Assembly (NCBI RefSeq): GCF_002897035.1
Contig: NZ_BAUX01000003.1
Span: 1-64,000, forward strand
DNA length: 64,000 nt
Origin: Methylopila sp. Yamaguchi
GTDB taxonomy: Bacteria > Pseudomonadota > Alphaproteobacteria > Rhizobiales > Methylopilaceae
Direction of reading: 5' to 3'
Positions 1-64,000 of this stretch are shown here, piece after piece (within the stretch, counting starts at the first letter, position 1; each line of letters opens with the position of its first letter). Below the pieces are notes generated by a model. The model saw only the letters and a list, made by a program, of their open reading frames with translations. It made no database searches and was not told where the DNA came from. The position numbers and the translations under genes are program-made.

Positions 1-1215
1 GCGGCGCTCCAGCTCGCGGCGTTCGGACAGGCGCGCGGCCACGGCGGCGGTCTCGGCGGCGAGGGCCGCCTCCGCCTGGGCGAGCGCGTCGTCCGCGCGC
101 GCGAGGCGCTCCTGCGCCGCGGCTCGGGCCTCCGCGTCGCCGTCGTCGGAGGCGGGTCCGAGGCCGGCCTCGGCGTCGGCGAGGCGGGCGAGCGAAGCGC
201 TCGCGTCCTCGGACAGCGTCCGTTCGCGCGCGAGGTCGCCGTCGAGCTGCGTCAGCCGCTGGGCGAGCTCCGCGAGGCGGGCGCGGGCGCGGGCCTCCTC
301 GCCCTCAAGCGCCGCCGCCTCCTGCGTAAGGCGGCGCAACGCGGTCTCCGCGTCGCTAGCCGCAGTGCGGGCCGGCGGCAGCGCATGGGCCGCCACGGCC
401 TCGGCGCGGGCCGCCTCGCCCTGCGCCCGCAGGGCGTCCGCGACGCCGGCCACGGCGGACGTTTCCAGCCGTTCGGCTTCCGCGACGCCAGCGGTCGCGA
501 CGTCATGCTCGGCGAGCAGCGCGAGGCCCTCGGCCGCGCGGATCTCGTCGGTCAGCGCGCGATAGCGCTGCGCACTCTTGGCCTGTCGGCGGAGCGCTTC
601 GGCGCGGTGGTCGAGCTGGCCCAGCACGTCCTCGACGCGCACCAGGTTCGCCTCCGCGGCCTCGAGCTTCTGCTCCGCCTCGCGGCGGCGGGCGTAGAGG
701 CCGGCGATGCCCGCGGCCTCCTCCAGGATGCGCCGCCGCTGGTCCGGCCGGGCGTTGATGATCTCGCCGACGCGGCCCTGGCCGACCAGCGCCGGGGAGC
801 GCGCGCCGGAGGAGGCGTCGGCGAACAGCAACTGCACGTCGCGGGCGCGCACTTCGCGTCCGTTGATGCGGTAGGTCGAGCCGAGCCCGCGCGCGATCTT
901 GCGGCTGACTTCGATCACGTCGGAGGCGTTGAACGGGTCCGGCGCGGTGCGCGCCGAGTTGTCGAGGGTGAGCGTGACTTCGGCGTGGTTGCGGGCCGGC
1001 CGGCCGCCGGAGCCCGCGAAGATCACGTCCTCCATGCCCGAGGCGCGCAGCGACTTGAACGAGCTTTCGCCCATCACCCAGCGCATGGCTTCGACGAGGT
1101 TGGACTTGCCGCAGCCGTTGGGGCCGACGATGCCGGTGAGCCCCGGCTCGATCGGGGCTTCGGTCGTCTCCACGAAGGTCTTGAAGCCCGCGACCTTGAG
1201 CTTGGCGAAGTTCAT
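1..1215 (-). CDS. smc: Chromosome segregation ATPase SMC, N-terminal part (gene runs off the left edge)
   Basis: This is the first 405 codons of SMC, the long coiled-coil ATPase that compacts and segregates the chromosome as a dimer with ScpA and ScpB. The protein opens with MNFAKLKVAGFKTFV and carries the Walker A motif GPNGCGKSN near residues 30-40. A typical SMC head continues to about residue 170, with segments such as LLFADASSGARSPALVGQGRV. After that comes an Ala/Glu/Arg-rich coiled coil with heptad character that reaches the window edge. The hinge, Walker B and signature motifs lie outside. The gene follows the DsbA-like gene by 87 bp in the same direction, a common order in Hyphomicrobiales. 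Identity is secure from the P-loop and the lid region. Confidence 0.95.
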   Translation of the reverse strand, partial: MNFAKLKVAGFKTFVETTEAPIEPGLTGIVGPNGCGKSNLVEAMRWVMGESSFKSLRASGMEDVIFAGSGGRPARNHAEVTLTLDNSARTAPDPFNASDVIEVSRKIARGLGSTYRINGREVRARDVQLLFADASSGARSPALVGQGRVGEIINARPDQRRRILEEAAGIAGLYARRREAEQKLEAAEANLVRVEDVLGQLDHRAEALRRQAKSAQRYRALTDEIRAAEGLALLAEHDVATAGVAEAERLETSAVAGVADALRAQGEAARAEAVAAHALPPARTAASDAETALRRLTQEAAALEGEEARARARLAELAQRLTQLDGDLARERTLSEDASASLARLADAEAGLGPASDDGDAEARAAAQERLARADDALAQAEAALAAETAAVAARLSERRELERR

Positions 1216-1302
1216 GGGCGCGAGCCGACGCGCGTCAGGCCGCGGTCACCGAAGCGCCGCCGCCGGAACGACAGCGCGCGCGAATTCAGCAGGCCCGACG
1301 CG

Positions 1303-1971
1303 TCAGGCCTTGAGCAGCGGCTGCAGGATCTTCTCCAGGTCCTCAAACCCGATCGCCCCGCGCTGGATCTTGCCGTTGATGAAGAAGGTCGGCGTGGAGT
1401 TCACGCCGAACTTCTCCGCGCCGCGCGCACGCACGGCGTTGATCCCGTCCAGCATCTCCTGATTCGTCAAGCAGGCCTCAAAGGTCTCCTGTGTGAATCC
1501 GAACTGCTTGGCCATCGTCTGCAGGCCGGCGACCGGGTCGGTGGCGTAGGCCCAGTCCCTCTGGCGGGCGAACAGCGCGTCGATCACCGCGAAGTATTTG
1601 TCGTCGCCAGCGCAGCGGGCGATCATGAAGCCGGCGGCGGCGATCGGATCGAGCGGGAACTCGCGCAGGATGAACCGGACCTTGCCCGTGTCGATGTATT
1701 TTTCCTTCAGCTTCGGGAAGGTCGTCGCGGCGAATTGAGCGCAATGCCCGCAGGTCATCGAGGCGTATTCGATGATCGTGACGGGGGCGTCGTCCTTGCC
1801 CTCGACCTTGTCGCCCAGCGGGCCGGCCATGGCGAGGTCCTCGGCCGACGGCGCCTGGGCGGCGGCTTCGGACACGAGGCCGAACGGCGTACGGGACAGC
1901 GCCCCGGCGGCGGCGGCGCTCAGCGCGAGCGCGGCGGCGGTCTCGAGAAAGCGGCGGCGGGTGAGCGTCAC
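1303..1971 (-). CDS. DsbA-family thiol:disulfide oxidoreductase, exported
   Basis: This is a periplasmic thioredoxin-fold protein of the DsbA/DsbG (thioredoxin_4) family, 222 residues from a GTG start. That start puts TLTRRRFLETAAALAL at the N-terminus, which reads as a Tat-type signal with its twin arginines followed by an Ala-rich core, and a GAGGA-like ribosome site lies just upstream. A longer frame exists upstream but would bury the signal. The active site is C74-G-H-C77 and the cis-proline loop is NSTPTFF. The C-terminal half has the family's helical insertion. It probably oxidises or isomerises disulfides of secreted proteins; the partner cannot be told from sequence. It lies between dciA and smc on the same strand, a recurring neighbourhood in rhizobial genomes. 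Confidence 0.88.
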   Translation of the reverse strand: MTLTRRRFLETAAALALSAAAAGALSRTPFGLVSEAAAQAPSAEDLAMAGPLGDKVEGKDDAPVTIIEYASMTCGHCAQFAATTFPKLKEKYIDTGKVRFILREFPLDPIAAAGFMIARCAGDDKYFAVIDALFARQRDWAYATDPVAGLQTMAKQFGFTQETFEACLTNQEMLDGINAVRARGAEKFGVNSTPTFFINGKIQRGAIGFEDLEKILQPLLKA

Positions 1972-2093
1972 GGGGGCGTCCTCAACAGTCTGCGGTGGCC
2001 AGGCGAACGCGCGGCGGCGCGCAGCGTCGTGGCTTCCCATTCTATTCGCAAGCGGAATGTGGCGGCAGCATGCCCGGCCTTCGTCGGAGGCGC

Positions 2094-2615
2094 TCACGCC
2101 CCCGTGATTCGCCGACGCGCAAGCACCGCCCGGCCGAGCCGTTCGAGCGCCGCCGCAAGCTCGGGCTCGGCGACGGGAGCGACCGCCGCTTCGACCTTCG
2201 CGCTCTCGGCCGGCGTGGCGGCGGGCAGCGCGGGCGGAGGCGTGCGGCGCGACAGCCGGAAGCCGGCGATCGGCCCCTGGCGGAACTTGAGCTGGCCGAC
2301 GCAGCGCCAGCCGAGATGGGCGTTCACGCGCTCGAGGATTTCCGCCGCCCGGTGCTGGACCTCGAGCGCGAAGGCCCCCTCGACGCGCAGGTGAAGAACA
2401 GAGGTCGGCGGCGGCGCGTCCGGGTCGGTCGCCGCGCCGCGCGGCGGCGCCGCGAGCTTCTGTGGAATCGCGAAGGCCGCGATCTCCCGTCCCACGATTG
2501 TCTCCCATCGCGCCATGATCTCCGCGCCCGCGAAGCCCTGGCGTGCGGCGGCCGGTCCCAAGGCGCCGGGCAACAGATCGGACAGCGCCAGGGCGCGGCG
2601 GCGGGGCGGTTGCAT
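2094..2615 (-). CDS. dciA: DUF721 / DciA-like protein (replicative helicase loader family)
   Basis: A 173-residue DUF721 protein. DciA proteins load or operate the DnaB helicase in bacteria that lack DnaC or DnaI. Residues 15-110 form the DUF721 core (ALSDLLPGALGPAAARQGFAG, RWETIVG, then a strand-rich segment with LHLRVEGAFALEVQH and an amphipathic AEILERVNAHLG helix). The C-terminal third is Ala/Pro-rich and ends in a basic helix. The start is the ATG before QPPRRRALAL; upstream codons in the same frame look non-coding. It is divergent from mutY, with 66 bp between the starts, so both promoters must lie in that short gap. Family assignment is firm; the helicase role is inferred from family knowledge. 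Confidence 0.8.
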   Translation of the reverse strand: MQPPRRRALALSDLLPGALGPAAARQGFAGAEIMARWETIVGREIAAFAIPQKLAAPPRGAATDPDAPPPTSVLHLRVEGAFALEVQHRAAEILERVNAHLGWRCVGQLKFRQGPIAGFRLSRRTPPPALPAATPAESAKVEAAVAPVAEPELAAALERLGRAVLARRRITGA

Positions 2616-2681
2616 GGGTGGCGGCGCTCTGTAGGTTGGGCGCCGACTGACGCCCCCCGTTACGAAATCAGAGAGTACCGT

Positions 2682-3790
2682 TTGGCGACCGCCGCCGAAA
2701 CCCCGACCGCGCCCGATCCCTCGGCCTTGCTTGCCTGGTACGACCGTCATCGGCGCCGCCTGCCGTGGCGCGCGGAGGCGGGCGAGCGGGTGGACCCGTA
2801 CCGGGTGTGGCTGTCCGAGATCATGCTGCAGCAGACGACGGTGAAGGCGGCCGGCCCCTATTTCCTGCGCTTCCTCCAGCATTTCCCGGACGTCGCGGCG
2901 CTGGCCGTCGCGCCGCTCGACGAGGTGCTCAAGCTCTGGGCCGGCCTCGGCTACTACTCCCGCGCCCGCAACCTGCACGCCTGCGCCCAGGCGGTGATGG
3001 AGCGCCACGGCGGCGCCTTTCCCTCCTCCGAGGCCGCGCTGCTGGCGCTGCCCGGCGTCGGGCCCTACACGGCCGCGGCCATCGCCGCGATCGCCTTCGA
3101 CCGGCCGGCGGTGGTGGTGGACGGCAACGTCGAACGCGTGGTCTCGCGCCTGTTCGCGGTGGAGGCCGCGATGCCCGGCGCCAAACCGCGGCTGAAAGCT
3201 CTGACCGCCACGATCGCCCCCGCCGAGCGGCCCGGCGACTTCGCGCAGGCGACGATGGATCTCGGCGCCACCATCTGCACGCCGCGCAAGCCAGCCTGCC
3301 CGCTCTGCCCGTGGGACGATGCGTGCCTCGCTCGCGCACGGGGCGACCAGGAGACCTTTCCGCGCAAGGCCGCGAAGGCCGACCGGCCGACCCGGCGCGG
3401 CGTGGCCTATTGGGTGGAGCGGCCGGACGGCGCGGCGCTGGTGCGCTCGCGCCCGCCGAAAGGCCTGCTCGGCGGCATGACCGAACCGCCGACGGGAGTC
3501 TGGAGCGAGACCGTCGATCTCGCCGCGCCGGTGGCGAGGCTCGCCCAGGAGGCGCCGCTCCCCGCCGACTGGCGCCGGCTACCCGGCGTCGTCACCCATG
3601 TCTTCAGCCATTTCGCGCTCGACCTCGCGGTGCTCGCCGCCGTCGTGCCGCAGGCGACGCCGGCGCCTGCCGGCGCGCGTTGGGTCGCGCGGCGCGACCT
3701 CGACTGCGAGGCGCTCCCCTCTGTGTTCCGCAAGGTGGTGGCGCACGCCCGCGCTGACGCGGCTCCGGCCCGATCGAAGTCCATAGCCCG

Positions 3791-3794
<4 letters not shown>
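2682..3794 (+). CDS. mutY: A/G-specific adenine DNA glycosylase MutY
   Basis: MutY removes adenine mispaired with 8-oxoguanine, the first step of base-excision repair in the GO system. The 370-residue reading uses a TTG start preceded by GAGAG; no ATG fits the N-terminus. Seen in order: the catalytic glutamate in WLSE46IMLQQTTV, the helix-hairpin-helix LPGVGPYTAAAI, the catalytic aspartate D147 in VVVDGNVERV, and the iron-sulfur loop C-x6-C-x2-C-x5-C in CTPRKPACPLCPWDDAC. A C-terminal NUDIX-like 8-oxoG recognition domain follows, with the motif RLPGVVTHVFSHFALDL. Length is normal for the family. The stop codon overlaps the MFS start (ATGA), so the two are probably co-transcribed. Confidence 0.96.
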
Positions 3795-6093
<2,299 letters not shown>

Positions 6094-6111
6094 TTACGCG
6101 ACTGTCGGACG

Positions 6112-6116
6112 GATTC
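6112..6116. promoter_or_regulatory. GANTC site (GATTC) in the ccrM leader
   Basis: A single CcrM target, GATTC, lies 37 bp before the ccrM start codon and downstream of the CtrA-like box. In Caulobacter, GANTC sites in the ccrM leader let the enzyme's own methylation reduce its transcription. The same arrangement is visible here with one site. Confidence 0.55.
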
Positions 6117-6154
6117 TCGGTTCGGTAACGTAAAGAGCGCCTCAAGAAACGGGG

Positions 6155-6169
6155 TGAACGGAGGGTTAA
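6155..6169 (-). promoter_or_regulatory. CtrA-like binding site upstream of ccrM
   Basis: Read on the minus strand the sequence is TTAACCCTCCGTTCA, that is TTAA-N7-TTCA against the CtrA consensus TTAA-N7-TTAA: seven of eight conserved bases match. It lies about 80 bp before the ccrM start and just past the rnhB stop. CtrA activation of ccrM is established in Caulobacter and rhizobia; use of this site is inferred. Confidence 0.6.
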
Positions 6170-6172
6170 CGT

Positions 6173-6838
6173 TCAGCCGGCGGCTTGGGCGAGGAGCGCC
6201 GAGACCGGCGCGAAGCCCCGCCGATGGTGCGCGCAGGGGCCGAGCAGGCTCAGCGCGGCGAGATGCTCCGGCGTGCCGTAGCCCATGTGGTGCTCGAAGC
6301 CGTAGCCCGGCACGCACTCGCCGAGCCGCACCATCATCCGGTCGCGCACGACCTTCGCGACGATCGACGCCGCGGCGATCGACAGCACGGTGGCGTCGCC
6401 GCCGATCACGGCCTCGCCGCGGCATCCGAGACCCGGCGGCACGTCGCGCCCGTCGATCAGCGCCAGCGCCGGGCGGGACTGGAGCCCCGCGACCGCGCGG
6501 GCCATCGCCCAGAGCGTCGCGCCGCGGATGTTGAGCCGTTCGATGCGCTCGGTCGAGGCGGCGACGAAGGCGACGTCGGCGCTCGCCATGATCTCGGCGA
6601 ACAGCGCCTCGCGTTTGACTGCGGTCAAAGCCTTGGAGTCGGCAAGGCCCGCGGGAATGCGCTTGGGGTCGAGCGCGACGGCGGCCGCCACTACGGGGCC
6701 CGCGAGCGGCCCGCGGCCGGCTTCGTCCACGCCGGCGACAGGGCCGAGACCCGACGCGCGCGCAGCCCTCTCGCGGGCGAAGGTCGCGACCAGCTTGAGG
6801 ACAGGCGCGCGTTTGGCGTCGGGTCGGGCGGCGGGCAT
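6173..6838 (-). CDS. rnhB: Ribonuclease HII
   Basis: RNase HII cuts RNA-DNA hybrids and removes single ribonucleotides misincorporated in DNA. The 221-residue protein has the catalytic carboxylates in order: [16 protein letters not shown] (Asp-Glu pair near residue 38), then [11 protein letters not shown], then [11 protein letters not shown], and the C-terminal [19 protein letters not shown] block. It has about 30 extra basic and alanine-rich residues before the core, as is usual for rhizobial homologues. It is upstream of ccrM on the same strand, a conserved pairing in this order; the intergenic CtrA-like box suggests ccrM can be transcribed independently of it. Confidence 0.95.
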
Positions 6839-6880
6839 GCCGGCACTGTCGCGCGATTCGGGGCCGGTCCGCGAGACCGA

Positions 6881-7312
6881 TCAGTCCGGGGCGCGGACGC
6901 GGCCGACCGCGTCAACGACGAAGCCGGGGTTGTGCGCGAGCTCCCAGAGATGGCCGTCGAGGTCGGCGACGTAGCCGGAGTATCCGCCCCAGAACGTCTT
7001 CTCGGGCGCCTTCACCATCAGCCCGCCGGCGGCGACCACGCGCACCGTCGCCTTGTCGACGTCCGTTTCCGAATTGAGGTTCCAGGCCAACGTGACGCCG
7101 GAAAAGCCGGAGCCTTCGGCAGGGACCTGGGCGTCGGCGGCCAGAGCCTCCCGGCCGTAGATCGAGAGCACCGGCCCGTCGGTGTTGAAGAAGGTGACGT
7201 TGTTCGTGCTGGCCGACGACGCGACGAGGCCGAGCGCTTCGTAGAAGGCGGTCGAGCGCGCGACGTCCGCGACGCCGAGGGTGACGAGGGACAGACGCAG
7301 GGGAATCGGCAT
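6881..7312 (-). CDS. VOC (glyoxalase/bleomycin resistance) family protein
   Basis: A 143-residue vicinal oxygen chelate protein with the two beta-alpha-beta-beta-beta halves: PIPLRLSLVTLGVADVARSTAFYEALGL at the start, and GGYSGYVADLDGHLWELAHNPGF at the end. The Glu of GHLWELAHN sits where the family places its last metal ligand. The first-strand histidine common in metal-dependent members is not present, so a glyoxalase I activity is doubtful. Substrate unknown. It stands between rnhB and the radical SAM gene, all on the minus strand with gaps of 42 and 82 bp. Confidence 0.8.
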   Translation of the reverse strand: MPIPLRLSLVTLGVADVARSTAFYEALGLVASSASTNNVTFFNTDGPVLSIYGREALAADAQVPAEGSGFSGVTLAWNLNSETDVDKATVRVVAAGGLMVKAPEKTFWGGYSGYVADLDGHLWELAHNPGFVVDAVGRVRAPD

Positions 7313-7394
7313 GGAGCGGCCTCGTCATACGCAACGCCGCATCTAACGCTGTCCGAAGGCGCCGCCGTCAACACCCAAGCGGCTCAAGGCCTGG

Positions 7395-8537
7395 TCAGAA
7401 CAGCGAAAGCTGCACGCCGCCGTCTTTCGCGGTACGCGCCGGCGGGGTGAACAGATCGGTCCGCAGCCGCAGGTGTCGGCGATCGAGGCCAAGCCGTCGC
7501 GCGGCCAGTTCGAACCGCCGGCCGATCGTCCAGGCCACGACGCCTTCGCCGGTCTGCCGCACGCCCCAGCCGGAATCGTAGAGCTTTCCGCCGCGGGTTT
7601 CGCGCACCAGCGACAGGATGCGGCGCATTTTGGCCGGGTGGTGCTCGACCAGCCACTCCTGCACCAGATCCTTGATCTCGTTCGGCAGTCGGAGAAGAAC
7701 GTAGCCGGCTTCGCAGGCGCCGGCCTGTTTGGCCGCCTCCAGCAGCCGCTCGATCTCATGGTCGTTCAGCGAGGGGATGATCGGCGCGGTGAGCACCGTC
7801 GTCGGCACGCCGGCGCGCGTCAGCGCCGCCACCGCCTCGAGCCGCTTCGAGGGCGTCGGGGCTCGGGGCTCCATCTGCCGCGCGAGCGTAGCGTCGAGGG
7901 TGGTGATGGACAGCGCGACCTTGGCGAGGCCCTGCTCCGCCATCCGCGAGAGGATGTCGAGGTCGCGCAGCACCAGCGTCGACTTGGTGACGATGCCCAC
8001 GGGATGCCGCGTCTCCTCCAGCACCTCGAGGATCTGTCGCGTCAGCCGGTGCGTCCGTTCGATCGGCTGGTAGGGGTCGGTGTTGGTGCCGAGCGCGATG
8101 GTGCGCGGCTTGTAGCCGGGCGCCGCAAGCTCCCTCCGCAGCGCCTCGGCGATGTTCGGCTTGGCGGTGAGCTTGGACTCGAAGTCCAGCCCCGCGGACA
8201 GCCCGAGATAGGCGTGCGTCGGCCGCGCGAAGCAGTAGACGCAGCCGTGCTCGCAGCCGCGGTAGGGGTTGACCGACCGATCGAAGGCGATGTCCGGCGA
8301 CTGGTTGCGCGTGATGGCCGTGCGCGCCGTCTCCAGCGTCACCTCGGTCCGAAACGGCGGCAGCTCCTCGAGGCTGTCCCAGCCGTCGTCTCCGGCGACC
8401 CGCGCATAGGGCTCGAACCGGCCGCTGGCGTTGGTGACCGCGCCGCGCCCCCTGCGCCGTGCGAGGTCAACCGGAGCGCCGGGCGGCGCTGCGGTGGGGG
8501 GAGGTGGAAGGGTGTGGGCGCGGGCTGGCTGCGACAT
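7395..8537 (-). CDS. PA0069-family radical SAM protein
   Basis: A 380-residue radical SAM protein of the PA0069 / SplB-like group. After a Pro-rich N-terminus comes RRRGRGAVTNASGRFEPY, then the [4Fe-4S] motif C-x3-C-x2-C in GCEHGCVYCFARPTH. A TIM-barrel core follows (GTNTDPYQPIERTHRLTR, VGIVTKSTLVLRDLD, KVALSITTLD). The end QLSLF is typical of the group. These proteins resemble spore photoproduct lyase, but no substrate has been assigned, and no function should be read into this one. It is transcribed away from the glycosyltransferase gene, with starts 109 bp apart. Confidence 0.87.
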   Translation of the reverse strand: MSQPARAHTLPPPPTAAPPGAPVDLARRRGRGAVTNASGRFEPYARVAGDDGWDSLEELPPFRTEVTLETARTAITRNQSPDIAFDRSVNPYRGCEHGCVYCFARPTHAYLGLSAGLDFESKLTAKPNIAEALRRELAAPGYKPRTIALGTNTDPYQPIERTHRLTRQILEVLEETRHPVGIVTKSTLVLRDLDILSRMAEQGLAKVALSITTLDATLARQMEPRAPTPSKRLEAVAALTRAGVPTTVLTAPIIPSLNDHEIERLLEAAKQAGACEAGYVLLRLPNEIKDLVQEWLVEHHPAKMRRILSLVRETRGGKLYDSGWGVRQTGEGVVAWTIGRRFELAARRLGLDRRHLRLRTDLFTPPARTAKDGGVQLSLF

Positions 8538-8646
8538 GCCACGAAGCTAATCCGCGATCTCGAACAAAACAAGAACGATGTCGCGGGATCGCGGTCAATT
8601 TGTACGCGCGGCGCTGCAAAAAGGAGACGGACGCGGGAGGAAACCC

Positions 8647-9342
8647 GTGCTAACGCTTGGGGCTATGCTCAGCGTGGTCATTCCGACACGAAACGACGAA
8701 GCCGTTCTGGTCGCGACGCTTGCGGCGTTGGTGCCGGGCGCGGCGGAAGGCGTCGTCCGCGACGTGACGGTCGCCGACGGCGGTTCGACGGACTCGACGC
8801 TCGAGATCGCGGATCTCGCCGGCTGCAACGTGATCGGCGGTTTCGCCGATCGCGCCGGCCGCCTGGACGCCGCGGCCCGCCGGGCGAAGTCTCCGTGGAT
8901 CCTGTTTCTCGAGCCCGGCTCGGTGCTGGACGAGGGCTGGTTCCGGGAGGTCCGCAGCCTGGTCGAAACGCTCGAACGCCGCGGCGAGACCGCCTCACGC
9001 GCCGCGGTCTTCAGCTTCGGGCTCGACCAGTTCGGCGCCGGCGCGCGCGCCTCGGAGACTTTGGTGCGGATCGGCGAGGCGTTGACCGGGTTGCCGCGGC
9101 CGGAGCAGGGGCTGCTGATCCATCGCGCGCTCTATGAGAAGCTCGGCGGCTTCCGGTCGCTTCCCGCCATGGCGGAGGCCGACCTCATCCGCCGGATCGG
9201 CCGCAGCAAGGTGATGCGGCTGCGCGCCCGCGCGCTGACGCCGACGCTGAAGAAGCGGTTTGCGGGCCCACGGGCCGCGCTCGGCGCCGGCCTGCTGATG
9301 CTGCGCGTGCCGCCCCGGCTGGTGTCGCGGCTCTACGGCTGA
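8647..9342 (+). CDS. Family 2-type glycosyltransferase
   Basis: A 231-residue GT-A fold protein: MLSVVIPTRNDEAVLVATLAAL at the start, then the nucleotide-sugar site DVTVADGGSTDSTLEIAD, then WILFLEPGSVLDEGWF in place of the usual DxD strand. The GTG start is chosen because a GGGAGG ribosome site ends six bases before it; an ATG eighteen bases further in (8665) is the alternative. No transmembrane anchor is evident; the C-terminus (LGAGLLMLRVPPRLVSRLYG) is hydrophobic and may associate with membrane. Acceptor and donor are unknown. Its stop overlaps the convergent small membrane protein by ten bases. Confidence 0.8.
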   Translation: MLTLGAMLSVVIPTRNDEAVLVATLAALVPGAAEGVVRDVTVADGGSTDSTLEIADLAGCNVIGGFADRAGRLDAAARRAKSPWILFLEPGSVLDEGWFREVRSLVETLERRGETASRAAVFSFGLDQFGAGARASETLVRIGEALTGLPRPEQGLLIHRALYEKLGGFRSLPAMAEADLIRRIGRSKVMRLRARALTPTLKKRFAGPRAALGAGLLMLRVPPRLVSRLYG

Positions 9343-9797
9343 AGATTAACCTTCGTGCGCCCTAGAGCGCGTTCCCATCCGTAGAAAATTGCTGACGCTA
9401 TGGTTGCGCAGAAAAACGCTAATGCGGTTCGATCGAGGACGGCGCGCGACTTGATGACGCTCGTCAGTCCGTAACCATCCGGCGATAGCACGTATTCGCA
9501 CGCGGCCCACATCGCGACAGCGATGAAGGGCGCCGCCGCGGACCACACTGCGGGTCTCCGGCGGATGCTCGGCAGGAAGACGGCGAACGTGACGAGGGCA
9601 GCGAGCACGACAGGCAACGATGCGATCAATGCGATGACGATAAAGTAAGGAGCGAACCCAAGGCCGAAAGAGCTCCAACCGGCGACACCGCCGCCGAGGC
9701 TTACGCCGAGCAGGGCGGAGATCAAGACCCGGAGAGGCTGATCAAAGCGCGATCCACGTCCGGCGGTTCGCAGCAAATGCGCGTGTTCTCTGTTCAT
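9333..9797 (-). CDS. Predicted small integral membrane protein, unknown function
   Basis: A 154-residue protein starting MNREHAHLL, with about four hydrophobic segments (roughly residues 24-45, 46-70, 80-100 and 122-142) separated by short basic loops such as PSIRRRPAVW. I recognise no family. Its start codon overlaps the moaB stop (ATGA), so it should be translated with moaB. The DNA is visibly less GC-rich than its neighbours (codons such as AAA, AAT, ACG and TTT are frequent), which may mean a more recent arrival or relaxed selection. Nothing in it suggests a molybdenum role beyond the coupling. Confidence 0.6.
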   Translation of the reverse strand: MNREHAHLLRTAGRGSRFDQPLRVLISALLGVSLGGGVAGWSSFGLGFAPYFIVIALIASLPVVLAALVTFAVFLPSIRRRPAVWSAAAPFIAVAMWAACEYVLSPDGYGLTSVIKSRAVLDRTALAFFCATIASAIFYGWERALGRTKVNLQP

Positions 9798-10354
9798 CCC
9801 GCCGCCTTCAGCTTCCCGCGCTTGAGGTGCTCGTCGAGCCGCGGAAGGATCTCCACGAAATTGCAAGGGCGGTGGCGGTAGTCGAGCTGCGCCTTCAGCA
9901 CGCCGTCCCAGGCGTCGCGGCAGGCGCCGCCCGAGCCCGGCAGCACGAACACGAATGTCTTGCCGGCGACGCCCGCGGTCGCGCGCGACTGCAGCGTCGA
10001 GGTCCCGATCGTCCCGTTGGAATAGGCGTGGAACAGGTTCGAAAACCCGTCCATGCGCTTCTCGAACAGCGGCTCCAGCGCGTCCGGGCTCACGTCGCGG
10101 CCGGTGAAGCCGGTGCCGCCCGTCGTCAGCACCACGTCGGTGGCGGGGTCCGCGACGAAGGCGCAGACCGCAGCCCTTAGCGCCTCGCGCTCGTCGCGCA
10201 CGATCTTCCGGCCCGAGACGCGGTGTCCGGCGTCCGTTACGCGGGCCGCCAGCGTCGCGCCCGAGGTGTCGTCGGCCTCCGAGCGGGTGTCGGAGACGGT
10301 CACGATCGCGACGCCGAGCGGCACGAAGGGACGGGCGTCGTCGATGCGGGACAT
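9794..10354 (-). CDS. moaB: Molybdenum cofactor biosynthesis protein MoaB
   Basis: MoaB belongs to the MogA/MoaB fold that adenylylates molybdopterin or binds pterin during Moco synthesis. The 186-residue protein has VAIVTVSDTRSEADDTSG near the start, the family signature VVLTTGGTGFTGRDVSPDALEPLFEKRMDGFSNLF, and the VFVLPGSGGACRDAWDG pterin-binding loop. Length is normal. Other Moco genes are not in the window. It lies on the minus strand opposite the EamA carrier with about 200 bp between them, and overlaps the downstream membrane protein by four bases. Confidence 0.93.
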   Translation of the reverse strand: MSRIDDARPFVPLGVAIVTVSDTRSEADDTSGATLAARVTDAGHRVSGRKIVRDEREALRAAVCAFVADPATDVVLTTGGTGFTGRDVSPDALEPLFEKRMDGFSNLFHAYSNGTIGTSTLQSRATAGVAGKTFVFVLPGSGGACRDAWDGVLKAQLDYRHRPCNFVEILPRLDEHLKRGKLKAAG

Positions 10355-10559
10355 GGGGCGGGAAACCTCTGTCGGTGCGGTCGGGCCATCTTAGGGCGGA
10401 ATTCGCCGGCCGGAAGCGGAGCGCGCAAGGACCGCCACGGCGGCTACCCTGCGCTCGTCGATTGATCACGATCTCGATTGGCTGAGGGCGTGTTTTTGAA
10501 TTGGTCCCGGCGCCCACGCAGGGGCCATGGTGCGGCTGCGCGCGAGAAGCGGACATTTC

Positions 10560-11534
10560 ATGTCGATACAGTCATCCGAAGCGGCCGTCGTCGCGGCCTC
10601 CGCGGCTCCGGCCGCCCCGCCGGTCGTCGCCGCGCCGACCATGAGCCGCACCGAATGGGGCCTGCTCATCGTGCTCTCTACGTTGTGGGGCGGCGCGTTC
10701 TTTCTGAGCAAGGTGGCGCTGGCGGAGGTCACGCCGCTCGCGCTTGTCGCCGCCCGAGTCAGCGTCGCCGCCGCGGCGCTCTGGGCCGTGGTGATTGCGA
10801 AGGGCCTCGCCGTTCCGCGCGAGCGAGCCCTGTGGCGGGACTATCTCGTGCTCGCTCTGATCAACAACGTCGCCCCGTTCTGTCTGCTCGCCTACGGCCA
10901 GCAGGGGCTTCCGAGCGGGCTCGCCGCGATCCTCAACGCGTCCACGCCGCTCTGGACGGTGTTGCTCGCCCATGTGACGACCATGGACGAGCGCGCGACC
11001 GGCGGCCGCCTCGTGGGCGTCGCCGTCGGCATGGTCGGGGTCGCCGTCATCATCGGCCCGCGGGCCCTCGAGGGCGTCAGCAACGCGCTAGCGCCGGCGC
11101 TCTGCGTCGTCGGCGCGGCGATGTGCTACGCCGCCGCGATCATCTACGCCCGAAAGTTCCGCGGCCGGCCGCCGCTGATCACCGCCGCCTCCCAGCTTGG
11201 CCTGTCGAGCGTCATCATGGTCGCGGCGTTGCTGGCGTTCGAGGGCGCGCCGGCGCTTCCTTCCCCGCATGTCACGGCGTCGCTCGTGGTCTTCGGCCTG
11301 TTCTCGACGGCGCTCGGCTTCGTCATCTACTTCCGCATTCTGGCCGGAGCGGGCTCCACCAACGCCGCGCTCGTGACCTTCCTGGTGCCGGTGAGCGCCA
11401 TCCTGCTCGGCGCGCTCGTCCTCGGCGAGCGGCTCGACGCGCGGGAGTTCCTGGGCATGGGCGCGATCGCCCTCGGCCTCGCCGCGATCGACGGGCGGCC
11501 CTGGCGGGCGTTGAAGCGAGGCGTCGCGAGCTGA
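10560..11534 (+). CDS. EamA-family (DMT superfamily) transporter
   Basis: A 324-residue inner-membrane carrier with two EamA repeats of about five hydrophobic segments each. The first begins EWGLLIVLSTLWGGAFFLSKVALAEVTPLALVAARV. The second contains FVIYFRILAGAGSTNAALVTFLVPVSAILLGALVLGERL, the classic DMT ending. Such proteins usually export amino acids or other metabolites; no substrate can be named. The ATG at 10560 gives MSIQSSEAAVV; an in-frame ATG at 10527 (MVRLRARSG) is possible, and neither has a strong ribosome site. The Ala/Pro-rich first 30 residues are probably a cytoplasmic lead. Confidence 0.87.
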   Translation: MSIQSSEAAVVAASAAPAAPPVVAAPTMSRTEWGLLIVLSTLWGGAFFLSKVALAEVTPLALVAARVSVAAAALWAVVIAKGLAVPRERALWRDYLVLALINNVAPFCLLAYGQQGLPSGLAAILNASTPLWTVLLAHVTTMDERATGGRLVGVAVGMVGVAVIIGPRALEGVSNALAPALCVVGAAMCYAAAIIYARKFRGRPPLITAASQLGLSSVIMVAALLAFEGAPALPSPHVTASLVVFGLFSTALGFVIYFRILAGAGSTNAALVTFLVPVSAILLGALVLGERLDAREFLGMGAIALGLAAIDGRPWRALKRGVAS

Positions 11535-11663
11535 GCGGCTCCGGCGCCCGTCCATCCGGCTTGAGCGCGGGGCCCCTTGCGCCCATCTTGGGAGGCGTCG
11601 CGTCCCAGCCGGCTTTCACATGACCCGCGCCGCTTCCCCGTTCCCCGCCGACGGCGCCGCCTG

Positions 11664-12716
11664 ATGGGCGCTCGCCTCGCGACGGCCGTGGACTGGACGG
11701 CGCGGCTGTCCCGCGTTGGGCTCTGCCTCTCGGTCGCGGCCGTCGCGATCGGGACCGCGCGGGACTTCGGCTTCGCCGTGCCGCTCGACGTCGCGATCGA
11801 ACGGACGCTCGCCGACGTCGCGCCGCGGGATCGTCTCGAACGTCAGGCTCGCGCCGCGCTCGACGCCGAGGACGTCGCGCTCGCGCGCGGTTACGTGGAG
11901 CTCGCCGCGGAACTCAACCGGCCGCTTTCGGGCGAAACGCTCGCCCGGCTCGCCGCCGCGGAGACGCCCGGCGCGTCCGCCTGGCGCTCGACCCGCGGCT
12001 TCGCGCAAGGGTTCGTGACGGGGGCCGCGGCCGGCCCCGCGGCGCTCGCCGGCGCCGTCGCCTCCGACCTGACGGTGATCGGCGACGTCCGCGACCTGAT
12101 CGGGGAGGGCGCCAAGATCGCCCGCGGCGAGGAGCACAGCGACCTGATGATCGCGCTCGCAGCCGCCGGCGTCGGATTGACGGCTGCGACGGTCGCGAGC
12201 GGCGGCGCCGCGGCCCCCGCCAAGGTCGGCGTCTCGATCCTGAAGGCGGCCCGCCGCGCCGGCACCCTGACCGCAGACTTCGCCGCCCACCTCACCCGCA
12301 CCTTGAGCCGCGCGGCGGACGCCCGGCGCGTGGACGCCGCCGGCTTGCGCGGCGTGCGGGCGGGGGAGGGCGCGGCGACGCCGGCGCTGCGCGCCTTCGG
12401 CGGAATGGCCGGGGAGCTGCGCGCGGCGAGCGCCGTGGCGGGCCCGGCGGAGACCGTGCGACTGATGAAGTTCGTGCGCTCCGGCGACGACCTCGCCGAT
12501 CTCGCGCCTTTCGCCCGGCGGTTCGGCGTCAAGGCCCGCGCGGTGGCGGAGCTCACCGGCCGCGCCTCGCTCCGCGGCTTCCGCACCACGATCCGCCTCG
12601 GGGAGATGATCCTCGCGCATCTCTGGGCCGCGCTGCTTTGGTTCGGCGGCCTGCTCGCGGGAGCGGTGTCGAACCTGTCGTTCCGCGCCGTGCGTTTCGC
12701 CGCCGCGCGCGTCTGA
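11664..12716 (+). CDS. Hypothetical membrane-associated protein with a glycine/alanine-rich hydrophobic centre
   Basis: A 350-residue protein I cannot place. An N-terminal hydrophobic helix (VGLCLSVAAVAIGTARDFGFAV) could be a signal anchor. Residues 45-95 are acidic, charged helix, and residues 110-200 are Gly/Ala-rich and mostly hydrophobic (GFVTGAAAGPAALAGAVASDLTVIGDVRDLIGEGAKIARGEE, then LMIALAAAGVGLTAATVASGGAAAPAK). A basic helical part follows, and the C-terminus ends in a clear membrane segment (ILAHLWAALLWFGGLLAGAVSNL). The pattern recalls proteins with membrane-inserting hairpins, but this is only a resemblance. It follows the EamA gene after 129 bp and precedes the NDUFA9-like gene, all on the plus strand. 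Confidence 0.75.
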   Translation: MGARLATAVDWTARLSRVGLCLSVAAVAIGTARDFGFAVPLDVAIERTLADVAPRDRLERQARAALDAEDVALARGYVELAAELNRPLSGETLARLAAAETPGASAWRSTRGFAQGFVTGAAAGPAALAGAVASDLTVIGDVRDLIGEGAKIARGEEHSDLMIALAAAGVGLTAATVASGGAAAPAKVGVSILKAARRAGTLTADFAAHLTRTLSRAADARRVDAAGLRGVRAGEGAATPALRAFGGMAGELRAASAVAGPAETVRLMKFVRSGDDLADLAPFARRFGVKARAVAELTGRASLRGFRTTIRLGEMILAHLWAALLWFGGLLAGAVSNLSFRAVRFAAARV

Positions 12717-12789
12717 TCCGCTTTACGACGTTTGGACGATGCTCTAGGTCTCTGGGCGCGTTTTGAACCGCTCGAAGGAGCCGCCCGCG

Positions 12790-13779
12790 ATGGCCCTCGC
12801 CTCTCCCTCCCGTCCGATCGGCGACAGGCTGGTCACGGTCTTCGGCGGTTCGGGCTTCGTGGGCCGCCATGTGGTGCGGGCGCTTGCGAAGGACGGCTGG
12901 CGCGTGCGCGTCGCGGTCCGCCGGCCCGACCTCGCCGGCCATCTGCAGCCGCTCGGCGGCGTCGGCCAGATCGTCGCGGTTCAGGCCAACCTGCGTTTCC
13001 CGGAGTCGGTCGCGCAGGCGGTCCGCGGCGCGGACGCGGTGGTGAACCTCGTCGGCATCCTGTCGGAGAGCGGCAAGCAGCGCTTCGAGGCCGTCCAGGC
13101 CAAGGGTCCGCAGGTCGTGGCCGAGGCGGCGAAGGCCGCCGACGTCACGCGCTTCGTGCAGATGTCGGCGATCGGCGCCGACCGCGCCAGCAAGGCGCAG
13201 TACGGCCGGACCAAGGCCGCGGGCGAGCAGGCCGTGCTCGACGCCTTTCCGGACGCCGCCATCCTGCGGCCGTCGATCGTGTTCGGTCCCGAGGACGACT
13301 TCTTCAACCGCTTCGCGGCGATGGCGCGGTTTTCGCCAGCGCTGCCGCTGATCGGCGGCGGGACGACCCGGTTCCAGCCGGTGTTCGTGGGCGACGTGGC
13401 CCAGACGGTCGCAAAGGCGCTGCGCGGCGAGCTCGCTGCGGGCCTCCCCTACGAGCTCGGCGGGCCGGAGGTTCTCACCTTCAGGCAGATCCTCGAGTAC
13501 GTGCTGCAGGTCACCGACCGGTCCCGCCTCCTGCTGCCGCTGTCGTTCGGCCTCGCCAAGGCGCAGGCCAAGATCCTGCAGCTTCTGCCGAACGCGCCGC
13601 TCACCGTCGACCAGGTGACCATGCTCGAGACCGACAACGTGGTCTCCGACGAGGCGCGCGGGGCCGGTCGCACGCTCGAAGGGCTCGGGATCACCCCGGC
13701 CCCGATCGAGGCGGTCGTCCCGAGCTACCTCTGGCGCTTCCGCAAGACCGGACAGTTCGGCAAGGCGCGGGAAGCTTAA
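12790..13779 (+). CDS. NDUFA9-like NAD(P)H-binding protein (atypical SDR, complex I-associated family)
   Basis: A 329-residue extended/atypical short-chain dehydrogenase. The Rossmann motif VTVFGGSGFVGRHVVRAL lies at about residues 18-35; ADAVVNLVGILSESGKQRFE, AIGADRASKAQYGRTKAAGEQAVL and ILRPSIVFGPEDDFFNRFA follow as in the mitochondrial complex I subunit NDUFA9 and its alphaproteobacterial homologues. The YxxxK pair of active SDRs appears as YGRTK. It may bind NADPH structurally at respiratory complex I; that role is known for the eukaryotic relative and only inferred here. The start is placed at the ATG after GAAGGAG, not at an in-frame ATG at 12763. Confidence 0.88.
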   Translation: MALASPSRPIGDRLVTVFGGSGFVGRHVVRALAKDGWRVRVAVRRPDLAGHLQPLGGVGQIVAVQANLRFPESVAQAVRGADAVVNLVGILSESGKQRFEAVQAKGPQVVAEAAKAADVTRFVQMSAIGADRASKAQYGRTKAAGEQAVLDAFPDAAILRPSIVFGPEDDFFNRFAAMARFSPALPLIGGGTTRFQPVFVGDVAQTVAKALRGELAAGLPYELGGPEVLTFRQILEYVLQVTDRSRLLLPLSFGLAKAQAKILQLLPNAPLTVDQVTMLETDNVVSDEARGAGRTLEGLGITPAPIEAVVPSYLWRFRKTGQFGKAREA

Positions 13780-13849
13780 GGGGGCGAAAGCGGGTCTTCG
13801 GTCGGGCGCGCCTGTTCCTCCGTCGCCGGAGGCTTATCTCTCGGCTGAG

Positions 13850-15010
13850 ATGCGCCCCGAAGACCTGCTCGTTCCCACGCCCCAAGGCCTCTACTGCCCT
13901 CCGGCCGATTGCCACATCGATCCGATGCGGCCGGTCGCCCGCGCGCTCGTCACCCACGGCCACGCCGACCACGCCCGTCCCGGCAACGAGGCGGTCATGG
14001 CGACGCCGGAGACGCTCGCGATCATGGCCGCGCGCTACGGCGAGGCCTTCTGCGCCACGCGCCAGCCGGCTCCTTACGGCGCCAAGACGAAGATCAACGA
14101 CGTCACGGTGAGCTTCCACCCCGCCGGACACGTGCTGGGCGCGGCGCAGATCCTGTTCGAGTGGAAAGGGTTCCGTGCGGTCGTCTCCGGCGACTACAAG
14201 CGCCAGGGCGATCCCACCGCGGCGCCGTTCGAGGTGGTCCCCTGCGACCTGTTCGTGACCGAAGCGACCTTCGGGCTTCCGGTGTTTCGCCACCCCGACG
14301 CCGCCGACGAGGTCGCGAAGCTGATCGACAGCGTCGAGCTGTTTCCGGAGCGCGCGCACCTCGTTGGGGCCTATTCGCTCGGGAAGGCACAGCGGCTGAT
14401 GAAGCTGCTGCGCCTGCGCGGCTGGGACCGGCCGATCCACCTCCACGGCGCCATGGTGCGGGTGACGGAGACCTACCGCGATCTCGGGATCGACCTCGGC
14501 GAGACCGCCCAGGTCAAGGCCGCCGACCGCAAGGAGCTCGCCGGCGCGATCGTGCTCTGCCCGCCTTCCGCGCTGCGCGAGCTGTGGGCGCGCAAGTTCC
14601 CGGACCCGGTGACGGTCGCGGCCTCGGGCTGGATGCGGGTCCGCGCGCGCGCCCGCCAGAAGGGCGTCGAGCTGCCGCTGGTCGTCTCCGACCACGCCGA
14701 CTGGGACGACCTGCGCCAGACCATCCTGGACACCGGCGCCGGCGAGATCTGGGTCACCCACGGCGAGGAGGACGCGCTGGTGCACTGGTGCACGACCGCC
14801 GGACTGCAGGCGCGGCCGCTCCGGCTCGTGGGCTACGGCGACGAAGGCGAGACGGACGAGCCGGCGGCGCCGGAGGAGGGGGGTGAGAGCGTCATCCCGG
14901 CCGAAGGGCGAAGCCCGCAGAGCCGGGATCGTAAGCCGGATGAGGCGCTCGATTCCGATGACGATCCCGGCTCTTCGCTTCGCTTCGGTCGGGATGACGC
15001 AGCCCCATGA
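13850..15010 (+). CDS. Ligase-associated DNA exonuclease (MBL / CPSF-like), with a repeat-encoded C-terminal tail
   Basis: A 386-residue metallo-beta-lactamase/beta-CASP protein of the ligase-associated exonuclease family, which accompanies an ATP-dependent DNA ligase in a repair module. The zinc motif H36-G-H38-A-D40-H41 is present, with later ligands in FHPAGHVLGAAQI, VVSGDYKRQ and VVSDHADWDD. The ATG overlaps nothing upstream; the stop overlaps the ligase ATG (ATGA). The last 40 or so residues are encoded by a palindromic repeat element at 14889-15000, so the tail SVIPAEGRSPQSRDRKPDE and onward is not part of the conserved fold. The helicase and phosphoesterase that often complete this cluster are not next to it. 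Confidence 0.9.
   Translation: MRPEDLLVPTPQGLYCPPADCHIDPMRPVARALVTHGHADHARPGNEAVMATPETLAIMAARYGEAFCATRQPAPYGAKTKINDVTVSFHPAGHVLGAAQILFEWKGFRAVVSGDYKRQGDPTAAPFEVVPCDLFVTEATFGLPVFRHPDAADEVAKLIDSVELFPERAHLVGAYSLGKAQRLMKLLRLRGWDRPIHLHGAMVRVTETYRDLGIDLGETAQVKAADRKELAGAIVLCPPSALRELWARKFPDPVTVAASGWMRVRARARQKGVELPLVVSDHADWDDLRQTILDTGAGEIWVTHGEEDALVHWCTTAGLQARPLRLVGYGDEGETDEPAAPEEGGESVIPAEGRSPQSRDRKPDEALDSDDDPGSSLRFGRDDAAP
14889..15000. repeat. Palindromic (REP-like) element inside the exonuclease coding end
   Basis: A 112-bp inverted repeat. The left arm begins GCGTCATCCCGG and runs to about 14932; the right arm is 14961-15000 and ends CGGGATGACGC. The arms match over nearly 40 bases with a few differences and a 28-bp loop. 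It is read in frame as the exonuclease tail and stops six bases before the ligase start. Repeats with GTCATCCCGG...CCGGGATGAC termini are familiar in rhizobial genomes, where they normally sit between genes. Confidence 0.8.
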
Positions 15011-16656
15011 ACCGCTTCGCGTTCCTGCTCGACCGGCTGTCCTACGAACCGCGCCGCAACGCCAAGGTGCGGCTGATGGCGGACTACTTCCGCGAGACGC
15101 CCGACCCCGAGCGCGGCTGGGCGCTGGCGGCGCTGACCGGCGCGTTGTCGTTCCGGCACGCCAAGCCCGGGCTGATCCGGGGCCTGATCATGGAGCGCGC
15201 CGATCCGACGCTGTTCGCCATGTCCTACGATTACGTCGGCGATCTCGCGGAGACCGTCGCGCTGATGTGGCCGGGCGAAACGCGGGCGAACCGCGCGCCG
15301 CCGCTCTCCGAGATCGTCGAGGGCCTGTCCTCGACGGCCAAGCTCGACCTGCCGAAGCGCCTGGCCCAGTGGCTCGACGCGCTGGATGAGACCGGGCGCT
15401 GGGCGCTGCTGAAGCTGATCACCGGCAGCTTGCGCATTGGCGCGTCCGCCCGGCTGGCCAAGACCGCCGTCGCGGCGCTGGGGCAGGACATCAAGCCCGA
15501 CGACGTGGAGCTGGTGTGGCCGGGGCTGGAGCCGCCCTACGACGCGCTGTTCGCCTGGGTGGAGGGCCGCGCCGAGCGGCCGAACGCGGAAGATCCCGCG
15601 CCCTTCCGCCCGCCGATGCTCGCCCATCCGCTGGAGGACGCGAACTTCCGAGCCTTTGACCCTAAGGATTTCGCGGCGGAGTGGAAATGGGACGGCATCC
15701 GCGTGCAGGCCTCGGCCGGCCGGGACGCAGAGGGGCGCCATGTGGCGCGGCTGTGGAGCCGCTCCGGCGAAGACGTCTCGGGCGCGTTCCCCGACCTGCT
15801 GGACGCGCTGACCTTCCATGGGGCGATCGACGGCGAGCTGCTGATCCTGCGGGACGGGCGCGTGCAGACCTTCAACGTGCTGCAGCAGCGCCTCAACCGC
15901 AAAGCGGTGACGCCGAAGCTCACCGCAGAGTTCCCCGCGCACATCCGCGCCTACGACCTGCTGTTCGACGGCGACGAGGACCTGCGCGAGTTGCCCTTCG
16001 TCGAGCGCCGCAAGCGGCTGGAGGCCTTCGTCGCGCGCGCCGAGAGCCCTCGCATGGACCTGTCGCCGCTGGTGCCCTTCGACGACTGGGACGGGCTCGC
16101 CGCCGCCCGCCTCGACCCCGCCTCGGCCGGCGCCGGCGCGGACGCGGCCGCCGTCGAGGGGCTGATGGTGAAGCGGCGCGACAGCCCCTACGTCGTGGGC
16201 CGGCCAAAGGGCCTGTGGTTCAAGTGGAAGCACGACCCGATGACGGTCGACGCCGTGCTGATGTACGCCCAGCGCGGCCATGGCCGGCGCTCGTCGTTCT
16301 ACTCCGACTTCACCTTCGGCGTCTGGACCGAGGACGCCGAAGGTCCGCGGCTAACCCCTGTGGGCAAGGCCTACTTCGGCTTCACGGACGAGGAGCTGGT
16401 CGAGCTCGACCGCTTCGTGCGCAAGAACACCACGAACCGCTTCGGGCCGGTGCGCGAGGTCACGCACACCGAGGCGATCGGGTTGGTGCTTGAGATCGCC
16501 TTCGAGGGCATCGCGAAGTCCGCGCGCCACAAGTCCGGCGTCGCGATGCGTTTCCCGCGCGTGGCCCGCATCCGCTGGGACAAGCCGCCCCACGAGGCCG
16601 ACCGCCTGGAGAGCCTGGAGCGGCTGATCGAGGAGCGGGAGGCGGCCGGCGCCTGA
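15007..16656 (+). CDS. ATP-dependent DNA ligase (LigB/LigC-type, exonuclease-associated)
   Basis: A 549-residue ATP-dependent ligase that seals nicks in repair, separate from the replicative NAD-dependent LigA. The N-terminal DNA-binding domain spans roughly residues 1-190. The nucleotidyl-transfer motif I is EWK227WDGIRVQ, with K227 as the AMP-accepting lysine; motif III-like (FHGAIDGELLILRDGRVQTF), motif IV (EGLMVKRRDSPYVVGRPKGLWFKWK, which also contains V) follow. An OB-fold closes the protein with FGPVREVTHTEAIGLVLEIAFEGI. It is translationally coupled to the exonuclease upstream, and the pair probably acts as one repair system. Convergent with the cell wall hydrolase, with only three bases between the genes. 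Confidence 0.93.
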   Translation: MNRFAFLLDRLSYEPRRNAKVRLMADYFRETPDPERGWALAALTGALSFRHAKPGLIRGLIMERADPTLFAMSYDYVGDLAETVALMWPGETRANRAPPLSEIVEGLSSTAKLDLPKRLAQWLDALDETGRWALLKLITGSLRIGASARLAKTAVAALGQDIKPDDVELVWPGLEPPYDALFAWVEGRAERPNAEDPAPFRPPMLAHPLEDANFRAFDPKDFAAEWKWDGIRVQASAGRDAEGRHVARLWSRSGEDVSGAFPDLLDALTFHGAIDGELLILRDGRVQTFNVLQQRLNRKAVTPKLTAEFPAHIRAYDLLFDGDEDLRELPFVERRKRLEAFVARAESPRMDLSPLVPFDDWDGLAAARLDPASAGAGADAAAVEGLMVKRRDSPYVVGRPKGLWFKWKHDPMTVDAVLMYAQRGHGRRSSFYSDFTFGVWTEDAEGPRLTPVGKAYFGFTDEELVELDRFVRKNTTNRFGPVREVTHTEAIGLVLEIAFEGIAKSARHKSGVAMRFPRVARIRWDKPPHEADRLESLERLIEEREAAGA

Positions 16657-16659
16657 GCC

Positions 16660-17628
16660 TCAGCCGAACACGTCCCAGGCCTGCGCCACCATCAGGTTCG
16701 CCCGCGCGAGCAGCGCCTTGAGCGCCGGCGCGGGTTCGGCCGGGGCCCCGGGAACGGCGGCGGCGAGCACAGGAGCCGCCAGCGTGATCACCCGCGGCGC
16801 CCCCGCGGGCGGAAGGGAGGCAAGCGTCGCCAGCGCCTCGCGGGCCGCGGCGGGCCGGGCGGCCGTCGGCGGCGTCTCGCCGCGGTAGGCCAGCGCCAGG
16901 GCGAGCGAGGCCTCCGCTTTCTCGGAGGCGACGGGCTCAGGCGCCGGGCGCGAGGCGTCCGCGACCAGCGTTGGCGCGCGCGGCGTCAGCTTGGCCGCGA
17001 TCGCCTGAGCGCCGGCGGCGACGTCGCGATCCGCATTGGCCGAGGCCAAGGCGAAGGTCGCCAGGTTCTCGCGCTTCAGCCCTTCCTCCTGCCCCCTGCG
17101 CCACGCGTAGAAGGCGTTGCCGCCCGAGACCAGCAGGTAGCGCTTGTCGTCGCGCCGGAAGGGGACGTTGGCGGTGTGGAAGAAGAGCGCGTTCCCCGCG
17201 ACGGGGTGGCGCGCGCCGGCGAGCACGAGGTCCGCAACCTTCAGCGCCCGCTCCTTCGGCCGGGGTTCGGCCATGGGCCGCGTCAACACGCCCGGCGCGA
17301 ACTGCCGCCAGGCCGACACCACCCGGCAGAGCGTGTCGCCGTAGCGGCCAGCGTCAAGACGGTTGGCGACCACCGTGCCGACGGCGAGCATGCCATCCTC
17401 GGCGTTGCGGTTGGATTCGAAGTACATGGCCCGCGCGAGGCATTCGCGCTCGGAGGGCTGCGGCCGACGGACGGCGGCCTTGGCGCGAGGCGGCTTTGCG
17501 GCGACGACCGTTCGGGCGTGGGATCGCGTCTGCTTCGCACCGTGCCGTTTCGCCGCCTCCGCGCTGACGCCGCTGGTCGCGGCGAGGACGGATACGAGGG
17601 CGAGGCGGACGAAGAGGCGATGCGTCAT
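16660..17628 (-). CDS. SleB/CwlJ-type cell wall hydrolase, secreted
   Basis: A 322-residue exported protein with an N-terminal signal (MTHRLFVRLALVSVLAATSGVSAEA), a basic linker of about 35 residues, and a Hydrolase_2 (SleB/CwlJ) domain at about 60-185. The domain has the marks ERECLARAMYFESNRNAEDGMLAVGTVVANRL, CRVVSAWRQFA, and ALFFHTANVPF. Members cleave the glycan strand of peptidoglycan; the glutamate in YFESN is the likely catalytic residue. The C-terminal 130 residues are Ala/Pro-rich and low-complexity and probably unstructured. Peptidoglycan remodelling is a family-based inference. Confidence 0.85.
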   Translation of the reverse strand: MTHRLFVRLALVSVLAATSGVSAEAAKRHGAKQTRSHARTVVAAKPPRAKAAVRRPQPSERECLARAMYFESNRNAEDGMLAVGTVVANRLDAGRYGDTLCRVVSAWRQFAPGVLTRPMAEPRPKERALKVADLVLAGARHPVAGNALFFHTANVPFRRDDKRYLLVSGGNAFYAWRRGQEEGLKRENLATFALASANADRDVAAGAQAIAAKLTPRAPTLVADASRPAPEPVASEKAEASLALALAYRGETPPTAARPAAAREALATLASLPPAGAPRVITLAAPVLAAAVPGAPAEPAPALKALLARANLMVAQAWDVFG

Positions 17629-17710
17629 GTCGAACTTGGCTCCGGCGGGCGCGGCCCGCGCCGAAGCGCGCCGTCGTCCCAGACGGACATCTCAAGACTC
17701 GATTGGTGGT

Positions 17711-17743
17711 CGTATGGTCAATACGTGGTGGTACGAAGGTACG
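17711..17743. repeat. Short palindrome plus tandem GGTACG repeats in the gap between desaturase and hydrolase
   Basis: CGTAT and ATACG flank a five-base loop at 17711-17725, followed by GGTACG at 17730 and again at 17738. The stretch is markedly AT-richer than the genome. It may be an operator for the hydrolase gene, whose start is 83 bp away on the minus strand. No regulator can be named. Confidence 0.35.
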
Positions 17744-17792
17744 TCGCCTTAGTTTGGCCGCGGAGTGCCCGCCGACCCGGCAAAAGCAGCGC

Positions 17793-18866
17793 TCATTCCC
17801 CAGGCGCGACCGCGGCGACGCCGGCTTTGCGGCCCTTGATCTCGCCCAGAAGCCGCCCCGTCACGTGCCAGAAACCGCGGTGGCTGCCCTTGTGATAGGG
17901 GCTCTCGGGCGGGAGCGTCGCGCAGAGGCGGGCGTGGGCGGCGCCCAGCGCGTGGTAGGGCAGCCGCGGCAGCAGATGGTGCAGGCCGTGGTAGCGCAAG
18001 CCGACGGGCGCCCAGAGCATCGGCAGCGTGGCCGGCGGGGGCACGTTGACGCTGTCGAGGAACTGCTCGGTCGCGGTCATCTCCGCGCCGTGGTCGTTCT
18101 CCCAGTGGTGGGCGACGAGCGTGCGGAACTGGTTGACGACGCCGACCGCGGCGCCCAGCGCGAGCGCGGTCAGGAACACCGTGAGCGAGATCACGCCGGC
18201 TGCGGTCAAGGCCAGCACCGCAATCGCCCAGACCGAGCACAAGGCCTCCAGCACGCGGAAGCGGCGCGCCTGGTCGCCGGTCGGGATGTCTCGGCGGAAC
18301 TCCGGATTGATCGCGAGCGCCGAGCAGCGCTCGATCACGAAGGTCCGGATCTTCGGGTGCAGAGCCGACAGCGGCGCCAGGAGCGCGAAGCGCAGGAACA
18401 GGCCGACCGGCGCGAGCGCGGAGACGAGCAGGAACAGCAGCACCTGGACGACCGGGCCGCTCGCCAGCGGCAGGTACTCCGGGTCGAGCTTGGTGCCGTA
18501 GCGCGACTTGGCGTGGTGCTGGTTGTGCACGCCCTCGTACATCAGCGAAGGCGTGAGGAAGGGCACGCCGATCAGGGCGTCGTAGCCGTTCCGGAAGCCC
18601 GGCACGTCCTGCGGGCGCAGGTGGCTGACCTCGTGGATGAAACTGACGCCCCGGTAGAAGGCGAGCGCGGCGACCACGAAGAACAGGCTCCGGAGCCCAA
18701 GCCCCGGCGCGAGCACCGCGCCCGCGAAGGCGGCGTAGCCGGTGAACGCGGTGGCGACGAGGTCGGTCCAGTAGATCCAGGGCCGCGCAGGCGTGAGGTC
18801 GGCGCAGAGCTTGTGGGCCTGCGCGACGAGGTTCGGCTCGGGGGCGGCGGTTCCGGATGCGGACAT
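17793..18866 (-). CDS. Fatty acid desaturase family membrane protein
   Basis: A 357-residue membrane di-iron desaturase. Three histidine clusters are visible: HEVSH near residue 78 (FYRGVSFIHEVSHLRP), HNQHH near 118 (MYEGVHNQHHAKSRYGT), and GLRYHGLHHLLPRLPYH near the C-terminus. About four to five transmembrane helices separate them. It probably introduces a double bond into acyl lipids at the inner membrane, using electrons from ferredoxin or cytochrome b5-like partners not found here. The start MSASGTAAPEPN is preferred to a longer frame beginning 66 bases upstream, which has a basic, low-complexity N-terminus. The nearest gene upstream on either strand is glnD's 3' end side, so it likely has its own promoter. 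Confidence 0.87.
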   Translation of the reverse strand: MSASGTAAPEPNLVAQAHKLCADLTPARPWIYWTDLVATAFTGYAAFAGAVLAPGLGLRSLFFVVAALAFYRGVSFIHEVSHLRPQDVPGFRNGYDALIGVPFLTPSLMYEGVHNQHHAKSRYGTKLDPEYLPLASGPVVQVLLFLLVSALAPVGLFLRFALLAPLSALHPKIRTFVIERCSALAINPEFRRDIPTGDQARRFRVLEALCSVWAIAVLALTAAGVISLTVFLTALALGAAVGVVNQFRTLVAHHWENDHGAEMTATEQFLDSVNVPPPATLPMLWAPVGLRYHGLHHLLPRLPYHALGAAHARLCATLPPESPYHKGSHRGFWHVTGRLLGEIKGRKAGVAAVAPGE

Positions 18867-18975
18867 CGGGCATGCGCTTTCGGGTCGGGAGCGACGCGGA
18901 CGCTTATACCACCGGCGCGAGGCGCCCGACACCTGCGCGATGCGAAAGGCTCGCGTGCGGGAGGAGGGGAATGGC

Positions 18976-19086
18976 CTGCGTGCTTCGAGACGCGCCTTCG
19001 GCGCTCCTCAGCATGAGGACGTAGTGGAACACCACAGGTCCCCTCATGCTGAGGAGCCCGCGCAGCGGGCGTCTCGAAGCACGCAG
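18976..19086. repeat. Palindromic repeat element between desaturase and glnD
   Basis: A long imperfect inverted repeat: the left arm starts CTGCGTGCTTCGAGACGC and the right arm ends GCGTCTCGAAGCACGCAG, with inner arms CCTCAGCATGAGG and CCTCATGCTGAGG. Elements with the phrase CTCATGCTGAGGAGC...CGTCTCGAAGCA are widespread in rhizobial intergenic DNA. It stands between the desaturase start and the glnD stop, so it could end or stabilise the glnD transcript. Confidence 0.8.
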
Positions 19087-19162
19087 TTCCGTCCCGCTGC
19101 GATGGGTCCTCTGATCAAGCCGCAGGACGACCGGGTATTTGGCGCCAGGCGTGGGGCGGATC

Positions 19163-21979
19163 CTACTTCGCCTTCGCCTCGTCCTTCTTCGCCTCGTCCC
19201 GGTCGTCGGTTTCCAGCACGGCGCGGAGGCGGCGGCGGATGGCGGCTTGGCGGGTCGTCGTCGTGATCTTCGCGCCGGTGAGGTCGGTCACGTAGAACAC
19301 GTCGACGGCGCGTTCGCCGAAGGTCGCGACATGGGCGGAGGCGATGTTCAGGTTGAGCTTGGAGATCGCGGTGGTGAGCTCGTAGAGCAGGCCCGGCCGG
19401 TCGAGCCCCACAAGCTCCAGCACGGTGTGGCGGTCCGACCAGGCGTTGGTGACGGTGACCTCGGGCTCCACCTCGAACGGGCGAGTGCGGCCCTTGGCGG
19501 CCGCGCCTTTCGTGCGCTTCTCCACGATGTCGAACAGCCAGATGTCGCCGACGAGCGCCTGCTCCACGCTTTCCGCGATCCGGCGGGCGCGGCGCATCTC
19601 GTCGTGATCGTCAGGAAAGGCGCGGCCGATGAAGATCGAGTCCAGCGCGAAGCCGTCGGTGGTGGTGTGGATATGCGCGTCCATGATGTTCGCGCCGCCG
19701 GCCGCGCAGGCGCCGGCGATGATCGCCAGCAGCTTCGGATGGTCGGGCGCGAGCACGGTGAGTTCGGTCACGCCGCGGAACGCGTCGGTCTTGACCTCGG
19801 TCGCGAGCTTGCAGCCGTCGACGCAGGCCGCCTTCAGGAACCGGGCGTGCGCCTCGGCCCGCGCCGGCTCCACCCGCAGCCAGTAGGCGGGGTAGTGCCG
19901 CGCGGCGTAGCCCGTGAAGGTCTCGTCGCTCCAGTCGGCGAGGGCGGCGCGCAGCTCGGCCTTCGCCTGCTCGACCAGGCTCTTCCGGTCGCCGATGTCG
20001 CGTCCGCCGGTCAGAAGGTTCTCGGTCTCCCAATAGAGCGTGCGGAGAAGCTGGCCCTTCCAGCCGTTCCAGACGCCGGGCCCGACCGCCTTGATGTCCG
20101 CGATCGTGAGGATCAGCAGCATCTTCAGTCGCTCGGGGCTCTGCACCAGCTTGGCGAAATCCTGGATCGTGCGCCGGTCGGAGAGGTCGCGGGACTGGGC
20201 GACGATCGACATCGTCAGATGCTGCTCGATCAGCCAGGCGACGGTGTCGGTCTGGGCCGGCGTGAGGCCGAAGCGGGGGCAGAGCCGGCGCGCGATGCGG
20301 CCTCCCATGACCGAGTGGTCCTCCGGGCGGCCCTTGGCGATGTCGTGCAGGAACAGCGCGACGTAGAGCGCCGTGCGGTCGCGCACCGTCGGCATCATCT
20401 CGTTCGCGAGCGGATGGCTGTCGGCCGCCTCGCCGCCGTCGATCTCCGCCAGCACGCCGATGGCCCGCAGCAGATGCTCGTCCACCGTGTAGTGGTGGTA
20501 CATGTTGAACTGCATCATCGCGACGATCTTGCCAAAGTCGGGGATGAAGCGACCGAGCACGCCGGTCTCGTTCATGCGCCGCAAGGTGACCACCGGCGAG
20601 CGCTTCGACGTGAGAATGTCGAGGAAGAGCGCGTTCGCTTCCGGGTTGTCGCGCAGACGCCCGTCGATCAGCTTCAGCGACTTCGTCACCAGCCGCACCG
20701 CGACCGGGTGGAGGGCGAGGCCGTTCTGGTCGGCCGCGTGGAACAGCCGGATCAGGTTCACCGGATCGCGCGTGAAGACCTGGTCGTCCCTCACGTTCAG
20801 CCGCTCGGCTTCGACGGTGAAGTAGTCGCCAAGCTCCTTCGGCTTGCGCCGCGGCTTCAGCTTGGTGAGGAAGCGGTCGAGCCTGGGCCTGGGCTTGGCC
20901 TCGCGCTCCTCCAGCGCGTGGCAGAGGATGGCGGTGAGGTCGCCGACGTCCTTCGCCACGAGGAAGTAGTGCTTCATGAAGCGTTCGACGTCCTGCAGGC
21001 CAGGGTGCTCGGTGTAGCCGAGCGCGATCGCGATCTCGCGCTGCAGGTCGAAGGACAGACGCTCCTCGGGACGCCCCGTTATGAAGTGCAGGTGGCAGCG
21101 CACCGCCCAGAGGAAGTCCTCGGACTTCTTGAACAGCTTTAGCTCGGCGGCGGAGAACAGACCGGCGGCCACGAGCTCGTTCACGTCCCGGACGCGGTAA
21201 ACGTACTTCGCGATCCAGAACAGCGTGTTGAGGTCGCGCAGGCCGCCCTTGCCCTCCTTGACGTTGGGCTCGACCAGATAGCGCGAGGCGCCGGCCTTCC
21301 CGAGCCGCTCGTCGCGTTCCTGCAGCTTGGCGGCGGCGAACTCCGCCGCGGTGTTGCTGACCACCTCGGCGTCGAAGCGCGTGATCAGCTCGTCGATCAG
21401 CTCCGCGTCGCCCGCCACGTGACGCGCCTCGAGCACGGCGGTGCGGATCGTCATGTCGGCGCGCGCGAGGCGGATGCACTCGTCGATCGAGCGCGTGGCG
21501 TGGCCGACCTTCAGGCCCGCGTCCCAGAGAACGTAGAGCATGGCCTCGACCACGCTCTCGCCCCAGGCGGTCTGCTTGTAGGGCAGCAGGAACAGCAGAT
21601 CGACGTCGGAGCCGGGCGCCATCGTGCCGCGCCCGTAGCCGCCGACGGCGGCGATTCCCAGCCGCTCGCCGGAGGATGGGTTCAGCCGGGGATAGAGGTC
21701 GTTGACGATGTGCCCGAACAGGGCCTGCACGACTGAATCCATCAGGCCGGAGAGGCGTTCCGCGCAGGCCGAGCCCGCGCCGTCCCCGATCAGCCAGGAG
21801 CGCGCGACGGCGCGGCCTTCGGCCAGCGCCTGCTTCACGCGGGCGACGATGAGGCCATGCCGGTCGCGGCTCGGGCCGGCCTCGCGGGCGATCCGGGAGA
21901 GATCCGCCTCGAGGGCGGCGCGGTCGCAAAGGGCGCGGGCGTCGCGCGCGACGCGCAAGCGTTGGCGGACGGTGGACAT
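19163..21979 (-). CDS. glnD: Bifunctional uridylyltransferase / uridylyl-removing enzyme GlnD
   Basis: GlnD senses glutamine and adds or removes UMP on PII proteins, controlling nitrogen assimilation. The 938-residue protein has the nucleotidyltransferase motif GGYGRGTMAPGSDVDLLF (residues 113-129), the PII-uridylylase helical part (EGKGGLRDLNTLFWIAKY), and an HD domain with YHHYTVDEHLLRAIG and ALFLHDIAKGRPEDHSVMG. Two C-terminal ACT domains begin at VTELTVLAPDHPKLLAIIAG and HTVLELVGLDRPGLLYELT. All catalytic landmarks are intact. The ATG before STVRQRL is the only start matching the family length; the frame is open much further upstream but without coding character. The protein ends in a charged DEAKKDEAKAK tail. 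Confidence 0.97.
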   Translation of the reverse strand: MSTVRQRLRVARDARALCDRAALEADLSRIAREAGPSRDRHGLIVARVKQALAEGRAVARSWLIGDGAGSACAERLSGLMDSVVQALFGHIVNDLYPRLNPSSGERLGIAAVGGYGRGTMAPGSDVDLLFLLPYKQTAWGESVVEAMLYVLWDAGLKVGHATRSIDECIRLARADMTIRTAVLEARHVAGDAELIDELITRFDAEVVSNTAAEFAAAKLQERDERLGKAGASRYLVEPNVKEGKGGLRDLNTLFWIAKYVYRVRDVNELVAAGLFSAAELKLFKKSEDFLWAVRCHLHFITGRPEERLSFDLQREIAIALGYTEHPGLQDVERFMKHYFLVAKDVGDLTAILCHALEEREAKPRPRLDRFLTKLKPRRKPKELGDYFTVEAERLNVRDDQVFTRDPVNLIRLFHAADQNGLALHPVAVRLVTKSLKLIDGRLRDNPEANALFLDILTSKRSPVVTLRRMNETGVLGRFIPDFGKIVAMMQFNMYHHYTVDEHLLRAIGVLAEIDGGEAADSHPLANEMMPTVRDRTALYVALFLHDIAKGRPEDHSVMGGRIARRLCPRFGLTPAQTDTVAWLIEQHLTMSIVAQSRDLSDRRTIQDFAKLVQSPERLKMLLILTIADIKAVGPGVWNGWKGQLLRTLYWETENLLTGGRDIGDRKSLVEQAKAELRAALADWSDETFTGYAARHYPAYWLRVEPARAEAHARFLKAACVDGCKLATEVKTDAFRGVTELTVLAPDHPKLLAIIAGACAAGGANIMDAHIHTTTDGFALDSIFIGRAFPDDHDEMRRARRIAESVEQALVGDIWLFDIVEKRTKGAAAKGRTRPFEVEPEVTVTNAWSDRHTVLELVGLDRPGLLYELTTAISKLNLNIASAHVATFGERAVDVFYVTDLTGAKITTTTRQAAIRRRLRAVLETDDRDEAKKDEAKAK

Positions 21980-22079
21980 CAGGACTCGAGGCTTTGGAAG
22001 GTCATGCGCGGCGGACCATAGGCGCGCAGGCGTTAAAGAGCCATGCGGCAAGGTCCGCGCCGCCGCACCGAATACGAAT

Positions 22080-22111
22080 GAGGCGTCGCTCCGGTTCCGG
22101 AGCGACGCCTC
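22080..22111 (-). terminator. Perfect 15-bp stem hairpin after the Tim44-like gene
   Basis: GAGGCGTCGCTCCGG and its exact complement are separated by TT, 27 bp past the Tim44-like stop on the minus strand. The following bases are not a clean T run, so it may act as a transcript end or RNA-stability hairpin. Confidence 0.6.
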
Positions 22112-22137
22112 GAAGGCCTTAACCTGCGGCGTGGCGG

Positions 22138-23169
22138 TTACTGCGCCTGCTGGATGCCCGAGAGCAGCCAGCGACCGCCGCGGGTGCGAACGAAGGTCCA
22201 CACTTCGGTCACTTCGATCGGCGTCGTCGGATCGCCGTCGACGATCCGGCCGGTGGCGCGGTCCTCCGTGACGTCGATCAGCTCGTAGCGCATCGCGACG
22301 GTCGCGTACTCGCGGTCGCCCTCCCGCCAGGACTCGGCGAGGTCGCCCTGGAGCAGCTTGATGGCGGAGGCCTTGTTGACCACGCCGCGGCTCGCGTCGT
22401 CGGCGAGGTCTTCGGCGAAGATCTCGACCATCTCGGGCGTCGCGAGGCTGCGAAGACGCGCCAGGTCGCCCTGGGACCAAGCCTCCTGCACCTCCGTGAG
22501 CATCCGCTCGAAAACGTCGAAATCGTCCTTCTGCAGCTCCACGGGGGCGGCGGCGGCTCCGCCGCCGAAGCCCGATCCGAACCCGGACCCCAGACCCGAA
22601 CCAAGGCCTCCGCCAAGACCCGTGCGGGCCGCGGTGTTGGGCGCTTCGGGGCGATAGCCCGCGCCGAGGTCGGGACCGCTGGCAGTCGCCGTTCGGTAGG
22701 CCGGCGCGCTCTGGTTGCGACGGCGGAACCACTTCAGCGCGAAATGGATCGCGACGCCGATCAGCGCCACCTGGATCAGCAGGCCGAGGATCGAGGCGAA
22801 TCCGCCCAGCCCGCCGAACAAGCCCGATCCGGACAGCAGGCCGAACAGGCCGGCGCCCAAAAGGCCGCCCATGATGGCGCCGCCGATGCCGCCGCCGAAC
22901 ATGCCGCGGCGCTGCTGCTGGGCGGCCGCGCCCGCGCCGAAGCCCGGCGTCTGCTGGCCCGGCTGCGTGATGGAGCGCTGCATCGGCGCCGCGCCGGGCG
23001 AGGTCGCGGTCGGAGGCGGCGCGGAGAAGGTCTTGCCGCCGCGGCTGCCGAAGCTGCCTCCGCGACCGGCGCGCGCGTCCGCGTCGAGCGGCGCGAGCGT
23101 CACGCCGACGATCAGCGCAGCGAGAGCCGCGGCCAAGGTGCGGCGAAAAGCGGGGGTCGAGAGGGGCAT
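22138..23169 (-). CDS. Tim44-like domain protein, exported and membrane anchored
   Basis: A 343-residue protein with an N-terminal signal (RRTLAAALAALIVGVTLAPLDADA), a Gly/Gln/Ser-rich stretch, a hydrophobic hairpin (GGIGGAIMGGLLGAGLFGLLSG and GFASILGLLIQVALIGVAIHFALKWF), a Gly-rich linker, and a C-terminal Tim44/MBA1-type domain (about 210-343, with LTEVQEAWSQGDLARLRSLATPEMVEIF). Bacterial Tim44-like proteins are poorly understood; import of proteins, the role of mitochondrial Tim44, should not be assumed. The domain probably lies on the cytoplasmic or periplasmic face beside the membrane. Divergent from the porin gene, sharing a 264-bp gap. Confidence 0.85.
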   Translation of the reverse strand: MPLSTPAFRRTLAAALAALIVGVTLAPLDADARAGRGGSFGSRGGKTFSAPPPTATSPGAAPMQRSITQPGQQTPGFGAGAAAQQQRRGMFGGGIGGAIMGGLLGAGLFGLLSGSGLFGGLGGFASILGLLIQVALIGVAIHFALKWFRRRNQSAPAYRTATASGPDLGAGYRPEAPNTAARTGLGGGLGSGLGSGFGSGFGGGAAAAPVELQKDDFDVFERMLTEVQEAWSQGDLARLRSLATPEMVEIFAEDLADDASRGVVNKASAIKLLQGDLAESWREGDREYATVAMRYELIDVTEDRATGRIVDGDPTTPIEVTEVWTFVRTRGGRWLLSGIQQAQ

Positions 23170-23433
23170 GCGGAGCCTGTTCCTGTGTTTGAACCGACGG
23201 GAACATGGGGGCGCTCGTCCCGAATGTCATCGACCGCGGCCGCGAACCGCGATCACGCTTGCGCCAGTCGACGGTCGCCGCGGCCCGTTGCGGGCGGGCG
23301 GCGCGGTCGAAGTGAGGCATTGGCGCCACTATCGCGCGAATTGCCGGGCGATCACACTCTCGTCAATTCAAGGGAGGGGCGGTGCAACCCATTGTTGCGT
23401 TCTTCGTGACCCCCATACCCCCCAAGGCATCCC

Positions 23434-24249
23434 ATGACCTCGCTTCTGCGCATGGCCCTCTCCGCCGCCGCCCTGCTCGCCGGCGCGTCCCTCGCGTCCG
23501 CCGCCGATCTTCCCGCCTACGAGACGGCCCCGGCCATCGCCGTCCCGTCCTTCACCTGGACCGGCGTCTACGTCGGCGTGAACGCCGGCTACATCTGGGG
23601 CGACCATGACATCCAGACCCGCGGCAAGGACGCCGCCACGCGTCTCAACGTCCAGAATCGCCTTCGGCCGCCGAGCGTCGGCATCGACGGCGACGGGTGG
23701 AGCGTCGGCGCGCAGGCCGGCTACAACTTCCAGTTCGACAACTCGCCGCTCGTGGTCGGCGTCGAGGCGGACTTCAACTACACCGACATCGACGAGACGG
23801 CGCGCTACAACCGGGCGCCGCTCGCTCCGGCGCTCGGCAACATCCGCTCCACGTTCAAGCAGGAGCTCGAGTACCTCGGCACCGTGCGGGGCCGCATCGG
23901 CTACGCCTTCGATCGCATCCTGGTGTACGGCACCGGCGGCCTGGCCTACGGCAAGGTCAAGACCTCGGCGCGCTTCAACAACAACCTGACGCCCGCCGGC
24001 GTCGGCGGCGCGCTGGGCTTCTCGGACAGCAAAAGCGAATGGGAGGTCGGCTACGCTGTCGGCGGCGGCGTCGAATACGCGGTGACCGACAATGTCACGG
24101 TGAAGGGCGAGTACCTCTACTATGACCTCGGAGACACCAAGCTGAACGTCAACCGCACCGCCGCGGCGCCGGTCGGTCAGTCCGGCTATCGCTCCAAGTT
24201 CGAGAACGACGGCCACCTCGTGCGCGCCGGCGTGAACTACAAGTTCTGA
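23434..24249 (+). CDS. Omp25/Omp31-type outer membrane beta-barrel protein
   Basis: A 271-residue outer membrane protein of the Omp25/31 (OmpA-like transmembrane barrel) group common in Rhizobiales. The signal peptide ends ASLASA before [33 protein letters not shown], the family's typical mature start. Alternating amphipathic strands end with the C-terminal [12 protein letters not shown], whose final phenylalanine is the BAM recognition residue. It probably forms a small eight-stranded barrel of structural or adhesive role. It sits alone between a divergent gene and a strong terminator, so it is most likely monocistronic and well expressed. Confidence 0.92.
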
Positions 24250-24272
24250 TCCGCCGCCCCTTTGGCGGATCG

Positions 24273-24300
24273 AAGGGCGGCCCTCGGGCCGCCCTTTTTT
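24273..24300 (+). terminator. Rho-independent terminator of the porin gene
   Basis: AAGGGCGGCC and GGCCGCCCTT pair around a short loop and run into six T residues. A second inverted repeat, GATCCGCC and GGCGGATC, precedes it at 24248-24271, overlapping the porin stop. Confidence 0.92.
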
Positions 24301-24330
24301 CGTACGTCGGCCGGCTGCCGTCGCAGCTTC

Positions 24331-24352
24331 GATATAAAGACTTCTTTATGTC
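24331..24352. promoter_or_regulatory. Likely SahR operator upstream of ahcY
   Basis: Half-sites GATATAAAGA and TCTTTATGTC flank two bases and differ from perfect symmetry at one position. The site is strikingly AT-rich for this genome and 97 bp before the ahcY start. SahR, an ArsR-family repressor that responds to S-adenosylhomocysteine, controls ahcY in many proteobacteria and binds AT-rich palindromes of this kind. The name is my inference from context and form. Confidence 0.5.
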
Positions 24353-24449
24353 TTTATTGATCGGCGGCGCCGGCCGTGCTACGCAGCGGCCCGGATTGAT
24401 CGCCGGGCCCGCCCGCGGTCCGCACACCCTTCGCGAAAGGACGAGCCCC

Positions 24450-25856
24450 ATGAGCGCTCCCGACTACGTCATCAAGGACATCTCTCTCGCCGATTGGGGC
24501 CGCAAGGAGCTCGCGATCGCCGAGACCGAGATGCCCGGCCTGATGTCGGTGCGCGAGGAGTACGGCCCGTCGCAGCCGCTGAAGGGCGCGCGCATCGCCG
24601 GCTCGCTGCACATGACCATCCAGACCGCGATGCTGATCGAGACGCTGAAGGCCCTCGGCGCCGACGTCCGCTGGGCCTCGTGCAACATCTATTCGACGCA
24701 GGACCACGCCGCCGCCGCGATCGCCGCCAACGGCACGCCGGTGTTCGCGGTCAAGGGCGAGACCCTGACCGAGTACTGGGACTACACCCACCGCATCTTC
24801 GAGTGGGCCGACGGCGGCACGCCGAACATGATTCTCGACGACGGCGGCGACGCCACCCTGCTGCTCCACCTCGGCAAGCGCGCGGAAGCGGGCGACGTCG
24901 CCTTCCTCGAAGGCGCGACCAACGAGGAGGAGGAGGTCCTGTTCGCGGCGATCAAGTCGCGCCTCAAGACCCATCCGGGCTGGTACACGAAGAACGCCGA
25001 CGCCATCCAGGGCGTGACCGAAGAGACCACCACGGGCGTTCATCGCTTGTACGAGCTCGCCAAGAAGGGCGAGCTGCTGTTCCCGGCGATCAACGTCAAC
25101 GACAGCGTAACCAAGTCGAAGTTCGACAACCTCTACGGCTGCCGCGAGAGCCTCGTCGACGCGATCCGCCGCGGCACCGACGTGATGATGGCCGGCAAGG
25201 TCGCGATGGTCGCGGGCTTCGGCGACGTGGGCAAGGGTTCGGCCGCCTCGCTCCGCCAGGCCGGCTGCCGCGTGATGGTGTCCGAGGTCGACCCGATCTG
25301 CGCGCTGCAGGCGGCGATGGAGGGCTACGAGGTCACCACGATGGAGGACGCGACCACCCGCGCCGACATCTTCGTCACCGCGACCGGCAACGTCGACGTC
25401 ATCACCGTCGACCACATGCGCGCGATGAAGGACCGGGCGATCGTCTGCAACATCGGCCACTTCGACAGCGAAATTCAGATCGGCGCGCTGAAGAACTTCA
25501 AGTGGGACAACGTCAAGCCGCAGGTCGACGAGGTCGAGTTTCCCGACGGCAAGCGCATCATCGTGCTGTCGGAGGGCCGTCTGGTGAACCTCGGCAACGC
25601 CACCGGCCACCCGTCCTTCGTGATGTCGGCGTCCTTCACGAACCAGACGCTCGCGCAGATCGAGCTCTGGGCCAACAACAAGGACGGCAAGTACGGCAAG
25701 CAGGTCTACGTGCTGCCGAAGACGCTCGACGAGAAGGTCGCCGCGCTGCATCTCGCGAAGATCGGCGTCAAGCTGTCGAAGCTCTCCGACAAACAGGCCG
25801 GCTACATCGGCGTGCCGCAGGCCGGTCCCTTCAAGCCCGAGACATACCGCTACTGA
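24450..25856 (+). CDS. ahcY: Adenosylhomocysteinase (S-adenosylhomocysteine hydrolase)
   Basis: AhcY splits S-adenosylhomocysteine to homocysteine and adenosine, relieving product inhibition of methyltransferases such as CcrM. The 468-residue protein begins [28 protein letters not shown] and has the NAD-binding motif [20 protein letters not shown] near residue 250. Catalytic segments [15 protein letters not shown] and [12 protein letters not shown] are present, and it ends in KPETYRY. Length is normal for the bacterial form with the extra loop. The start has a GAAAGGA ribosome site ten bases before it. Its own promoter carries the likely SahR operator. Confidence 0.98.
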
Positions 25857-25870
25857 GCGGAGTTCCGTGA

Positions 25871-25903
25871 CGTCATCCCCCGGCTGGGTCTGGGGGGATG
25901 ACG
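25871..25903. repeat. Short inverted repeat after ahcY, same family ends as the 14.9-kb element
   Basis: CGTCATCCCCC and GGGGGGATGACG flank a short loop, 15 bp past the ahcY stop. The terminal GTCATCCC/GGGATGAC is shared with the repeat at 14889-15000. It may also serve as the ahcY transcript end. Confidence 0.65.
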
Positions 25904-25972
25904 GCCGGTCTTCCAGGGGCGGCGCCGCGTTCTCCGTCCCCTGCGCCGGGCGCGGCGCAGGGCCGCGCTCGC

Positions 25973-26001
25973 TTGACGCTCCAGCGCGCTGTTCATACCT
26001 T
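25973..26001 (+). promoter_or_regulatory. Candidate sigma-70 promoter for trxA
   Basis: TTGACG and TACCTT are 17 bases apart, about 75 bp before the trxA start. The -35 is strong; the -10 matches at three of six positions. Confidence 0.45.
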
Positions 26002-26076
26002 CGCGCCAACGCACGAGAGCGCTCAGGGGCCGCGACGGCCCTTTCGCTGGCGCTCCAGATGATAAGGATGTTTCCC

Positions 26077-26397
26077 ATGGCGACCGCCAAGGTTTCCGAC
26101 GCGACCTTCGAACAGGACGTGCTTAAGTCGTCCGAGCCCGTCGTCGTCGACTTCTGGGCCGAGTGGTGCGGCCCCTGCCGCGCGATCGGCCCGGCGCTCG
26201 AAGAGATCTCCGAGGAGATGGCGGGCAAGGTGAAGATCGTGAAGCTCAACGTCGACGAGAACCCCGAGATCGCCACCCGCTTCGGCATCAGCGCCATTCC
26301 GATGCTGATGATGTTCAAGGGCGGCGAGCATGTCGCCACCCAGCGCGGCGCGGCTCCGAAGTCCAAGCTCGTGAGCTGGATCGAGACCTCGGTCTAG
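26077..26397 (+). CDS. trxA: Thioredoxin 1
   Basis: The general cytoplasmic disulfide reductant. The 106-residue protein has the active site W30-C31-G-P-C34, the buried aspartate D25 in [13 protein letters not shown], and the cis-proline loop [14 protein letters not shown]. The start is fixed by TAAGGAT six bases upstream; a longer frame exists upstream but carries no thioredoxin sequence. A clean terminator follows 45 bp after the stop. In related genomes trxA is usually next to folC and the addAB helicase genes; here folC is 1.2 kb away and addAB is not seen. Confidence 0.97.
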
Positions 26398-26441
26398 ATC
26401 GACCCCAATCCCGGAGTGTCCGGGGACGGCATGTGAACGAC

Positions 26442-26472
26442 AAAAGCCCTCGGCGTAAGCCGGGGGCTTTTT
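26442..26472 (+). terminator. Rho-independent terminator of trxA
   Basis: AAAAGCCCTCGGC and GCCGGGGGCTTTTT form a GC-rich stem with a GTAA-type loop and a T run. On the other strand it could also end the TAXI gene transcript, which stops at 26508. Confidence 0.93.
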
Positions 26473-26507
26473 CGTGAGCGCAGGAGGGCGCGGCGACGAA
26501 GCGGGCC

Positions 26508-27479
26508 TCAGCCGGGAAGCAGCTTCAACTCCCTCAGGAGAGCCGCGGTCCCCGGATGGATCAGGGCCGCCGCAGGCGTCGCCTTGGCCGTCTGCGCCGC
26601 CGTCGTCATCGCCGCCTGCGGCAAGGCGGCGGCCAGTTCCCTTGCCGCGGCGTGCACCGCGTCGGCGAAGCCGCGCACGCGTTCGGCGGAGAGATCGGAA
26701 CGGCCAAGAATGAGGTTCCACGAGCCGACCGTCGGCAGGTCCGCGTCGAGCCCGGGGTAGGCGCCCGCCGGCGCCGCCATCGCCGTCAGGAAGGGATGGG
26801 CCGCGAGGATTCTTGGGATCTGTTCGGGGAGGGGGCCGAGGAACCGCGCGCCGCGGGGCGAGGCCGCCAGCCGCGCGAAGCCGGGCCACCCCTCTCCGGC
26901 TCCCCAGAGACCCGCCGCCTCGCCATCGATCACGCGTTCGGGGCTCTCCGCCGCCTGGCCGACATAGACCGCCTGAAAATCGCGGTCGACGTCGAGGCCA
27001 ATCGCGCCGAACACCTGCCGGGCCAAAAGCACCAGCCCGGACGCCCGCACGCCAAAGACCACAGGCTGCCCCTTCAGGTCCTCAAAACGCCGCGTCGGCG
27101 AGCCGCGGGGAACCGCGAGCATGCCGGGGCTCGGGTACATCGCGAACACGATCCGCAACCCCGACGCGTCTTCGGCCGCCAGCGCCTGACTGGCCGCCGT
27201 GCCCTGGATGAGGGCGAGATCGAGCCGCCCGTCCGCGAGCAATCGGAGATTCTCGGCGGTCCCGTTGGTGCCGACCGGGACGACCAGCGTCTCGCCCGCC
27301 CGCGCGTTCGCCGCCCGGGCCAGCGTCTCGCCATACAGAGTGAAGCCGCCGCCCGCCGTGGAGGTGCCGAGCCGCAGCGGCGTCTCCGCCGCGAAGGAAA
27401 AGGGTGGCGCGAGCCCGAGCGCTGGCGACGCCGCGATCGCTCGCAGCACGGCTCGACGAGAGGTCTTCTTAGAGATCAT
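26508..27479 (-). CDS. TAXI-family TRAP transporter solute-binding protein
   Basis: A 323-residue periplasmic binding protein of the TAXI group (TRAP-associated extracytoplasmic immunogenic). The N-terminus MISKKTSRRAVLRAIAASPALGLAPPFSFA is a Tat-like signal. The mature part begins LRLGTSTAGGGFTLYGETLARAANA and includes VPVGTNGTAENLRLLADGRLDLALIQG and SGLRIVFAMYPSPGMLAVPRG. The matching TRAP membrane components (DctQM fusion) are not adjacent, so either they lie elsewhere or the protein serves another role. It lies between trxA and folC. Substrate unknown; glutamate or related compounds are known for some family members. Confidence 0.85.
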   Translation of the reverse strand: MISKKTSRRAVLRAIAASPALGLAPPFSFAAETPLRLGTSTAGGGFTLYGETLARAANARAGETLVVPVGTNGTAENLRLLADGRLDLALIQGTAASQALAAEDASGLRIVFAMYPSPGMLAVPRGSPTRRFEDLKGQPVVFGVRASGLVLLARQVFGAIGLDVDRDFQAVYVGQAAESPERVIDGEAAGLWGAGEGWPGFARLAASPRGARFLGPLPEQIPRILAAHPFLTAMAAPAGAYPGLDADLPTVGSWNLILGRSDLSAERVRGFADAVHAAARELAAALPQAAMTTAAQTAKATPAAALIHPGTAALLRELKLLPG

Positions 27480-27566
27480 GCGCCTCAGTCCCCCTGTCGC
27501 GCCTATCGGCGGTCTGGAACGAGAGCTAAGACCCGAAGCGCCAGCGTCCAGAGCGACGGCGGCCGT

Positions 27567-28919
27567 CTACTGCGGCGGGGTGCCGTTGGCGCCGAGCGCG
27601 TCGCCCGCGAGATAGAGCGAGCCGGTGATGAGCACGCGGGGCGGAACGGCGCCGGCCGCGCGCGCGGTCTTGGCCAGAGCCTCCTCGATCGTGGCGCAGG
27701 CCTCCGCGGCGAGCCCGGCGCGTTCGGCCGCGGCGGCCACCTCCTCGACGGATCGCGCGGCGGACGAGGACGAGATCGGGACGCAGTAGACGCGGCCGGC
27801 GAGCCCCGAAAAGGCCTCCAGGAAGCCGTCGGAGTCCTTCGTGTTGAGCATGCCGACGATCATCACGATCGGCTTCGGAGACCGCTCGTCCAGTTCGGCC
27901 AGCGTGGAGGCGATCGCGCGGCCCCCGTCCGGGTTGTGCCCGCCGTCAAGCCAGAGCTCGGAGCCTTCGGGCAACAGCGTCGGCAGACGTCCGGTCGCGA
28001 GCCGCTGCATGCGCGCCGGCCAGTTGACGGAGCCAAGGCCGGCCTCAATGGCGTCGGCGCCGACTTTCAGCACGGGCAGGGCGCGCAGCGTCGCGATGGC
28101 GGCGCCGGCGTTCTCGATCTGGTGGCGGCCCACGAGGCGCGGCAGCGGCAGGTCGAGCAGCCCGTCGCCGTCCTCGAACACCAAGCGGCCGCGCTCCTCG
28201 CGCGCCTGCCAGTCCTGGCCCGATATCGACAGCGGCGCCGCGACGCGCGCGGCCTCGCGCTCGATCGCGATGAGGGCGGCCTCCTCCTGCCGGGCGAGAA
28301 TCGCAGGCGTCAGGCTCTTCAGCACGCCGGCCTTCTCATGGGCGATGGCGGCGATGTCGTCGCCGAGGAACTTCTGATGGTCGAGGCTCACCGGCGTGAT
28401 GACGCTCGCGAGCGCGGTCTCGATCACGTTGGTGGCGTCGTAGCGGCCGCCGAGCCCGACCTCCAGCAGCAGCACGTCCGCGGGCGAACGCGCGAACAGC
28501 AGCATGGCCGCGACGGTGGTGATCTCGAACAGCGTGATCTCGCGGCCGGCGTTGACGCGCTCGACCTCGTCGAAGGTCGCGACCAACCGGTCCTCGTCGA
28601 CGTAGCGTCCGCCGTCGGCGGAGCCGAGCCGGATGCGCTCGTGGAAGCGCACGAGATGCGGCGAGGTGTAGACGTGGACGGAGCGGCCGGAGGCCTCCAG
28701 CATCGCCCGCAGGAAGGCCGTGGTCGACCCCTTGCCGTTGGTGCCGGCGATCTGGATCGCCGGCGGCATCGCCCGCTCCGGATGGCCGAGATCGGCCAGC
28801 AGACGCTGGGTCCGGCCGAGGGAGAGGTCGATCTCCTTCGGGTGCAGCGCGAGGAAACGCGCCAGGATGGCGTCGCTGATCTCCACCGACGTCTGCTGCC
28901 GGGCGGGCGCGGGGCTCAC
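27567..28919 (-). CDS. folC: Bifunctional folylpolyglutamate synthase / dihydrofolate synthase
   Basis: FolC joins glutamate to dihydropteroate and extends the folate polyglutamate tail. The 450-residue protein has the ATP loop [18 protein letters not shown] (residues 57-74), the segment [31 protein letters not shown], the HEKAG loop, and the C-terminal Mur ligase-like domain ([15 protein letters not shown]). The GTG start overlaps the accD stop (GTGA), which decides it over an in-frame ATG beginning [10 protein letters not shown] that would lie inside accD. The pair accD-folC is conserved across alphaproteobacteria. Confidence 0.95.
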
Positions 28920-29833
28920 GCCGGAACGGGTCCGGCGTGAGCCTCCTCCGGCTCCGGCGCGGCGAGAGCGCGACCGTCGTCCTTCGGCTGCTTGGTCAAC
29001 AGGCGGCACAGCCGCGCGAGCGTCGCGCGCAGGTCCTTGCGGTGGACGACCATGTCCACCATGCCGTGGTCCTTCAGGTATTCCGAGCGCTGGAACCCGT
29101 CCGGGAGCTTCTCGCGGATCGTCTGCTCGATCACCCGGGGGCCCGCGAAGCCGATCAGCGCGCCGGGCTCCGCGATGTGGACGTCGCCCAGCATCGCGTA
29201 GGAGGCGGTGACGCCGCCCGTGGTCGGGTTGGTCAGCACCACGATGTAGGGCTTCTTCGCTTCGCGCAGGATCTGCACCGCGACGGTCGTGCGCGGCATC
29301 TGCATGAGGGAGAGGATGCCCTCCTGCATGCGCGCCCCGCCGGAGGCCGCGAAGAGGATGCAGGGGGTGCCGCGCTCGGCGGCGGTCTCGAGCCCGCGGA
29401 CGATCGCTTCGCCGGCCGCCATGCCGAGCGAGCCGCCCATGAACTCGAAGTCCTGCACGACGACCGTCACCGGCGCGCCCTCGATCGTCCCGACCGCCAC
29501 CTTCACGGCGTCGGTCATGCTGGTCTTGGTGCGCGCGTCCTTGAGCCGGTCGACGTATTTCTTCTCGTCACGGAACTTCAGCGGGTCGATTGCGACATCA
29601 GGAAGCGCGATCTCCTCGAACCCGGGATCGAGCGTCGCCGCAAGCCGCTGCTTCGCGCCCATGCGCATGTGGTAGCCGGAGCCGGGGATCACCCAGTCGT
29701 TGGCCTCCACGTCCTTGTGGAACACGAGCTGCCCGGTCTCGGGGCATTTGATCCACAGGTTCTCCGGCGTCGCGTCCTTGCGCGGCCAGAGGTTGTTGAT
29801 CTTGGGACGTACGACGTTGACGAGCCAGTTCAT
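28916..29833 (-). CDS. accD: Acetyl-CoA carboxylase carboxyltransferase subunit beta
   Basis: AccD with AccA transfers carboxyl from carboxybiotin to acetyl-CoA, the committed step of fatty acid synthesis. The 305-residue protein has the crotonase-like core ([45 protein letters not shown], then [38 protein letters not shown]). The N-terminal zinc ribbon of the E. coli enzyme is missing its cysteines: only one Cys remains in [19 protein letters not shown]. This loss is general in alphaproteobacteria and not a sign of decay. Translationally coupled to folC; trpA lies 28 bp upstream. Confidence 0.97.
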
Positions 29834-29860
29834 CGGGGCCTTGCGCCTCCCGTTTTAGCG

Positions 29861-30694
29861 TCAGGCCGCGACGCGGGCCGAGCGGACCCCGGCGGCGAGC
29901 GCCGCGACGAGGTCCGTCACTGCGGACACGGTCTTGGCGGTTGCGTGGCCTTCGGCGTCGAGCGAGCCGCGAACGGCGTCGACCAGAGCCGAGCCGACCA
30001 CCACGCCGTCCGCGCCTTTCGCGATCGCCGCCGCATGTTCGGGCGTCTTCACGCCGAAGCCGACGGCGACGGGCAGGGCCGTGTGGCGCTTGATGCGCTG
30101 CACGGCTCCGGTCACCACGTCGAAATCAGGCGTCGCCGTTCCGGTCACGCCTGCGATCGAGACGTAATAGACGAAACCTGAGGTGTTTTGGAGCACGGCG
30201 GGAAGCCGCAGGTCGTTGGTCGTAGGGGTCGCAAGCCGGACGAAGGCGAGGCCGGCCTTGAGCGCGGGGAGGCAGAGCTCTTCGTCCTCCTCCGGCGGCA
30301 GGTCGACGACGATCAGGCCGTCGACGCCGGCGGCCTTGGCGTCCGCGAGGAAGGCCTCCACGTCGTAGACGTAGATCGGGTTGTAGTAGCCCATCAGCAC
30401 GATCGGCGTCGCGTCGTCGTCCGCGCGGAAGGCGCGCACCAGGTCGAGCGTCTTCACCAGGCTCTCGCCGCCCGCCAGCGCGCGCAGGCCCGCCTGCTGG
30501 ATCGCCGGGCCGTCGGCCATCGGGTCGGTGAAGGGCACGCCGAGCTCGATCACGTCCGCGCCCGCGCTCGGCAGCGCCTTGAGGATCGCGAGCGAGGTCG
30601 CGTGGTCTGGGTCGCCGGCGGTGACGAAGGTGACGAGCGCGGCCCTGCCTTCGGAGGCTGTGGCGGCGAAACGGGCGTCGATGCGGGTCGTCAC
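29861..30694 (-). CDS. trpA: Tryptophan synthase alpha chain
   Basis: TrpA cleaves indole-3-glycerol phosphate and passes indole through a tunnel to TrpB. The 277-residue TIM barrel has the catalytic glutamate in [28 protein letters not shown], the loop aspartate in [11 protein letters not shown], and the phosphate site in [10 protein letters not shown] and [10 protein letters not shown]...[12 protein letters not shown]. It overlaps the trpB stop by four bases (ATGA), keeping subunit ratios close. The C-terminus is alanine-rich. Confidence 0.98.
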
Positions 30695-31923
30695 AGGCTC
30701 GTTCCCAGAAGCTCGGCCACCTGCGGCACGTCCTTGTCGCCGCGGCCGGAGAGGTTGACGACCATCAGGTGGTCCTTCGGCAGGCCGGGCGCGAGCTCGA
30801 CCACCTTGGCGATGGCGTGCGCGCTCTCAAGCGCCGGGATGATGCCCTCGAGCTTCGACAGCAGCTGGAACGCCGAGACCGCCTCGTCGTCGGTGGCGGA
30901 GAGGTACTTCACCCGGCCGATGTCGTTCAGCCAAGCGTGCTCCGGCCCGATGCCGGGATAGTCGAGGCCCGCGGAGATCGAGTGGCCCTCCTCGATCTGG
31001 CCGTCCTTGTCCATCAGCAGGTAGGTGCGGTTGCCGTGCAGCACGCCGGGGCGGCCGCCGGCGATCGAGGCGGCGTTCAGCTGGGTCAGGCCGTGGCCGG
31101 CGGCCTCCACGCCGTAGATCGCGACGTCGGCGTCGTCGAGGAAGGGATGGAACAGGCCGATGGCGTTCGAGCCGCCGCCGACGCAGGCGATCAGGCTGTC
31201 GGGCAGGCGGCCTTCGAGCTCCTGCATTTGCGCCTTGGTCTCGTCGCCGATGACCGACTGGAAGTCGCGCACCATGCCGGGGTAGGGGTGCGGGCCGGCG
31301 ACGGTGCCGATGCAATAGAAGGTGTCGGCGACATTGGTGACCCAGTCGCGCAGCGCCTCATTCATGGCGTCCTTCAGCGTGCGCGCGCCGGACTGCACCG
31401 GCACCACGGTCGCGCCCAGCATCTTCATGCGGAACACGTTGGGCGCCTGCCGCGCGACGTCGACCGCGCCCATGAACACCACGCATTCGAGCCCGAAGCG
31501 GGCGCAGAGCGTCGCGGTCGCGACGCCGTGCTGGCCGGCGCCGGTCTCGGCGATCACCCGCTTCTTGCCCATGCGGCGGGCGAGCAGGATCTGGCCGAGG
31601 ACGTTGTTCACCTTGTGGGAGCCGGTGTGGTTCAGCTCCTCGCGCTTAAGGTACACCTTCGCGCCGCCGAGATGCTCGGTCAGGCGCTCGGCGAAATAGA
31701 GCGGGCTCGGCCGGCCGATGTAGTGGGTGCGGTAGGACGCCATCTCGGCGTGGAAGGCTGGATCCTTCTTCGCCGCCTCGTACTCCTTCTCGAGCTCGAG
31801 GATCAGCGGCATCAGCGTCTCGGCGACGAAACGGCCGCCATAGATTCCAAACCGGCCGCGCTCGTCGGGGCCGGTGCGGAACGAATTCGGCAGGGCATGT
31901 TCGGTCACGGACGAAGCCTTCAT
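30691..31923 (-). CDS. trpB: Tryptophan synthase beta chain
   Basis: TrpB condenses indole with serine using pyridoxal phosphate. The 410-residue protein starts at ATG 31923, with a TTG immediately before it that is not needed. The PLP-binding lysine is K104 in [16 protein letters not shown]; the catalytic glutamate is in [13 protein letters not shown], and the phosphate-binding loop is [15 protein letters not shown]. It follows trpF by 30 bp and overlaps trpA. No trp leader peptide or attenuator was seen in this stretch. Confidence 0.98.
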
Positions 31924-31953
31924 CAAGATGCGCGACGGCTGGCGCGTGTGCGG

Positions 31954-32598
31954 TCAGCCATCCGATCGTACGGCGCGGACGAACGCCCGGATGCGCTCCG
32001 GATCCTTGACGCCGGGGGCGCTCTCCACGCCCGAGGAGACGTCGACCGCGGGCGCGCGGGTGCGCGCAACGGCCTTGGCCACGTTCTCGGGCGTAAGTCC
32101 TCCGGAAAGCACGAAGCGCAGGCTGGGGTCAAGCGCGGCAAGGAGGTCCCAGTCGAAGGCGACGCCGTTGCCGCCGGGCAGGTCCGCCCCCTTGGGGGGC
32201 TTGGCGTCGAACAGCACCCGGTCCACGACGCCGGCGTAGGCGGACGCGAGAGCCAGGTCCTCGGCGGTCGCGACCGGGACCGCCTTCCAGACCTCGCGGC
32301 CAAAACGGGCCTTCACCGCCGCCGCCCGCTCCGGCGTCTCGTGACCGTGGAGCTGCAGAACGGCGGGATCGACCGCCTCGACGAGCGCCGCCAACGCGGC
32401 GTCGTCGGCGTCGACGGTGAGCAGGGCGATCCCGGCCCTGCCGTGGGCTCGCCGCGCAAGATCGCGCGCGCGGTCTGGCGTCACATGACGCGGGCTCCTT
32501 GGAAAGGAGACGAATCCCACATGGCTCGCGCCGGCGTCGAGAGCGGCGTCGAGCGTCGCCTCGTCCGACAGACCGCAGATCTTGATCTCGACCGACAT
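31954..32598 (-). CDS. trpF: Phosphoribosylanthranilate isomerase
   Basis: TrpF catalyses the Amadori rearrangement in tryptophan synthesis. The 214-residue protein has the catalytic cysteine in VEIKICGLSDEATLDAALDAGASHVGFV, a HGHETPERAAAV loop, the catalytic aspartate in VLFDAKPPKG, and the phosphate-binding RFVLSGGLTPENVAKAV and VDVSSGVESAPGVKDPERI. The start is the ATG after AAAGGG. It leads the trpF-trpB-trpA-accD-folC run. In many rhizobia sppA-ihfB-lapA precede trpF; here that trio is 15 kb away. Confidence 0.97.
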   Translation of the reverse strand: MSVEIKICGLSDEATLDAALDAGASHVGFVSFPRSPRHVTPDRARDLARRAHGRAGIALLTVDADDAALAALVEAVDPAVLQLHGHETPERAAAVKARFGREVWKAVPVATAEDLALASAYAGVVDRVLFDAKPPKGADLPGGNGVAFDWDLLAALDPSLRFVLSGGLTPENVAKAVARTRAPAVDVSSGVESAPGVKDPERIRAFVRAVRSDG

Positions 32599-32966
32599 CG
32601 CGGGCCCTTTCACGCCGGCGCCTCCGCCGGCGGCTTGGCTTCGCATGTCGGCGTTCGCCCGCGCAACGTCAATCGCCGCGAACGGCCAGCCCTGTCGCAG
32701 CGCGCCCCGGCGGCGCGTAGGCCGGCGAGGTCGGGCGCCTGCTTAGGGATCTGGGCGAGCGCTCCGGCGACGCTGTCGGAAACATCGGTCCGGCGACCGT
32801 CGGCACGACAGGACTGCAGGCGAAACGACAAAACACGTCGCACAACTGGATTTGTATATAAAGTCGACAAACATGCAGTGGATTGTTATATCCGCCGTCC
32901 CGGTCCCTCCGTGACAGCGGCGGCGACCCTCTTGCACGGCGCGCCCGCGCCGCATCGGAGCCTGCC
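32599..32966. other. Intergenic region between divergent trpF and sbp
   Basis: A 368-bp gap with no convincing gene. The trpF side is GC-rich and plain. The sbp side has an AT-rich stretch (about 32848-32892, with TTTGTATATAAAG and GGATTGTTATATCC) that holds the best promoter candidate. Open frames through the gap have no ribosome site and no recognisable sequence. Confidence 0.6.
32864..32892 (+). promoter_or_regulatory. Candidate sigma-70 promoter of the sulfate operon
   Basis: TCGACA (five of six to consensus) and TATATC are 17 bases apart, 75 bp before the sbp start, within the only AT-rich part of the gap. The flanking GGAT...ATCC palindrome could bind a regulator; no CysB-type site can be asserted. 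Confidence 0.45.
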
Positions 32967-33977
32967 ATGGCCGCCTTCTTCCGCCGCGCCGTTCTCGCGC
33001 TCGGCCTCGCCGCCTTCGCCGCAGCCCCGGCCCGCGCCGCGGAGCCGACCACGATCCTCAACGCCTCCTACGACGTCGGCCGCGAGCTCTATGCGGCGCT
33101 GAACATGGCCTTCGCCGCGGACTGGAAGGCGAAGTCCGGGACCGAGATCACCGTCAACCAGAGCCACGCCGGGACCTCCAAGCAGGCGCGCTCGATCCTT
33201 GAGGGGCTGGACGCCGACGTGGTGACCTTCAACCAGGAGCTGGACGTGCAGTTCTTGGCCGATAAGGGCGCGGTCGCTTCGGACTGGCGCACGCGCCTGC
33301 CGAACGGCGCCTCGCCCTACTTCTCGCTGCCGGCCTTCGTGGTGCGCGCCGGCAACCCGAAGAGCGTGAAGAACTGGGACGATCTCGTCCGCTCGGACGT
33401 GAAGGTGGTGTTCCCGAACCCGAAGACCTCGGGCAACGCCCGCTACACCTACCTCGCGGCCTACGCCTTCGCGCTGAAGGCCTACGGCGGCGACGAGGCC
33501 AAGGCGGACGACTTCGTAAAGAAGCTGCTCGCCAACGTGCCCGTGTTCGACACCGGCGGCCGCGGCGCGACCACGACCTTCGTGGAGCGCGGCATCGGCG
33601 ACGTGCTGGTGACCTTCGAGGCCGAGACGGCCGCCGTGAAGAAGGAGTACGGCGCCGACAAGGTCGACGTCGTGGTGCCGCCGGTCAGCCTGCTCGCGGA
33701 CTTCCCCGTTTCGGTGGTGGACAAGGTGGTCGACAAGCGCGGCAGCCGCGCGGTCGCCACCGGCTATCTCGAGTGGCTCTATTCGCCCAAGGCGCAGGAG
33801 ATCATCGCGTCCTTCAACAACCGCCCGCGCGACGCCAAGGTGACCGCCGCGACGGAAGCGCAGTTCCCCAAGGTCGAGCTTCTGACGGTCGACGCCGTGT
33901 TTGGCGGCTGGAAGAAAGCGAACGACGTCCACTTCGCGTCGGGCGGCAAGCTCGACCAGCTGTTCGTGGGGCGCTAA
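32967..33977 (+). CDS. Sulfate (thiosulfate) ABC transporter substrate-binding protein
   Basis: A 336-residue periplasmic binding protein of the Sbp/CysP family. The signal peptide is MAAFFRRAVLALGLAAFAAAPARA. The mature protein has the hallmarks ILNASYDVGRELYAALNMAFAADW, VNQSHAGTSKQARSILEGLDADVVTFNQELDVQFL, FPNPKTSGNARYTYLAAYAFALK and FEAETAAVKKEYG. Sulfate and thiosulfate binders cannot be separated by eye. The ATG has GGAG seven bases upstream; a longer frame upstream is non-coding. It is first in the operon; a double-hairpin repeat separates it from the permease genes. Confidence 0.93.
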   Translation: MAAFFRRAVLALGLAAFAAAPARAAEPTTILNASYDVGRELYAALNMAFAADWKAKSGTEITVNQSHAGTSKQARSILEGLDADVVTFNQELDVQFLADKGAVASDWRTRLPNGASPYFSLPAFVVRAGNPKSVKNWDDLVRSDVKVVFPNPKTSGNARYTYLAAYAFALKAYGGDEAKADDFVKKLLANVPVFDTGGRGATTTFVERGIGDVLVTFEAETAAVKKEYGADKVDVVVPPVSLLADFPVSVVDKVVDKRGSRAVATGYLEWLYSPKAQEIIASFNNRPRDAKVTAATEAQFPKVELLTVDAVFGGWKKANDVHFASGGKLDQLFVGR

Positions 33978-34011
33978 AGGCCCCGCGCCTACCGCACACC
34001 GCGCCGCGGCG

Positions 34012-34089
34012 CCCTCCGGCTTGACCGGAGGGCCCGAACCGGCCGTAAAGCTCGACGCCGAACACGGATCCTCCGGTCAAGCCGGAGGG
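34012..34089. repeat. Double-hairpin (REP-like) repeat between sbp and cysT
   Basis: Two exact 20-bp arms (CCCTCCGGCTTGACCGGAGG and its complement, 34012-34031 and 34070-34089) in inverted orientation with a 38-bp spacer. Each arm is itself a hairpin with an eight-base or seven-base stem. Such elements between a binding-protein gene and its permease genes commonly protect the upstream mRNA from 3' decay, raising binding protein over permease. Confidence 0.8.
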
Positions 34090-34152
34090 TGACGCGTTTC
34101 ATCCTGCCCTTTCCGAGCCTGTCGGGCGCGGAAGGGTTTCCAGCGAGCCCGT

Positions 34153-34977
34153 ATGCCCCGCACGATCCTCCCCGGCTTCCGGCTCGCGATGGGCTGCACG
34201 CTGCTCTACGTCGGCGTGATCGTGCTGCTGCCGCTGGCGGCGCTCGTCTGGCAGGCGGCGGACCTCGGTTGGGCGCGGTTCGTGACGGTCGTCACCGGCG
34301 ACCGCGCGCTCGCCGCTTTCCGCGTCACCGTTTTTTCTGCGCTCGGCGCGACCGCGATCAACGCGGTGTTCGGCCTCGCGCTCGCCTGGGCGCTCGTGCG
34401 CTACGACTTTCCCGGCAAGCGCCTGCTGGACGCCTTGGTCGACGTGCCCTTCGCGCTGCCGACCGCGGTGGCGGGCGTCGCGCTCACCGCGCTGTTCGCC
34501 GGCAACGGCTGGTACGGGCAGTTTCTGGAGCCGCTCGGGATCAAGGTCGCCTACGCCCCGCTCGGAATCGTCGCCGCCATGACCTTCACCAGCCTGCCGT
34601 TCGTGGTGCGCAGCGTGCAGCCGGTGCTCGAGGATCTGACCGCCGACGTCGAGGAAGCCGCCGAGACGCTCGGGGCCGGTCAGGCCCGCATCTTCGCCGG
34701 CGTGATCTTCCCGGCGATCTTCCCGGCCTTTCTCGCCGGGTGCAGCCTCGCCTTCGCCCGCTCGCTCGGCGAGTTCGGCGCGGTGATCTTCATCGCCGGC
34801 AACCAGCCGTTTCGCACCGAGATCGCGGCGCTGCTCGTGTTCATCCGCCTGGAGGAGTACGACTACCCGGCGGCGGCCGCGATCGCCTCCGTGATGCTCG
34901 GCGCGGCGTTCCTGATGCTGCTGGCGGTGAACGCCATCCAGCTCTGGAGCCTGCGCTGGACGAGGTCGGCGGCATGA
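34153..34977 (+). CDS. cysT: Sulfate ABC transporter permease CysT (CysU)
   Basis: A 274-residue inner-membrane permease with six predicted helices. The first is in FRLAMGCTLLYVGVIVLLPLAALVW; the ATPase-contacting EAA loop is EEAAETLGAGQARIFAGVIFPAIFPAFLAG; the last helices hold FARSLGEFGAVIFIAGNQPFRTE, a strong CysT mark. It pairs with CysW to form the channel. The start lies 175 bp past the sbp stop, after the repeat. The stop overlaps the cysW start (ATGA). Confidence 0.95.
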   Translation: MPRTILPGFRLAMGCTLLYVGVIVLLPLAALVWQAADLGWARFVTVVTGDRALAAFRVTVFSALGATAINAVFGLALAWALVRYDFPGKRLLDALVDVPFALPTAVAGVALTALFAGNGWYGQFLEPLGIKVAYAPLGIVAAMTFTSLPFVVRSVQPVLEDLTADVEEAAETLGAGQARIFAGVIFPAIFPAFLAGCSLAFARSLGEFGAVIFIAGNQPFRTEIAALLVFIRLEEYDYPAAAAIASVMLGAAFLMLLAVNAIQLWSLRWTRSAA

Positions 34978-35810
34978 GCGCGAAGCGTCGCCCCCGCGTC
35001 GGCGACGGGCCGGTCTTCCGGCCGGCGCTGCTCGCCTTCGTCATGCTCGGCGCTGCGCTGCTGATCGTCGGGCCGCTCCTGATCATCTTCGTGGAGGCCT
35101 TTAAGGCCGGTCTCGGCATCTATCTGTCGAACCTCGCCGCGCCCGACACCGTCCACGCGATCGGCCTCACCGTGCTGACCGCGCTTGTCGCGGTTCCGGT
35201 CAACGTCGCCTTCGGGATCGCGGCCGCCTGGGCGATCGCGAAGTTCGAATTCCCGGGCAAGGGCCTGCTGACGGCGCTGGTGGAGCTGCCGTTCTCGATC
35301 TCGCCGATCGTGGCCGGCGTCGCCTATCTCTTCGTCTACGGCGCGCAGGGGTGGTTCGGGCCGACGCTCGATGCGCTCGGGATCAAGGTGATGTTCGCCT
35401 ACCCCGCGATCGTGCTGGCGAGCCTGTTCGTCACCGCGCCCTTCGTGGCGCGCGAGATTCTGCCGGTCATGCAGCAGCAGGGCTCGGACGAGGAGGAGGC
35501 GGCGCTGTCGCTGGGCGCCTCGGGCTGGCGCACGCTCTGGAGCGTGACGCTGCCGAACGTCCGCTGGGCGCTGCTCTACGGCGCCGTGCTGACCAACGCG
35601 CGGGTGATGGGCGAATTCGGCGCGGTGTCGGTGGTGTCGGGCTCGATCCGTGGGGTGACCAACACGCTGCCGCTGCAGATCGAACTGCTGTACCAGGACT
35701 ACAACGCGCCCGGGGCCTTCGCGGCGGCGACGGTGCTCGCCGGCATCGCGCTGCTCACCATCGTGGCTAAGCTGGTCGTCGAGCGGATGGATCCCGACAG
35801 GGCCGGCTGA
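34974..35810 (+). CDS. cysW: Sulfate ABC transporter permease CysW
   Basis: A 278-residue partner permease to CysT. It has about six helices, the characteristic FEFPGKGLLTALVELPFSISPIVAGVAYLFVYG, the EAA loop EEEAALSLGASGWRTLWSVTLPNVRWALLYG, and NARVMGEFGAVSVVSGSIRGVTNTLPLQIELLYQDYN, typical of CysW. The ATPase CysA, which normally follows, is not here: the next gene is HPr on the opposite strand, only three bases past the stop codon. The transporter must borrow an ATPase from elsewhere in the genome or have been separated from it. Confidence 0.95.
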   Translation: MSAKRRPRVGDGPVFRPALLAFVMLGAALLIVGPLLIIFVEAFKAGLGIYLSNLAAPDTVHAIGLTVLTALVAVPVNVAFGIAAAWAIAKFEFPGKGLLTALVELPFSISPIVAGVAYLFVYGAQGWFGPTLDALGIKVMFAYPAIVLASLFVTAPFVAREILPVMQQQGSDEEEAALSLGASGWRTLWSVTLPNVRWALLYGAVLTNARVMGEFGAVSVVSGSIRGVTNTLPLQIELLYQDYNAPGAFAAATVLAGIALLTIVAKLVVERMDPDRAG

Positions 35811-35813
35811 GGC

Positions 35814-36104
35814 CTACTCGTCCTCGCCGAAGCGGTTCGCGACGAGGCTCGCGATCGCCTCGATCGCCTCTTCCGCGTCTGCGCCCTTGGCCTCGACGTA
35901 GATCGTGGTGCCCGGCGCCGCAGCCAGCATCATGAGCCCCATGATCGAGGTGCCGCCGACCGTCTCGCCGGCGCGGCTCACGCGCACGTCCGCGTTGAAC
36001 CGCTCGACGACCTGGACGAACTTCGCGGAGGCGCGAGCGTGCAGACCCCGCTTGTTGATGATCGGGAGCTCGCAAGAAACGCGGCTGTCGCTCGTCTCGA
36101 TCAT
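35814..36104 (-). CDS. HPr-family phosphocarrier protein (PTS)
   Basis: A 96-residue HPr. The phosphorylated histidine is H22 in NKRGLHARASAKFVQ and the regulatory serine is S53 in VGGTSIMGLMML, the site of the HPr kinase encoded two genes upstream. The start at 36104 (MIETSDSRV) is preferred; an in-frame ATG 21 bases earlier is possible. In rhizobia this HPr belongs to a PTS that regulates, rather than transporting sugar, since no sugar permease exists with it. It ends the run chvI-chvG-hprK-EIIA-HPr. Confidence 0.93.
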   Translation of the reverse strand: MIETSDSRVSCELPIINKRGLHARASAKFVQVVERFNADVRVSRAGETVGGTSIMGLMMLAAAPGTTIYVEAKGADAEEAIEAIASLVANRFGEDE

Positions 36105-36157
36105 TGCGGCGGCGTCCTGGACCATCACACTCTGGGAAAGGGAGGAAAGGGGAAAGC

Positions 36158-36559
36158 CTATTTGCCCGAGAGCACGCGGCTCGCGACGTTGATGTACTTG
36201 CGCCCCGCCTCCTGCGCCTGCACCACCGCCGCGTCAAGCGGAAGGTCGGAGCGGACGCTCGCAAGCTTGATCAGCATCGGCAGGTTGATGCCGGCGATGA
36301 CCTCGACCTTGCGGCCCTCCATGCAGGAGATCGCCAGGTTCGACGGGGTGCCCCCGAACATGTCGGTCAGGACGGCGACCCCATCGCCCGTGTCGACCTC
36401 GCGGACCGCGGCGATGATGTCGCCCCGACGCAGCTCCATGTCGTCCTCGGGCTCGATCGTGATGGTCGCGATCTGGCCCTGGGGTCCGACGACGTGCTCG
36501 AGCGCGGAACGAAACTCACAGGCGAGCCGCCCATGGGTTACGAGTACGAGGCCTATCAT
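36158..36559 (-). CDS. PTS EIIA component, mannose (ManX) family
   Basis: A 133-residue EIIA-Man domain protein. The phospho-histidine is H9 in MIGLVLVTHGRLACEF; the signature DGVAVLTDMFGGTPSNLAI follows, and INLPMLIKLASVRSD closes the fold. It probably receives phosphate from HPr and signals metabolic state, as in other alphaproteobacteria. The start is fixed by four-base overlap with the hprK stop; an ATG fifteen bases upstream (MRGDC) is unlikely because it lies inside hprK. It precedes HPr by about 50 bp. Confidence 0.93.
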   Translation of the reverse strand: MIGLVLVTHGRLACEFRSALEHVVGPQGQIATITIEPEDDMELRRGDIIAAVREVDTGDGVAVLTDMFGGTPSNLAISCMEGRKVEVIAGINLPMLIKLASVRSDLPLDAAVVQAQEAGRKYINVASRVLSGK

Positions 36560-37152
36560 GCAGTCTCCGCGCAAGCTCGTTTGCGCTCCGGGTCGAGGTC
36601 GTCGGGCGGCGGGCCGTCGCCGATCGACCTGAAAAGAGGCGCCGACGGCGCCGGAAGAGGCAGTTTTTCATGTTGCGGCGCGAACGCAAGTGCGGAGCCG
36701 CCACAACCCGCGTGCGACAGCATGCGCAAAATGGCGTGGCACGCCAGCATGAGGCCGCCGGGATCGCCTCCTGCGACCGGAAGTCGCGGCAGCGGGACCC
36801 CTTCCTCCTCCGTGCGAAGCTCCTCCGCCTCGGGAGAGCGGGCAGCGGCGACGCCGAGATCAACCACCAGGCGTACGACCGCCGAAGGACAGAAGGTCTC
36901 GGGGACCACGCCGAGGCCCCGCACCTCCACCAACCCGGCGATCGCCTCCGGCGCCTCGGCGATCAGGCGGCCGCCGACCGTCGTCAGCCGCACGCGGTCG
37001 TCGGCGACGAGGCGGGCGAAAAGGCCCTCGCGCTTTGCCTCGCGCAACAGCGTGAGCGCGAGCGTCGTTTTGCCGGCGCCCGAGGCTCCGCGGACGAGCA
37101 CGCCGGCTTCGCCGATCACCACGACGCTGGCGTGGCTCGTGGGCGCGCTCAT
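36556..37152 (-). CDS. hprK: HPr kinase/phosphorylase, short alphaproteobacterial form
   Basis: HprK phosphorylates HPr at serine and removes the phosphate. This 198-residue protein is only the C-terminal catalytic domain, as in other alphaproteobacteria. The Walker A loop is GASGAGKTT (22-30); VADDRVRLTTVGGRLIAEAPEAIAGLVEVRGLGVV has the catalytic aspartates and the family signature. The last 60 residues, after LACHAILRMLSH, are longer than usual and Pro-rich. Its start overlaps the chvG stop and its stop overlaps the EIIA start, so it is translated as part of one unit with ChvG, linking envelope stress sensing to the PTS. Confidence 0.92.
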   Translation of the reverse strand: MSAPTSHASVVVIGEAGVLVRGASGAGKTTLALTLLREAKREGLFARLVADDRVRLTTVGGRLIAEAPEAIAGLVEVRGLGVVPETFCPSAVVRLVVDLGVAAARSPEAEELRTEEEGVPLPRLPVAGGDPGGLMLACHAILRMLSHAGCGGSALAFAPQHEKLPLPAPSAPLFRSIGDGPPPDDLDPERKRACAETA

Positions 37153-38942
37153 GCCAGCGCCGCCGGCAGACGCACGACGAAGCGCGCGCCCAGGATCTTG
37201 GGCTCGTCCCCCTCGTGGACGGGCTTGCGAACCCGGTTTTCGGCGCGGATGCGGCCATTGTGCGCCTCCACGATCTGCCGGGAGATCGACAGGCCGAGGC
37301 CGGAGTTCTGACCGAACCCCTGGTCCGGCCGGTCGGTGTAGAAGCGCTCGAAGATCTTCTCGACGGCGTCCGGCCGAATGCCTGGGCCGCTGTCCTCGAC
37401 GACGATCTCTACCGAGGCCTTGGAGCGGCGGCAGAGGACCCGCACCGTCGCGCCCTTGGGCGAGAACGAGCGCGCGTTGTCGATCAGGTTGGTCACGACC
37501 TGCGCGAGCCGCGAATCGTGGCCGAGCACGAGATAGGCGTCGCGGCCCTGGGCCGCGTCGGCGACCGTGAGCGCGACGGCGACGCCGTCGTCCCGGGTGA
37601 CGCTGTTCTGCATGTCGATCACCGTCGTGAGCAGCTTCACCACGTCCACCGGCTCGGTGTCCTGACGCTGGAGTTCGGCGTCGAGCCGGCTCGCGTCGGA
37701 AATGTCGCTGATGAGCCGGTCGAGCCGGCGCACGTCGTGCTCGATCACGCCGAGCAGGCGCTGGCGCGAGTCGTCGTTGCGGGCGAGCGGCAGCGTCTCG
37801 ACGGCCGAGCGCAGCGACGTCAGCGGGTTCTTGAGCTCGTGCGCGACGTCGGCCGCGAAGCGCTCGATCGCCTCCATCCGGGCGTAGAGCGCGTTGGTCA
37901 TGTCGCGCAGCGCGCCGGAGAGATGACCGATCTCGTCGGAGCGGTTGGTGAAGTCCGGGATCTCGGCCCGCCGCCGGACGCCGTTGCGCACCCGCTCGGC
38001 CCCGTCGGCGAGCTTGCGCACCGGGCCGGCGATCGTGCTTGCGAGCAGCAGCGACAGCACCACCATGACGGCCGCGGCCACCAGGAAGACGCGGACGATC
38101 GCGAACCGCTCGGCCTGCACGATGGCGTCGATGTCGCCGCCCTGGGTCGAGAGCAGCAGCACGCCGGTGACGGCGCGGAAGCGCTGAATTGGCACCGCGA
38201 CCGAGACGATGATCTCGCCGTTGTCGTTCACGCGCACGATGCTCTCCGGCGTGCCGGAGATCGCGCGCTTGACCTCGGGGTAGGCCCGTCCGTTGGACGC
38301 CCCGATCTCCTCGTAGACCGGCAGGTCCGAACGCCGGAACCACCGTTTCACGGTGCGGACCGCCTGGTCGATGAGCGTGGGCTCGCGGGTCTGCGGCGGC
38401 GGCAGGTCGAAGCGCAGGATGTCGCCGCGCGCGTAAAGCGAGCGGGAATCCAGCAGCAGCGCGCCGTCGCGGTCGTAGATGCGGGCGCGGGTGCGCGTCG
38501 GCGTCACGAGTCGGCGTAGCACCGGCGCGACCCGCTCGGGGTTGATCGGAAATTCGAGGCTGGTCAGCCCCTCCTCGTTCGGCGAGGCGCTTTCGCCGGC
38601 CTGAAGCTCCAGCAGCCGGTCCGGGTCGACGTAGAGCTGGTTGGTGTCGACGGTGGCGGAGGAGGCGATCGCGCCGGCGATGATCTCGCCCTGGATCAGC
38701 AGGCTCTGCACGCGCGCGTCGATCAGCCCGGCCCGAAACTGGTTCAGGTAGAGGATGCCCGACAGCAGCGCGACGAGGCCGGCGAGGTTCAGGATGACGA
38801 TGCGGCGCGTCAGGCTGGAGAAGCCCAGCATCCGCAGCGCGAGCAGCGCAGCTTTGGCGCGCTGCTTGAGCGAGGGACGCGCGGCGTCGTCGTCGGCGTC
38901 GACCGTCGCGATCTCGTCCGGCCGTTCCGCGTCGACGCTCAT
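37149..38942 (-). CDS. chvG: Sensor histidine kinase ChvG (ExoS/BvrS family)
   Basis: ChvG senses acid or envelope stress and phosphorylates ChvI; in rhizobia it governs virulence, exopolysaccharide and envelope genes. The 597-residue protein has a cytoplasmic lead, a first helix (IVILNLAGLVALLSGILYLN), a periplasmic sensor domain of about 220 residues (including RARIYDRDGALLLDSR), a second helix (VRVFLVAAAVMVVLSLLLAST), HAMP, the H-box DVAHELKNPLTSLRSAVE, and the ATPase part with LIDNARSFS, DSGPGIRP and NSGLGLSISRQIVEAHNG. All kinase motifs are intact. It lies 38 bp after chvI and is coupled to hprK. Confidence 0.95.
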   Translation of the reverse strand: MSVDAERPDEIATVDADDDAARPSLKQRAKAALLALRMLGFSSLTRRIVILNLAGLVALLSGILYLNQFRAGLIDARVQSLLIQGEIIAGAIASSATVDTNQLYVDPDRLLELQAGESASPNEEGLTSLEFPINPERVAPVLRRLVTPTRTRARIYDRDGALLLDSRSLYARGDILRFDLPPPQTREPTLIDQAVRTVKRWFRRSDLPVYEEIGASNGRAYPEVKRAISGTPESIVRVNDNGEIIVSVAVPIQRFRAVTGVLLLSTQGGDIDAIVQAERFAIVRVFLVAAAVMVVLSLLLASTIAGPVRKLADGAERVRNGVRRRAEIPDFTNRSDEIGHLSGALRDMTNALYARMEAIERFAADVAHELKNPLTSLRSAVETLPLARNDDSRQRLLGVIEHDVRRLDRLISDISDASRLDAELQRQDTEPVDVVKLLTTVIDMQNSVTRDDGVAVALTVADAAQGRDAYLVLGHDSRLAQVVTNLIDNARSFSPKGATVRVLCRRSKASVEIVVEDSGPGIRPDAVEKIFERFYTDRPDQGFGQNSGLGLSISRQIVEAHNGRIRAENRVRKPVHEGDEPKILGARFVVRLPAALA

Positions 38943-38980
38943 TCCGTTGTCCGTCCGAACGCGGCCCGGCGGGCCGCCGC

Positions 38981-39691
38981 TCAGATTTCCTTGAAGCGGT
39001 ATCCGACGCCGTACAGCGTCTCGATCATGTCGAAGTCGTCGTCCGCCGACTTGAACTTCTTACGGAGCCGCTTGATGTGGCTGTCGATGGTGCGGTCGTC
39101 GACATAGACTTGGTCGTCATAGGCCGCGTCCATCAGAGCGTTGCGGCTCTTCACCACCCCCGGACGCATCGCCAGCGCCTGCAGGATCAGGAACTCGGTG
39201 ACCGTCAGCGTCACCGGCTCACCCTTCCAGGTGCAGGTGTGACGTTCGGGGTCCATCATCAGCAGGCCGCGCTCGAGCGCCTTGCTGTCGGGACCCTTGG
39301 CCACGGCGCCCGGCGCCGTCGGGTCCTTCGCGGCCGCCCGGCGCAGCACCGCCTTGACGCGCTCGACCAGAAGGCGCTGCGAGAACGGCTTCCGGATGAA
39401 GTCGTCCGCGCCCATCTTGAGGCCGAACAGCTCGTCGATCTCCTCGTCCTTGGACGTCAGGAAGATGACCGGAAGCTCGGACTTCTGGCGCAGCCGCCGC
39501 AGCAGCTCCATCCCGTCCATGCGCGGCATCTTGATGTCGAAGATCGCAAGATCCGGCGGCGACGTCTTCAGCCCCTCAAGGGCCGCGGCGCCGTCGTTGT
39601 AGGTCTGGATCCGGTACCCCTCCGCTTCGAGAGCGATGGAAACCGAGGTCAGGATGTTGCGGTCGTCGTCGACCAAAGCAATGGTTGGCAT
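38981..39691 (-). CDS. chvI: Response regulator ChvI (OmpR family)
   Basis: A 236-residue transcription factor: receiver domain with acidic pocket D8-D9-D10 region (LVDDDRNIL), phosphorylated D52 in [39 protein letters not shown], and a winged-helix DNA-binding domain ending [35 protein letters not shown]. The start [10 protein letters not shown] is taken as it is the conserved beginning; a longer frame adds MGFSTYDGD. It leads a conserved run into chvG. The pckA gene that is often divergent from chvI in rhizobia is replaced here by a HugZ-type gene. Confidence 0.96.
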
Positions 39692-39730
39692 GTCGCCGTC
39701 ATATGTCGAGAAACCCACGCCGCATGAAGC

Positions 39731-39794
39731 GGCGCCAAGTGGCCTAAATGTGACGGACGCGCCGATTGGACTTGATTGTCAAGGCGCCACTTGG
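39731..39794. promoter_or_regulatory. Inverted repeat CCAAGTGG/CCACTTGG in the divergent chvI-HugZ promoter region
   Basis: GGCGCCAAGTGG and GGCGCCACTTGG are 40-odd bases apart in the 136-bp gap between the divergent starts. The arrangement could bind a regulator (perhaps ChvI itself), but it may be chance. Confidence 0.35.
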
Positions 39795-39827
39795 TCGGTG
39801 CCCGCAGGAACGGAGCGCCCCGCGCCG

Positions 39828-40577
39828 ATGACCACAGCCGCACCCGCCACGCCGCAGCCCGCCGCCGGTCCCGGTTTCGATCCGGTTGCGGTCGCTCGCG
39901 GGCTGCTCCGGTCCGCCCGTCGCGCCAGCCTGGCGACGCTCGGGCGCAACGGCGCTCCCTACGTTTCGTTGGTCGCCGTAGCGACCGCGCCTGACGGCGC
40001 GCCGCTGCTGCTGGTGTCCGATCTCGCCCGCCACACGCACAATCTCGCGAGCGACCCCCGCGCGAGCCTGCTCTGCGCCGACGTCGGCGCGGGCGATCCG
40101 CTCGCCCATCCCCGGGTCACGCTGTTCGGCGCCTGCGTCCAGGTCGACAAGGCCGAGCAGAAGGCCCGCTGGCTCGCGCGGCAGCCCGAATCGGCGATGT
40201 ATGTCGGCTTCTCGGACTTCCGCATGCTCCGGCTGGAGCCTCATGGCGCGCACCTCGTCGCCGGCTTCGGGCGCATCGTCGACCTGGCCTGGGACGATCT
40301 GCGCACGGACCTTGCCGGCGCCGAGGGGCTGATCGCGGCGGAGGAGGGGATCGTCGCGCACATGAACGAGGACCATGCCGACGCCACCCGCCTCTACGCC
40401 ACGAAGCTGCTCGGCCTGCCGGACGGCGACTGGCGCTTCGAGGGCGTCGATCCGCTTGGCTGCGAGATCGCCCTCGACGGACGCGCCGCCTATCTGCCGT
40501 TCGACGCGCCTGCGACGACGGCCGGCGACGTGCGCAAGCAGCTGGTGGCGCTGGTCGCAAAGGCGCGGGGCGGCTAA
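39828..40577 (+). CDS. HugZ-type pyridoxamine 5'-phosphate oxidase-fold protein with DUF2470
   Basis: A 249-residue protein. The N-terminal split-barrel FMN/heme-binding domain (residues 15-165) has ARGLLRSARRASLATLGRNGAPYVSLVAVATAPDGAPLLLVSDLARHTHNL and PRVTLFGACVQVDKAEQKARWLARQP. The C-terminal DUF2470 domain follows with EEGIVAHMNEDHADATRLYATKLLG, as in HugZ heme oxygenases and their relatives. Heme use is possible but not shown. The start has no strong ribosome site but matches the family N-terminus. It is divergent from chvI and convergent with the Gre-like gene. Confidence 0.87.
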   Translation: MTTAAPATPQPAAGPGFDPVAVARGLLRSARRASLATLGRNGAPYVSLVAVATAPDGAPLLLVSDLARHTHNLASDPRASLLCADVGAGDPLAHPRVTLFGACVQVDKAEQKARWLARQPESAMYVGFSDFRMLRLEPHGAHLVAGFGRIVDLAWDDLRTDLAGAEGLIAAEEGIVAHMNEDHADATRLYATKLLGLPDGDWRFEGVDPLGCEIALDGRAAYLPFDAPATTAGDVRKQLVALVAKARGG

Positions 40578-40583
40578 GGCCGC

Positions 40584-41063
40584 CTAACCGATCGCAACGA
40601 TCTCCACCTCGCCGCCCGCAACGGTCGCGGCGTCGCCGACGGTCTTCCCCATCAGCGCGCGGGCGAGCGGGGAGACATAAGAGACGGAGCCCTTCGCGGG
40701 GTCAGCCTCGTCCTCGCCGACGATGCGGAAGGTCTGCCGGCGGCCGTCCTCGCGGTCGAAGGTCACCGTCCCGCCAAAGGTGACGGTGTCTGGGTTCGCG
40801 GCCGGCTCGATCAGCTCGGCGCTGGCGCGGCGGGCCGAGTAGTAGCGCAGGTCGCGGGTGGCGCGGGCCATCGCCGTGCGGTCCTGCTGGATGTCGCCCG
40901 TCGCCTGCGCCGCGGCGTAGGCGGCGCGCGCTTCGGCCAAAGCCGCGTCGAGCTGGCGCAGGCCCTCGGGCGTCACGAGATTGGGATGCGGCGAGATCGG
41001 GCGGTCCGGCAGGTCGGCGGCGGTCGCCTCGTTCTCCTGCTCTTTTGTGAAGGCGACGCTCAT
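40584..41063 (-). CDS. GreA/GreB-family transcription elongation factor
   Basis: A 159-residue protein of the Gre family. The N-terminus FTKEQENEATAADLPDRPISPHPNLVTPEGLRQLDAALAEA is the rhizobial second-Gre type rather than canonical GreA. The coiled-coil is shortened (AYAAAQATGDIQQDRTAMARATRDLRYY); the C-terminal FKBP-like domain has RRQTFRIVGEDEADPAKGSVSYVSPLARALMGKTVGD, the strong Gre signature. It probably acts in the RNA polymerase secondary channel to rescue backtracked complexes or to tune transcription. The acidic tip residues of true GreA are not clearly placed. Confidence 0.85.
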   Translation of the reverse strand: MSVAFTKEQENEATAADLPDRPISPHPNLVTPEGLRQLDAALAEARAAYAAAQATGDIQQDRTAMARATRDLRYYSARRASAELIEPAANPDTVTFGGTVTFDREDGRRQTFRIVGEDEADPAKGSVSYVSPLARALMGKTVGDAATVAGGEVEIVAIG

Positions 41064-41197
41064 CGCTGCTCTGTGTGTGACGCTTCGGGGAAACGCTTAG
41101 GCAAGCCGGCGAGGTGGGCCTCCGTCAAGAGTTCCGCAAGGCCGGCGTCCTAGGATCGAAGGCGCCTGCGCTGGGACGCGGGGCGGGGAGGTTGCGC

Positions 41198-42922
41198 ATG
41201 AGCTTTGAGGTCGAAGCGCTGTTCGCCGTCACGGGCGCCGTCGCGCTGGTCGCGGCGGGCGGATGCTGGACGCTTCGCCGGCGGCTGTCCGACGCCGCAA
41301 TCGAGGCCGAGAGCCTGCGCGACGCGGTCTGGGCGGCGCAGGAACGCGAGGAGCGCGCGCGGACCGAGGGCGTCCGCGCGGTCGACAGCGCCAAGCAGCG
41401 GGCCGCTGCGGTCTCCGAGGCCAAAACGCGCTTTCTCGCCACCGTCACCCATGAGATGCGCACGCCGCTTTCCGGCGTCATCGGCGCGACGGACCTTCTG
41501 CTCGGCACGCCGCTCGCCGCCGAGCAGCGCACCTACGCCACGGCGGTGAAGACCTCCGCTGAGGGCATGCTCGCGCTGGTCGACGAGATGCTGGACCTCT
41601 CCCGCATCGAATCGGACCGAGTGGCGCTGCAGACCGCGCCCTTCGACGTGGCCGAGGTGGTCGAGGGCGTGGCGGAGCTGCTGGCGCCGCGCGCGCAGGC
41701 CAAGGGACTCGACCTCGCCGTGCGCGTCGCCGTCGAGGGGCCGGCGATGGTCGTCGGCGACGCGGCGCGCGTTCGACAGATCCTGCTCAACCTCGCCGGC
41801 AACGCGGTGAAGTTTACGACCGAGGGCGGGGTCGGCCTGCGGGTCGACCCCACCGGCGACGGGCTGCGTTTCACGGTGCTCGACACCGGCCCCGGATTCG
41901 AACCTTCGGACGCCGAGCGCCTGTTCGAGGAGTTCGAGCGCGGCGACGCCGATCCGGGCGCCGGCGGCGCCGGCCTCGGCCTCGCCATCAGCGCGCGGCT
42001 CGCCGCCGCCATGGGCGGTCGGCTCACGGCCGATGGCCGGCCGGGCGAGGGCGCGGTCTTCACGCTCACGCTGCCGGCGGCCGCGGCGGCCCCCGCGCCG
42101 CAGCCCGAGGCGAGCCTCGCCGGCCGCCGTCTGCTCGTGGTGTCCAACGCTCCGTTCGGCGGGCCCTGGCTCGTCGAGAAGCTCGCGGAATGGGGCGCAG
42201 AGGCCCGGCTCGTCGCGCCGGAGCCGGCGGACGACTTCGCGGCCCGCGTCCGCCGGTTCAAGGCGGACACCGTGGTGATCGACCGCGCGATCCAGGCGCG
42301 CGCCAGCGACCTCGCCGCCGCGGCCCGTCTCGGCGGCGCCGAGAAGACGCTCGCCCTGCTGACGCCGCTGGACCGCCGCGAATTGCCGGCCCTCGTCGCC
42401 GACGGCTTCGACGGCTATCTGGTGAAGCCGGTGCGGGCGGCGTCGCTCACGAGCCGTCTCAACGATCCGCGGCCGCTCGGCGAGCAGGTTCCGGTGGAAA
42501 CCCGCCCGGCCGTCAGCTTCCCTCGCGCGCGCGGCCTGAAGGTGCTGCTGGCCGAGGACGACCCGGTCAGCGCTCTCATTGCAGTGGCCCATCTTTCGCG
42601 GCTCGGCCACGCGGTGGTGAGGGTCCAGGACGGGCTTGAGGCCGTGGCGGCGTTTGAAGGGGAGACCTTCGACGCCGCGCTCGTCGACATCCGGATGCCG
42701 GGCCTCGACGGTCTCGCCTGCGCCCGTCGGCTGCGCGCGATCGAGCGCGCCGGCGACCGGCGGCCGGCGCTTGTCGTCGCGCTGACGGCGAACGTCTCGA
42801 CGGCCGACCGCGCCGCGGCGCTCGAGGCCGGCATGGACGATCTGCTCGCCAAACCGCTCGACGCCCGCGCCCTTGAAGGTCTGCTTGCGGTTCAGGCGGC
42901 GGTCGCGGCCCGCGTGGCGTGA
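41198..42922 (+). CDS. Hybrid sensor histidine kinase with two receiver-like domains
   Basis: A 574-residue hybrid kinase. One N-terminal helix (FAVTGAVALVAAGGCW) anchors it; a coiled coil follows, then the H-box FLATVTH85EMRTPLSGVIGATDLLLG, N-box QILLNLAGNAVKF, and G-boxes DTGPGFEP and GGAGLGLAIS. Residues about 314-430 form a degenerate receiver (RRLLVVSNAPFGGPWLVEKL) without the acidic pair; a complete receiver follows with AEDDPVSALIAV and phospho-acceptor D497 in DAALVDIRMPGLDGLACA. No input domain is seen, so it may respond to a partner. The ATG has GGGGAGG upstream. Partner regulator unknown. Confidence 0.9.
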   Translation: MSFEVEALFAVTGAVALVAAGGCWTLRRRLSDAAIEAESLRDAVWAAQEREERARTEGVRAVDSAKQRAAAVSEAKTRFLATVTHEMRTPLSGVIGATDLLLGTPLAAEQRTYATAVKTSAEGMLALVDEMLDLSRIESDRVALQTAPFDVAEVVEGVAELLAPRAQAKGLDLAVRVAVEGPAMVVGDAARVRQILLNLAGNAVKFTTEGGVGLRVDPTGDGLRFTVLDTGPGFEPSDAERLFEEFERGDADPGAGGAGLGLAISARLAAAMGGRLTADGRPGEGAVFTLTLPAAAAAPAPQPEASLAGRRLLVVSNAPFGGPWLVEKLAEWGAEARLVAPEPADDFAARVRRFKADTVVIDRAIQARASDLAAAARLGGAEKTLALLTPLDRRELPALVADGFDGYLVKPVRAASLTSRLNDPRPLGEQVPVETRPAVSFPRARGLKVLLAEDDPVSALIAVAHLSRLGHAVVRVQDGLEAVAAFEGETFDAALVDIRMPGLDGLACARRLRAIERAGDRRPALVVALTANVSTADRAAALEAGMDDLLAKPLDARALEGLLAVQAAVAARVA

Positions 42923-42956
42923 GTCGGGAATTCGCCAAGGCGTTCCGGCGGTTGCG

Positions 42957-42985
42957 TTGTCACATTGGCGTCCGCGGATTATGGT
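42957..42985 (+). promoter_or_regulatory. Candidate sigma-70 promoter for the acyltransferase gene
   Basis: TTGTCA and TATGGT are 17 bases apart, about 100 bp before the start at 43088. It is the clearest promoter form in that gap. Confidence 0.5.
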
Positions 42986-43087
42986 GATGTGAGGGAAGGG
43001 CCGGTTGCGGCCCTAGGCCGGCCCTGACGGGCGGCCCGTCCCGAGGCGCGGTCCAAACCTCGCCGGTCCGCAAGAGGCCACGCCCGC

Positions 43088-44158
43088 ATGTCCATCGTCC
43101 GTGCTCCCCGCGCCGGCGCTCCCTCGCTTGTCGGGCGCTTCCGGTCCCATCACGCGGCCGGTTTGCCCAAGCGAAAGGGCTTCCCGTTCGACCTGACGCC
43201 GAGCCGCGCCGCGCTCGAAGCCTCCGCCGACGCCATGCCCAAGCCGCTCGGGCGCATCGGCCAGCTCGAGGTGCGGCTCGCCGAACGCCCCCGAGACGTG
43301 AAGCGCGCCCAGCGGCTGCGCTACGAGGTGTTCTACAAGGAGCTGTCGGCCGTCGCCGACCCGCTGGCGCGGCTCGCGCGGCGCGACATGGACGCCTACG
43401 ACGCCGTCTGCGACCACCTGCTCGTGCTCGACCACACCCCGCGGCCGAAGCCCGCCAAGGCGCTTCTCGGGCTGCAGGGATTTGAATTGAAGGGTCTTGA
43501 GGGCAAGGGCGCGGAGTTCGCCCGCGCCTTCGGCGAGGCCGCCGCGCCGTTCAAGCCGAAGGGTTTCAAGAAGAAGCCGCGGGTGGTCGGCGCCTACCGC
43601 CTGCTTCGGCAGGAGGCGGCGGACCGCGCCTTCGGGTTCTACACCTCGGGCGAGTTCGCGATCGACGATCTCGTCGCTCGCCACAGGGGCTTGTCGTTCC
43701 TGGAGCTCGGCCGCTCCTGCGTCGAGAAGGCCTACCGCGACAAGCGGACGGTGGAGCTGTTGTGGCAGGGCATCTGGGCCTACGTGCAGGCCCACGACGT
43801 CGACGTGATGATCGGCTGCGCGAGCCTCGAGGGCTGCGACCCGGAGCGGCTCGCGCTTCCGCTGTCCTACCTCCACCACTTCCACGCAGCCCCCGCGGAG
43901 TGGAGCGCGGCCGCGCTTCCCGAACGCCGGACGGGCATGAACCTGATGCCCAGGGAGGCGATCGATCTGCGGGCGGCGCTCAAGGCGCTGCCGCCGCTGA
44001 TCAAGGGCTATCTGAGGCTCGGCGCCTTCATCGGCGACGGAGCGGTGATCGACCGCCAGTTCGGCACCACCGACGTGCTGATCGTGATGCCGCGAGCGCT
44101 GATCAACCCTCGTTACGTCGACTACTACGGCGGCGACGCCGGCCGTCGGGCGTCCTGA
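43088..44158 (+). CDS. OlsB-like GNAT acyltransferase (ornithine lipid / hemolysin-like family) with an insertion
   Basis: A 356-residue GNAT-fold protein similar to OlsB, which acylates the alpha-amino group of ornithine from acyl-ACP in ornithine lipid synthesis. Seen: QLEVRLAERPRDVKRAQRLRYEVFYKEL, MDAYDAVCDHLLVLDH, RVVGAYRLLRQEAA, FYTSGEFAIDDLV, LELGRSCVEKAYRDKRTVELLWQGIWAYV, and IGCASLEG. Between the second and third of these lies a Lys/Gly-rich insert of nearly 50 residues (about 117-164, with KPAKALLGLQGFELKGLEGK) that typical members lack. OlsA, which finishes ornithine lipids, is not in the window. The lipid function is inferred; other GNAT acyl chains are possible. mutS follows 96 bp after the stop. 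Confidence 0.82.
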   Translation: MSIVRAPRAGAPSLVGRFRSHHAAGLPKRKGFPFDLTPSRAALEASADAMPKPLGRIGQLEVRLAERPRDVKRAQRLRYEVFYKELSAVADPLARLARRDMDAYDAVCDHLLVLDHTPRPKPAKALLGLQGFELKGLEGKGAEFARAFGEAAAPFKPKGFKKKPRVVGAYRLLRQEAADRAFGFYTSGEFAIDDLVARHRGLSFLELGRSCVEKAYRDKRTVELLWQGIWAYVQAHDVDVMIGCASLEGCDPERLALPLSYLHHFHAAPAEWSAAALPERRTGMNLMPREAIDLRAALKALPPLIKGYLRLGAFIGDGAVIDRQFGTTDVLIVMPRALINPRYVDYYGGDAGRRAS

Positions 44159-44254
44159 GGCCGCTCGTCGCCAGCCCCGACCAGCCGCAGGTTTGCGCCG
44201 GCGCGCGGAATCGCGTTTGAAGGACGCTTGCCGCAGCGGAACCCGCGACCTCCG

Positions 44255-46933
44255 ATGACCGACGTCCAAGACGCCCCGGCGCGCGTGACGCCGATGATGG
44301 AGCAGTACGTCGAGATCAAGTCGGCCAATCCGGACAGCCTGCTGTTCTACCGGATGGGTGACTTCTACGAGCTGTTCTTCCGGGACGCCGAGGTCGCGAG
44401 CAAAACGCTCGGCATCACGCTGACCAAGCGCGGCAAGCACCTCGGCGAGGACATCCCGATGTGCGGCGTGCCGGTGGACCGCGCCGACGACTATCTCCAA
44501 CGCCTTATCGCCGCCGGCCATCGCGTCGCGGTCTGCGAGCAGACCGAGGATCCGAAGGAGGCGAAGAAGCGCGGCGGGAAATCCGTCGTGCGCCGCGACG
44601 TCGTGCGTCTCGTCACCCCCGGCACCCTGACCGAAGACGCGCTGCTGGAGCCTCGGCGGGCGAACCTGCTGGCGGCGGTCGTCCGCGCTCGCGGCGAGAC
44701 CAGCGGCGTGGTGTTCGGCGTCGCCCACGTGGACGTCTCGACCGGGGCCTTCGCGGTCGGAGAGGCGGCCCCAGCGAGCCTGGGCGCGGCGCTCGCGCGG
44801 CTCGACCCGGCCGAGATACTCGTACCAGAGGCGCTGGTCGACGACGTAGCGGCCGCGACCGCCGAGACCCGCGCCGCCGTCACGCCGATCCCCCGCGACA
44901 TGACCGACGCCGCCCGCGCCGACGCGCGGCTCGCCAAGCACTTCGGCGTCGCGACGGCCGAAGCCTTCGGCGCGCTGTCGAAGGCAGAGCTTGGGGCCGC
45001 GGCGGCCGTCGTCGCTTATCTCGAGCGCACCCAGCTGGCCAGCCGCCCGCCGCTGGCCCGTCCCGTCCGCGAGGGGCGCGGCGCTGCGATGGAGATCGAC
45101 GCGGCGACGCGGGCGAACCTCGAGATCGTGCGGACGCTCGCAGGCCAGCGCGAGGGCAGCCTGCTCGACGCGGTCGACGCCTGCGTCACCGCCGGCGGCT
45201 CGCGGCTGCTGGGCGCGCGCCTCGCCGGGCCGCTTGTCGACGTCGCCGCGATCCGCCGCCGGCACGACGCCGTGGCCGCCTTCATCGAGGAGCCCGCGGT
45301 CCGCCGCGCCGTCCGCTCCGCGCTCGCCGGCGCGCCGGATCTCGCCCGCGCCGCCCAGCGCATCGCCTTCGGACGCGGCGGTCCGCGCGACCTCGCCGCC
45401 GTCCGCGACGCGCTCAGGGCCGCGGAAGCGCTCGCCGCGCGGATCGCGCCGCTGGTCCCCGCGGCGGACGAGCTTGGCGCGATCTCAGACGCGCTCGGCG
45501 CCGCCGACCATGCGCTCGGCGCGGACCTCGCCGCCACGCTCGACGACGAGCTCCCGCTCCTGAAGCGCGACGGCGGCTTCGTGCGCGCGGGCGCAGACCC
45601 CGCGCTGGATGAGGCCCGGGCGCTGCGCGACGAGAGCCGCAAGGTGATCGCGCGGCTGCAGGCCGGCTACGCCGACGCAACCGATGTGCGGACGCTGCGC
45701 ATCAAGCACAACAACGTGCTGGGCTATTTCATCGAGGTGCCGCAGCAGCACGGCGAGCGTCTGCTGAAGCCGCCCCATGCCGAGACCTTCGTACACCGCC
45801 AGACCATGGCCGGCGCCATGCGCTTCACCACCACCGAGCTAGGCGACCTCGAGCGGCGGATCGGCGAGGCGGGGGACACGGCGCTGCGGCTCGAGCTCGC
45901 GCAGTTCGACCGGCTGGCGGCGCAGGTCTCGGCGAGCTGGGACGCGTCCCGCGCCTGCGCCGAGGCGCTGGCCGCGCTCGACGTGGCGGCGGCGCTGGCG
46001 GAGGTCGCGGTCGATTGCGGCCACGTGCGGCCGCATGTGGACGACACGCTCGACTTCCGGTTGGAGGGCGCCCGGCACCCCGTGGTCGAGCGGGCGCTGA
46101 AGCGGGGCGGAAAGCCTTTTGTGCCGAACGACGTCACGCTCTCGGAGACCGAGCTCGACGCGGGGATCGTCCAGCTCGTCACCGGCCCCAACATGGGCGG
46201 CAAGTCGACCTACCTGCGGCAGGCGGCGCTCTGCGCCGTGCTGGCGCAGGCCGGCGCCTACGTGCCGGCGAAGGCCGCGCGCATCGGCGTGGTGGACCGG
46301 CTCTACAGCCGCGTCGGCGCCGCGGACGACCTCGCCCGCGGGCGCTCCACCTTCATGGTGGAGATGGTCGAGACCGCAGCCATCCTGAACACGGCGGGGC
46401 CGCGCTCGCTCGTGATCCTCGACGAGATCGGCCGCGGCACCGCGACCTTTGACGGCCTGTCGATCGCCTGGGCCGCGATTGAGCACCTGCACGAGGTCAA
46501 CCGGTGTCGCTCGCTGTTCGCGACCCATTTCCACGAGCTCACCGCGCTCGCGCGCCGGCTCGGCCGGCTGCGCAACGCCACGGTGCGGGTCAAGGAGTGG
46601 AAGGGCGAGGTGGTGTTCCTGCACGAGGTCGCGCCCGGCGTCGCCGACCGCTCCTACGGCATCCAGGTGGCGAAGCTCGCGGGCCTGCCACCGATGGTGG
46701 TCCGTCGCGCGAAGGCGGTGCTGGACGAGCTAGAGGCCGCGGACCGCGCCTCGCCGGTGGAGCGCATGATCGACGACCTGCCGCTCTTCGCCGCCGCGCG
46801 CCCGAAGCCTGAGGCGGGGCCAGACCCTGTCGCGGAGGCGCTCGACGCGATCGACCCTGACGAGTTGACGCCCAAGGGGGCGCTCGAGGCGCTGTACCGG
46901 TTGAAGACGCTGAGGAAGGCCGGAGAGGCCTGA
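44255..46933 (+). CDS. mutS: DNA mismatch repair protein MutS
   Basis: MutS recognises mismatches and small loops in new DNA. The 892-residue protein begins with the mismatch-binding domain ([33 protein letters not shown], in which FYE is the wedge motif) and continues through connector, lever and clamp. The C-terminal ATPase holds Walker [15 protein letters not shown], signature [18 protein letters not shown], and Walker [24 protein letters not shown] 44255 is preferred to a TTG 27 bases upstream. The beta-clamp or MutL-tether tail is present but not recognisable by eye. It converges with lapA across a 198-bp gap. Confidence 0.98.
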
Positions 46934-47070
46934 GGCTTAACGGCTCGCGTTCATCAGCCTGCGGAAGGGCGCTGCCGCGCCAGCCCCACGTCGCCTACGC
47001 GCTGCTCGGTACGATCGCCGCAATGGTCGAGGGGGCTGACACGCCCATGGTTCGCCCGTGAACGCATGCA

Positions 47071-47091
47071 GCGCGCCGCAAGACGGCGCGC
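47071..47091 (-). terminator. Hairpin between mutS and lapA
   Basis: GCGCGCCG and CGGCGCGC flank five bases, 41 bp past the lapA stop on the minus strand. No T run follows on that strand; end of transcription is only suggested. Confidence 0.4.
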
Positions 47092-47131
47092 AGAAAGCCG
47101 ACGGGAGGAAAAGGGTCGGCGTCCGCCTGGC

Positions 47132-47491
47132 TTAGGCGGCTTCGCGGCGGGGCGCCGGCAGCGCGAGGGCCTGCCGGGCAGCGGCGGCTTCGCGGTGCGC
47201 GCGTTCGGTCTCGGCTTCCAGCTTCGAGACCTCGGCGCGGCGGGTCTTCGCCTCCTTGCGCCATTTGCCTTGGCGGAACCAGGAGGCCGAGCCGCCGATC
47301 ACGACGCCCAGCATCACGGCGGCGAGGATGACGGCGAACAGCGGCAGCGCCGGCGCGGCGAGCACGGGCGCTTCGGGCGAAAACGGGTCGAAGCCGACGA
47401 CCACGGACTGCCGGTTCGCCACCGCGAACAGCACGAGGATGAGGAACAGCGGGACGCCGATCAGGCCGGTGAGGAGCCGACGGAGGGTCAT
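47132..47491 (-). CDS. LapA-domain (DUF1049) membrane protein
   Basis: A 119-residue protein with two membrane helices ([32 protein letters not shown] and [24 protein letters not shown]) and an alanine/charged C-terminal coiled coil ([29 protein letters not shown]). This is the LapA_dom family; the E. coli member helps assemble LPS control machinery, a role not safe to copy here. The start overlaps the ihfB stop (ATGA). The pair ihfB-lapA is conserved across alphaproteobacteria, usually next to trpF, which is elsewhere here. Confidence 0.85.
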
Positions 47492-47802
47492 GCGCTCGCT
47501 TCCGCCGCCGCCGCCGCCGGGTCGTCCTTGTTCAGCCGCACGCGCATCTCCTTGCCTGTCTTGAAGAACGGCACCACCTTGCCGTCCACCGGAACGTGTT
47601 CGCCGGTGCGCGGGTTCCGGCCGACGCGGGCCGGACGCGCCTTCACCGAAAACGCGCCGAAGCCGCGCAGCTCCACCCGGTCGCCGCGGGCGAGGGCGTC
47701 GACGATCTCGTCGAGGATGGCGTTCACGATGTTCTCGACGTCGCGCTGGTAGAGGTGCGGATTTTCCGCCGCGATACGGGTCACCAGTTCCGACTTGATC
47801 AT
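47488..47802 (-). CDS. ihfB: Integration host factor subunit beta
   Basis: IHF bends DNA sharply and helps in replication initiation, transcription and recombination. The 104-residue HU/IHF-fold protein has [87 protein letters not shown]. The DNA-intercalating proline is in RNPRTGE. The start at 47802 is chosen because GGAGG ends eight bases before it; an ATG six bases upstream is too close to that site. It sits between sppA and lapA. Confidence 0.95.
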
Positions 47803-47880
47803 CGCCATCCCCTCCGCCAGATGCGGCCGGGCGGCCGCTCAGGTCTCTCGTTCGGCTTAAGTGCCTCGAAAACAAGGCCT

Positions 47881-48846
47881 TTAGGCGGAAGGTTGCCAGA
47901 GGGCAAGCAGCCCGTCAAGCATCAGCGGGCGGCCGTCGCCGCCGGTCCGAAGCGCGGCGCCGAGCGCCGGGAAGCCGAGAGCGTCAGCCGCCGAGGCCGC
48001 CATGCCGGCGAGGCCGAGGCGCGCCAGACCGCCCTGGTCCGGCTTCCATTCGCGCACCGGAAGGTCGACGTCGACGCCCTTGGTTCCGAGCCAGGCGATG
48101 GCTTGGTCCTCCCCGCCGATCTCGTCCACCAGCTTCAGGCCGAGCGCCTGGCGGCCGGTGAAGACGCGACCGTCGACGACGGTGGCGAGGCCCTCGCCGT
48201 CGAGCTTGCGGCGCTCCGAGACGAGCGTCTTGAACCAGGCGTAGCTGTCGAGGATCAGCGCCTCGAGCGCCTTGCGCGCCTCGGGGCTTGTCGGCTCCAC
48301 GCCGTTCGGCGCCGCCTTCAGCGGCGAGGACTTCACCGACTCCACCTGGACGCCGAGCTTCTCCAGCAGGCCGGTGAAATTGGGGTACTGCGCCAGCACG
48401 CCGATGGAGCCGGTGATCGAGGTCTCGCGGGCGACGATGCGGTCGGCGGCGATGGCGGCGATGTAGCCGCCCGAGGCCGCGAGCGTCTCGACCACGGCGA
48501 CGACCGGCCGCTTCTCGGCGATCTTGCGGACGGCGAGATAGATGTCCTCGGATGCGGTCACGCCGCCGCCGGGGCTGTTGACGACCAGCAGGACGCCCTT
48601 GGCCTCGCTCTTGTCGATGTCCTTGAGCAGCTTCTGGCGCTTCTCGTCGTCCATGATGACGCCCGAGATCTCGACCTTGGCGATGTGCGCTTCGCGCGGG
48701 CCGGGCTTCCGCTCGTCGCCTCCGAAGGTCGCGAGCGCGCCGACGACGATCACGAGGCCGACCAGCGCGATCGCGCCGACGCGCCAGATCGCGAGCCGCC
48801 GCCGGAGCGCGCGTCGCTCGATGATGGATTCGGCGTCGAGGGCCAT
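47881..48846 (-). CDS. sppA: Signal peptide peptidase SppA, S49 family (short form)
   Basis: A 321-residue membrane-anchored serine protease that degrades cleaved signal peptides. One helix near the N-terminus (VGAIALVGLVIVVGALATFGG) anchors it. The catalytic serine lies in VETLAASGGYIAAIAADRIVA and the general-base lysine in SVKSSPLKAAPNGVEP, giving the Ser-Lys dyad of the family. The short form (one S49 repeat) forms oligomeric domes. It precedes ihfB on the minus strand after a 78-bp gap. Confidence 0.93.
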   Translation of the reverse strand: MALDAESIIERRALRRRLAIWRVGAIALVGLVIVVGALATFGGDERKPGPREAHIAKVEISGVIMDDEKRQKLLKDIDKSEAKGVLLVVNSPGGGVTASEDIYLAVRKIAEKRPVVAVVETLAASGGYIAAIAADRIVARETSITGSIGVLAQYPNFTGLLEKLGVQVESVKSSPLKAAPNGVEPTSPEARKALEALILDSYAWFKTLVSERRKLDGEGLATVVDGRVFTGRQALGLKLVDEIGGEDQAIAWLGTKGVDVDLPVREWKPDQGGLARLGLAGMAASAADALGFPALGAALRTGGDGRPLMLDGLLALWQPSA

Positions 48847-48973
48847 GGCGTCGTCCCTGTGCGGCTGTCAGGCGACGAGGCGTAGCATGGCCGCCCGCGC
48901 GCTGTCTTCCATTCTCGCCGCCACGGGCGAGCGCCGGGTCGCGGAGGCTCCGCGGCTCCCGGCGCGAGCCCTC

Positions 48974-49696
48974 TCAGGCCGCGGACAGCGCGATGGCGCG
49001 GTCGGCCTCGACGATGGCTTCGGGCGTGCCGACGTGCAGCCACAGGCCGTCCAGCCGGAGGCCGAACAGGCGCTCCCGCTCGATCGCCTCGTTCCAGAGC
49101 CGGTTGAGCGAGAACGGCGCGTCGCCGACGCCTTCGAACGTGGCGCGCGGCATCACCGCGAGGCCGGCGTAGGCGAAGGGGGTGACCTGGTTCTCGGGGC
49201 GGCGGGTGAGGCGGCCGTCGGCCGCGAAGGCGAAGTCCCCGGCGCCGTCGAAACCGACGCTCGCGGTCAGCGCGGCCACCATCAGCAGCGCGTCCATCCT
49301 CGACGGGTCCCAGGCCTCGGCCATGCGGGCCACGTTGGAGCGCGCGCCGTCGATCCAGAAGGTGTCGGCGTTGGCGATGAAGACGGCGTCCCCCGTCAGC
49401 AGCGGAAGAGCCCGCGCGACGCCGCCGCCCGAATCCATCAGCCGATCGCGTTCGTCGGAGATCACGATCGCCGGCGCCGTCCGGGCGGCGAGGTGGCGCT
49501 CCATCTGATCGGCGTGGTGGTGGACGTTGACGACGGCGCGCGCGACGCCGCCGTCCGCGAGCCGGTCCAGCACATGGTCCACCAGCGTCGCGCCGCCGAC
49601 CTCGACCAGCGGCTTCGGCTTGGTTTCGGTGATGGGCCTCATCCGCGTGCCGAGGCCGGCGGCCAGCACCATCGCGTCGGTGATCGCGGCGCTCAA
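48974..49696 (-). CDS. MurU-like nucleotidyltransferase (probable N-acetylmuramate-1-phosphate uridylyltransferase)
   Basis: A 240-residue nucleotidyltransferase starting with a TTG that overlaps the upstream stop (TTGA), giving [42 protein letters not shown]. The NTP-binding signature GLGTRMRP, the sugar-phosphate segment [22 protein letters not shown], and [11 protein letters not shown] are clear. Homologues next to AmgK convert MurNAc-1-phosphate to UDP-MurNAc, a recycling route that bypasses MurA. Here an AmgK-like domain lies directly upstream, which supports that function. An alternative is a mannose-1-phosphate guanylyltransferase, but the pairing argues against it. Confidence 0.83.
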
Positions 49697-51252
49697 CGCT
49701 CCGATGTCTCCGTCAGCTCGAGATTGGCCGCGCACCAGGCGGCGAGGTCGGCGAGGTCGGGATGGGCGAGGTTGGCGGCGAGCGCCCGTCGCACCCGCGG
49801 GATGTTGCCGAGGTAGCCCGGCTTGCCGTCGCGTTTGGCGAGCCGCACGAAAATGCCGAGGATCTTGGTCGCTCGCTGCGCGCCCATGGTGGCGTAGGCG
49901 CGGGCGAAGGCCCGGGGGTCGAAGCCGGGATCGGCGCGTCGCCGCCGCTCGAGGTAGCGGGCCGCAAGCGCGAGCTCGAGCCCGTCGGGCATGTCGACCC
50001 GGGCGTCCTGCAGCAGCGAGACGACGTCGTAGGCCGGCGGGCCGAACACCATGTCCTGGAAGTCGAGCACGCCGAGCCGCTGCAGCCCCTCCCGGTCGTC
50101 GCGCCAAGTGAGGTTCGGCGAGTGGTAGTCGCGCAGCGTCCAGGTCGCGGGCTCGTCCAGGATCGGCTCCAGCGCGGCCGCCCAGAGCGCGCGGAACTCC
50201 GCCCGCGCCTCGGGCGCGGGAGCGGCGCCCGCCACATGCGGCATGTACCAGTCGAGCAGCAGGTCGACCTCGACCAGCATCGCCGACAGGTCGTAAGGCG
50301 GCACGCTGTAGAGCTCGCGGCCGACCGGCAGCTCCGTCGGCGCCGAACGGCCGTGGAGATCGGCCAGAAGCTCCACCGCAACCTCGTAGCGGCTGGCGAT
50401 CGGCTGGCCGGCGGCGACCGGCTCGTGGCCCAAATCCTCCACAAGCAGGAAGCCGTTGGCGAGGTCCTGCGCGTAGATCTCGGGCGCGCCGTAGCCGAAG
50501 GCGCGCAAGGCGTTGGCCACGGCGACGAAGGGCTTCACGTCCACCGCGAGGCGGGCGAGCGTCAGGTAGCTCTTGCCGTCGTAGAGCGCGGGACCGTGGG
50601 CGCGCGGCGGGGCGTCCATTAGGATGGCCGTGCGGTCGCCGAGCGTCAGGCGCTCGTAAAGGCGGCTCGAGGCGTCGCCTTGCACGTGGGCGCGGGCTGC
50701 CTCGCCCCAGCCGGCGGCGTCGAGGAAGCGCCGGCCGTCGCGCAGGCGCGCCAGCCGATTGCCGAAGGCGCCGTAGCCCGACAGCCGCGCCTTGCGGGAC
50801 TCCGGGCTTGAGCCGAGATCGAGCCTGAGGTCCAGCCGGTCCGGCGGCAGGTCTGCGCCGATGCGGTCCGGCCACTCGACGAGCACGATCGCGTCTTCGC
50901 CGGCCTCCTCCCAGCCGAGCTCCTCCAATTCTTCGGGACCGGTGAGGCGGTAGAGGTCGGCGTGGACGATCGCGCCGCGGGGCAGGTCGTAGATCTGGAG
51001 CAGGGTGAAGGTCGGGCTCGGGGCCTCGAGCTCCGGGTCGCCGGCGCGCGCGCGCACCAGGGCGCGGGCGAAGGTGGTCTTGCCGGCGCCGAGGTCGCCC
51101 GACAGCGTCATCAGGTCGCCGGGGCGAAGGATGCGGGCGACGTCGGCGGCGAGCGCGGCGGTCGCGGCTTCGTCGACGAGCGCGAGCTCCCAGGTCTCGA
51201 CGCCCGGCGTCGCCTTGCGCGCCGCGCCGATCATGCTGGCCGGGCCCTTCAT
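49693..51252 (-). CDS. TsaE - AmgK-like phosphotransferase fusion
   Basis: A 519-residue two-domain protein. Residues 15-160 are TsaE, the ATPase subunit for tRNA threonylcarbamoyladenosine (t6A37) synthesis, with P-loop [21 protein letters not shown] and the T-rich segment [14 protein letters not shown]. Residues about 185-519 are an aminoglycoside phosphotransferase fold of the AmgK type, which phosphorylates N-acetylmuramate, with the catalytic loop [13 protein letters not shown] and [25 protein letters not shown]. The fusion is known in Rhizobiales. It overlaps the DivL-like stop upstream (ATGA) and the MurU-like start downstream, so all three genes are co-translated. Why t6A synthesis is tied to peptidoglycan recycling is unclear. 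Confidence 0.92.
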
Positions 51253-53678
51253 TCCGCGGCGGCCGCGATCTGGCCCGCGGGGAAGCGGCAGGTGACGGTG
51301 GTGCCGCGGCCGAGCCCGCTGTCGATCGTCACGCGGCCCCCGTGCAGCTCCACGAAGGAGCGGACGATCGACAGGCCGAGGCCGACGCCGCGGTGGCGGG
51401 CGCCCGCCGTGCGGCTTTCGAAGCGGTCGAAGACCTTCTCGAGCATCTCCGGCGGAATTCCGGAACCTCGGTCGGAGACCTGGAACACAACGGCGTCCTC
51501 CTCGCGGCGCGCGGACAGCCGGATCGGCAGGCCGGGCTGGGAGAACCCTATGGCGTTTGCAAGCAGGTTGAACAGCACCTGGCGCACGCGCTTGCCGTCG
51601 GCGACGAACGAACCGACCGAGGGCGCGACGTCGATCTCGAGCCGGAGCCCGGCTTCCACAAGCCGGTCGCGCACGCCTTCGACGGCGGCGTCGATGCTCT
51701 CGCGCACCTCGACTGGGCCGAGCTCCAGCTCCATGGCCCCGGCGTCGATGGTGGTGAGGTCGAGGATGTCGTTGATGATCGCGAGCAGGGCGGCCGAGGA
51801 CGACAGGATGTGCTCGACGTACTCGCGCTGCTTCGGCGAAAGCGCGCCTAGCCGGGCGTCGCCCAGCAGCTGTCCGAAGCCGATGATGTTGGTGAGAGGC
51901 GAGCGCAGCTCGTAGGACACGTGGTTGACGAAGTCGTTCTTGAGGCGGTCGGCGGCCTCGAGCGCTTCGGCGCGCTCGCGCAGCGCGCGCTCGACGTTCA
52001 CGCTCGCGGTCACGTCGGTGAAGGTCGCGAGCGTGCCGCCGTCGGGCAGCGGCAGGGTGATGACGTCGACGATGCCGGCGCGATCGCGGTCGATGCGGGC
52101 GATCACCGGCTGGCGCTCGTCGGGCATGGCGGTCATCGCCATCTTAAGCTGCCGCCAGAGCTCGACGTCGGCGTGGCGCGCGCTGCAGGCCTTGAGGATC
52201 TCGTCGGCGTGCGGACGGTTGGCGAGGTCGGCCTCGGACAGGCGCCAAAGGCTGGCGAACGCCGGGTTGTGCAGCGTGAGCCGGCCGTCGGAGGCGAACA
52301 CCGCGACGGCCTCCTGCAGATGGTCGAGCGTCTCGCGCTGCACCTTGGACAGCGCGTTGAACCGGCTCTCCAGGGCGATCTTCTCGGTGACGTCGTCGAA
52401 CAGGTAGGTGACGCCGCCCTCGGGGTTCGGCGCCGCGACCACGCGCAGCGTGCGGCCGTCGGGCAGGTGCCACCAGTGCTCGCGCGGCTCCATCGCACGG
52501 TAGGCCTCGTGCAGCTCGGCCTTCCACTTGCGGAAATCGGCCTCTTCGGGGAGCCGGCGCTCGGCGCGCAGCCGGTCGAGGATCGTCGCGTCGCTCGGGC
52601 CGCCGTCGAGGAAGGCGGGATCGAGCGCCCAGAGCTGCCGGTAGGACTGGTTGTGGAAGGCGAGCGCGCCGTCCTTGCGGAAGATCGCGACCGCGGTCGC
52701 GAGTTCGTCGAGCGTCCGGCGGTGCGCCTCCATCTGGCGCGACAGGTCGGCGCGGACGTCCTCGAGTTCGGAGACGTCGACCGCGATCGCGGCCGAGCCG
52801 GATGGCGAGGGCGCCTCGACCACGTCGAAGATGCGGCGGGCGCCCGCGAACACCGCGGGCGCGCGGCGGCGGAACACCTGGCCGGCCTGGTTGGCGCGGG
52901 CGGCGGCGGCGCGCAGCGGCTGGTCGAGGAACTCCGCGCCCTGCTCGACCGCGGCGGCGCCCGTCCTGGCCTCGACCGCGCGGGCGTAGGCCTCGTTGGC
53001 GTAGGTCAGCCGGCCTTCGGCGTCGCGGATCCAGACCGGCTGCGTCAGGGACTCCAGCAGGGCGGTGGCGCGGGCGAGGGCGCCGGAGAGCTCGGCGTTG
53101 CGGTCCTCGATCTCGGCCCGGGCCAAGCGCTCGCCCGTGACGTCGCGCAGACGCAGCACCACGGCGGCGCCGACGGGGCGGCCTTCGGTCTCCAGGTGGC
53201 CGCCCTCGGGCGTGCGCAGCATGAGGCGGAACGGTTCGCCCCGCTGGCGGAGCGCGTCCAACCGGGCGTCGAGGGCGCGGGCGGCGTCGGGTTCGAGCCA
53301 GGTTCCGAAGGCGAGCAGGCGGCGGCCTGCCGGCATGCCGGTCAGGCGCGCCGGGTCGCCGACCAGCTCCGGCGCCTCGGCGCCCGCCCGCCAAATGATC
53401 ATCACCTGCGGCTCGGTCGCGACCAGCGCTTCGGAGCGATCGAGCCGCGAGCGCAGCTCGGCGATCTCGGCGGCTGCGGCGTGCTGAGCCTCGGCGAGGC
53501 GCTGGCGCGTGCGCAGGAACAGGATGGAGGTGAGGGCCGCCACGAACAGCGCGCCGAGAAAGAGAGAGAGGGCGGCGGTCTCAGGCGCTCCGAAGGGCGC
53601 GGCCGCAGCCGGCTGGGCGAAGAGCGCCGCCGTGACGACGACAAAAGGAGCGACGGCGCGGCGCGGCCGGTCGTGCAT
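51249..53678 (-). CDS. divL: DivL-like PAS-domain pseudokinase (tyrosine at the H-box)
   Basis: An 809-residue sensor-kinase relative. The N-terminal hydrophobic region ([17 protein letters not shown], then [20 protein letters not shown]) gives two membrane segments, followed by several PAS-like modules (for example [81 protein letters not shown]). The dimerisation box reads FVNHVSY589[16 protein letters not shown]: where kinases have histidine there is tyrosine, as in DivL, a cell-cycle regulator of the CckA-CtrA pathway. The ATPase domain is complete ([50 protein letters not shown]). Start MHDRPRR is placed at 53678 by signal position. The 207-bp gap upstream has four GANTC sites. Confidence 0.8.
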
Positions 53679-53747
53679 CTGGTGAAGCCCCCGTCGGTGC
53701 GGCGTTCGCCGCGAAAGGCGCGCCATACGCCCCGCGCGCGCCCTCAC

Positions 53748-53831
53748 GAATCAGCGTCACCATACCCTTCGGGGGGAGTCGCCCCCAAGAGTCCATAACG
53801 AGTACGCGAACGAGAAAGGCGCGATTGAGTC
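53748..53831. promoter_or_regulatory. Cluster of four GANTC (CcrM) sites upstream of the DivL-like gene
   Basis: GAATC at 53748, GAGTC at 53776, 53789 and 53827, within 84 bp and between 70 and 153 bp before the start codon. The base composition of this genome would give roughly one GANTC per few hundred bases, so the grouping stands out. The second site lies in the loop of a small GGGGG/CCCCC hairpin. Confidence 0.7.
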
Positions 53832-53885
53832 CTTCGGGAGACGGTATTATGGCGACGCGCGCGGCTCCGCGGCGGCGCTTTTTCC

Positions 53886-54944
53886 TCAGATCCAGCCCAT
53901 CAATTCGCGGCGCACCACGTGCTCGATCACGCGCATGCCCTCCTCGCCGTCGTTGAGGCAGGGAATGGCCGCGAAGTTCTGGCCGCCGTTGTGATGGAAG
54001 ATCTCGGCGTTCTCGCCCGCGATCTCCTCCAGCGTCTCCAGGCAGTCGGCGGTGAAGCCGGGCATGCAGACCGCGAGGTTGCGCACGCCCTGCTTGGCGA
54101 GCGCCTCCACCGTCTTGTCGGTGTAGGGCTGCAGCCACTCCTCGGGGCCGAAGCGGGACTGGAAGGTGATCCGGAAGCGGGTTTCGTCGAGCCCGAGCGC
54201 CTCACGCATCAGCCGCGCCGTCTTCTGGCACTGGCAGTGGTAGGGGTCGCCCTTCGCGAGATAGGACTGGGGAACGCCGTGGAACGAGGCGAGGATGACC
54301 TCCGGCTCGAACGACAGTTTCGCCACTTCCTTCCGCAGCTGGCTGGTGACCGCCTCGATGTAGACGGGGTCGTCGGCCCACGGCGGCGCGACCCTGAGCA
54401 CAGGCTGCCAGCGCATGGCCTTCAGCGCGTCGAACGCCTTGTCGCAGACGGTGGCGGAGGTCGCCGCGGCGTACTGCGGGTAGAGCGGCACGAGGAGGAT
54501 GCGGTCGCAGCCCTCCTTCTGGAGCGCTTCGATGCGGGACGGGATCGAAGGGTTGCCGTAGCGCATCGCCCAGTCGACGACGAGGTTCGGCGCGGTCGAC
54601 GCGAGCGACGCCGCAAGCTTTTCGGATTGGCTTCGCGTGATGGTGCGGAGCGGGCTCTCGTCGCGCTCCTTGTTCCAGATCGAGGCGTAGTCCTTGCCCT
54701 TCCGGCCGGGCCGGGTCGTGAGGATGATCCCGTTCAGCAATGGCCACCAGATGATCCGAGGCGTCTCGATCACGCGGCGGTCCGACAGGAACTCCTTGAG
54801 GTAGCGCCGCATCGACCAGTAGTCGGTGCCGTCCGGCGTGCCGAGGTTCACGAGCAGCACGCCGATACGGCCGACCTTCACCGGCGGATGATCGGCGGGC
54901 AGGCGCACGGCGCGCATGTCGCCCTGGCTGAAGGGGGCGTTCAT
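53886..54944 (-). CDS. hemH: Ferrochelatase
   Basis: HemH inserts ferrous iron into protoporphyrin IX, the last step of heme synthesis. The 352-residue protein has VGVLLVNLGTPDGTDYWSMRRYLKEFLSDRRVIETP at the start, the catalytic histidine in VILASFHGVPQSYLAKGDPYHCQCQKTARL, and the C-terminal iron-site glutamate in the CLETLEEIAGENAEIFHHNGG segment. Cysteines CQCQ follow the HGVP motif as in other alphaproteobacterial forms. It stands between the K+ channel gene and the DivL-like gene on the same strand, with gaps of 108 and 207 bp. Confidence 0.96.
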   Translation of the reverse strand: MNAPFSQGDMRAVRLPADHPPVKVGRIGVLLVNLGTPDGTDYWSMRRYLKEFLSDRRVIETPRIIWWPLLNGIILTTRPGRKGKDYASIWNKERDESPLRTITRSQSEKLAASLASTAPNLVVDWAMRYGNPSIPSRIEALQKEGCDRILLVPLYPQYAAATSATVCDKAFDALKAMRWQPVLRVAPPWADDPVYIEAVTSQLRKEVAKLSFEPEVILASFHGVPQSYLAKGDPYHCQCQKTARLMREALGLDETRFRITFQSRFGPEEWLQPYTDKTVEALAKQGVRNLAVCMPGFTADCLETLEEIAGENAEIFHHNGGQNFAAIPCLNDGEEGMRVIEHVVRRELMGWI

Positions 54945-55052
54945 CGGACGGGTGGAACTCCTCGAATGGCTGGCCGGAACATAGTCGCCGGCGCGCGGAA
55001 ATACAGCCGGGCCGCACCGCCCTTACGGCGCCGGCGGAAAGGCGGATCGCGC

Positions 55053-55934
55053 TCAGTCGTCGTCGCCGTCCGGAATCTTCAGCGGATGGCCGCAGGCCTT
55101 GCAGTGGACCGCGTCGGGTTCGTGACGGGTCAAGGCGCATTGCGGACAGGAGAACGAGACCTTCCGCGGCCGGAAGATCGCCTGCGCCAGCCGCACGAAC
55201 AGCGAGATGCCCACGATCATGACGACGACGGACGTCAGCCGCCCCCAGGTTCCCGGCAGGGTGATGTCGCCGAAGCCCGTAGTGGTGACGGTCGTCACCG
55301 TGAAGTAGAGCGCGTCGACATAGGACGTGATGCCCTCGGCGCGGCCCGCGAAGCCGGTGTAGACGAAACCGGTCACCACCATCAGGAAGGTGGCGAGATT
55401 GATCACCGCGCGGGTGGCGTCCTCCCAATGGGCGAGGCCATGGCGGCGCAGGCCCCGCCAGATCGTCGGGCTGCGGGAGAGCGTCCAGATCCTGAGCGCC
55501 CGGAGGAAACCCAGGTTCGCGAACCATGCGGGCGCGAGCAGGGTGACGAAGATGAAGGCGTCGATCCAGACGTCCGGTCGGCGCATCCAGCGCTTCAGAT
55601 CCGCCGCCGCGAGCGCCCGTGCCGCGAGGTCGAGGCCCACGACGATCGCAATCAGCACGTCGAGCCAGAGATAGATCGGCTCGGTGCTGAGCGCCGGCGT
55701 CGCCAGGAAGAAGGCGATGATCGCAAGGTCGATCAGGACGACCACGCCTTGGAACCGGAGCGCGCTGCGGCTGTCGCCGTGGTAGAGCGCGTGCAGCGCG
55801 CGGCGGAAGCGGGCGAAGCCGCCCCGTCCGCGGGGCGGCGGGCCGTCGGCCGAGGGTTCGGCGCCTGCCGCGGCTGCCGCTGCGGCGGCGTCTGTCGTGT
55901 CGGGCAAGCGGCGTTCCGGGCGGGAGGTCGTCAT
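55053..55934 (-). CDS. Voltage-gated-type potassium channel with a C-terminal zinc ribbon
   Basis: A 293-residue channel. After a Pro/Ala-rich 50-residue lead come six helices: S1 near 63-80, S2 near 85-105, S3 near 122-138, an S4-like segment with R145, R148, R154 and R160 (LGFLRALRIWTLSRSPTIWR), S5 near 175-195, the selectivity filter TTT219GFGD223, and S6 near 235-255. The filter GFGD is the K+-type variant. After S6 a Cys4 ribbon follows: C263-x2-C266 and C278-x2-C281, then an acidic end. This ribbon is unusual for a voltage-gated channel and may sense zinc or redox. Physiological role unknown. Confidence 0.85.
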   Translation of the reverse strand: MTTSRPERRLPDTTDAAAAAAAAGAEPSADGPPPRGRGGFARFRRALHALYHGDSRSALRFQGVVVLIDLAIIAFFLATPALSTEPIYLWLDVLIAIVVGLDLAARALAAADLKRWMRRPDVWIDAFIFVTLLAPAWFANLGFLRALRIWTLSRSPTIWRGLRRHGLAHWEDATRAVINLATFLMVVTGFVYTGFAGRAEGITSYVDALYFTVTTVTTTGFGDITLPGTWGRLTSVVVMIVGISLFVRLAQAIFRPRKVSFSCPQCALTRHEPDAVHCKACGHPLKIPDGDDD

Positions 55935-56019
55935 CCCGCGCTAGATAGCGAGCGCAAGCCCCGCGGCAAACGCGCCTCTCCGGGCGAGCGCGCGGAAGAC
56001 AGGCGACGAGCGAGACAGA

Positions 56020-56434
56020 GTGATGGTGAACCTGGTCGCGTCGCTGCACGGTCAGCTCCGCGGGAAACCCTGCGAGACAACGACGGACGCGATCGCGTTA
56101 AAAATTCCGGCCGGCAATGTGAGGCGCCCCGACGTGACCGTGGAATGCGGCCAACCCCTCCTCAAGGACACCACCTCCGCCGAGCCCCGCCTCGTCGTCG
56201 AGGTGCTGTCGCCCAGCACCATGAACTTCGACCGGGTGCGCAAGCTCGACGAGTACAAGTCCGGGCCGTCGCTGCGCTACATCCTGCTGGTCGACACCGA
56301 GAAGCCGCAGATGACGCTGCTCCGGCTAGACGCCGCACCATTACGAGACGCTGGACGCAACGCTGGATCTGCCCGAGATCGGGCGCCGGCTCGAGGCCCA
56401 CGACCTATTCGAAGAGCTGCCGCTCGGCGATTGA
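56020..56434 (+). pseudogene. Uma2-family (DUF820) nuclease-like gene, 5' truncated and frameshifted
   Basis: The sequence reads MVNLVASLHGQLRGKPCETTTDAIALKIPAGNVRRPDVTVECGQ, then AEPRLVVEVLSPSTMNFDRVRKLDEYKSGPSLRYILLVDTEKPQMTLLRLDA, the Uma2 core with the PD-(D/E)xK residues D and E in RPDVTVE and LVVEVLSPST. About 40-50 N-terminal residues of the family are missing. After LLRLDA the frame shifts; in another frame it continues HHYETLDATLDLPEIGRRLEAHDLFEELPLGD and ends at 56434, as family members end. About 20 residues are also missing at the break. It is therefore decayed. The plus-strand open frame through it reads on without family features. Confidence 0.8.
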
Positions 56435-56444
56435 TCGCGCGGCG

Positions 56445-56789
56445 TCAGCCGTGGAGCGCGAGCGAGTCCGCGGGAGCTTCCGCGCGCTCGTCCATGCCGT
56501 AGTCGCGGATCACCGAGGCCACCCGCAAGCGATAGCCGGCGAACACCTCCTCGCGGCCGGCGACCTGGGCCGCGCGATGGCGCGCGAGCGCGCGCCAGGC
56601 CGCGACCGCCTCCTCGTCGCGCCAGATCGACAGCGACAGGTACTTGCCGGGCGTCGTGACGCTGGCGAAGCGCTCGACCGAGATGAAGCCGTCGATGGTC
56701 TCGACGTCGGCCTTCAGGGCGCCCGCCATGGCGAAGTAGTCGTCCGTGCGGCCCTCGGCGGGCGTGACCTCGAAGATGACGGCGATCAT
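56445..56789 (-). CDS. Antibiotic biosynthesis monooxygenase (ABM) domain protein
   Basis: A 114-residue dimeric alpha/beta barrel protein: MIAVIFEVTPAEGRTDDYFAMAGALKADVETIDGFISVERFASVTTPGKYLSLSIWRDEEAVAAWRALARHRAAQVAGR, then VASVIRDYGMDERAEA. The family includes quinol monooxygenases and heme-degrading IsdG-like proteins; the substrate cannot be told. The residue pattern W-R-D-E-x-A-V-x-A-W is the common ABM core. It lies beside the decayed Uma2 gene, convergent with it. Confidence 0.82.
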   Translation of the reverse strand: MIAVIFEVTPAEGRTDDYFAMAGALKADVETIDGFISVERFASVTTPGKYLSLSIWRDEEAVAAWRALARHRAAQVAGREEVFAGYRLRVASVIRDYGMDERAEAPADSLALHG

Positions 56790-56891
56790 GGGCGGCTCCT
56801 CACGCAGACAGGATCCGAACCTGCCCGCCGCTCACGGCTTCCCGCAAGTCAAAACGCTTCGGCGCTGGCCGATCGTCGCCGGGCGCCGCAG

Positions 56892-58382
56892 TCAGTTCGC
56901 GGCCGCGCCCGCGCAGACGGCAGGCGCACCGCGATGGCTCCCGCGGCCGCACCGGAGGCCGACGAGATCGGGCTTCGGGGCGGGACCAAGGCGGCGCGCG
57001 GCGGACGGCTGCCCACCCGGCAGCGGCGGGACCGGCGCCTTGAACAGCCAGTCGGACAGCAGCGTCGACACGGTCCGGTCCCCGGAGACGTCCACCGCGG
57101 TGAGGATGAATTGGCGGCTGTTCGCGTTGCGACCGCGGTAGGTCTCCTGCCAGGTCCTCGCGATCCGGAAGAAGGTCTCGGTGCCGACCTTGAGCTGGAG
57201 CGCATAAAGCGCCAGCGCGCCGCGCACGTAGGTGCGGTCGGAGAAGATGTCCTCCGGACGGTCGACCACGGCCGGCCCGAGCTGCGCGTCCACGGCGTAG
57301 TCGTACATGCGGCGCATGGCGGCGTCGAAGGCCGCGGGCGAACGACGGTTCGGCCAGAGCACCTCGAAATAGGTCGCGAAGCCTTCCGCGAGCCAGAGGT
57401 CCGCCCAAGCCGCGACGGACACCGAGTTGCCGAACCACTGATGGGCCAGCTCATGCGCGACGATCCCCTCGTCGGCGGCGCCAAGCGGGAAGGTCGACAT
57501 GCCCTGGGTCTCCAGCGCGTAGTAGAGAGCGGGGTCGTCGACCACCACGCTGCCGTAGCTGTCGAAGGGGTAGGGGCCGACGAGGGTCTCGAAGTAGGCG
57601 ATCATCGAGCGGCTCTTCGCGTAGCTCGCGACGTCGGCGGCGGGCGTCGCGGCGGTCGAGTAGAACCGCAGCGGCTTGCCGGTGGTGGTGGCGGTGACCT
57701 TCACGTCGAACCGGTTGATGTGGACAGTGGCGAGCCAGGTCGTCATCGGCTCGTCCATGCTCCACACGAACCGGGTCTTGGCGCCCAGCGGCGTGGTCGA
57801 TTTCAGCAAGCCGTTCGCGACCGCCGTGTAGCCTGCAGGCACTGTGATCGCGATGCGGTTGAACGTGGCCTTGTCGGTCGGCTCGTCGTTCGAGGGGTAG
57901 AAGGTCGAGGCGCCGACCGGCTCGCTCAGGGCGTAGGTTGCGCCGTCATAGGTGAACCAGCCGAGCTGGTAGGATGGATCGTCGGGCACGGTCGGGTCCT
58001 GAATGGGCTTCGGCGCGCCGGCGTAGGAGATGACGGCCTTGAACGACTTGCCCTTCGGGATCGCGACGCGCGGTCGGATCGTGAGTTTGCTCTCGTTGCG
58101 CTGGTTGAAGACGGCGGGAACGCCGTCGATCAGCACCTCGGAGACGGTCAGGCCGGTGAGGTCCAGTCGGAAGGTCGTTATGTCCTCGAGCGCGCGGATG
58201 TCGAGCGTGGCCTTTGCGGTCAGCCGCGACGAGGGCATCGCCACGTCGAGGTCGAGGTCATAGTTGCGGACGTCGATCCCGTTGTTCCCGAAGGTCGGGA
58301 AGAAGGGGTCCACGGCGTGGGCGGAGCTGGCGGCGAGCGCAAGGCCGGCTGCAAGAACGACGGCTTTGGCGAAAGCGTGCAT
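56892..58382 (-). CDS. M1-family metallopeptidase (aminopeptidase N-like), exported
   Basis: A 496-residue secreted zinc peptidase. The signal is MHAFAKAVVLAAGLALAASSAHA. Residues 35-240 are the beta-saddle; the exopeptidase-type loop is LETQGMSTFPLG in place of GAMEN, close to that of cold-active members. The zinc motif is H310-E-L-A-H314 (EGIVAHELAHQWFGNSVSV) and the third ligand is E333 in LWLAEGFATYFEVLW; the conserved Tyr lies in FSDRTYVRGALALYALQ. Membrane and helical C-domains are short compared with large M1 proteins, so this is the compact form. The last 40 residues are Pro/Arg/Gly-rich and unlike the family. Divergent from the ArsR-type gene. Confidence 0.92.
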   Translation of the reverse strand: MHAFAKAVVLAAGLALAASSAHAVDPFFPTFGNNGIDVRNYDLDLDVAMPSSRLTAKATLDIRALEDITTFRLDLTGLTVSEVLIDGVPAVFNQRNESKLTIRPRVAIPKGKSFKAVISYAGAPKPIQDPTVPDDPSYQLGWFTYDGATYALSEPVGASTFYPSNDEPTDKATFNRIAITVPAGYTAVANGLLKSTTPLGAKTRFVWSMDEPMTTWLATVHINRFDVKVTATTTGKPLRFYSTAATPAADVASYAKSRSMIAYFETLVGPYPFDSYGSVVVDDPALYYALETQGMSTFPLGAADEGIVAHELAHQWFGNSVSVAAWADLWLAEGFATYFEVLWPNRRSPAAFDAAMRRMYDYAVDAQLGPAVVDRPEDIFSDRTYVRGALALYALQLKVGTETFFRIARTWQETYRGRNANSRQFILTAVDVSGDRTVSTLLSDWLFKAPVPPLPGGQPSAARRLGPAPKPDLVGLRCGRGSHRGAPAVCAGAAAN

Positions 58383-58541
58383 GCGTCGTTCCCCCGTTGT
58401 TCAGGCCGAAGCTTAACCCTCAGGGCGCGTCAGCAAAGCCGGAAGCAAAGGCTTCGTGGTCAAATGGGAGGCGCCGATCCTTCGGCGGCGGCCGAAGCGT
58501 CGCGGCTCGCACGCGAGCGCCCGGGCGCGTAGTCTCGCGGC

Positions 58542-59267
58542 ATGACGGCGCCCGCAGACCCTCTGATCGCCGAAGCCGCCGCCCTGATCGGCGACCCGAC
58601 CCGCGCCCGCATGCTGGGCGTTCTGATGGACGGGCGCGCCCGCACGGCGAAGGAGCTTGCGAGCCTCGCTGGGGTCTCGGCCCCGACCGCGAGCGGGCAC
58701 GTCGCCAAGATGACCGCGGCGGGCCTCGTGTCGGTCGCGACGCAGGGGCGGCATCGCTACGTGCGTCTGGCTGGCGCCGAGGTCGCCGAACTGATCGAGC
58801 GGCTAATGATCTTCGCCAGCGTCGCGCGGCCCGCCGTTCGGCCCCGCACGCCCGCCGAGGCCGCCTTCCGCAAGGCGCGGACCTGCTACGACCATCTCGC
58901 CGGACGGCTGGCGGTGGAGCTCGTCGCGGCCTTGGTCGCGCGCGATCTGCTGCGGCGCGGGCACGACGGCTTCGAACCGACGCTCGCCGGCGAACGCTGG
59001 TTCCGCGCGCGAGGGGTCGACGTCGCCCGCGCGCGCTGTTCTCCGCGCGCCTTCGCCCGCTGCTGCCTCGACTGGAGCGAACGGCGGGACCACCTCGCCG
59101 GGGCGCTCGGCGCCGCGCTGCTTGCGGCGCTGATCGACGGCGGCGTTCTCGCCCGGCGGAAGGACGAGCGCACGCTCGACGTCACCACGATCGGGCGGCG
59201 ATTCTTCGCGGAGGAGGTCGGCCTCCCGGACCTTGGCGCGCTGGAGAGGCCGGGCGTTTTGGCCTGA
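58542..59267 (+). CDS. ArsR-family winged-helix transcriptional regulator
   Basis: A 241-residue regulator. The N-terminal winged helix (residues 5-80) has LIAEAAALIGDPTRARMLGVLMDGRARTAKELASLAGVSAPTASGHVAKMTAAGLVSVATQGRHRYVRL, of the ArsR type. The C-terminal 150 residues, longer than simple ArsR proteins, hold cysteines and histidines in RKARTCYDHLAGRLAVEL and CSPRAFARCCLDWSERRDHLAGALG that could bind metal or ligand. This resembles the larger YdfF-like ArsR group. Its target may be the adjacent metal transporter genes or the M1 peptidase gene; neither can be shown. Confidence 0.86.
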   Translation: MTAPADPLIAEAAALIGDPTRARMLGVLMDGRARTAKELASLAGVSAPTASGHVAKMTAAGLVSVATQGRHRYVRLAGAEVAELIERLMIFASVARPAVRPRTPAEAAFRKARTCYDHLAGRLAVELVAALVARDLLRRGHDGFEPTLAGERWFRARGVDVARARCSPRAFARCCLDWSERRDHLAGALGAALLAALIDGGVLARRKDERTLDVTTIGRRFFAEEVGLPDLGALERPGVLA

Positions 59268-59272
59268 AGGCT

Positions 59273-60238
59273 TCAGCCGGGCGCGCCGACGCCGGTGAGC
59301 AGCAGGCCTGTGAGCATGATCGCCCCGAAGACGAGCACCACCAACGCGGCCAGGGTCTCGAGGCCGGCCAGCGCCATGGCGCCGGCTCCGGGCCGAGCGG
59401 CGGCGAGGCGAAGCGCCAGGCCCTTCGCCCCCACCGCGAGCGCGGCGATGGCCGCGACGGTGGCGGCGGTTCCCGCGGCCATGGCGAAGGTCGCGGCGAC
59501 GCCCGCCCAGAGGATTCCCTGCGCCAGCGCGAACACCAGCACCACCAGCGCGCCCGTGCAGGGGCGAAGGCCGATCGCCAGCACCGCCGCCCCAGCGCGG
59601 CGCCAGTCGACCCGGCCCTCGACGAGTTTTGGGTCCACGCCGTGCTCGTGCGCGCAGTCCGGCCCGTGGACATGGGCGGACTGGCCGTTGAGCGTGCGAA
59701 GGAAGCCGCGCCCCTTGCGCCAGACCAGCACCACGCCGAGGGCGAGGATCACGGCGTAACTCGCCGCCTCTAGCCACCAGGTCGCGACGCCCATCGCCAT
59801 GCTGGTGGCGCCAAGCGCCACCGCGATCAGGCCGACGGCCGCAATCGCGGTCACGGCCTGCGCCAGCGCCGCGAGCGTTGAGAGCGCGACGCCGCGACGG
59901 AAGCCTTCGCCGGTCGCGATCAGGTAGGAGGAGATCACCGCCTTGCCGTGGCCCGGCCCAGCGGCGTGGAACACGCCGTAGGCGAAGGACAGGCCGGCAA
60001 GGGAGAAAAGGGCGGTGTTGTCCGTCTTGGCCGCGCGGATCGCCGCCGACAGCGAGCGGTAGAAATCGGATTGCTGGGCCGCGATCCAGCCGAGCAGCCC
60101 GCCGGTTGCGGGCGCGCCGCCGGGGCCGTCGGGGCGGCCGACCCCGAAGGGGCCCGCCGCTTGCGCGAGCGCGTCCGCCGCGCCCGCGAGCGCCACCAGC
60201 GCGAGGGCCGCGCCCGCGACGAGGACCACCCGCCTCAC
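59273..60238 (-). CDS. NicO/RcnA-type nickel-cobalt transporter
   Basis: A 321-residue membrane protein. A signal-like first helix is followed by the NicO signature SFAYGVFHAAGPGHGKAVISSYLIATGE and a histidine-rich loop GQSAHVHGPDCAHEHGVDPK, and the second NicO motif AIGLRPCTGALVVLVFALAQG. This places it with RcnA-like exporters or NiCoT-like carriers; direction is not told by sequence. The DUF1007 gene directly upstream overlaps it by four bases, a usual pairing for periplasmic metal handling. Confidence 0.9.
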   Translation of the reverse strand: MRRVVLVAGAALALVALAGAADALAQAAGPFGVGRPDGPGGAPATGGLLGWIAAQQSDFYRSLSAAIRAAKTDNTALFSLAGLSFAYGVFHAAGPGHGKAVISSYLIATGEGFRRGVALSTLAALAQAVTAIAAVGLIAVALGATSMAMGVATWWLEAASYAVILALGVVLVWRKGRGFLRTLNGQSAHVHGPDCAHEHGVDPKLVEGRVDWRRAGAAVLAIGLRPCTGALVVLVFALAQGILWAGVAATFAMAAGTAATVAAIAALAVGAKGLALRLAAARPGAGAMALAGLETLAALVVLVFGAIMLTGLLLTGVGAPG

Positions 60239-60894
60239 GACGTGCAGGAGACCGAGATCGTGTTGGAGAACTGCGCGCCGAAGTTCGCGCCCGGCGAAAG
60301 CCCCGTGAAGAAGCTTTCGGACAGCTTCTTGGAGGTCGCGGCGTCGGGCTCCTTCGGGCGGGCGACGTCGAGCGCGCAGCCTGCCGGCGCCTCGACGAGC
60401 TTCGCCGGATGATCCTTGGCGAATTCGAAGGCGACGAAGTAGGTCGGGTCGTAGACCTCGACCTTGAGCGGGGCGCCCTTCGGCGGCGCGTTGTCCTTCA
60501 CCGGCAGGGTGAAGTGCAGGATCAGGAGGCCCGCAGGCGTCTGCTCCAGCCAGTAGTCGACGGGCTCGGCGAAGCCCACCTTCTTGTCGCCCTCGCGGCT
60601 GAAGGTGAAGAAGCCGAACTCCTTGAGCGAGGTGACGTTCACCTCGGCGAGCGGCTGCAGCTCCTCGCGAGTGAGCTTGCCGTCGCCGTTCGCATCCAGC
60701 CCCTGCGTCGCGAAAGACGAAAACATCTCGTCGAAGGTCCAGGCGTGGCGGACCGCCGCCATCTTGCCGTCCGCTCCGAAGACGATCTCGCTACGGGCCG
60801 TCACCCACACATGCGGGTGCGCTTCGGCGGCGATTGGGAAGGTGGCGGCGATCGCGGCGAGGAGGCCGCACAGGGCGAGGCGAAGCGTCGTCAT
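60235..60894 (-). CDS. DUF1007 family exported protein with an EF-hand-like loop
   Basis: A 219-residue secreted protein: signal RLALCGLLAAIAATFPIAAEA, mature start HPHVWVTARSEIVFGADGKMAAVRHAWTFDEMFSSFATQGLD. The loop LDANGDGKLTREEL matches the EF-hand ligand pattern D-x-N-x-D-G-x-x-x-x-E-E. A beta-rich remainder ends with a Cys-containing SVSCTS. DUF1007 proteins accompany NicO transporters; metal delivery or Ca2+ stabilisation are guesses. The start MTTLRLAL is used; an ATG 30 bases upstream is less likely. The stop overlaps the NicO start. Confidence 0.87.
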   Translation of the reverse strand: MTTLRLALCGLLAAIAATFPIAAEAHPHVWVTARSEIVFGADGKMAAVRHAWTFDEMFSSFATQGLDANGDGKLTREELQPLAEVNVTSLKEFGFFTFSREGDKKVGFAEPVDYWLEQTPAGLLILHFTLPVKDNAPPKGAPLKVEVYDPTYFVAFEFAKDHPAKLVEAPAGCALDVARPKEPDAATSKKLSESFFTGLSPGANFGAQFSNTISVSCTS

Positions 60895-61015
60895 CGGCGG
60901 TCGGTTCGCTCCTGCGGGGATCACGTGCGGCGCATGCGCGTCATCGCCCCGGAGTGCGGCCGAAACGCGGCGGCTGCAACCCCCTGTTTGGAGAGCGCTC
61001 GGCTGGCAGGGGCGT

Positions 61016-61714
61016 TCACCCCTGGAACACGAACCGGTCGACGATCCGAAAACCCTCCGCGGGGTTCTCCTCGACGAACAGGGTGACGGCGTTCACCTCG
61101 GTCGCCGCGGCGCCCACATGGTCCGCGTAGAGCCGGGCGAGCGCCTCGACCGTCGGCGCGACGTCATCCTCGGGCAGCGCGCCGGTCAGCGTCATGTGAA
61201 AACGGAAATCCTCAAAGACATAGGGGTAGCCCCAGCGCTCGAGGGAGCTTGTCTGGCGCTCGGTCAGGGGGGCCTCCTGCCGCCGCGCGCGCTCGGCGGC
61301 GTTGGCCGCGGCGCGGAACCGGTCGAAGGCTTCGACGCAAGCATCGGACAGGCGCGCGAGCTCCGGCGCCTTGCCTTCGGGGACGAGCGCGACGAACGAT
61401 CCGAGCGCCGCCACCTTCAGCGGCGGCAGCGGGAAGGGCGCCTGCGTCTGCGCGAACGCGCGGCCGGCGGCGACCAGATCGTCTTCCGTCGCCGTCCCCG
61501 ACAACCGGAACGGCGCCTTCAGCGTGCCATGGAAGCCGTAGCGCCGCGGGGCCGCCGTCATTTCCGCCCAGCGCTTTGGCTTCACGTCGAGCGGCCCGAG
61601 CGCCGGCGCCGGCGCGCCGGTCGCGGCGTCGTAGCCCAGGACGCGGCAGCCGAAGGTCCAGAGCGCGCTTTCCGGCGGCGGGGCGTAGTAGATCGCGTAG
61701 CGGGGGTCGCTCAT
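61016..61714 (-). CDS. DUF1045 phosphonate metabolism protein
   Basis: A 232-residue protein of the phosphonate-associated DUF1045 family, a 2H-phosphoesterase-like fold. The two HxT/S motifs are YGFHGTLKAPFRL and FEDFRFHMTLTGAL. It probably processes a ribosyl phosphate intermediate of the C-P lyase path. The start overlaps the phnM stop by four bases. No phnGHIJKL genes lie in the window, so these two genes form a separate late-pathway pair, or part of a larger cluster that is split. Confidence 0.9.
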   Translation of the reverse strand: MSDPRYAIYYAPPPESALWTFGCRVLGYDAATGAPAPALGPLDVKPKRWAEMTAAPRRYGFHGTLKAPFRLSGTATEDDLVAAGRAFAQTQAPFPLPPLKVAALGSFVALVPEGKAPELARLSDACVEAFDRFRAAANAAERARRQEAPLTERQTSSLERWGYPYVFEDFRFHMTLTGALPEDDVAPTVEALARLYADHVGAAATEVNAVTLFVEENPAEGFRIVDRFVFQG

Positions 61715-62853
61715 GTCACCCTCTCTCCTGCGACGACGACCGAACGGACGACCGGCGTGCGGCCTGCGAAGCGCAGACGGACGAGGTCGGCCCGCAGGCC
61801 CGGAGCGAGCCGCCCGCGGTCGGCGAGACCGAGCATGGCGGCGGGACGGGAGGTCACGAACCCGAAGGCCTGCGCGAGCGTGATCGGGCCGTCGCCGGCC
61901 GCGAGGCTCTCCACGGCCTGCAGCAGGCTGGACGGCACGTAGTCCGAGGACAGCGCGTCGAGCAGGCCGTCTTCGGCCAGCTCCCTGGCCGAGACCCCGC
62001 CGGAATGCGAGCCGCCGCGCACCACGTTCGGCGCGCCGGCCACCGTGGCGAGGCCCGCCGCCTTCGCCGCCCGCGCCGCGGCGAGCGTCGTGGGAAACTC
62101 AGAGATCGCGCAGCCCTCCGCCGCGGCCTCCGCGACATGCGCCTCGGTCGTGTCGTCGTGGCTTGCGAGCGGCGCGCCGCGGGCCTTGAACAGCGCGACC
62201 ACCTGGGGTCGGTTTCGGGCGGCGTTCTCGGCCCCGGCCGCCATGCGCCGGGCGAGCATCTCGTCGGCGTCGGTCTCGGACAGGCCGTTGCTCGTCATGA
62301 ACCGCTTCAGCGTCGCGACGTCCCGCCACTGCCGCTGGCCGGGCGTGTGGTCCATCAGCGAGCCGAGCCGCACGAGGGGCGAATCGAGATGGCCGTCGAG
62401 GTCGCCGATCAGCGCGGGATCGGTCAGCTCGCAGCGCAGGTGGATGCGGTGCTCGATGCGGAACGCGCCCGACCGCACCCCGTCCTCGATCGCCGCGACC
62501 ATGTCGGGGAAGATCGCGCGGCGGTAGTCGTTCTTGGCGTCGTAGCCGCCGGCGCAAAGCGCGTCGAAGACGGTGGTGACGCCGGAGGCAGCCATCTGCG
62601 CGTCGTGCACCAGCGCCGCCGCGAGCGGGTTCGGCCACACGACGCCGGGCCGCGGCACGAAGTGCTTCTCGAGGTTGTCGGTGTGGATCTCGATCAGGCC
62701 GGGCGCCAGCAGGTCGCCCTCGAGGTCGATCGCGCCCGGCGCCTGCGAGCGTCCCTCGGAGATGTCACGGATGACGCCGTCCCGGTGCGCCAGCGTGCCG
62801 GTGACGATCGCGTCGTCGAGCACGAGGCGGGCGTTGGTGAGGACGGTTTCCAT
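61711..62853 (-). CDS. phnM: Alpha-D-ribose 1-methylphosphonate 5-triphosphate diphosphatase
   Basis: PhnM removes diphosphate from ribosyl-phosphonate triphosphate before C-P bond cleavage. The 380-residue amidohydrolase has the first metal ligands in LAPGLIEIHTDNLEKHFVPRPGVVWP, the ALVHDAQMAASGVTTVFDAL loop, an HRIHLRCEL strand, APLASHDDTTEAHV with further ligands, and VVRGGSHSGGVSARELAEDGLLDALSSDYVPSSLLQAV near the C-terminus. All expected ligands are visible. The start METVLTNARLVLDD is typical. The upstream gap is 95 bp to the GGT-like gene. Confidence 0.96.
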   Translation of the reverse strand: METVLTNARLVLDDAIVTGTLAHRDGVIRDISEGRSQAPGAIDLEGDLLAPGLIEIHTDNLEKHFVPRPGVVWPNPLAAALVHDAQMAASGVTTVFDALCAGGYDAKNDYRRAIFPDMVAAIEDGVRSGAFRIEHRIHLRCELTDPALIGDLDGHLDSPLVRLGSLMDHTPGQRQWRDVATLKRFMTSNGLSETDADEMLARRMAAGAENAARNRPQVVALFKARGAPLASHDDTTEAHVAEAAAEGCAISEFPTTLAAARAAKAAGLATVAGAPNVVRGGSHSGGVSARELAEDGLLDALSSDYVPSSLLQAVESLAAGDGPITLAQAFGFVTSRPAAMLGLADRGRLAPGLRADLVRLRFAGRTPVVRSVVVAGERVT

Positions 62854-62948
62854 CGGGCGGCTATAGGGGTCTCGAAAGCTCGGCCGGCGGCCGAAGGTTG
62901 CGCCTAGATAGGCCGACCAGGGCGCGATGGAAACCTGCGCCCTTGGCG

Positions 62949-64000
62949 TCAGACCCCGAGCGCCGCCCCTTCGCCGCGGGGGTCGGCGCCGGCCTCGACG
63001 CGGCCGGAGGCCTCGCGAATGAGCGCCGCGGGCGCCGCGAACCCTGAGCTCTCCACAGCGACGCGATGTCCCATCCGGTCGAGCCGATCCGCGACTTCGC
63101 CGTCGAACCCCGGCTCAAGCGCCAGCAGGGGCTCGCCGTCCGGCCCGCGGCGAAGCGCGATCCGCGGGGCGGCGAGGGCGCTCGCGAGATCCTGCTCGAA
63201 GCCGAGGCGGCGTACCGCCAGCGCGGCGGCGGCCAGGGGCGGCCGGTCGCTTGCGCCGAACACCGCGACGCGCCCGTCGAGCATGGCCATCAGCGGCGCC
63301 GACAGCGGATCGGAGGCGGCGGCGCCCGGACGAAGCGGTTCGTCGCCCTCGAGCGCGAAGGCCGCGCCGCGGTTCGAGAGCAGCACGCCGGTCGACGCCG
63401 AGACCATGCCCGCGCCGAACGGCGACAACAGGCTGTGCGTGACGCTGACCGCGCGGCCTGCGGCGTCGACGACGCCGATCCAGCCGGCGCCCCCGGTGGG
63501 GACGTCAGGCAAAGCGAGCGGCGTCGCGCGGGCGCGGTCGAGCGCGCCGGCTGCAGCGTCGAGCGCCTCCGGCGTCAGACGATCGGCGGCGGCGACGCGC
63601 GGGCGGTCGTCGGCCTCGGCCTCGCGGCGTAGCCCCTCGACGCGTTTCGCGCCCTCGACGATGGCGTGGACGAAGGCGGCGTCGTCGTCGCGCTGGAGCT
63701 TCAGCCGCTCCAGCAGCGCGATCAGGGCGGGCGTCGAGAGCTCGGCGTCGAACGCCACGCCGGCCTTGATGCGCGCGGACAGCGCCGCCCGCGGCCGGGC
63801 TTCGACGCGGGTGAGATCCTCGCGGCCGAGCGGGATGCCGAGGCGATCGAGGTCGGCGGCCAGCTCGCGGGAGAGGTCGCCGTCGTAGAGGTCGCGGAGA
63901 CCGGAGCGCGCGAGATGCTCGAGCGCGTCCGCCAGCCGCGGCGGGCGCAGCGTGGCGCCTGCGGCGGGCGCGGCCTTGTCGATGAGGAAGGCGGCCTGGA
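62949..64000 (-). CDS. Gamma-glutamyltransferase-like protein, C-terminal part (gene runs off the right edge), catalytic Thr absent
   Basis: The frame is open to the window end. The large-subunit end reads AGATLRPPRLADALEHLARSGLRDLYDGDLSRELAADLDRLGIPLGREDLTRVEARP, and the small-subunit part has VVDAAGRAVSVTHSLLSPFGAGMVSASTGVLLSNRGAAF, ending EAGADPRGEGAALGV. This is the GGT (N-terminal nucleophile) family. The residue that should be the catalytic and autoprocessing threonine (T391-T-H-Y-S-V-V-D in E. coli) is alanine here: PTGGAGWIGVVD. Such a protein should not cleave itself or transfer glutamyl groups in the usual way. It may be a non-processed relative. It is 95 bp upstream of phnM. Confidence 0.82.
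   Translation of the reverse strand, partial: QAAFLIDKAAPAAGATLRPPRLADALEHLARSGLRDLYDGDLSRELAADLDRLGIPLGREDLTRVEARPRAALSARIKAGVAFDAELSTPALIALLERLKLQRDDDAAFVHAIVEGAKRVEGLRREAEADDRPRVAAADRLTPEALDAAAGALDRARATPLALPDVPTGGAGWIGVVDAAGRAVSVTHSLLSPFGAGMVSASTGVLLSNRGAAFALEGDEPLRPGAAASDPLSAPLMAMLDGRVAVFGASDRPPLAAAALAVRRLGFEQDLASALAAPRIALRRGPDGEPLLALEPGFDGEVADRLDRMGHRVAVESSGFAAPAALIREASGRVEAGADPRGEGAALGV

Follow-up and report, generated by a model that had tools for sequence, protein, structure and literature searches.

The gene divL is preceded throughout the Hyphomicrobiales by a putative promoter of fixed layout, in which GANTC sites occupy constant positions around a sigma70-like -10 box. What is conserved is a comb of two to three sites locked to the predicted -35, -10 and +1 positions, and not the group of four sites that had drawn attention to this locus in the 64-kb stretch of DNA analysed here (referred to as the window). 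On the strength of this arrangement, divL probably has a core promoter under CcrM/GcrA control, with GcrA-dependent transcription linked to passage of the replication fork.

Anatomy of the putative divL promoter

The four sites were confirmed where the original prediction had placed them on the forward strand, as GAATC at 53748 and GAGTC at 53776, 53789 and 53827. They lie among the following features of the window (start and end, strand, description):

4957..6075, minus strand, ccrM (GANTC adenine methyltransferase), matching solved CcrM
51249..53678, minus strand, divL, 809 aa from the ATG at 53678; a pseudokinase in which Tyr replaces the phospho-acceptor His
53679..53885, hemH-divL intergenic gap of 207 bp, housing the divL promoter
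53748..53752, minus strand, GANTC site 1 (GATTC), presumed start point of divL; with its flanks (TGATTCG) it forms the extended GcrA motif
53759..53764, minus strand, -10 box TATGGT, 6 bp before site 1; TANNNT kept in the family and order alignment columns
53776..53780, minus strand, GANTC site 2 (GACTC), within the -35/-10 spacer and separated by 11 bp from the -10 box downstream
53783..53789, minus strand, -35 region CTTGGGG, a weak element with order-wide conservation at this position
53789..53793, minus strand, GANTC site 3 (GACTC), adjoining the -35 region and offset by 13 bp from site 2 on its upstream side
53827..53831, minus strand, GANTC site 4 (GACTC), farther upstream
53886..54944, minus strand, hemH (ferrochelatase), upstream neighbour of divL; other genes stand there in most relatives

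Along the divL strand, the elements follow one another as GACTC (53827), 33 bp, GACTC (53789) adjoining CTTGGGG, GACTC (53776), 11 bp, TATGGT, 6 bp, TGATTCG (53748), 69 bp and the ATG. The start point of divL was placed by spacing alone; if transcription starts at GATTC, sites 3, 2 and 1 lie at about -41, -28 and +1. The promoter elements appear sigma70-like, with a -10 box conserved as TANNNT and a weak -35 element. A strict sigma70 scan with the E. coli consensus gave no match at -35, and across the order a C/T-T-T/C-C pattern is kept at this position, with one T at 98% (column conservation). The extended motif YGAKTCK is fitted by site 1 and by none of sites 2-4. A small hairpin with one site in its loop, which had also been pointed out, was weak, at z -1.2 relative to shuffled sequences, and relatives do not share its sequence; it looks incidental. 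A terminator for hemH was sought in the hemH-divL gap and none was found.

In the DivL protein, PAS repeats precede the HisKA and HATPase domains, and the Tyr replacing the phospho-acceptor His (in the stretch at 589) was invariant among 16 orthologs. Its closest solved structure is Caulobacter DivL 4Q20 (E 3e-46, first of 43). A DivL from outside the order (L166) was considered as Caulobacter-derived and rejected, as it was not close when compared with the solved DivL. Within the divL coding region, two GANTC sites exactly 45 bp apart were observed in many order genomes (e.g. L063, L064, L072, L084), and this pair is explained by a conserved stretch of the DivL protein (ESRFNAL...ETLDSL).

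The gcrA gene is located elsewhere in the same genome (C17:19354-19896) and was present in 18 of 18 family genomes; the DNA-binding and sigma-binding parts of GcrA match solved GcrA chains. The gap upstream of gcrA (L215 1410-1705, G000:C17) carries GANTC at 1428, 1554 and 1567; the last two are separated by 13 bp, a spacing also seen in the divL comb. Significance had been attached to the encoding of CcrM 48 kb from divL, a distance which carries none. Across the order, GcrA and CcrM were each found in 146 of 150 genomes; because both are near-universal in Hyphomicrobiales, co-loss of the sites with either protein is uninformative.

Conservation and specificity of the layout

Ahead of divL, TANNNT followed after 5-7 bp by GATTC was observed in all 18 family genomes, and in 15 of them the -10 box was also preceded, at 9-11 bp, by a GANTC. 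Site 4 kept its place only in the two nearest relatives. The neighbour upstream of divL is hemH in the window's two closest relatives, an HxlR-like regulator in others (L019-L020) and ahcY in many more (read from translated ends). The upstream gene thus varies while the layout persists at divL, and the array therefore travels with divL. A lack of conservation in close relatives would have told against the original prediction; instead, the sites were found at fixed promoter positions in close and distant relatives alike.

For the wider comparison, divL loci were taken from named genomes and from order genomes, and two anchored tests were designed against circular anchoring, one using the spacer site as anchor and the other the -10 box with its downstream site. 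The order loci are phylogenetically non-independent and include a few near-duplicates, so the counts are descriptive. Where loci were picked solely by GANTC-N10-TANNNT, a second GANTC was present no more than 14 nt after the -10 box in 72 of 73, compared to 0 of 3 for background anchors of the same form elsewhere in the loci. Where they were picked solely by the -10 box and downstream GANTC (n = 101), an upstream GANTC was observed at 9-12 bp in 72 and at 23-24 bp in 31; the remaining offsets together accounted for 12. Distances between GANTC pairs upstream of divL, which require no anchor, peaked at 13, 26-27 and 40-41 bp. The density of TGATTCG was 1.68/kb upstream of divL (where it occurred in 82 of 100 loci) compared to 0.015/kb elsewhere. 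The middle base of the spacer site varied (T 60, G 27, C 9 and A 2 percent). Of 121 loci, 12 were not anchorable, and 28 of the 109 anchored ones in the order lacked the spacer site. Among class loci outside the order (n = 28), the two-site layout was found in 1 and TGATTCG in 8.

In the genome from which the window is taken, the two-site layout occurred at two places, one of them divL, and TANNNT-N5-7-TGATTCG occurred at divL only. A search of 81 order genomes gave 31 matches to the two-site pattern (8 for the reversed-pattern control), and 20 of these 31 were directly upstream of divL. Two of the eleven remaining matches, in two families, were directly upstream of cckA (L222 and L234; G039 and G063), the gene of DivL's partner kinase; the other non-divL matches were about as numerous as chance would give. 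The cckA gene was also sought around five other TANNNT-N5-7-GATTCG places in the window's own genome and was not found there. In two related genomes (L229 and L230; G091 and G050), a pentapeptide-repeat gene is preceded by an identical two-site promoter-like element.

GANTC density and other clusters

The window holds 58 GANTC sites where 314 were expected from dinucleotide shuffles, and GANTC is thus about five times rarer in positions 1-64000 than dinucleotide content predicts. The actual frequency is about 1 per 1.1 kb, and the earlier estimate of one per few hundred bases was too dense. The 84-bp piece with four sites is the only such piece in the window (the maximum elsewhere being two), and about 0.2 four-site clusters of this length would be expected across the 4.42-Mb genome under a uniform rate, a figure subject to the caveat that GANTC may be commoner in intergenic DNA; the view that the cluster is unusual was thus upheld. 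Nor did the same density recur at many promoters, since at least four close sites were found at only about five places in the genome, out of about 11 places with GANTC triples in a whole-genome pattern search. These genome-wide counts come from pattern searches, and the search for triple clusters gave 21 matches against 15 for the reversed-pattern control. As the control also clusters, site density alone was set aside as a weak argument; it is suggestive and not decisive.

Other clusters were observed in the same genome (G000). Eleven GANTC sites lie within 300 bp in a gap between histidine kinase and rhodanese genes beside dnaA (L216 1491-1791; G000:C9, about 101490-101790); this cluster is partly conserved in the relative G013 and marks a possible origin region, and no consensus DnaA box was found in its stretch of sequence. 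On the 4.38-Mb main contig of G013, divL (2.68 Mb) and ccrM (2.72 Mb) are followed by gcrA (3.06 Mb) and by a GANTC cluster (3.38 Mb) that matches the dnaA-linked one; if this cluster is the origin, divL would be replicated in roughly the first third of replication. Seven sites in 106 bp were observed directly upstream of a Suv3-like helicase gene (L001 1501-1606; G000:C1:416128-416233), to which a G013 cluster near 3824325 is related. Four were observed upstream of an L,D-transpeptidase (YkuD) gene (L210 1507-1580; G000:C9:157106-157179), and G013 has one like it at 3321887. The string GAACGAATCGCGA is common to the YkuD-gene cluster and that at C1:416128.

Proposed control and comparison with known systems

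PMC7987155 describes GcrA as a sigma70-binding activator reading methylated GANTC near promoters, gives YGAKTCK/TGATTCG as its extended motif (a preference not seen in B. subvibrioides) and places divL in the GcrA regulon of both C. crescentus and B. subvibrioides. GcrA orthologs of Brucella and Sinorhizobium bind methylated GANTC (PMC3667746). At the divL promoter, CcrM would methylate three GANTC sites, one at the edge of the -35 region, one in the spacer and one at the start point. GcrA on sigma70-RNA polymerase would read these sites once methylated, the TGATTCG at the start offering the best match. GcrA would then promote open-complex formation, probably activating rather than repressing, and divL transcription would be coupled both to the abundance of GcrA and to the switch from full to half methylation at fork passage. 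DivL would in turn feed CckA and then CtrA. GcrA-dependent activation tied to fork passage is the most likely mode of action. With regard to the proposal that methylation state controls divL, a methylation-responsive promoter is well supported at the sequence level by the conserved fixed sites, and the four-site unit was given up, since two to three sites are conserved. A bolder and rather doubtful extension is that the comb around the -10 box defines a dedicated promoter class for the DivL-CckA branch in Hyphomicrobiales and acts as a coincidence sensor of joint methylation at the spacer and start sites, such that divL (and cckA in some lineages) would fire in a set window after fork passage.

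The sign of the methylation effect could be the opposite, by analogy with the methylation-repressed gcrA promoter of A. tumefaciens (PMC11514494). Methylation might then act directly on RNA polymerase as a repressor, with half methylation after the fork releasing the promoter and GcrA unneeded. This is unlikely, even though the GANTC sites overlap core promoter elements and the A. tumefaciens promoter, with six GANTC, was repressed in an E. coli host too (PMC11514494): what is conserved at the start point is TGATTCG, the extended motif of GcrA, and not just any GANTC, and GcrA activates divL in two Caulobacterales (PMC7987155).

It is less probable still that the conserved letters represent the site of another regulator or simply a good core promoter, their status as CcrM sites being secondary. 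A generic core promoter would not concentrate at divL, and two to three distinct GANTC sites reappear at constant distances while the middle base of the spacer site varies; conservation of the -10 box and of the -35-region T as strongly as the sites themselves is what such an explanation has in its favour. Chance clustering in AT-richer intergenic DNA has in its favour the triple clusters of the reversed-pattern control, and is contradicted by the order-wide conservation of position and by the concentration of the layout at divL, which leave it very little credence. Control of divL by CcrM and GcrA is the best explanation, and a probable one.

The conservation suggests that replication-driven methylation times a key cell-cycle regulator across the order. 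If so, the CtrA pathway would receive an epigenetic, replication-linked input at DivL in an order including Agrobacterium, Brucella and rhizobia, in which such control of divL was previously considered sporadic. Predictions at the level of single bases follow, namely which adenines and which start point. The results also indicate that regulation which per-promoter counts can miss may be picked up when GANTC sites are scored by their fixed distance from the -10 box.

Among the GcrA/CcrM promoters of Caulobacter, ctrA P1 has GANTC at about -28 and podJ P2 at -24, and transcription start sites that carry a GANTC in the -35/-10 interval switch on 40-60 min into the cell cycle (PMC4287350). The divL promoter resembles these in its GANTC between -35 and -10 (here about -27 to -23 if the start is GATTC), its sigma70-like -10 box and the presence of encoded CcrM and GcrA. 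It differs from ctrA P1 and podJ P2 in the gene concerned, in an extra site at the presumed start, often with a third at the -35 edge, and in a spacing fixed order-wide. The gcrA and repABC promoters of A. tumefaciens are, like that of divL, GANTC clusters at replication-linked cell-cycle genes of the same order; unlike here, the genes are different, methylation represses gcrA and, within the excerpts of PMC11514494, a fixed comb is not described.

Control of divL by GcrA and CcrM is already known in Caulobacterales, where the same gene is the target of the same regulator pair (PMC7987155). The survey in that paper, with one species per order, judged divL regulation likely in few orders only; it scored site number and motif quality regardless of location, whereas here a fixed layout was detected throughout Hyphomicrobiales. 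The Hyphomicrobiales-wide distribution, the fixed spacing that includes a site at the presumed start, and how strongly the layout concentrates at divL appear to be new, the layout being undescribed within the literature searched, which was partly accessible. The best reading of these comparisons is that a GcrA/CcrM-controlled divL promoter may be far more widespread outside Caulobacterales than the survey had suggested.
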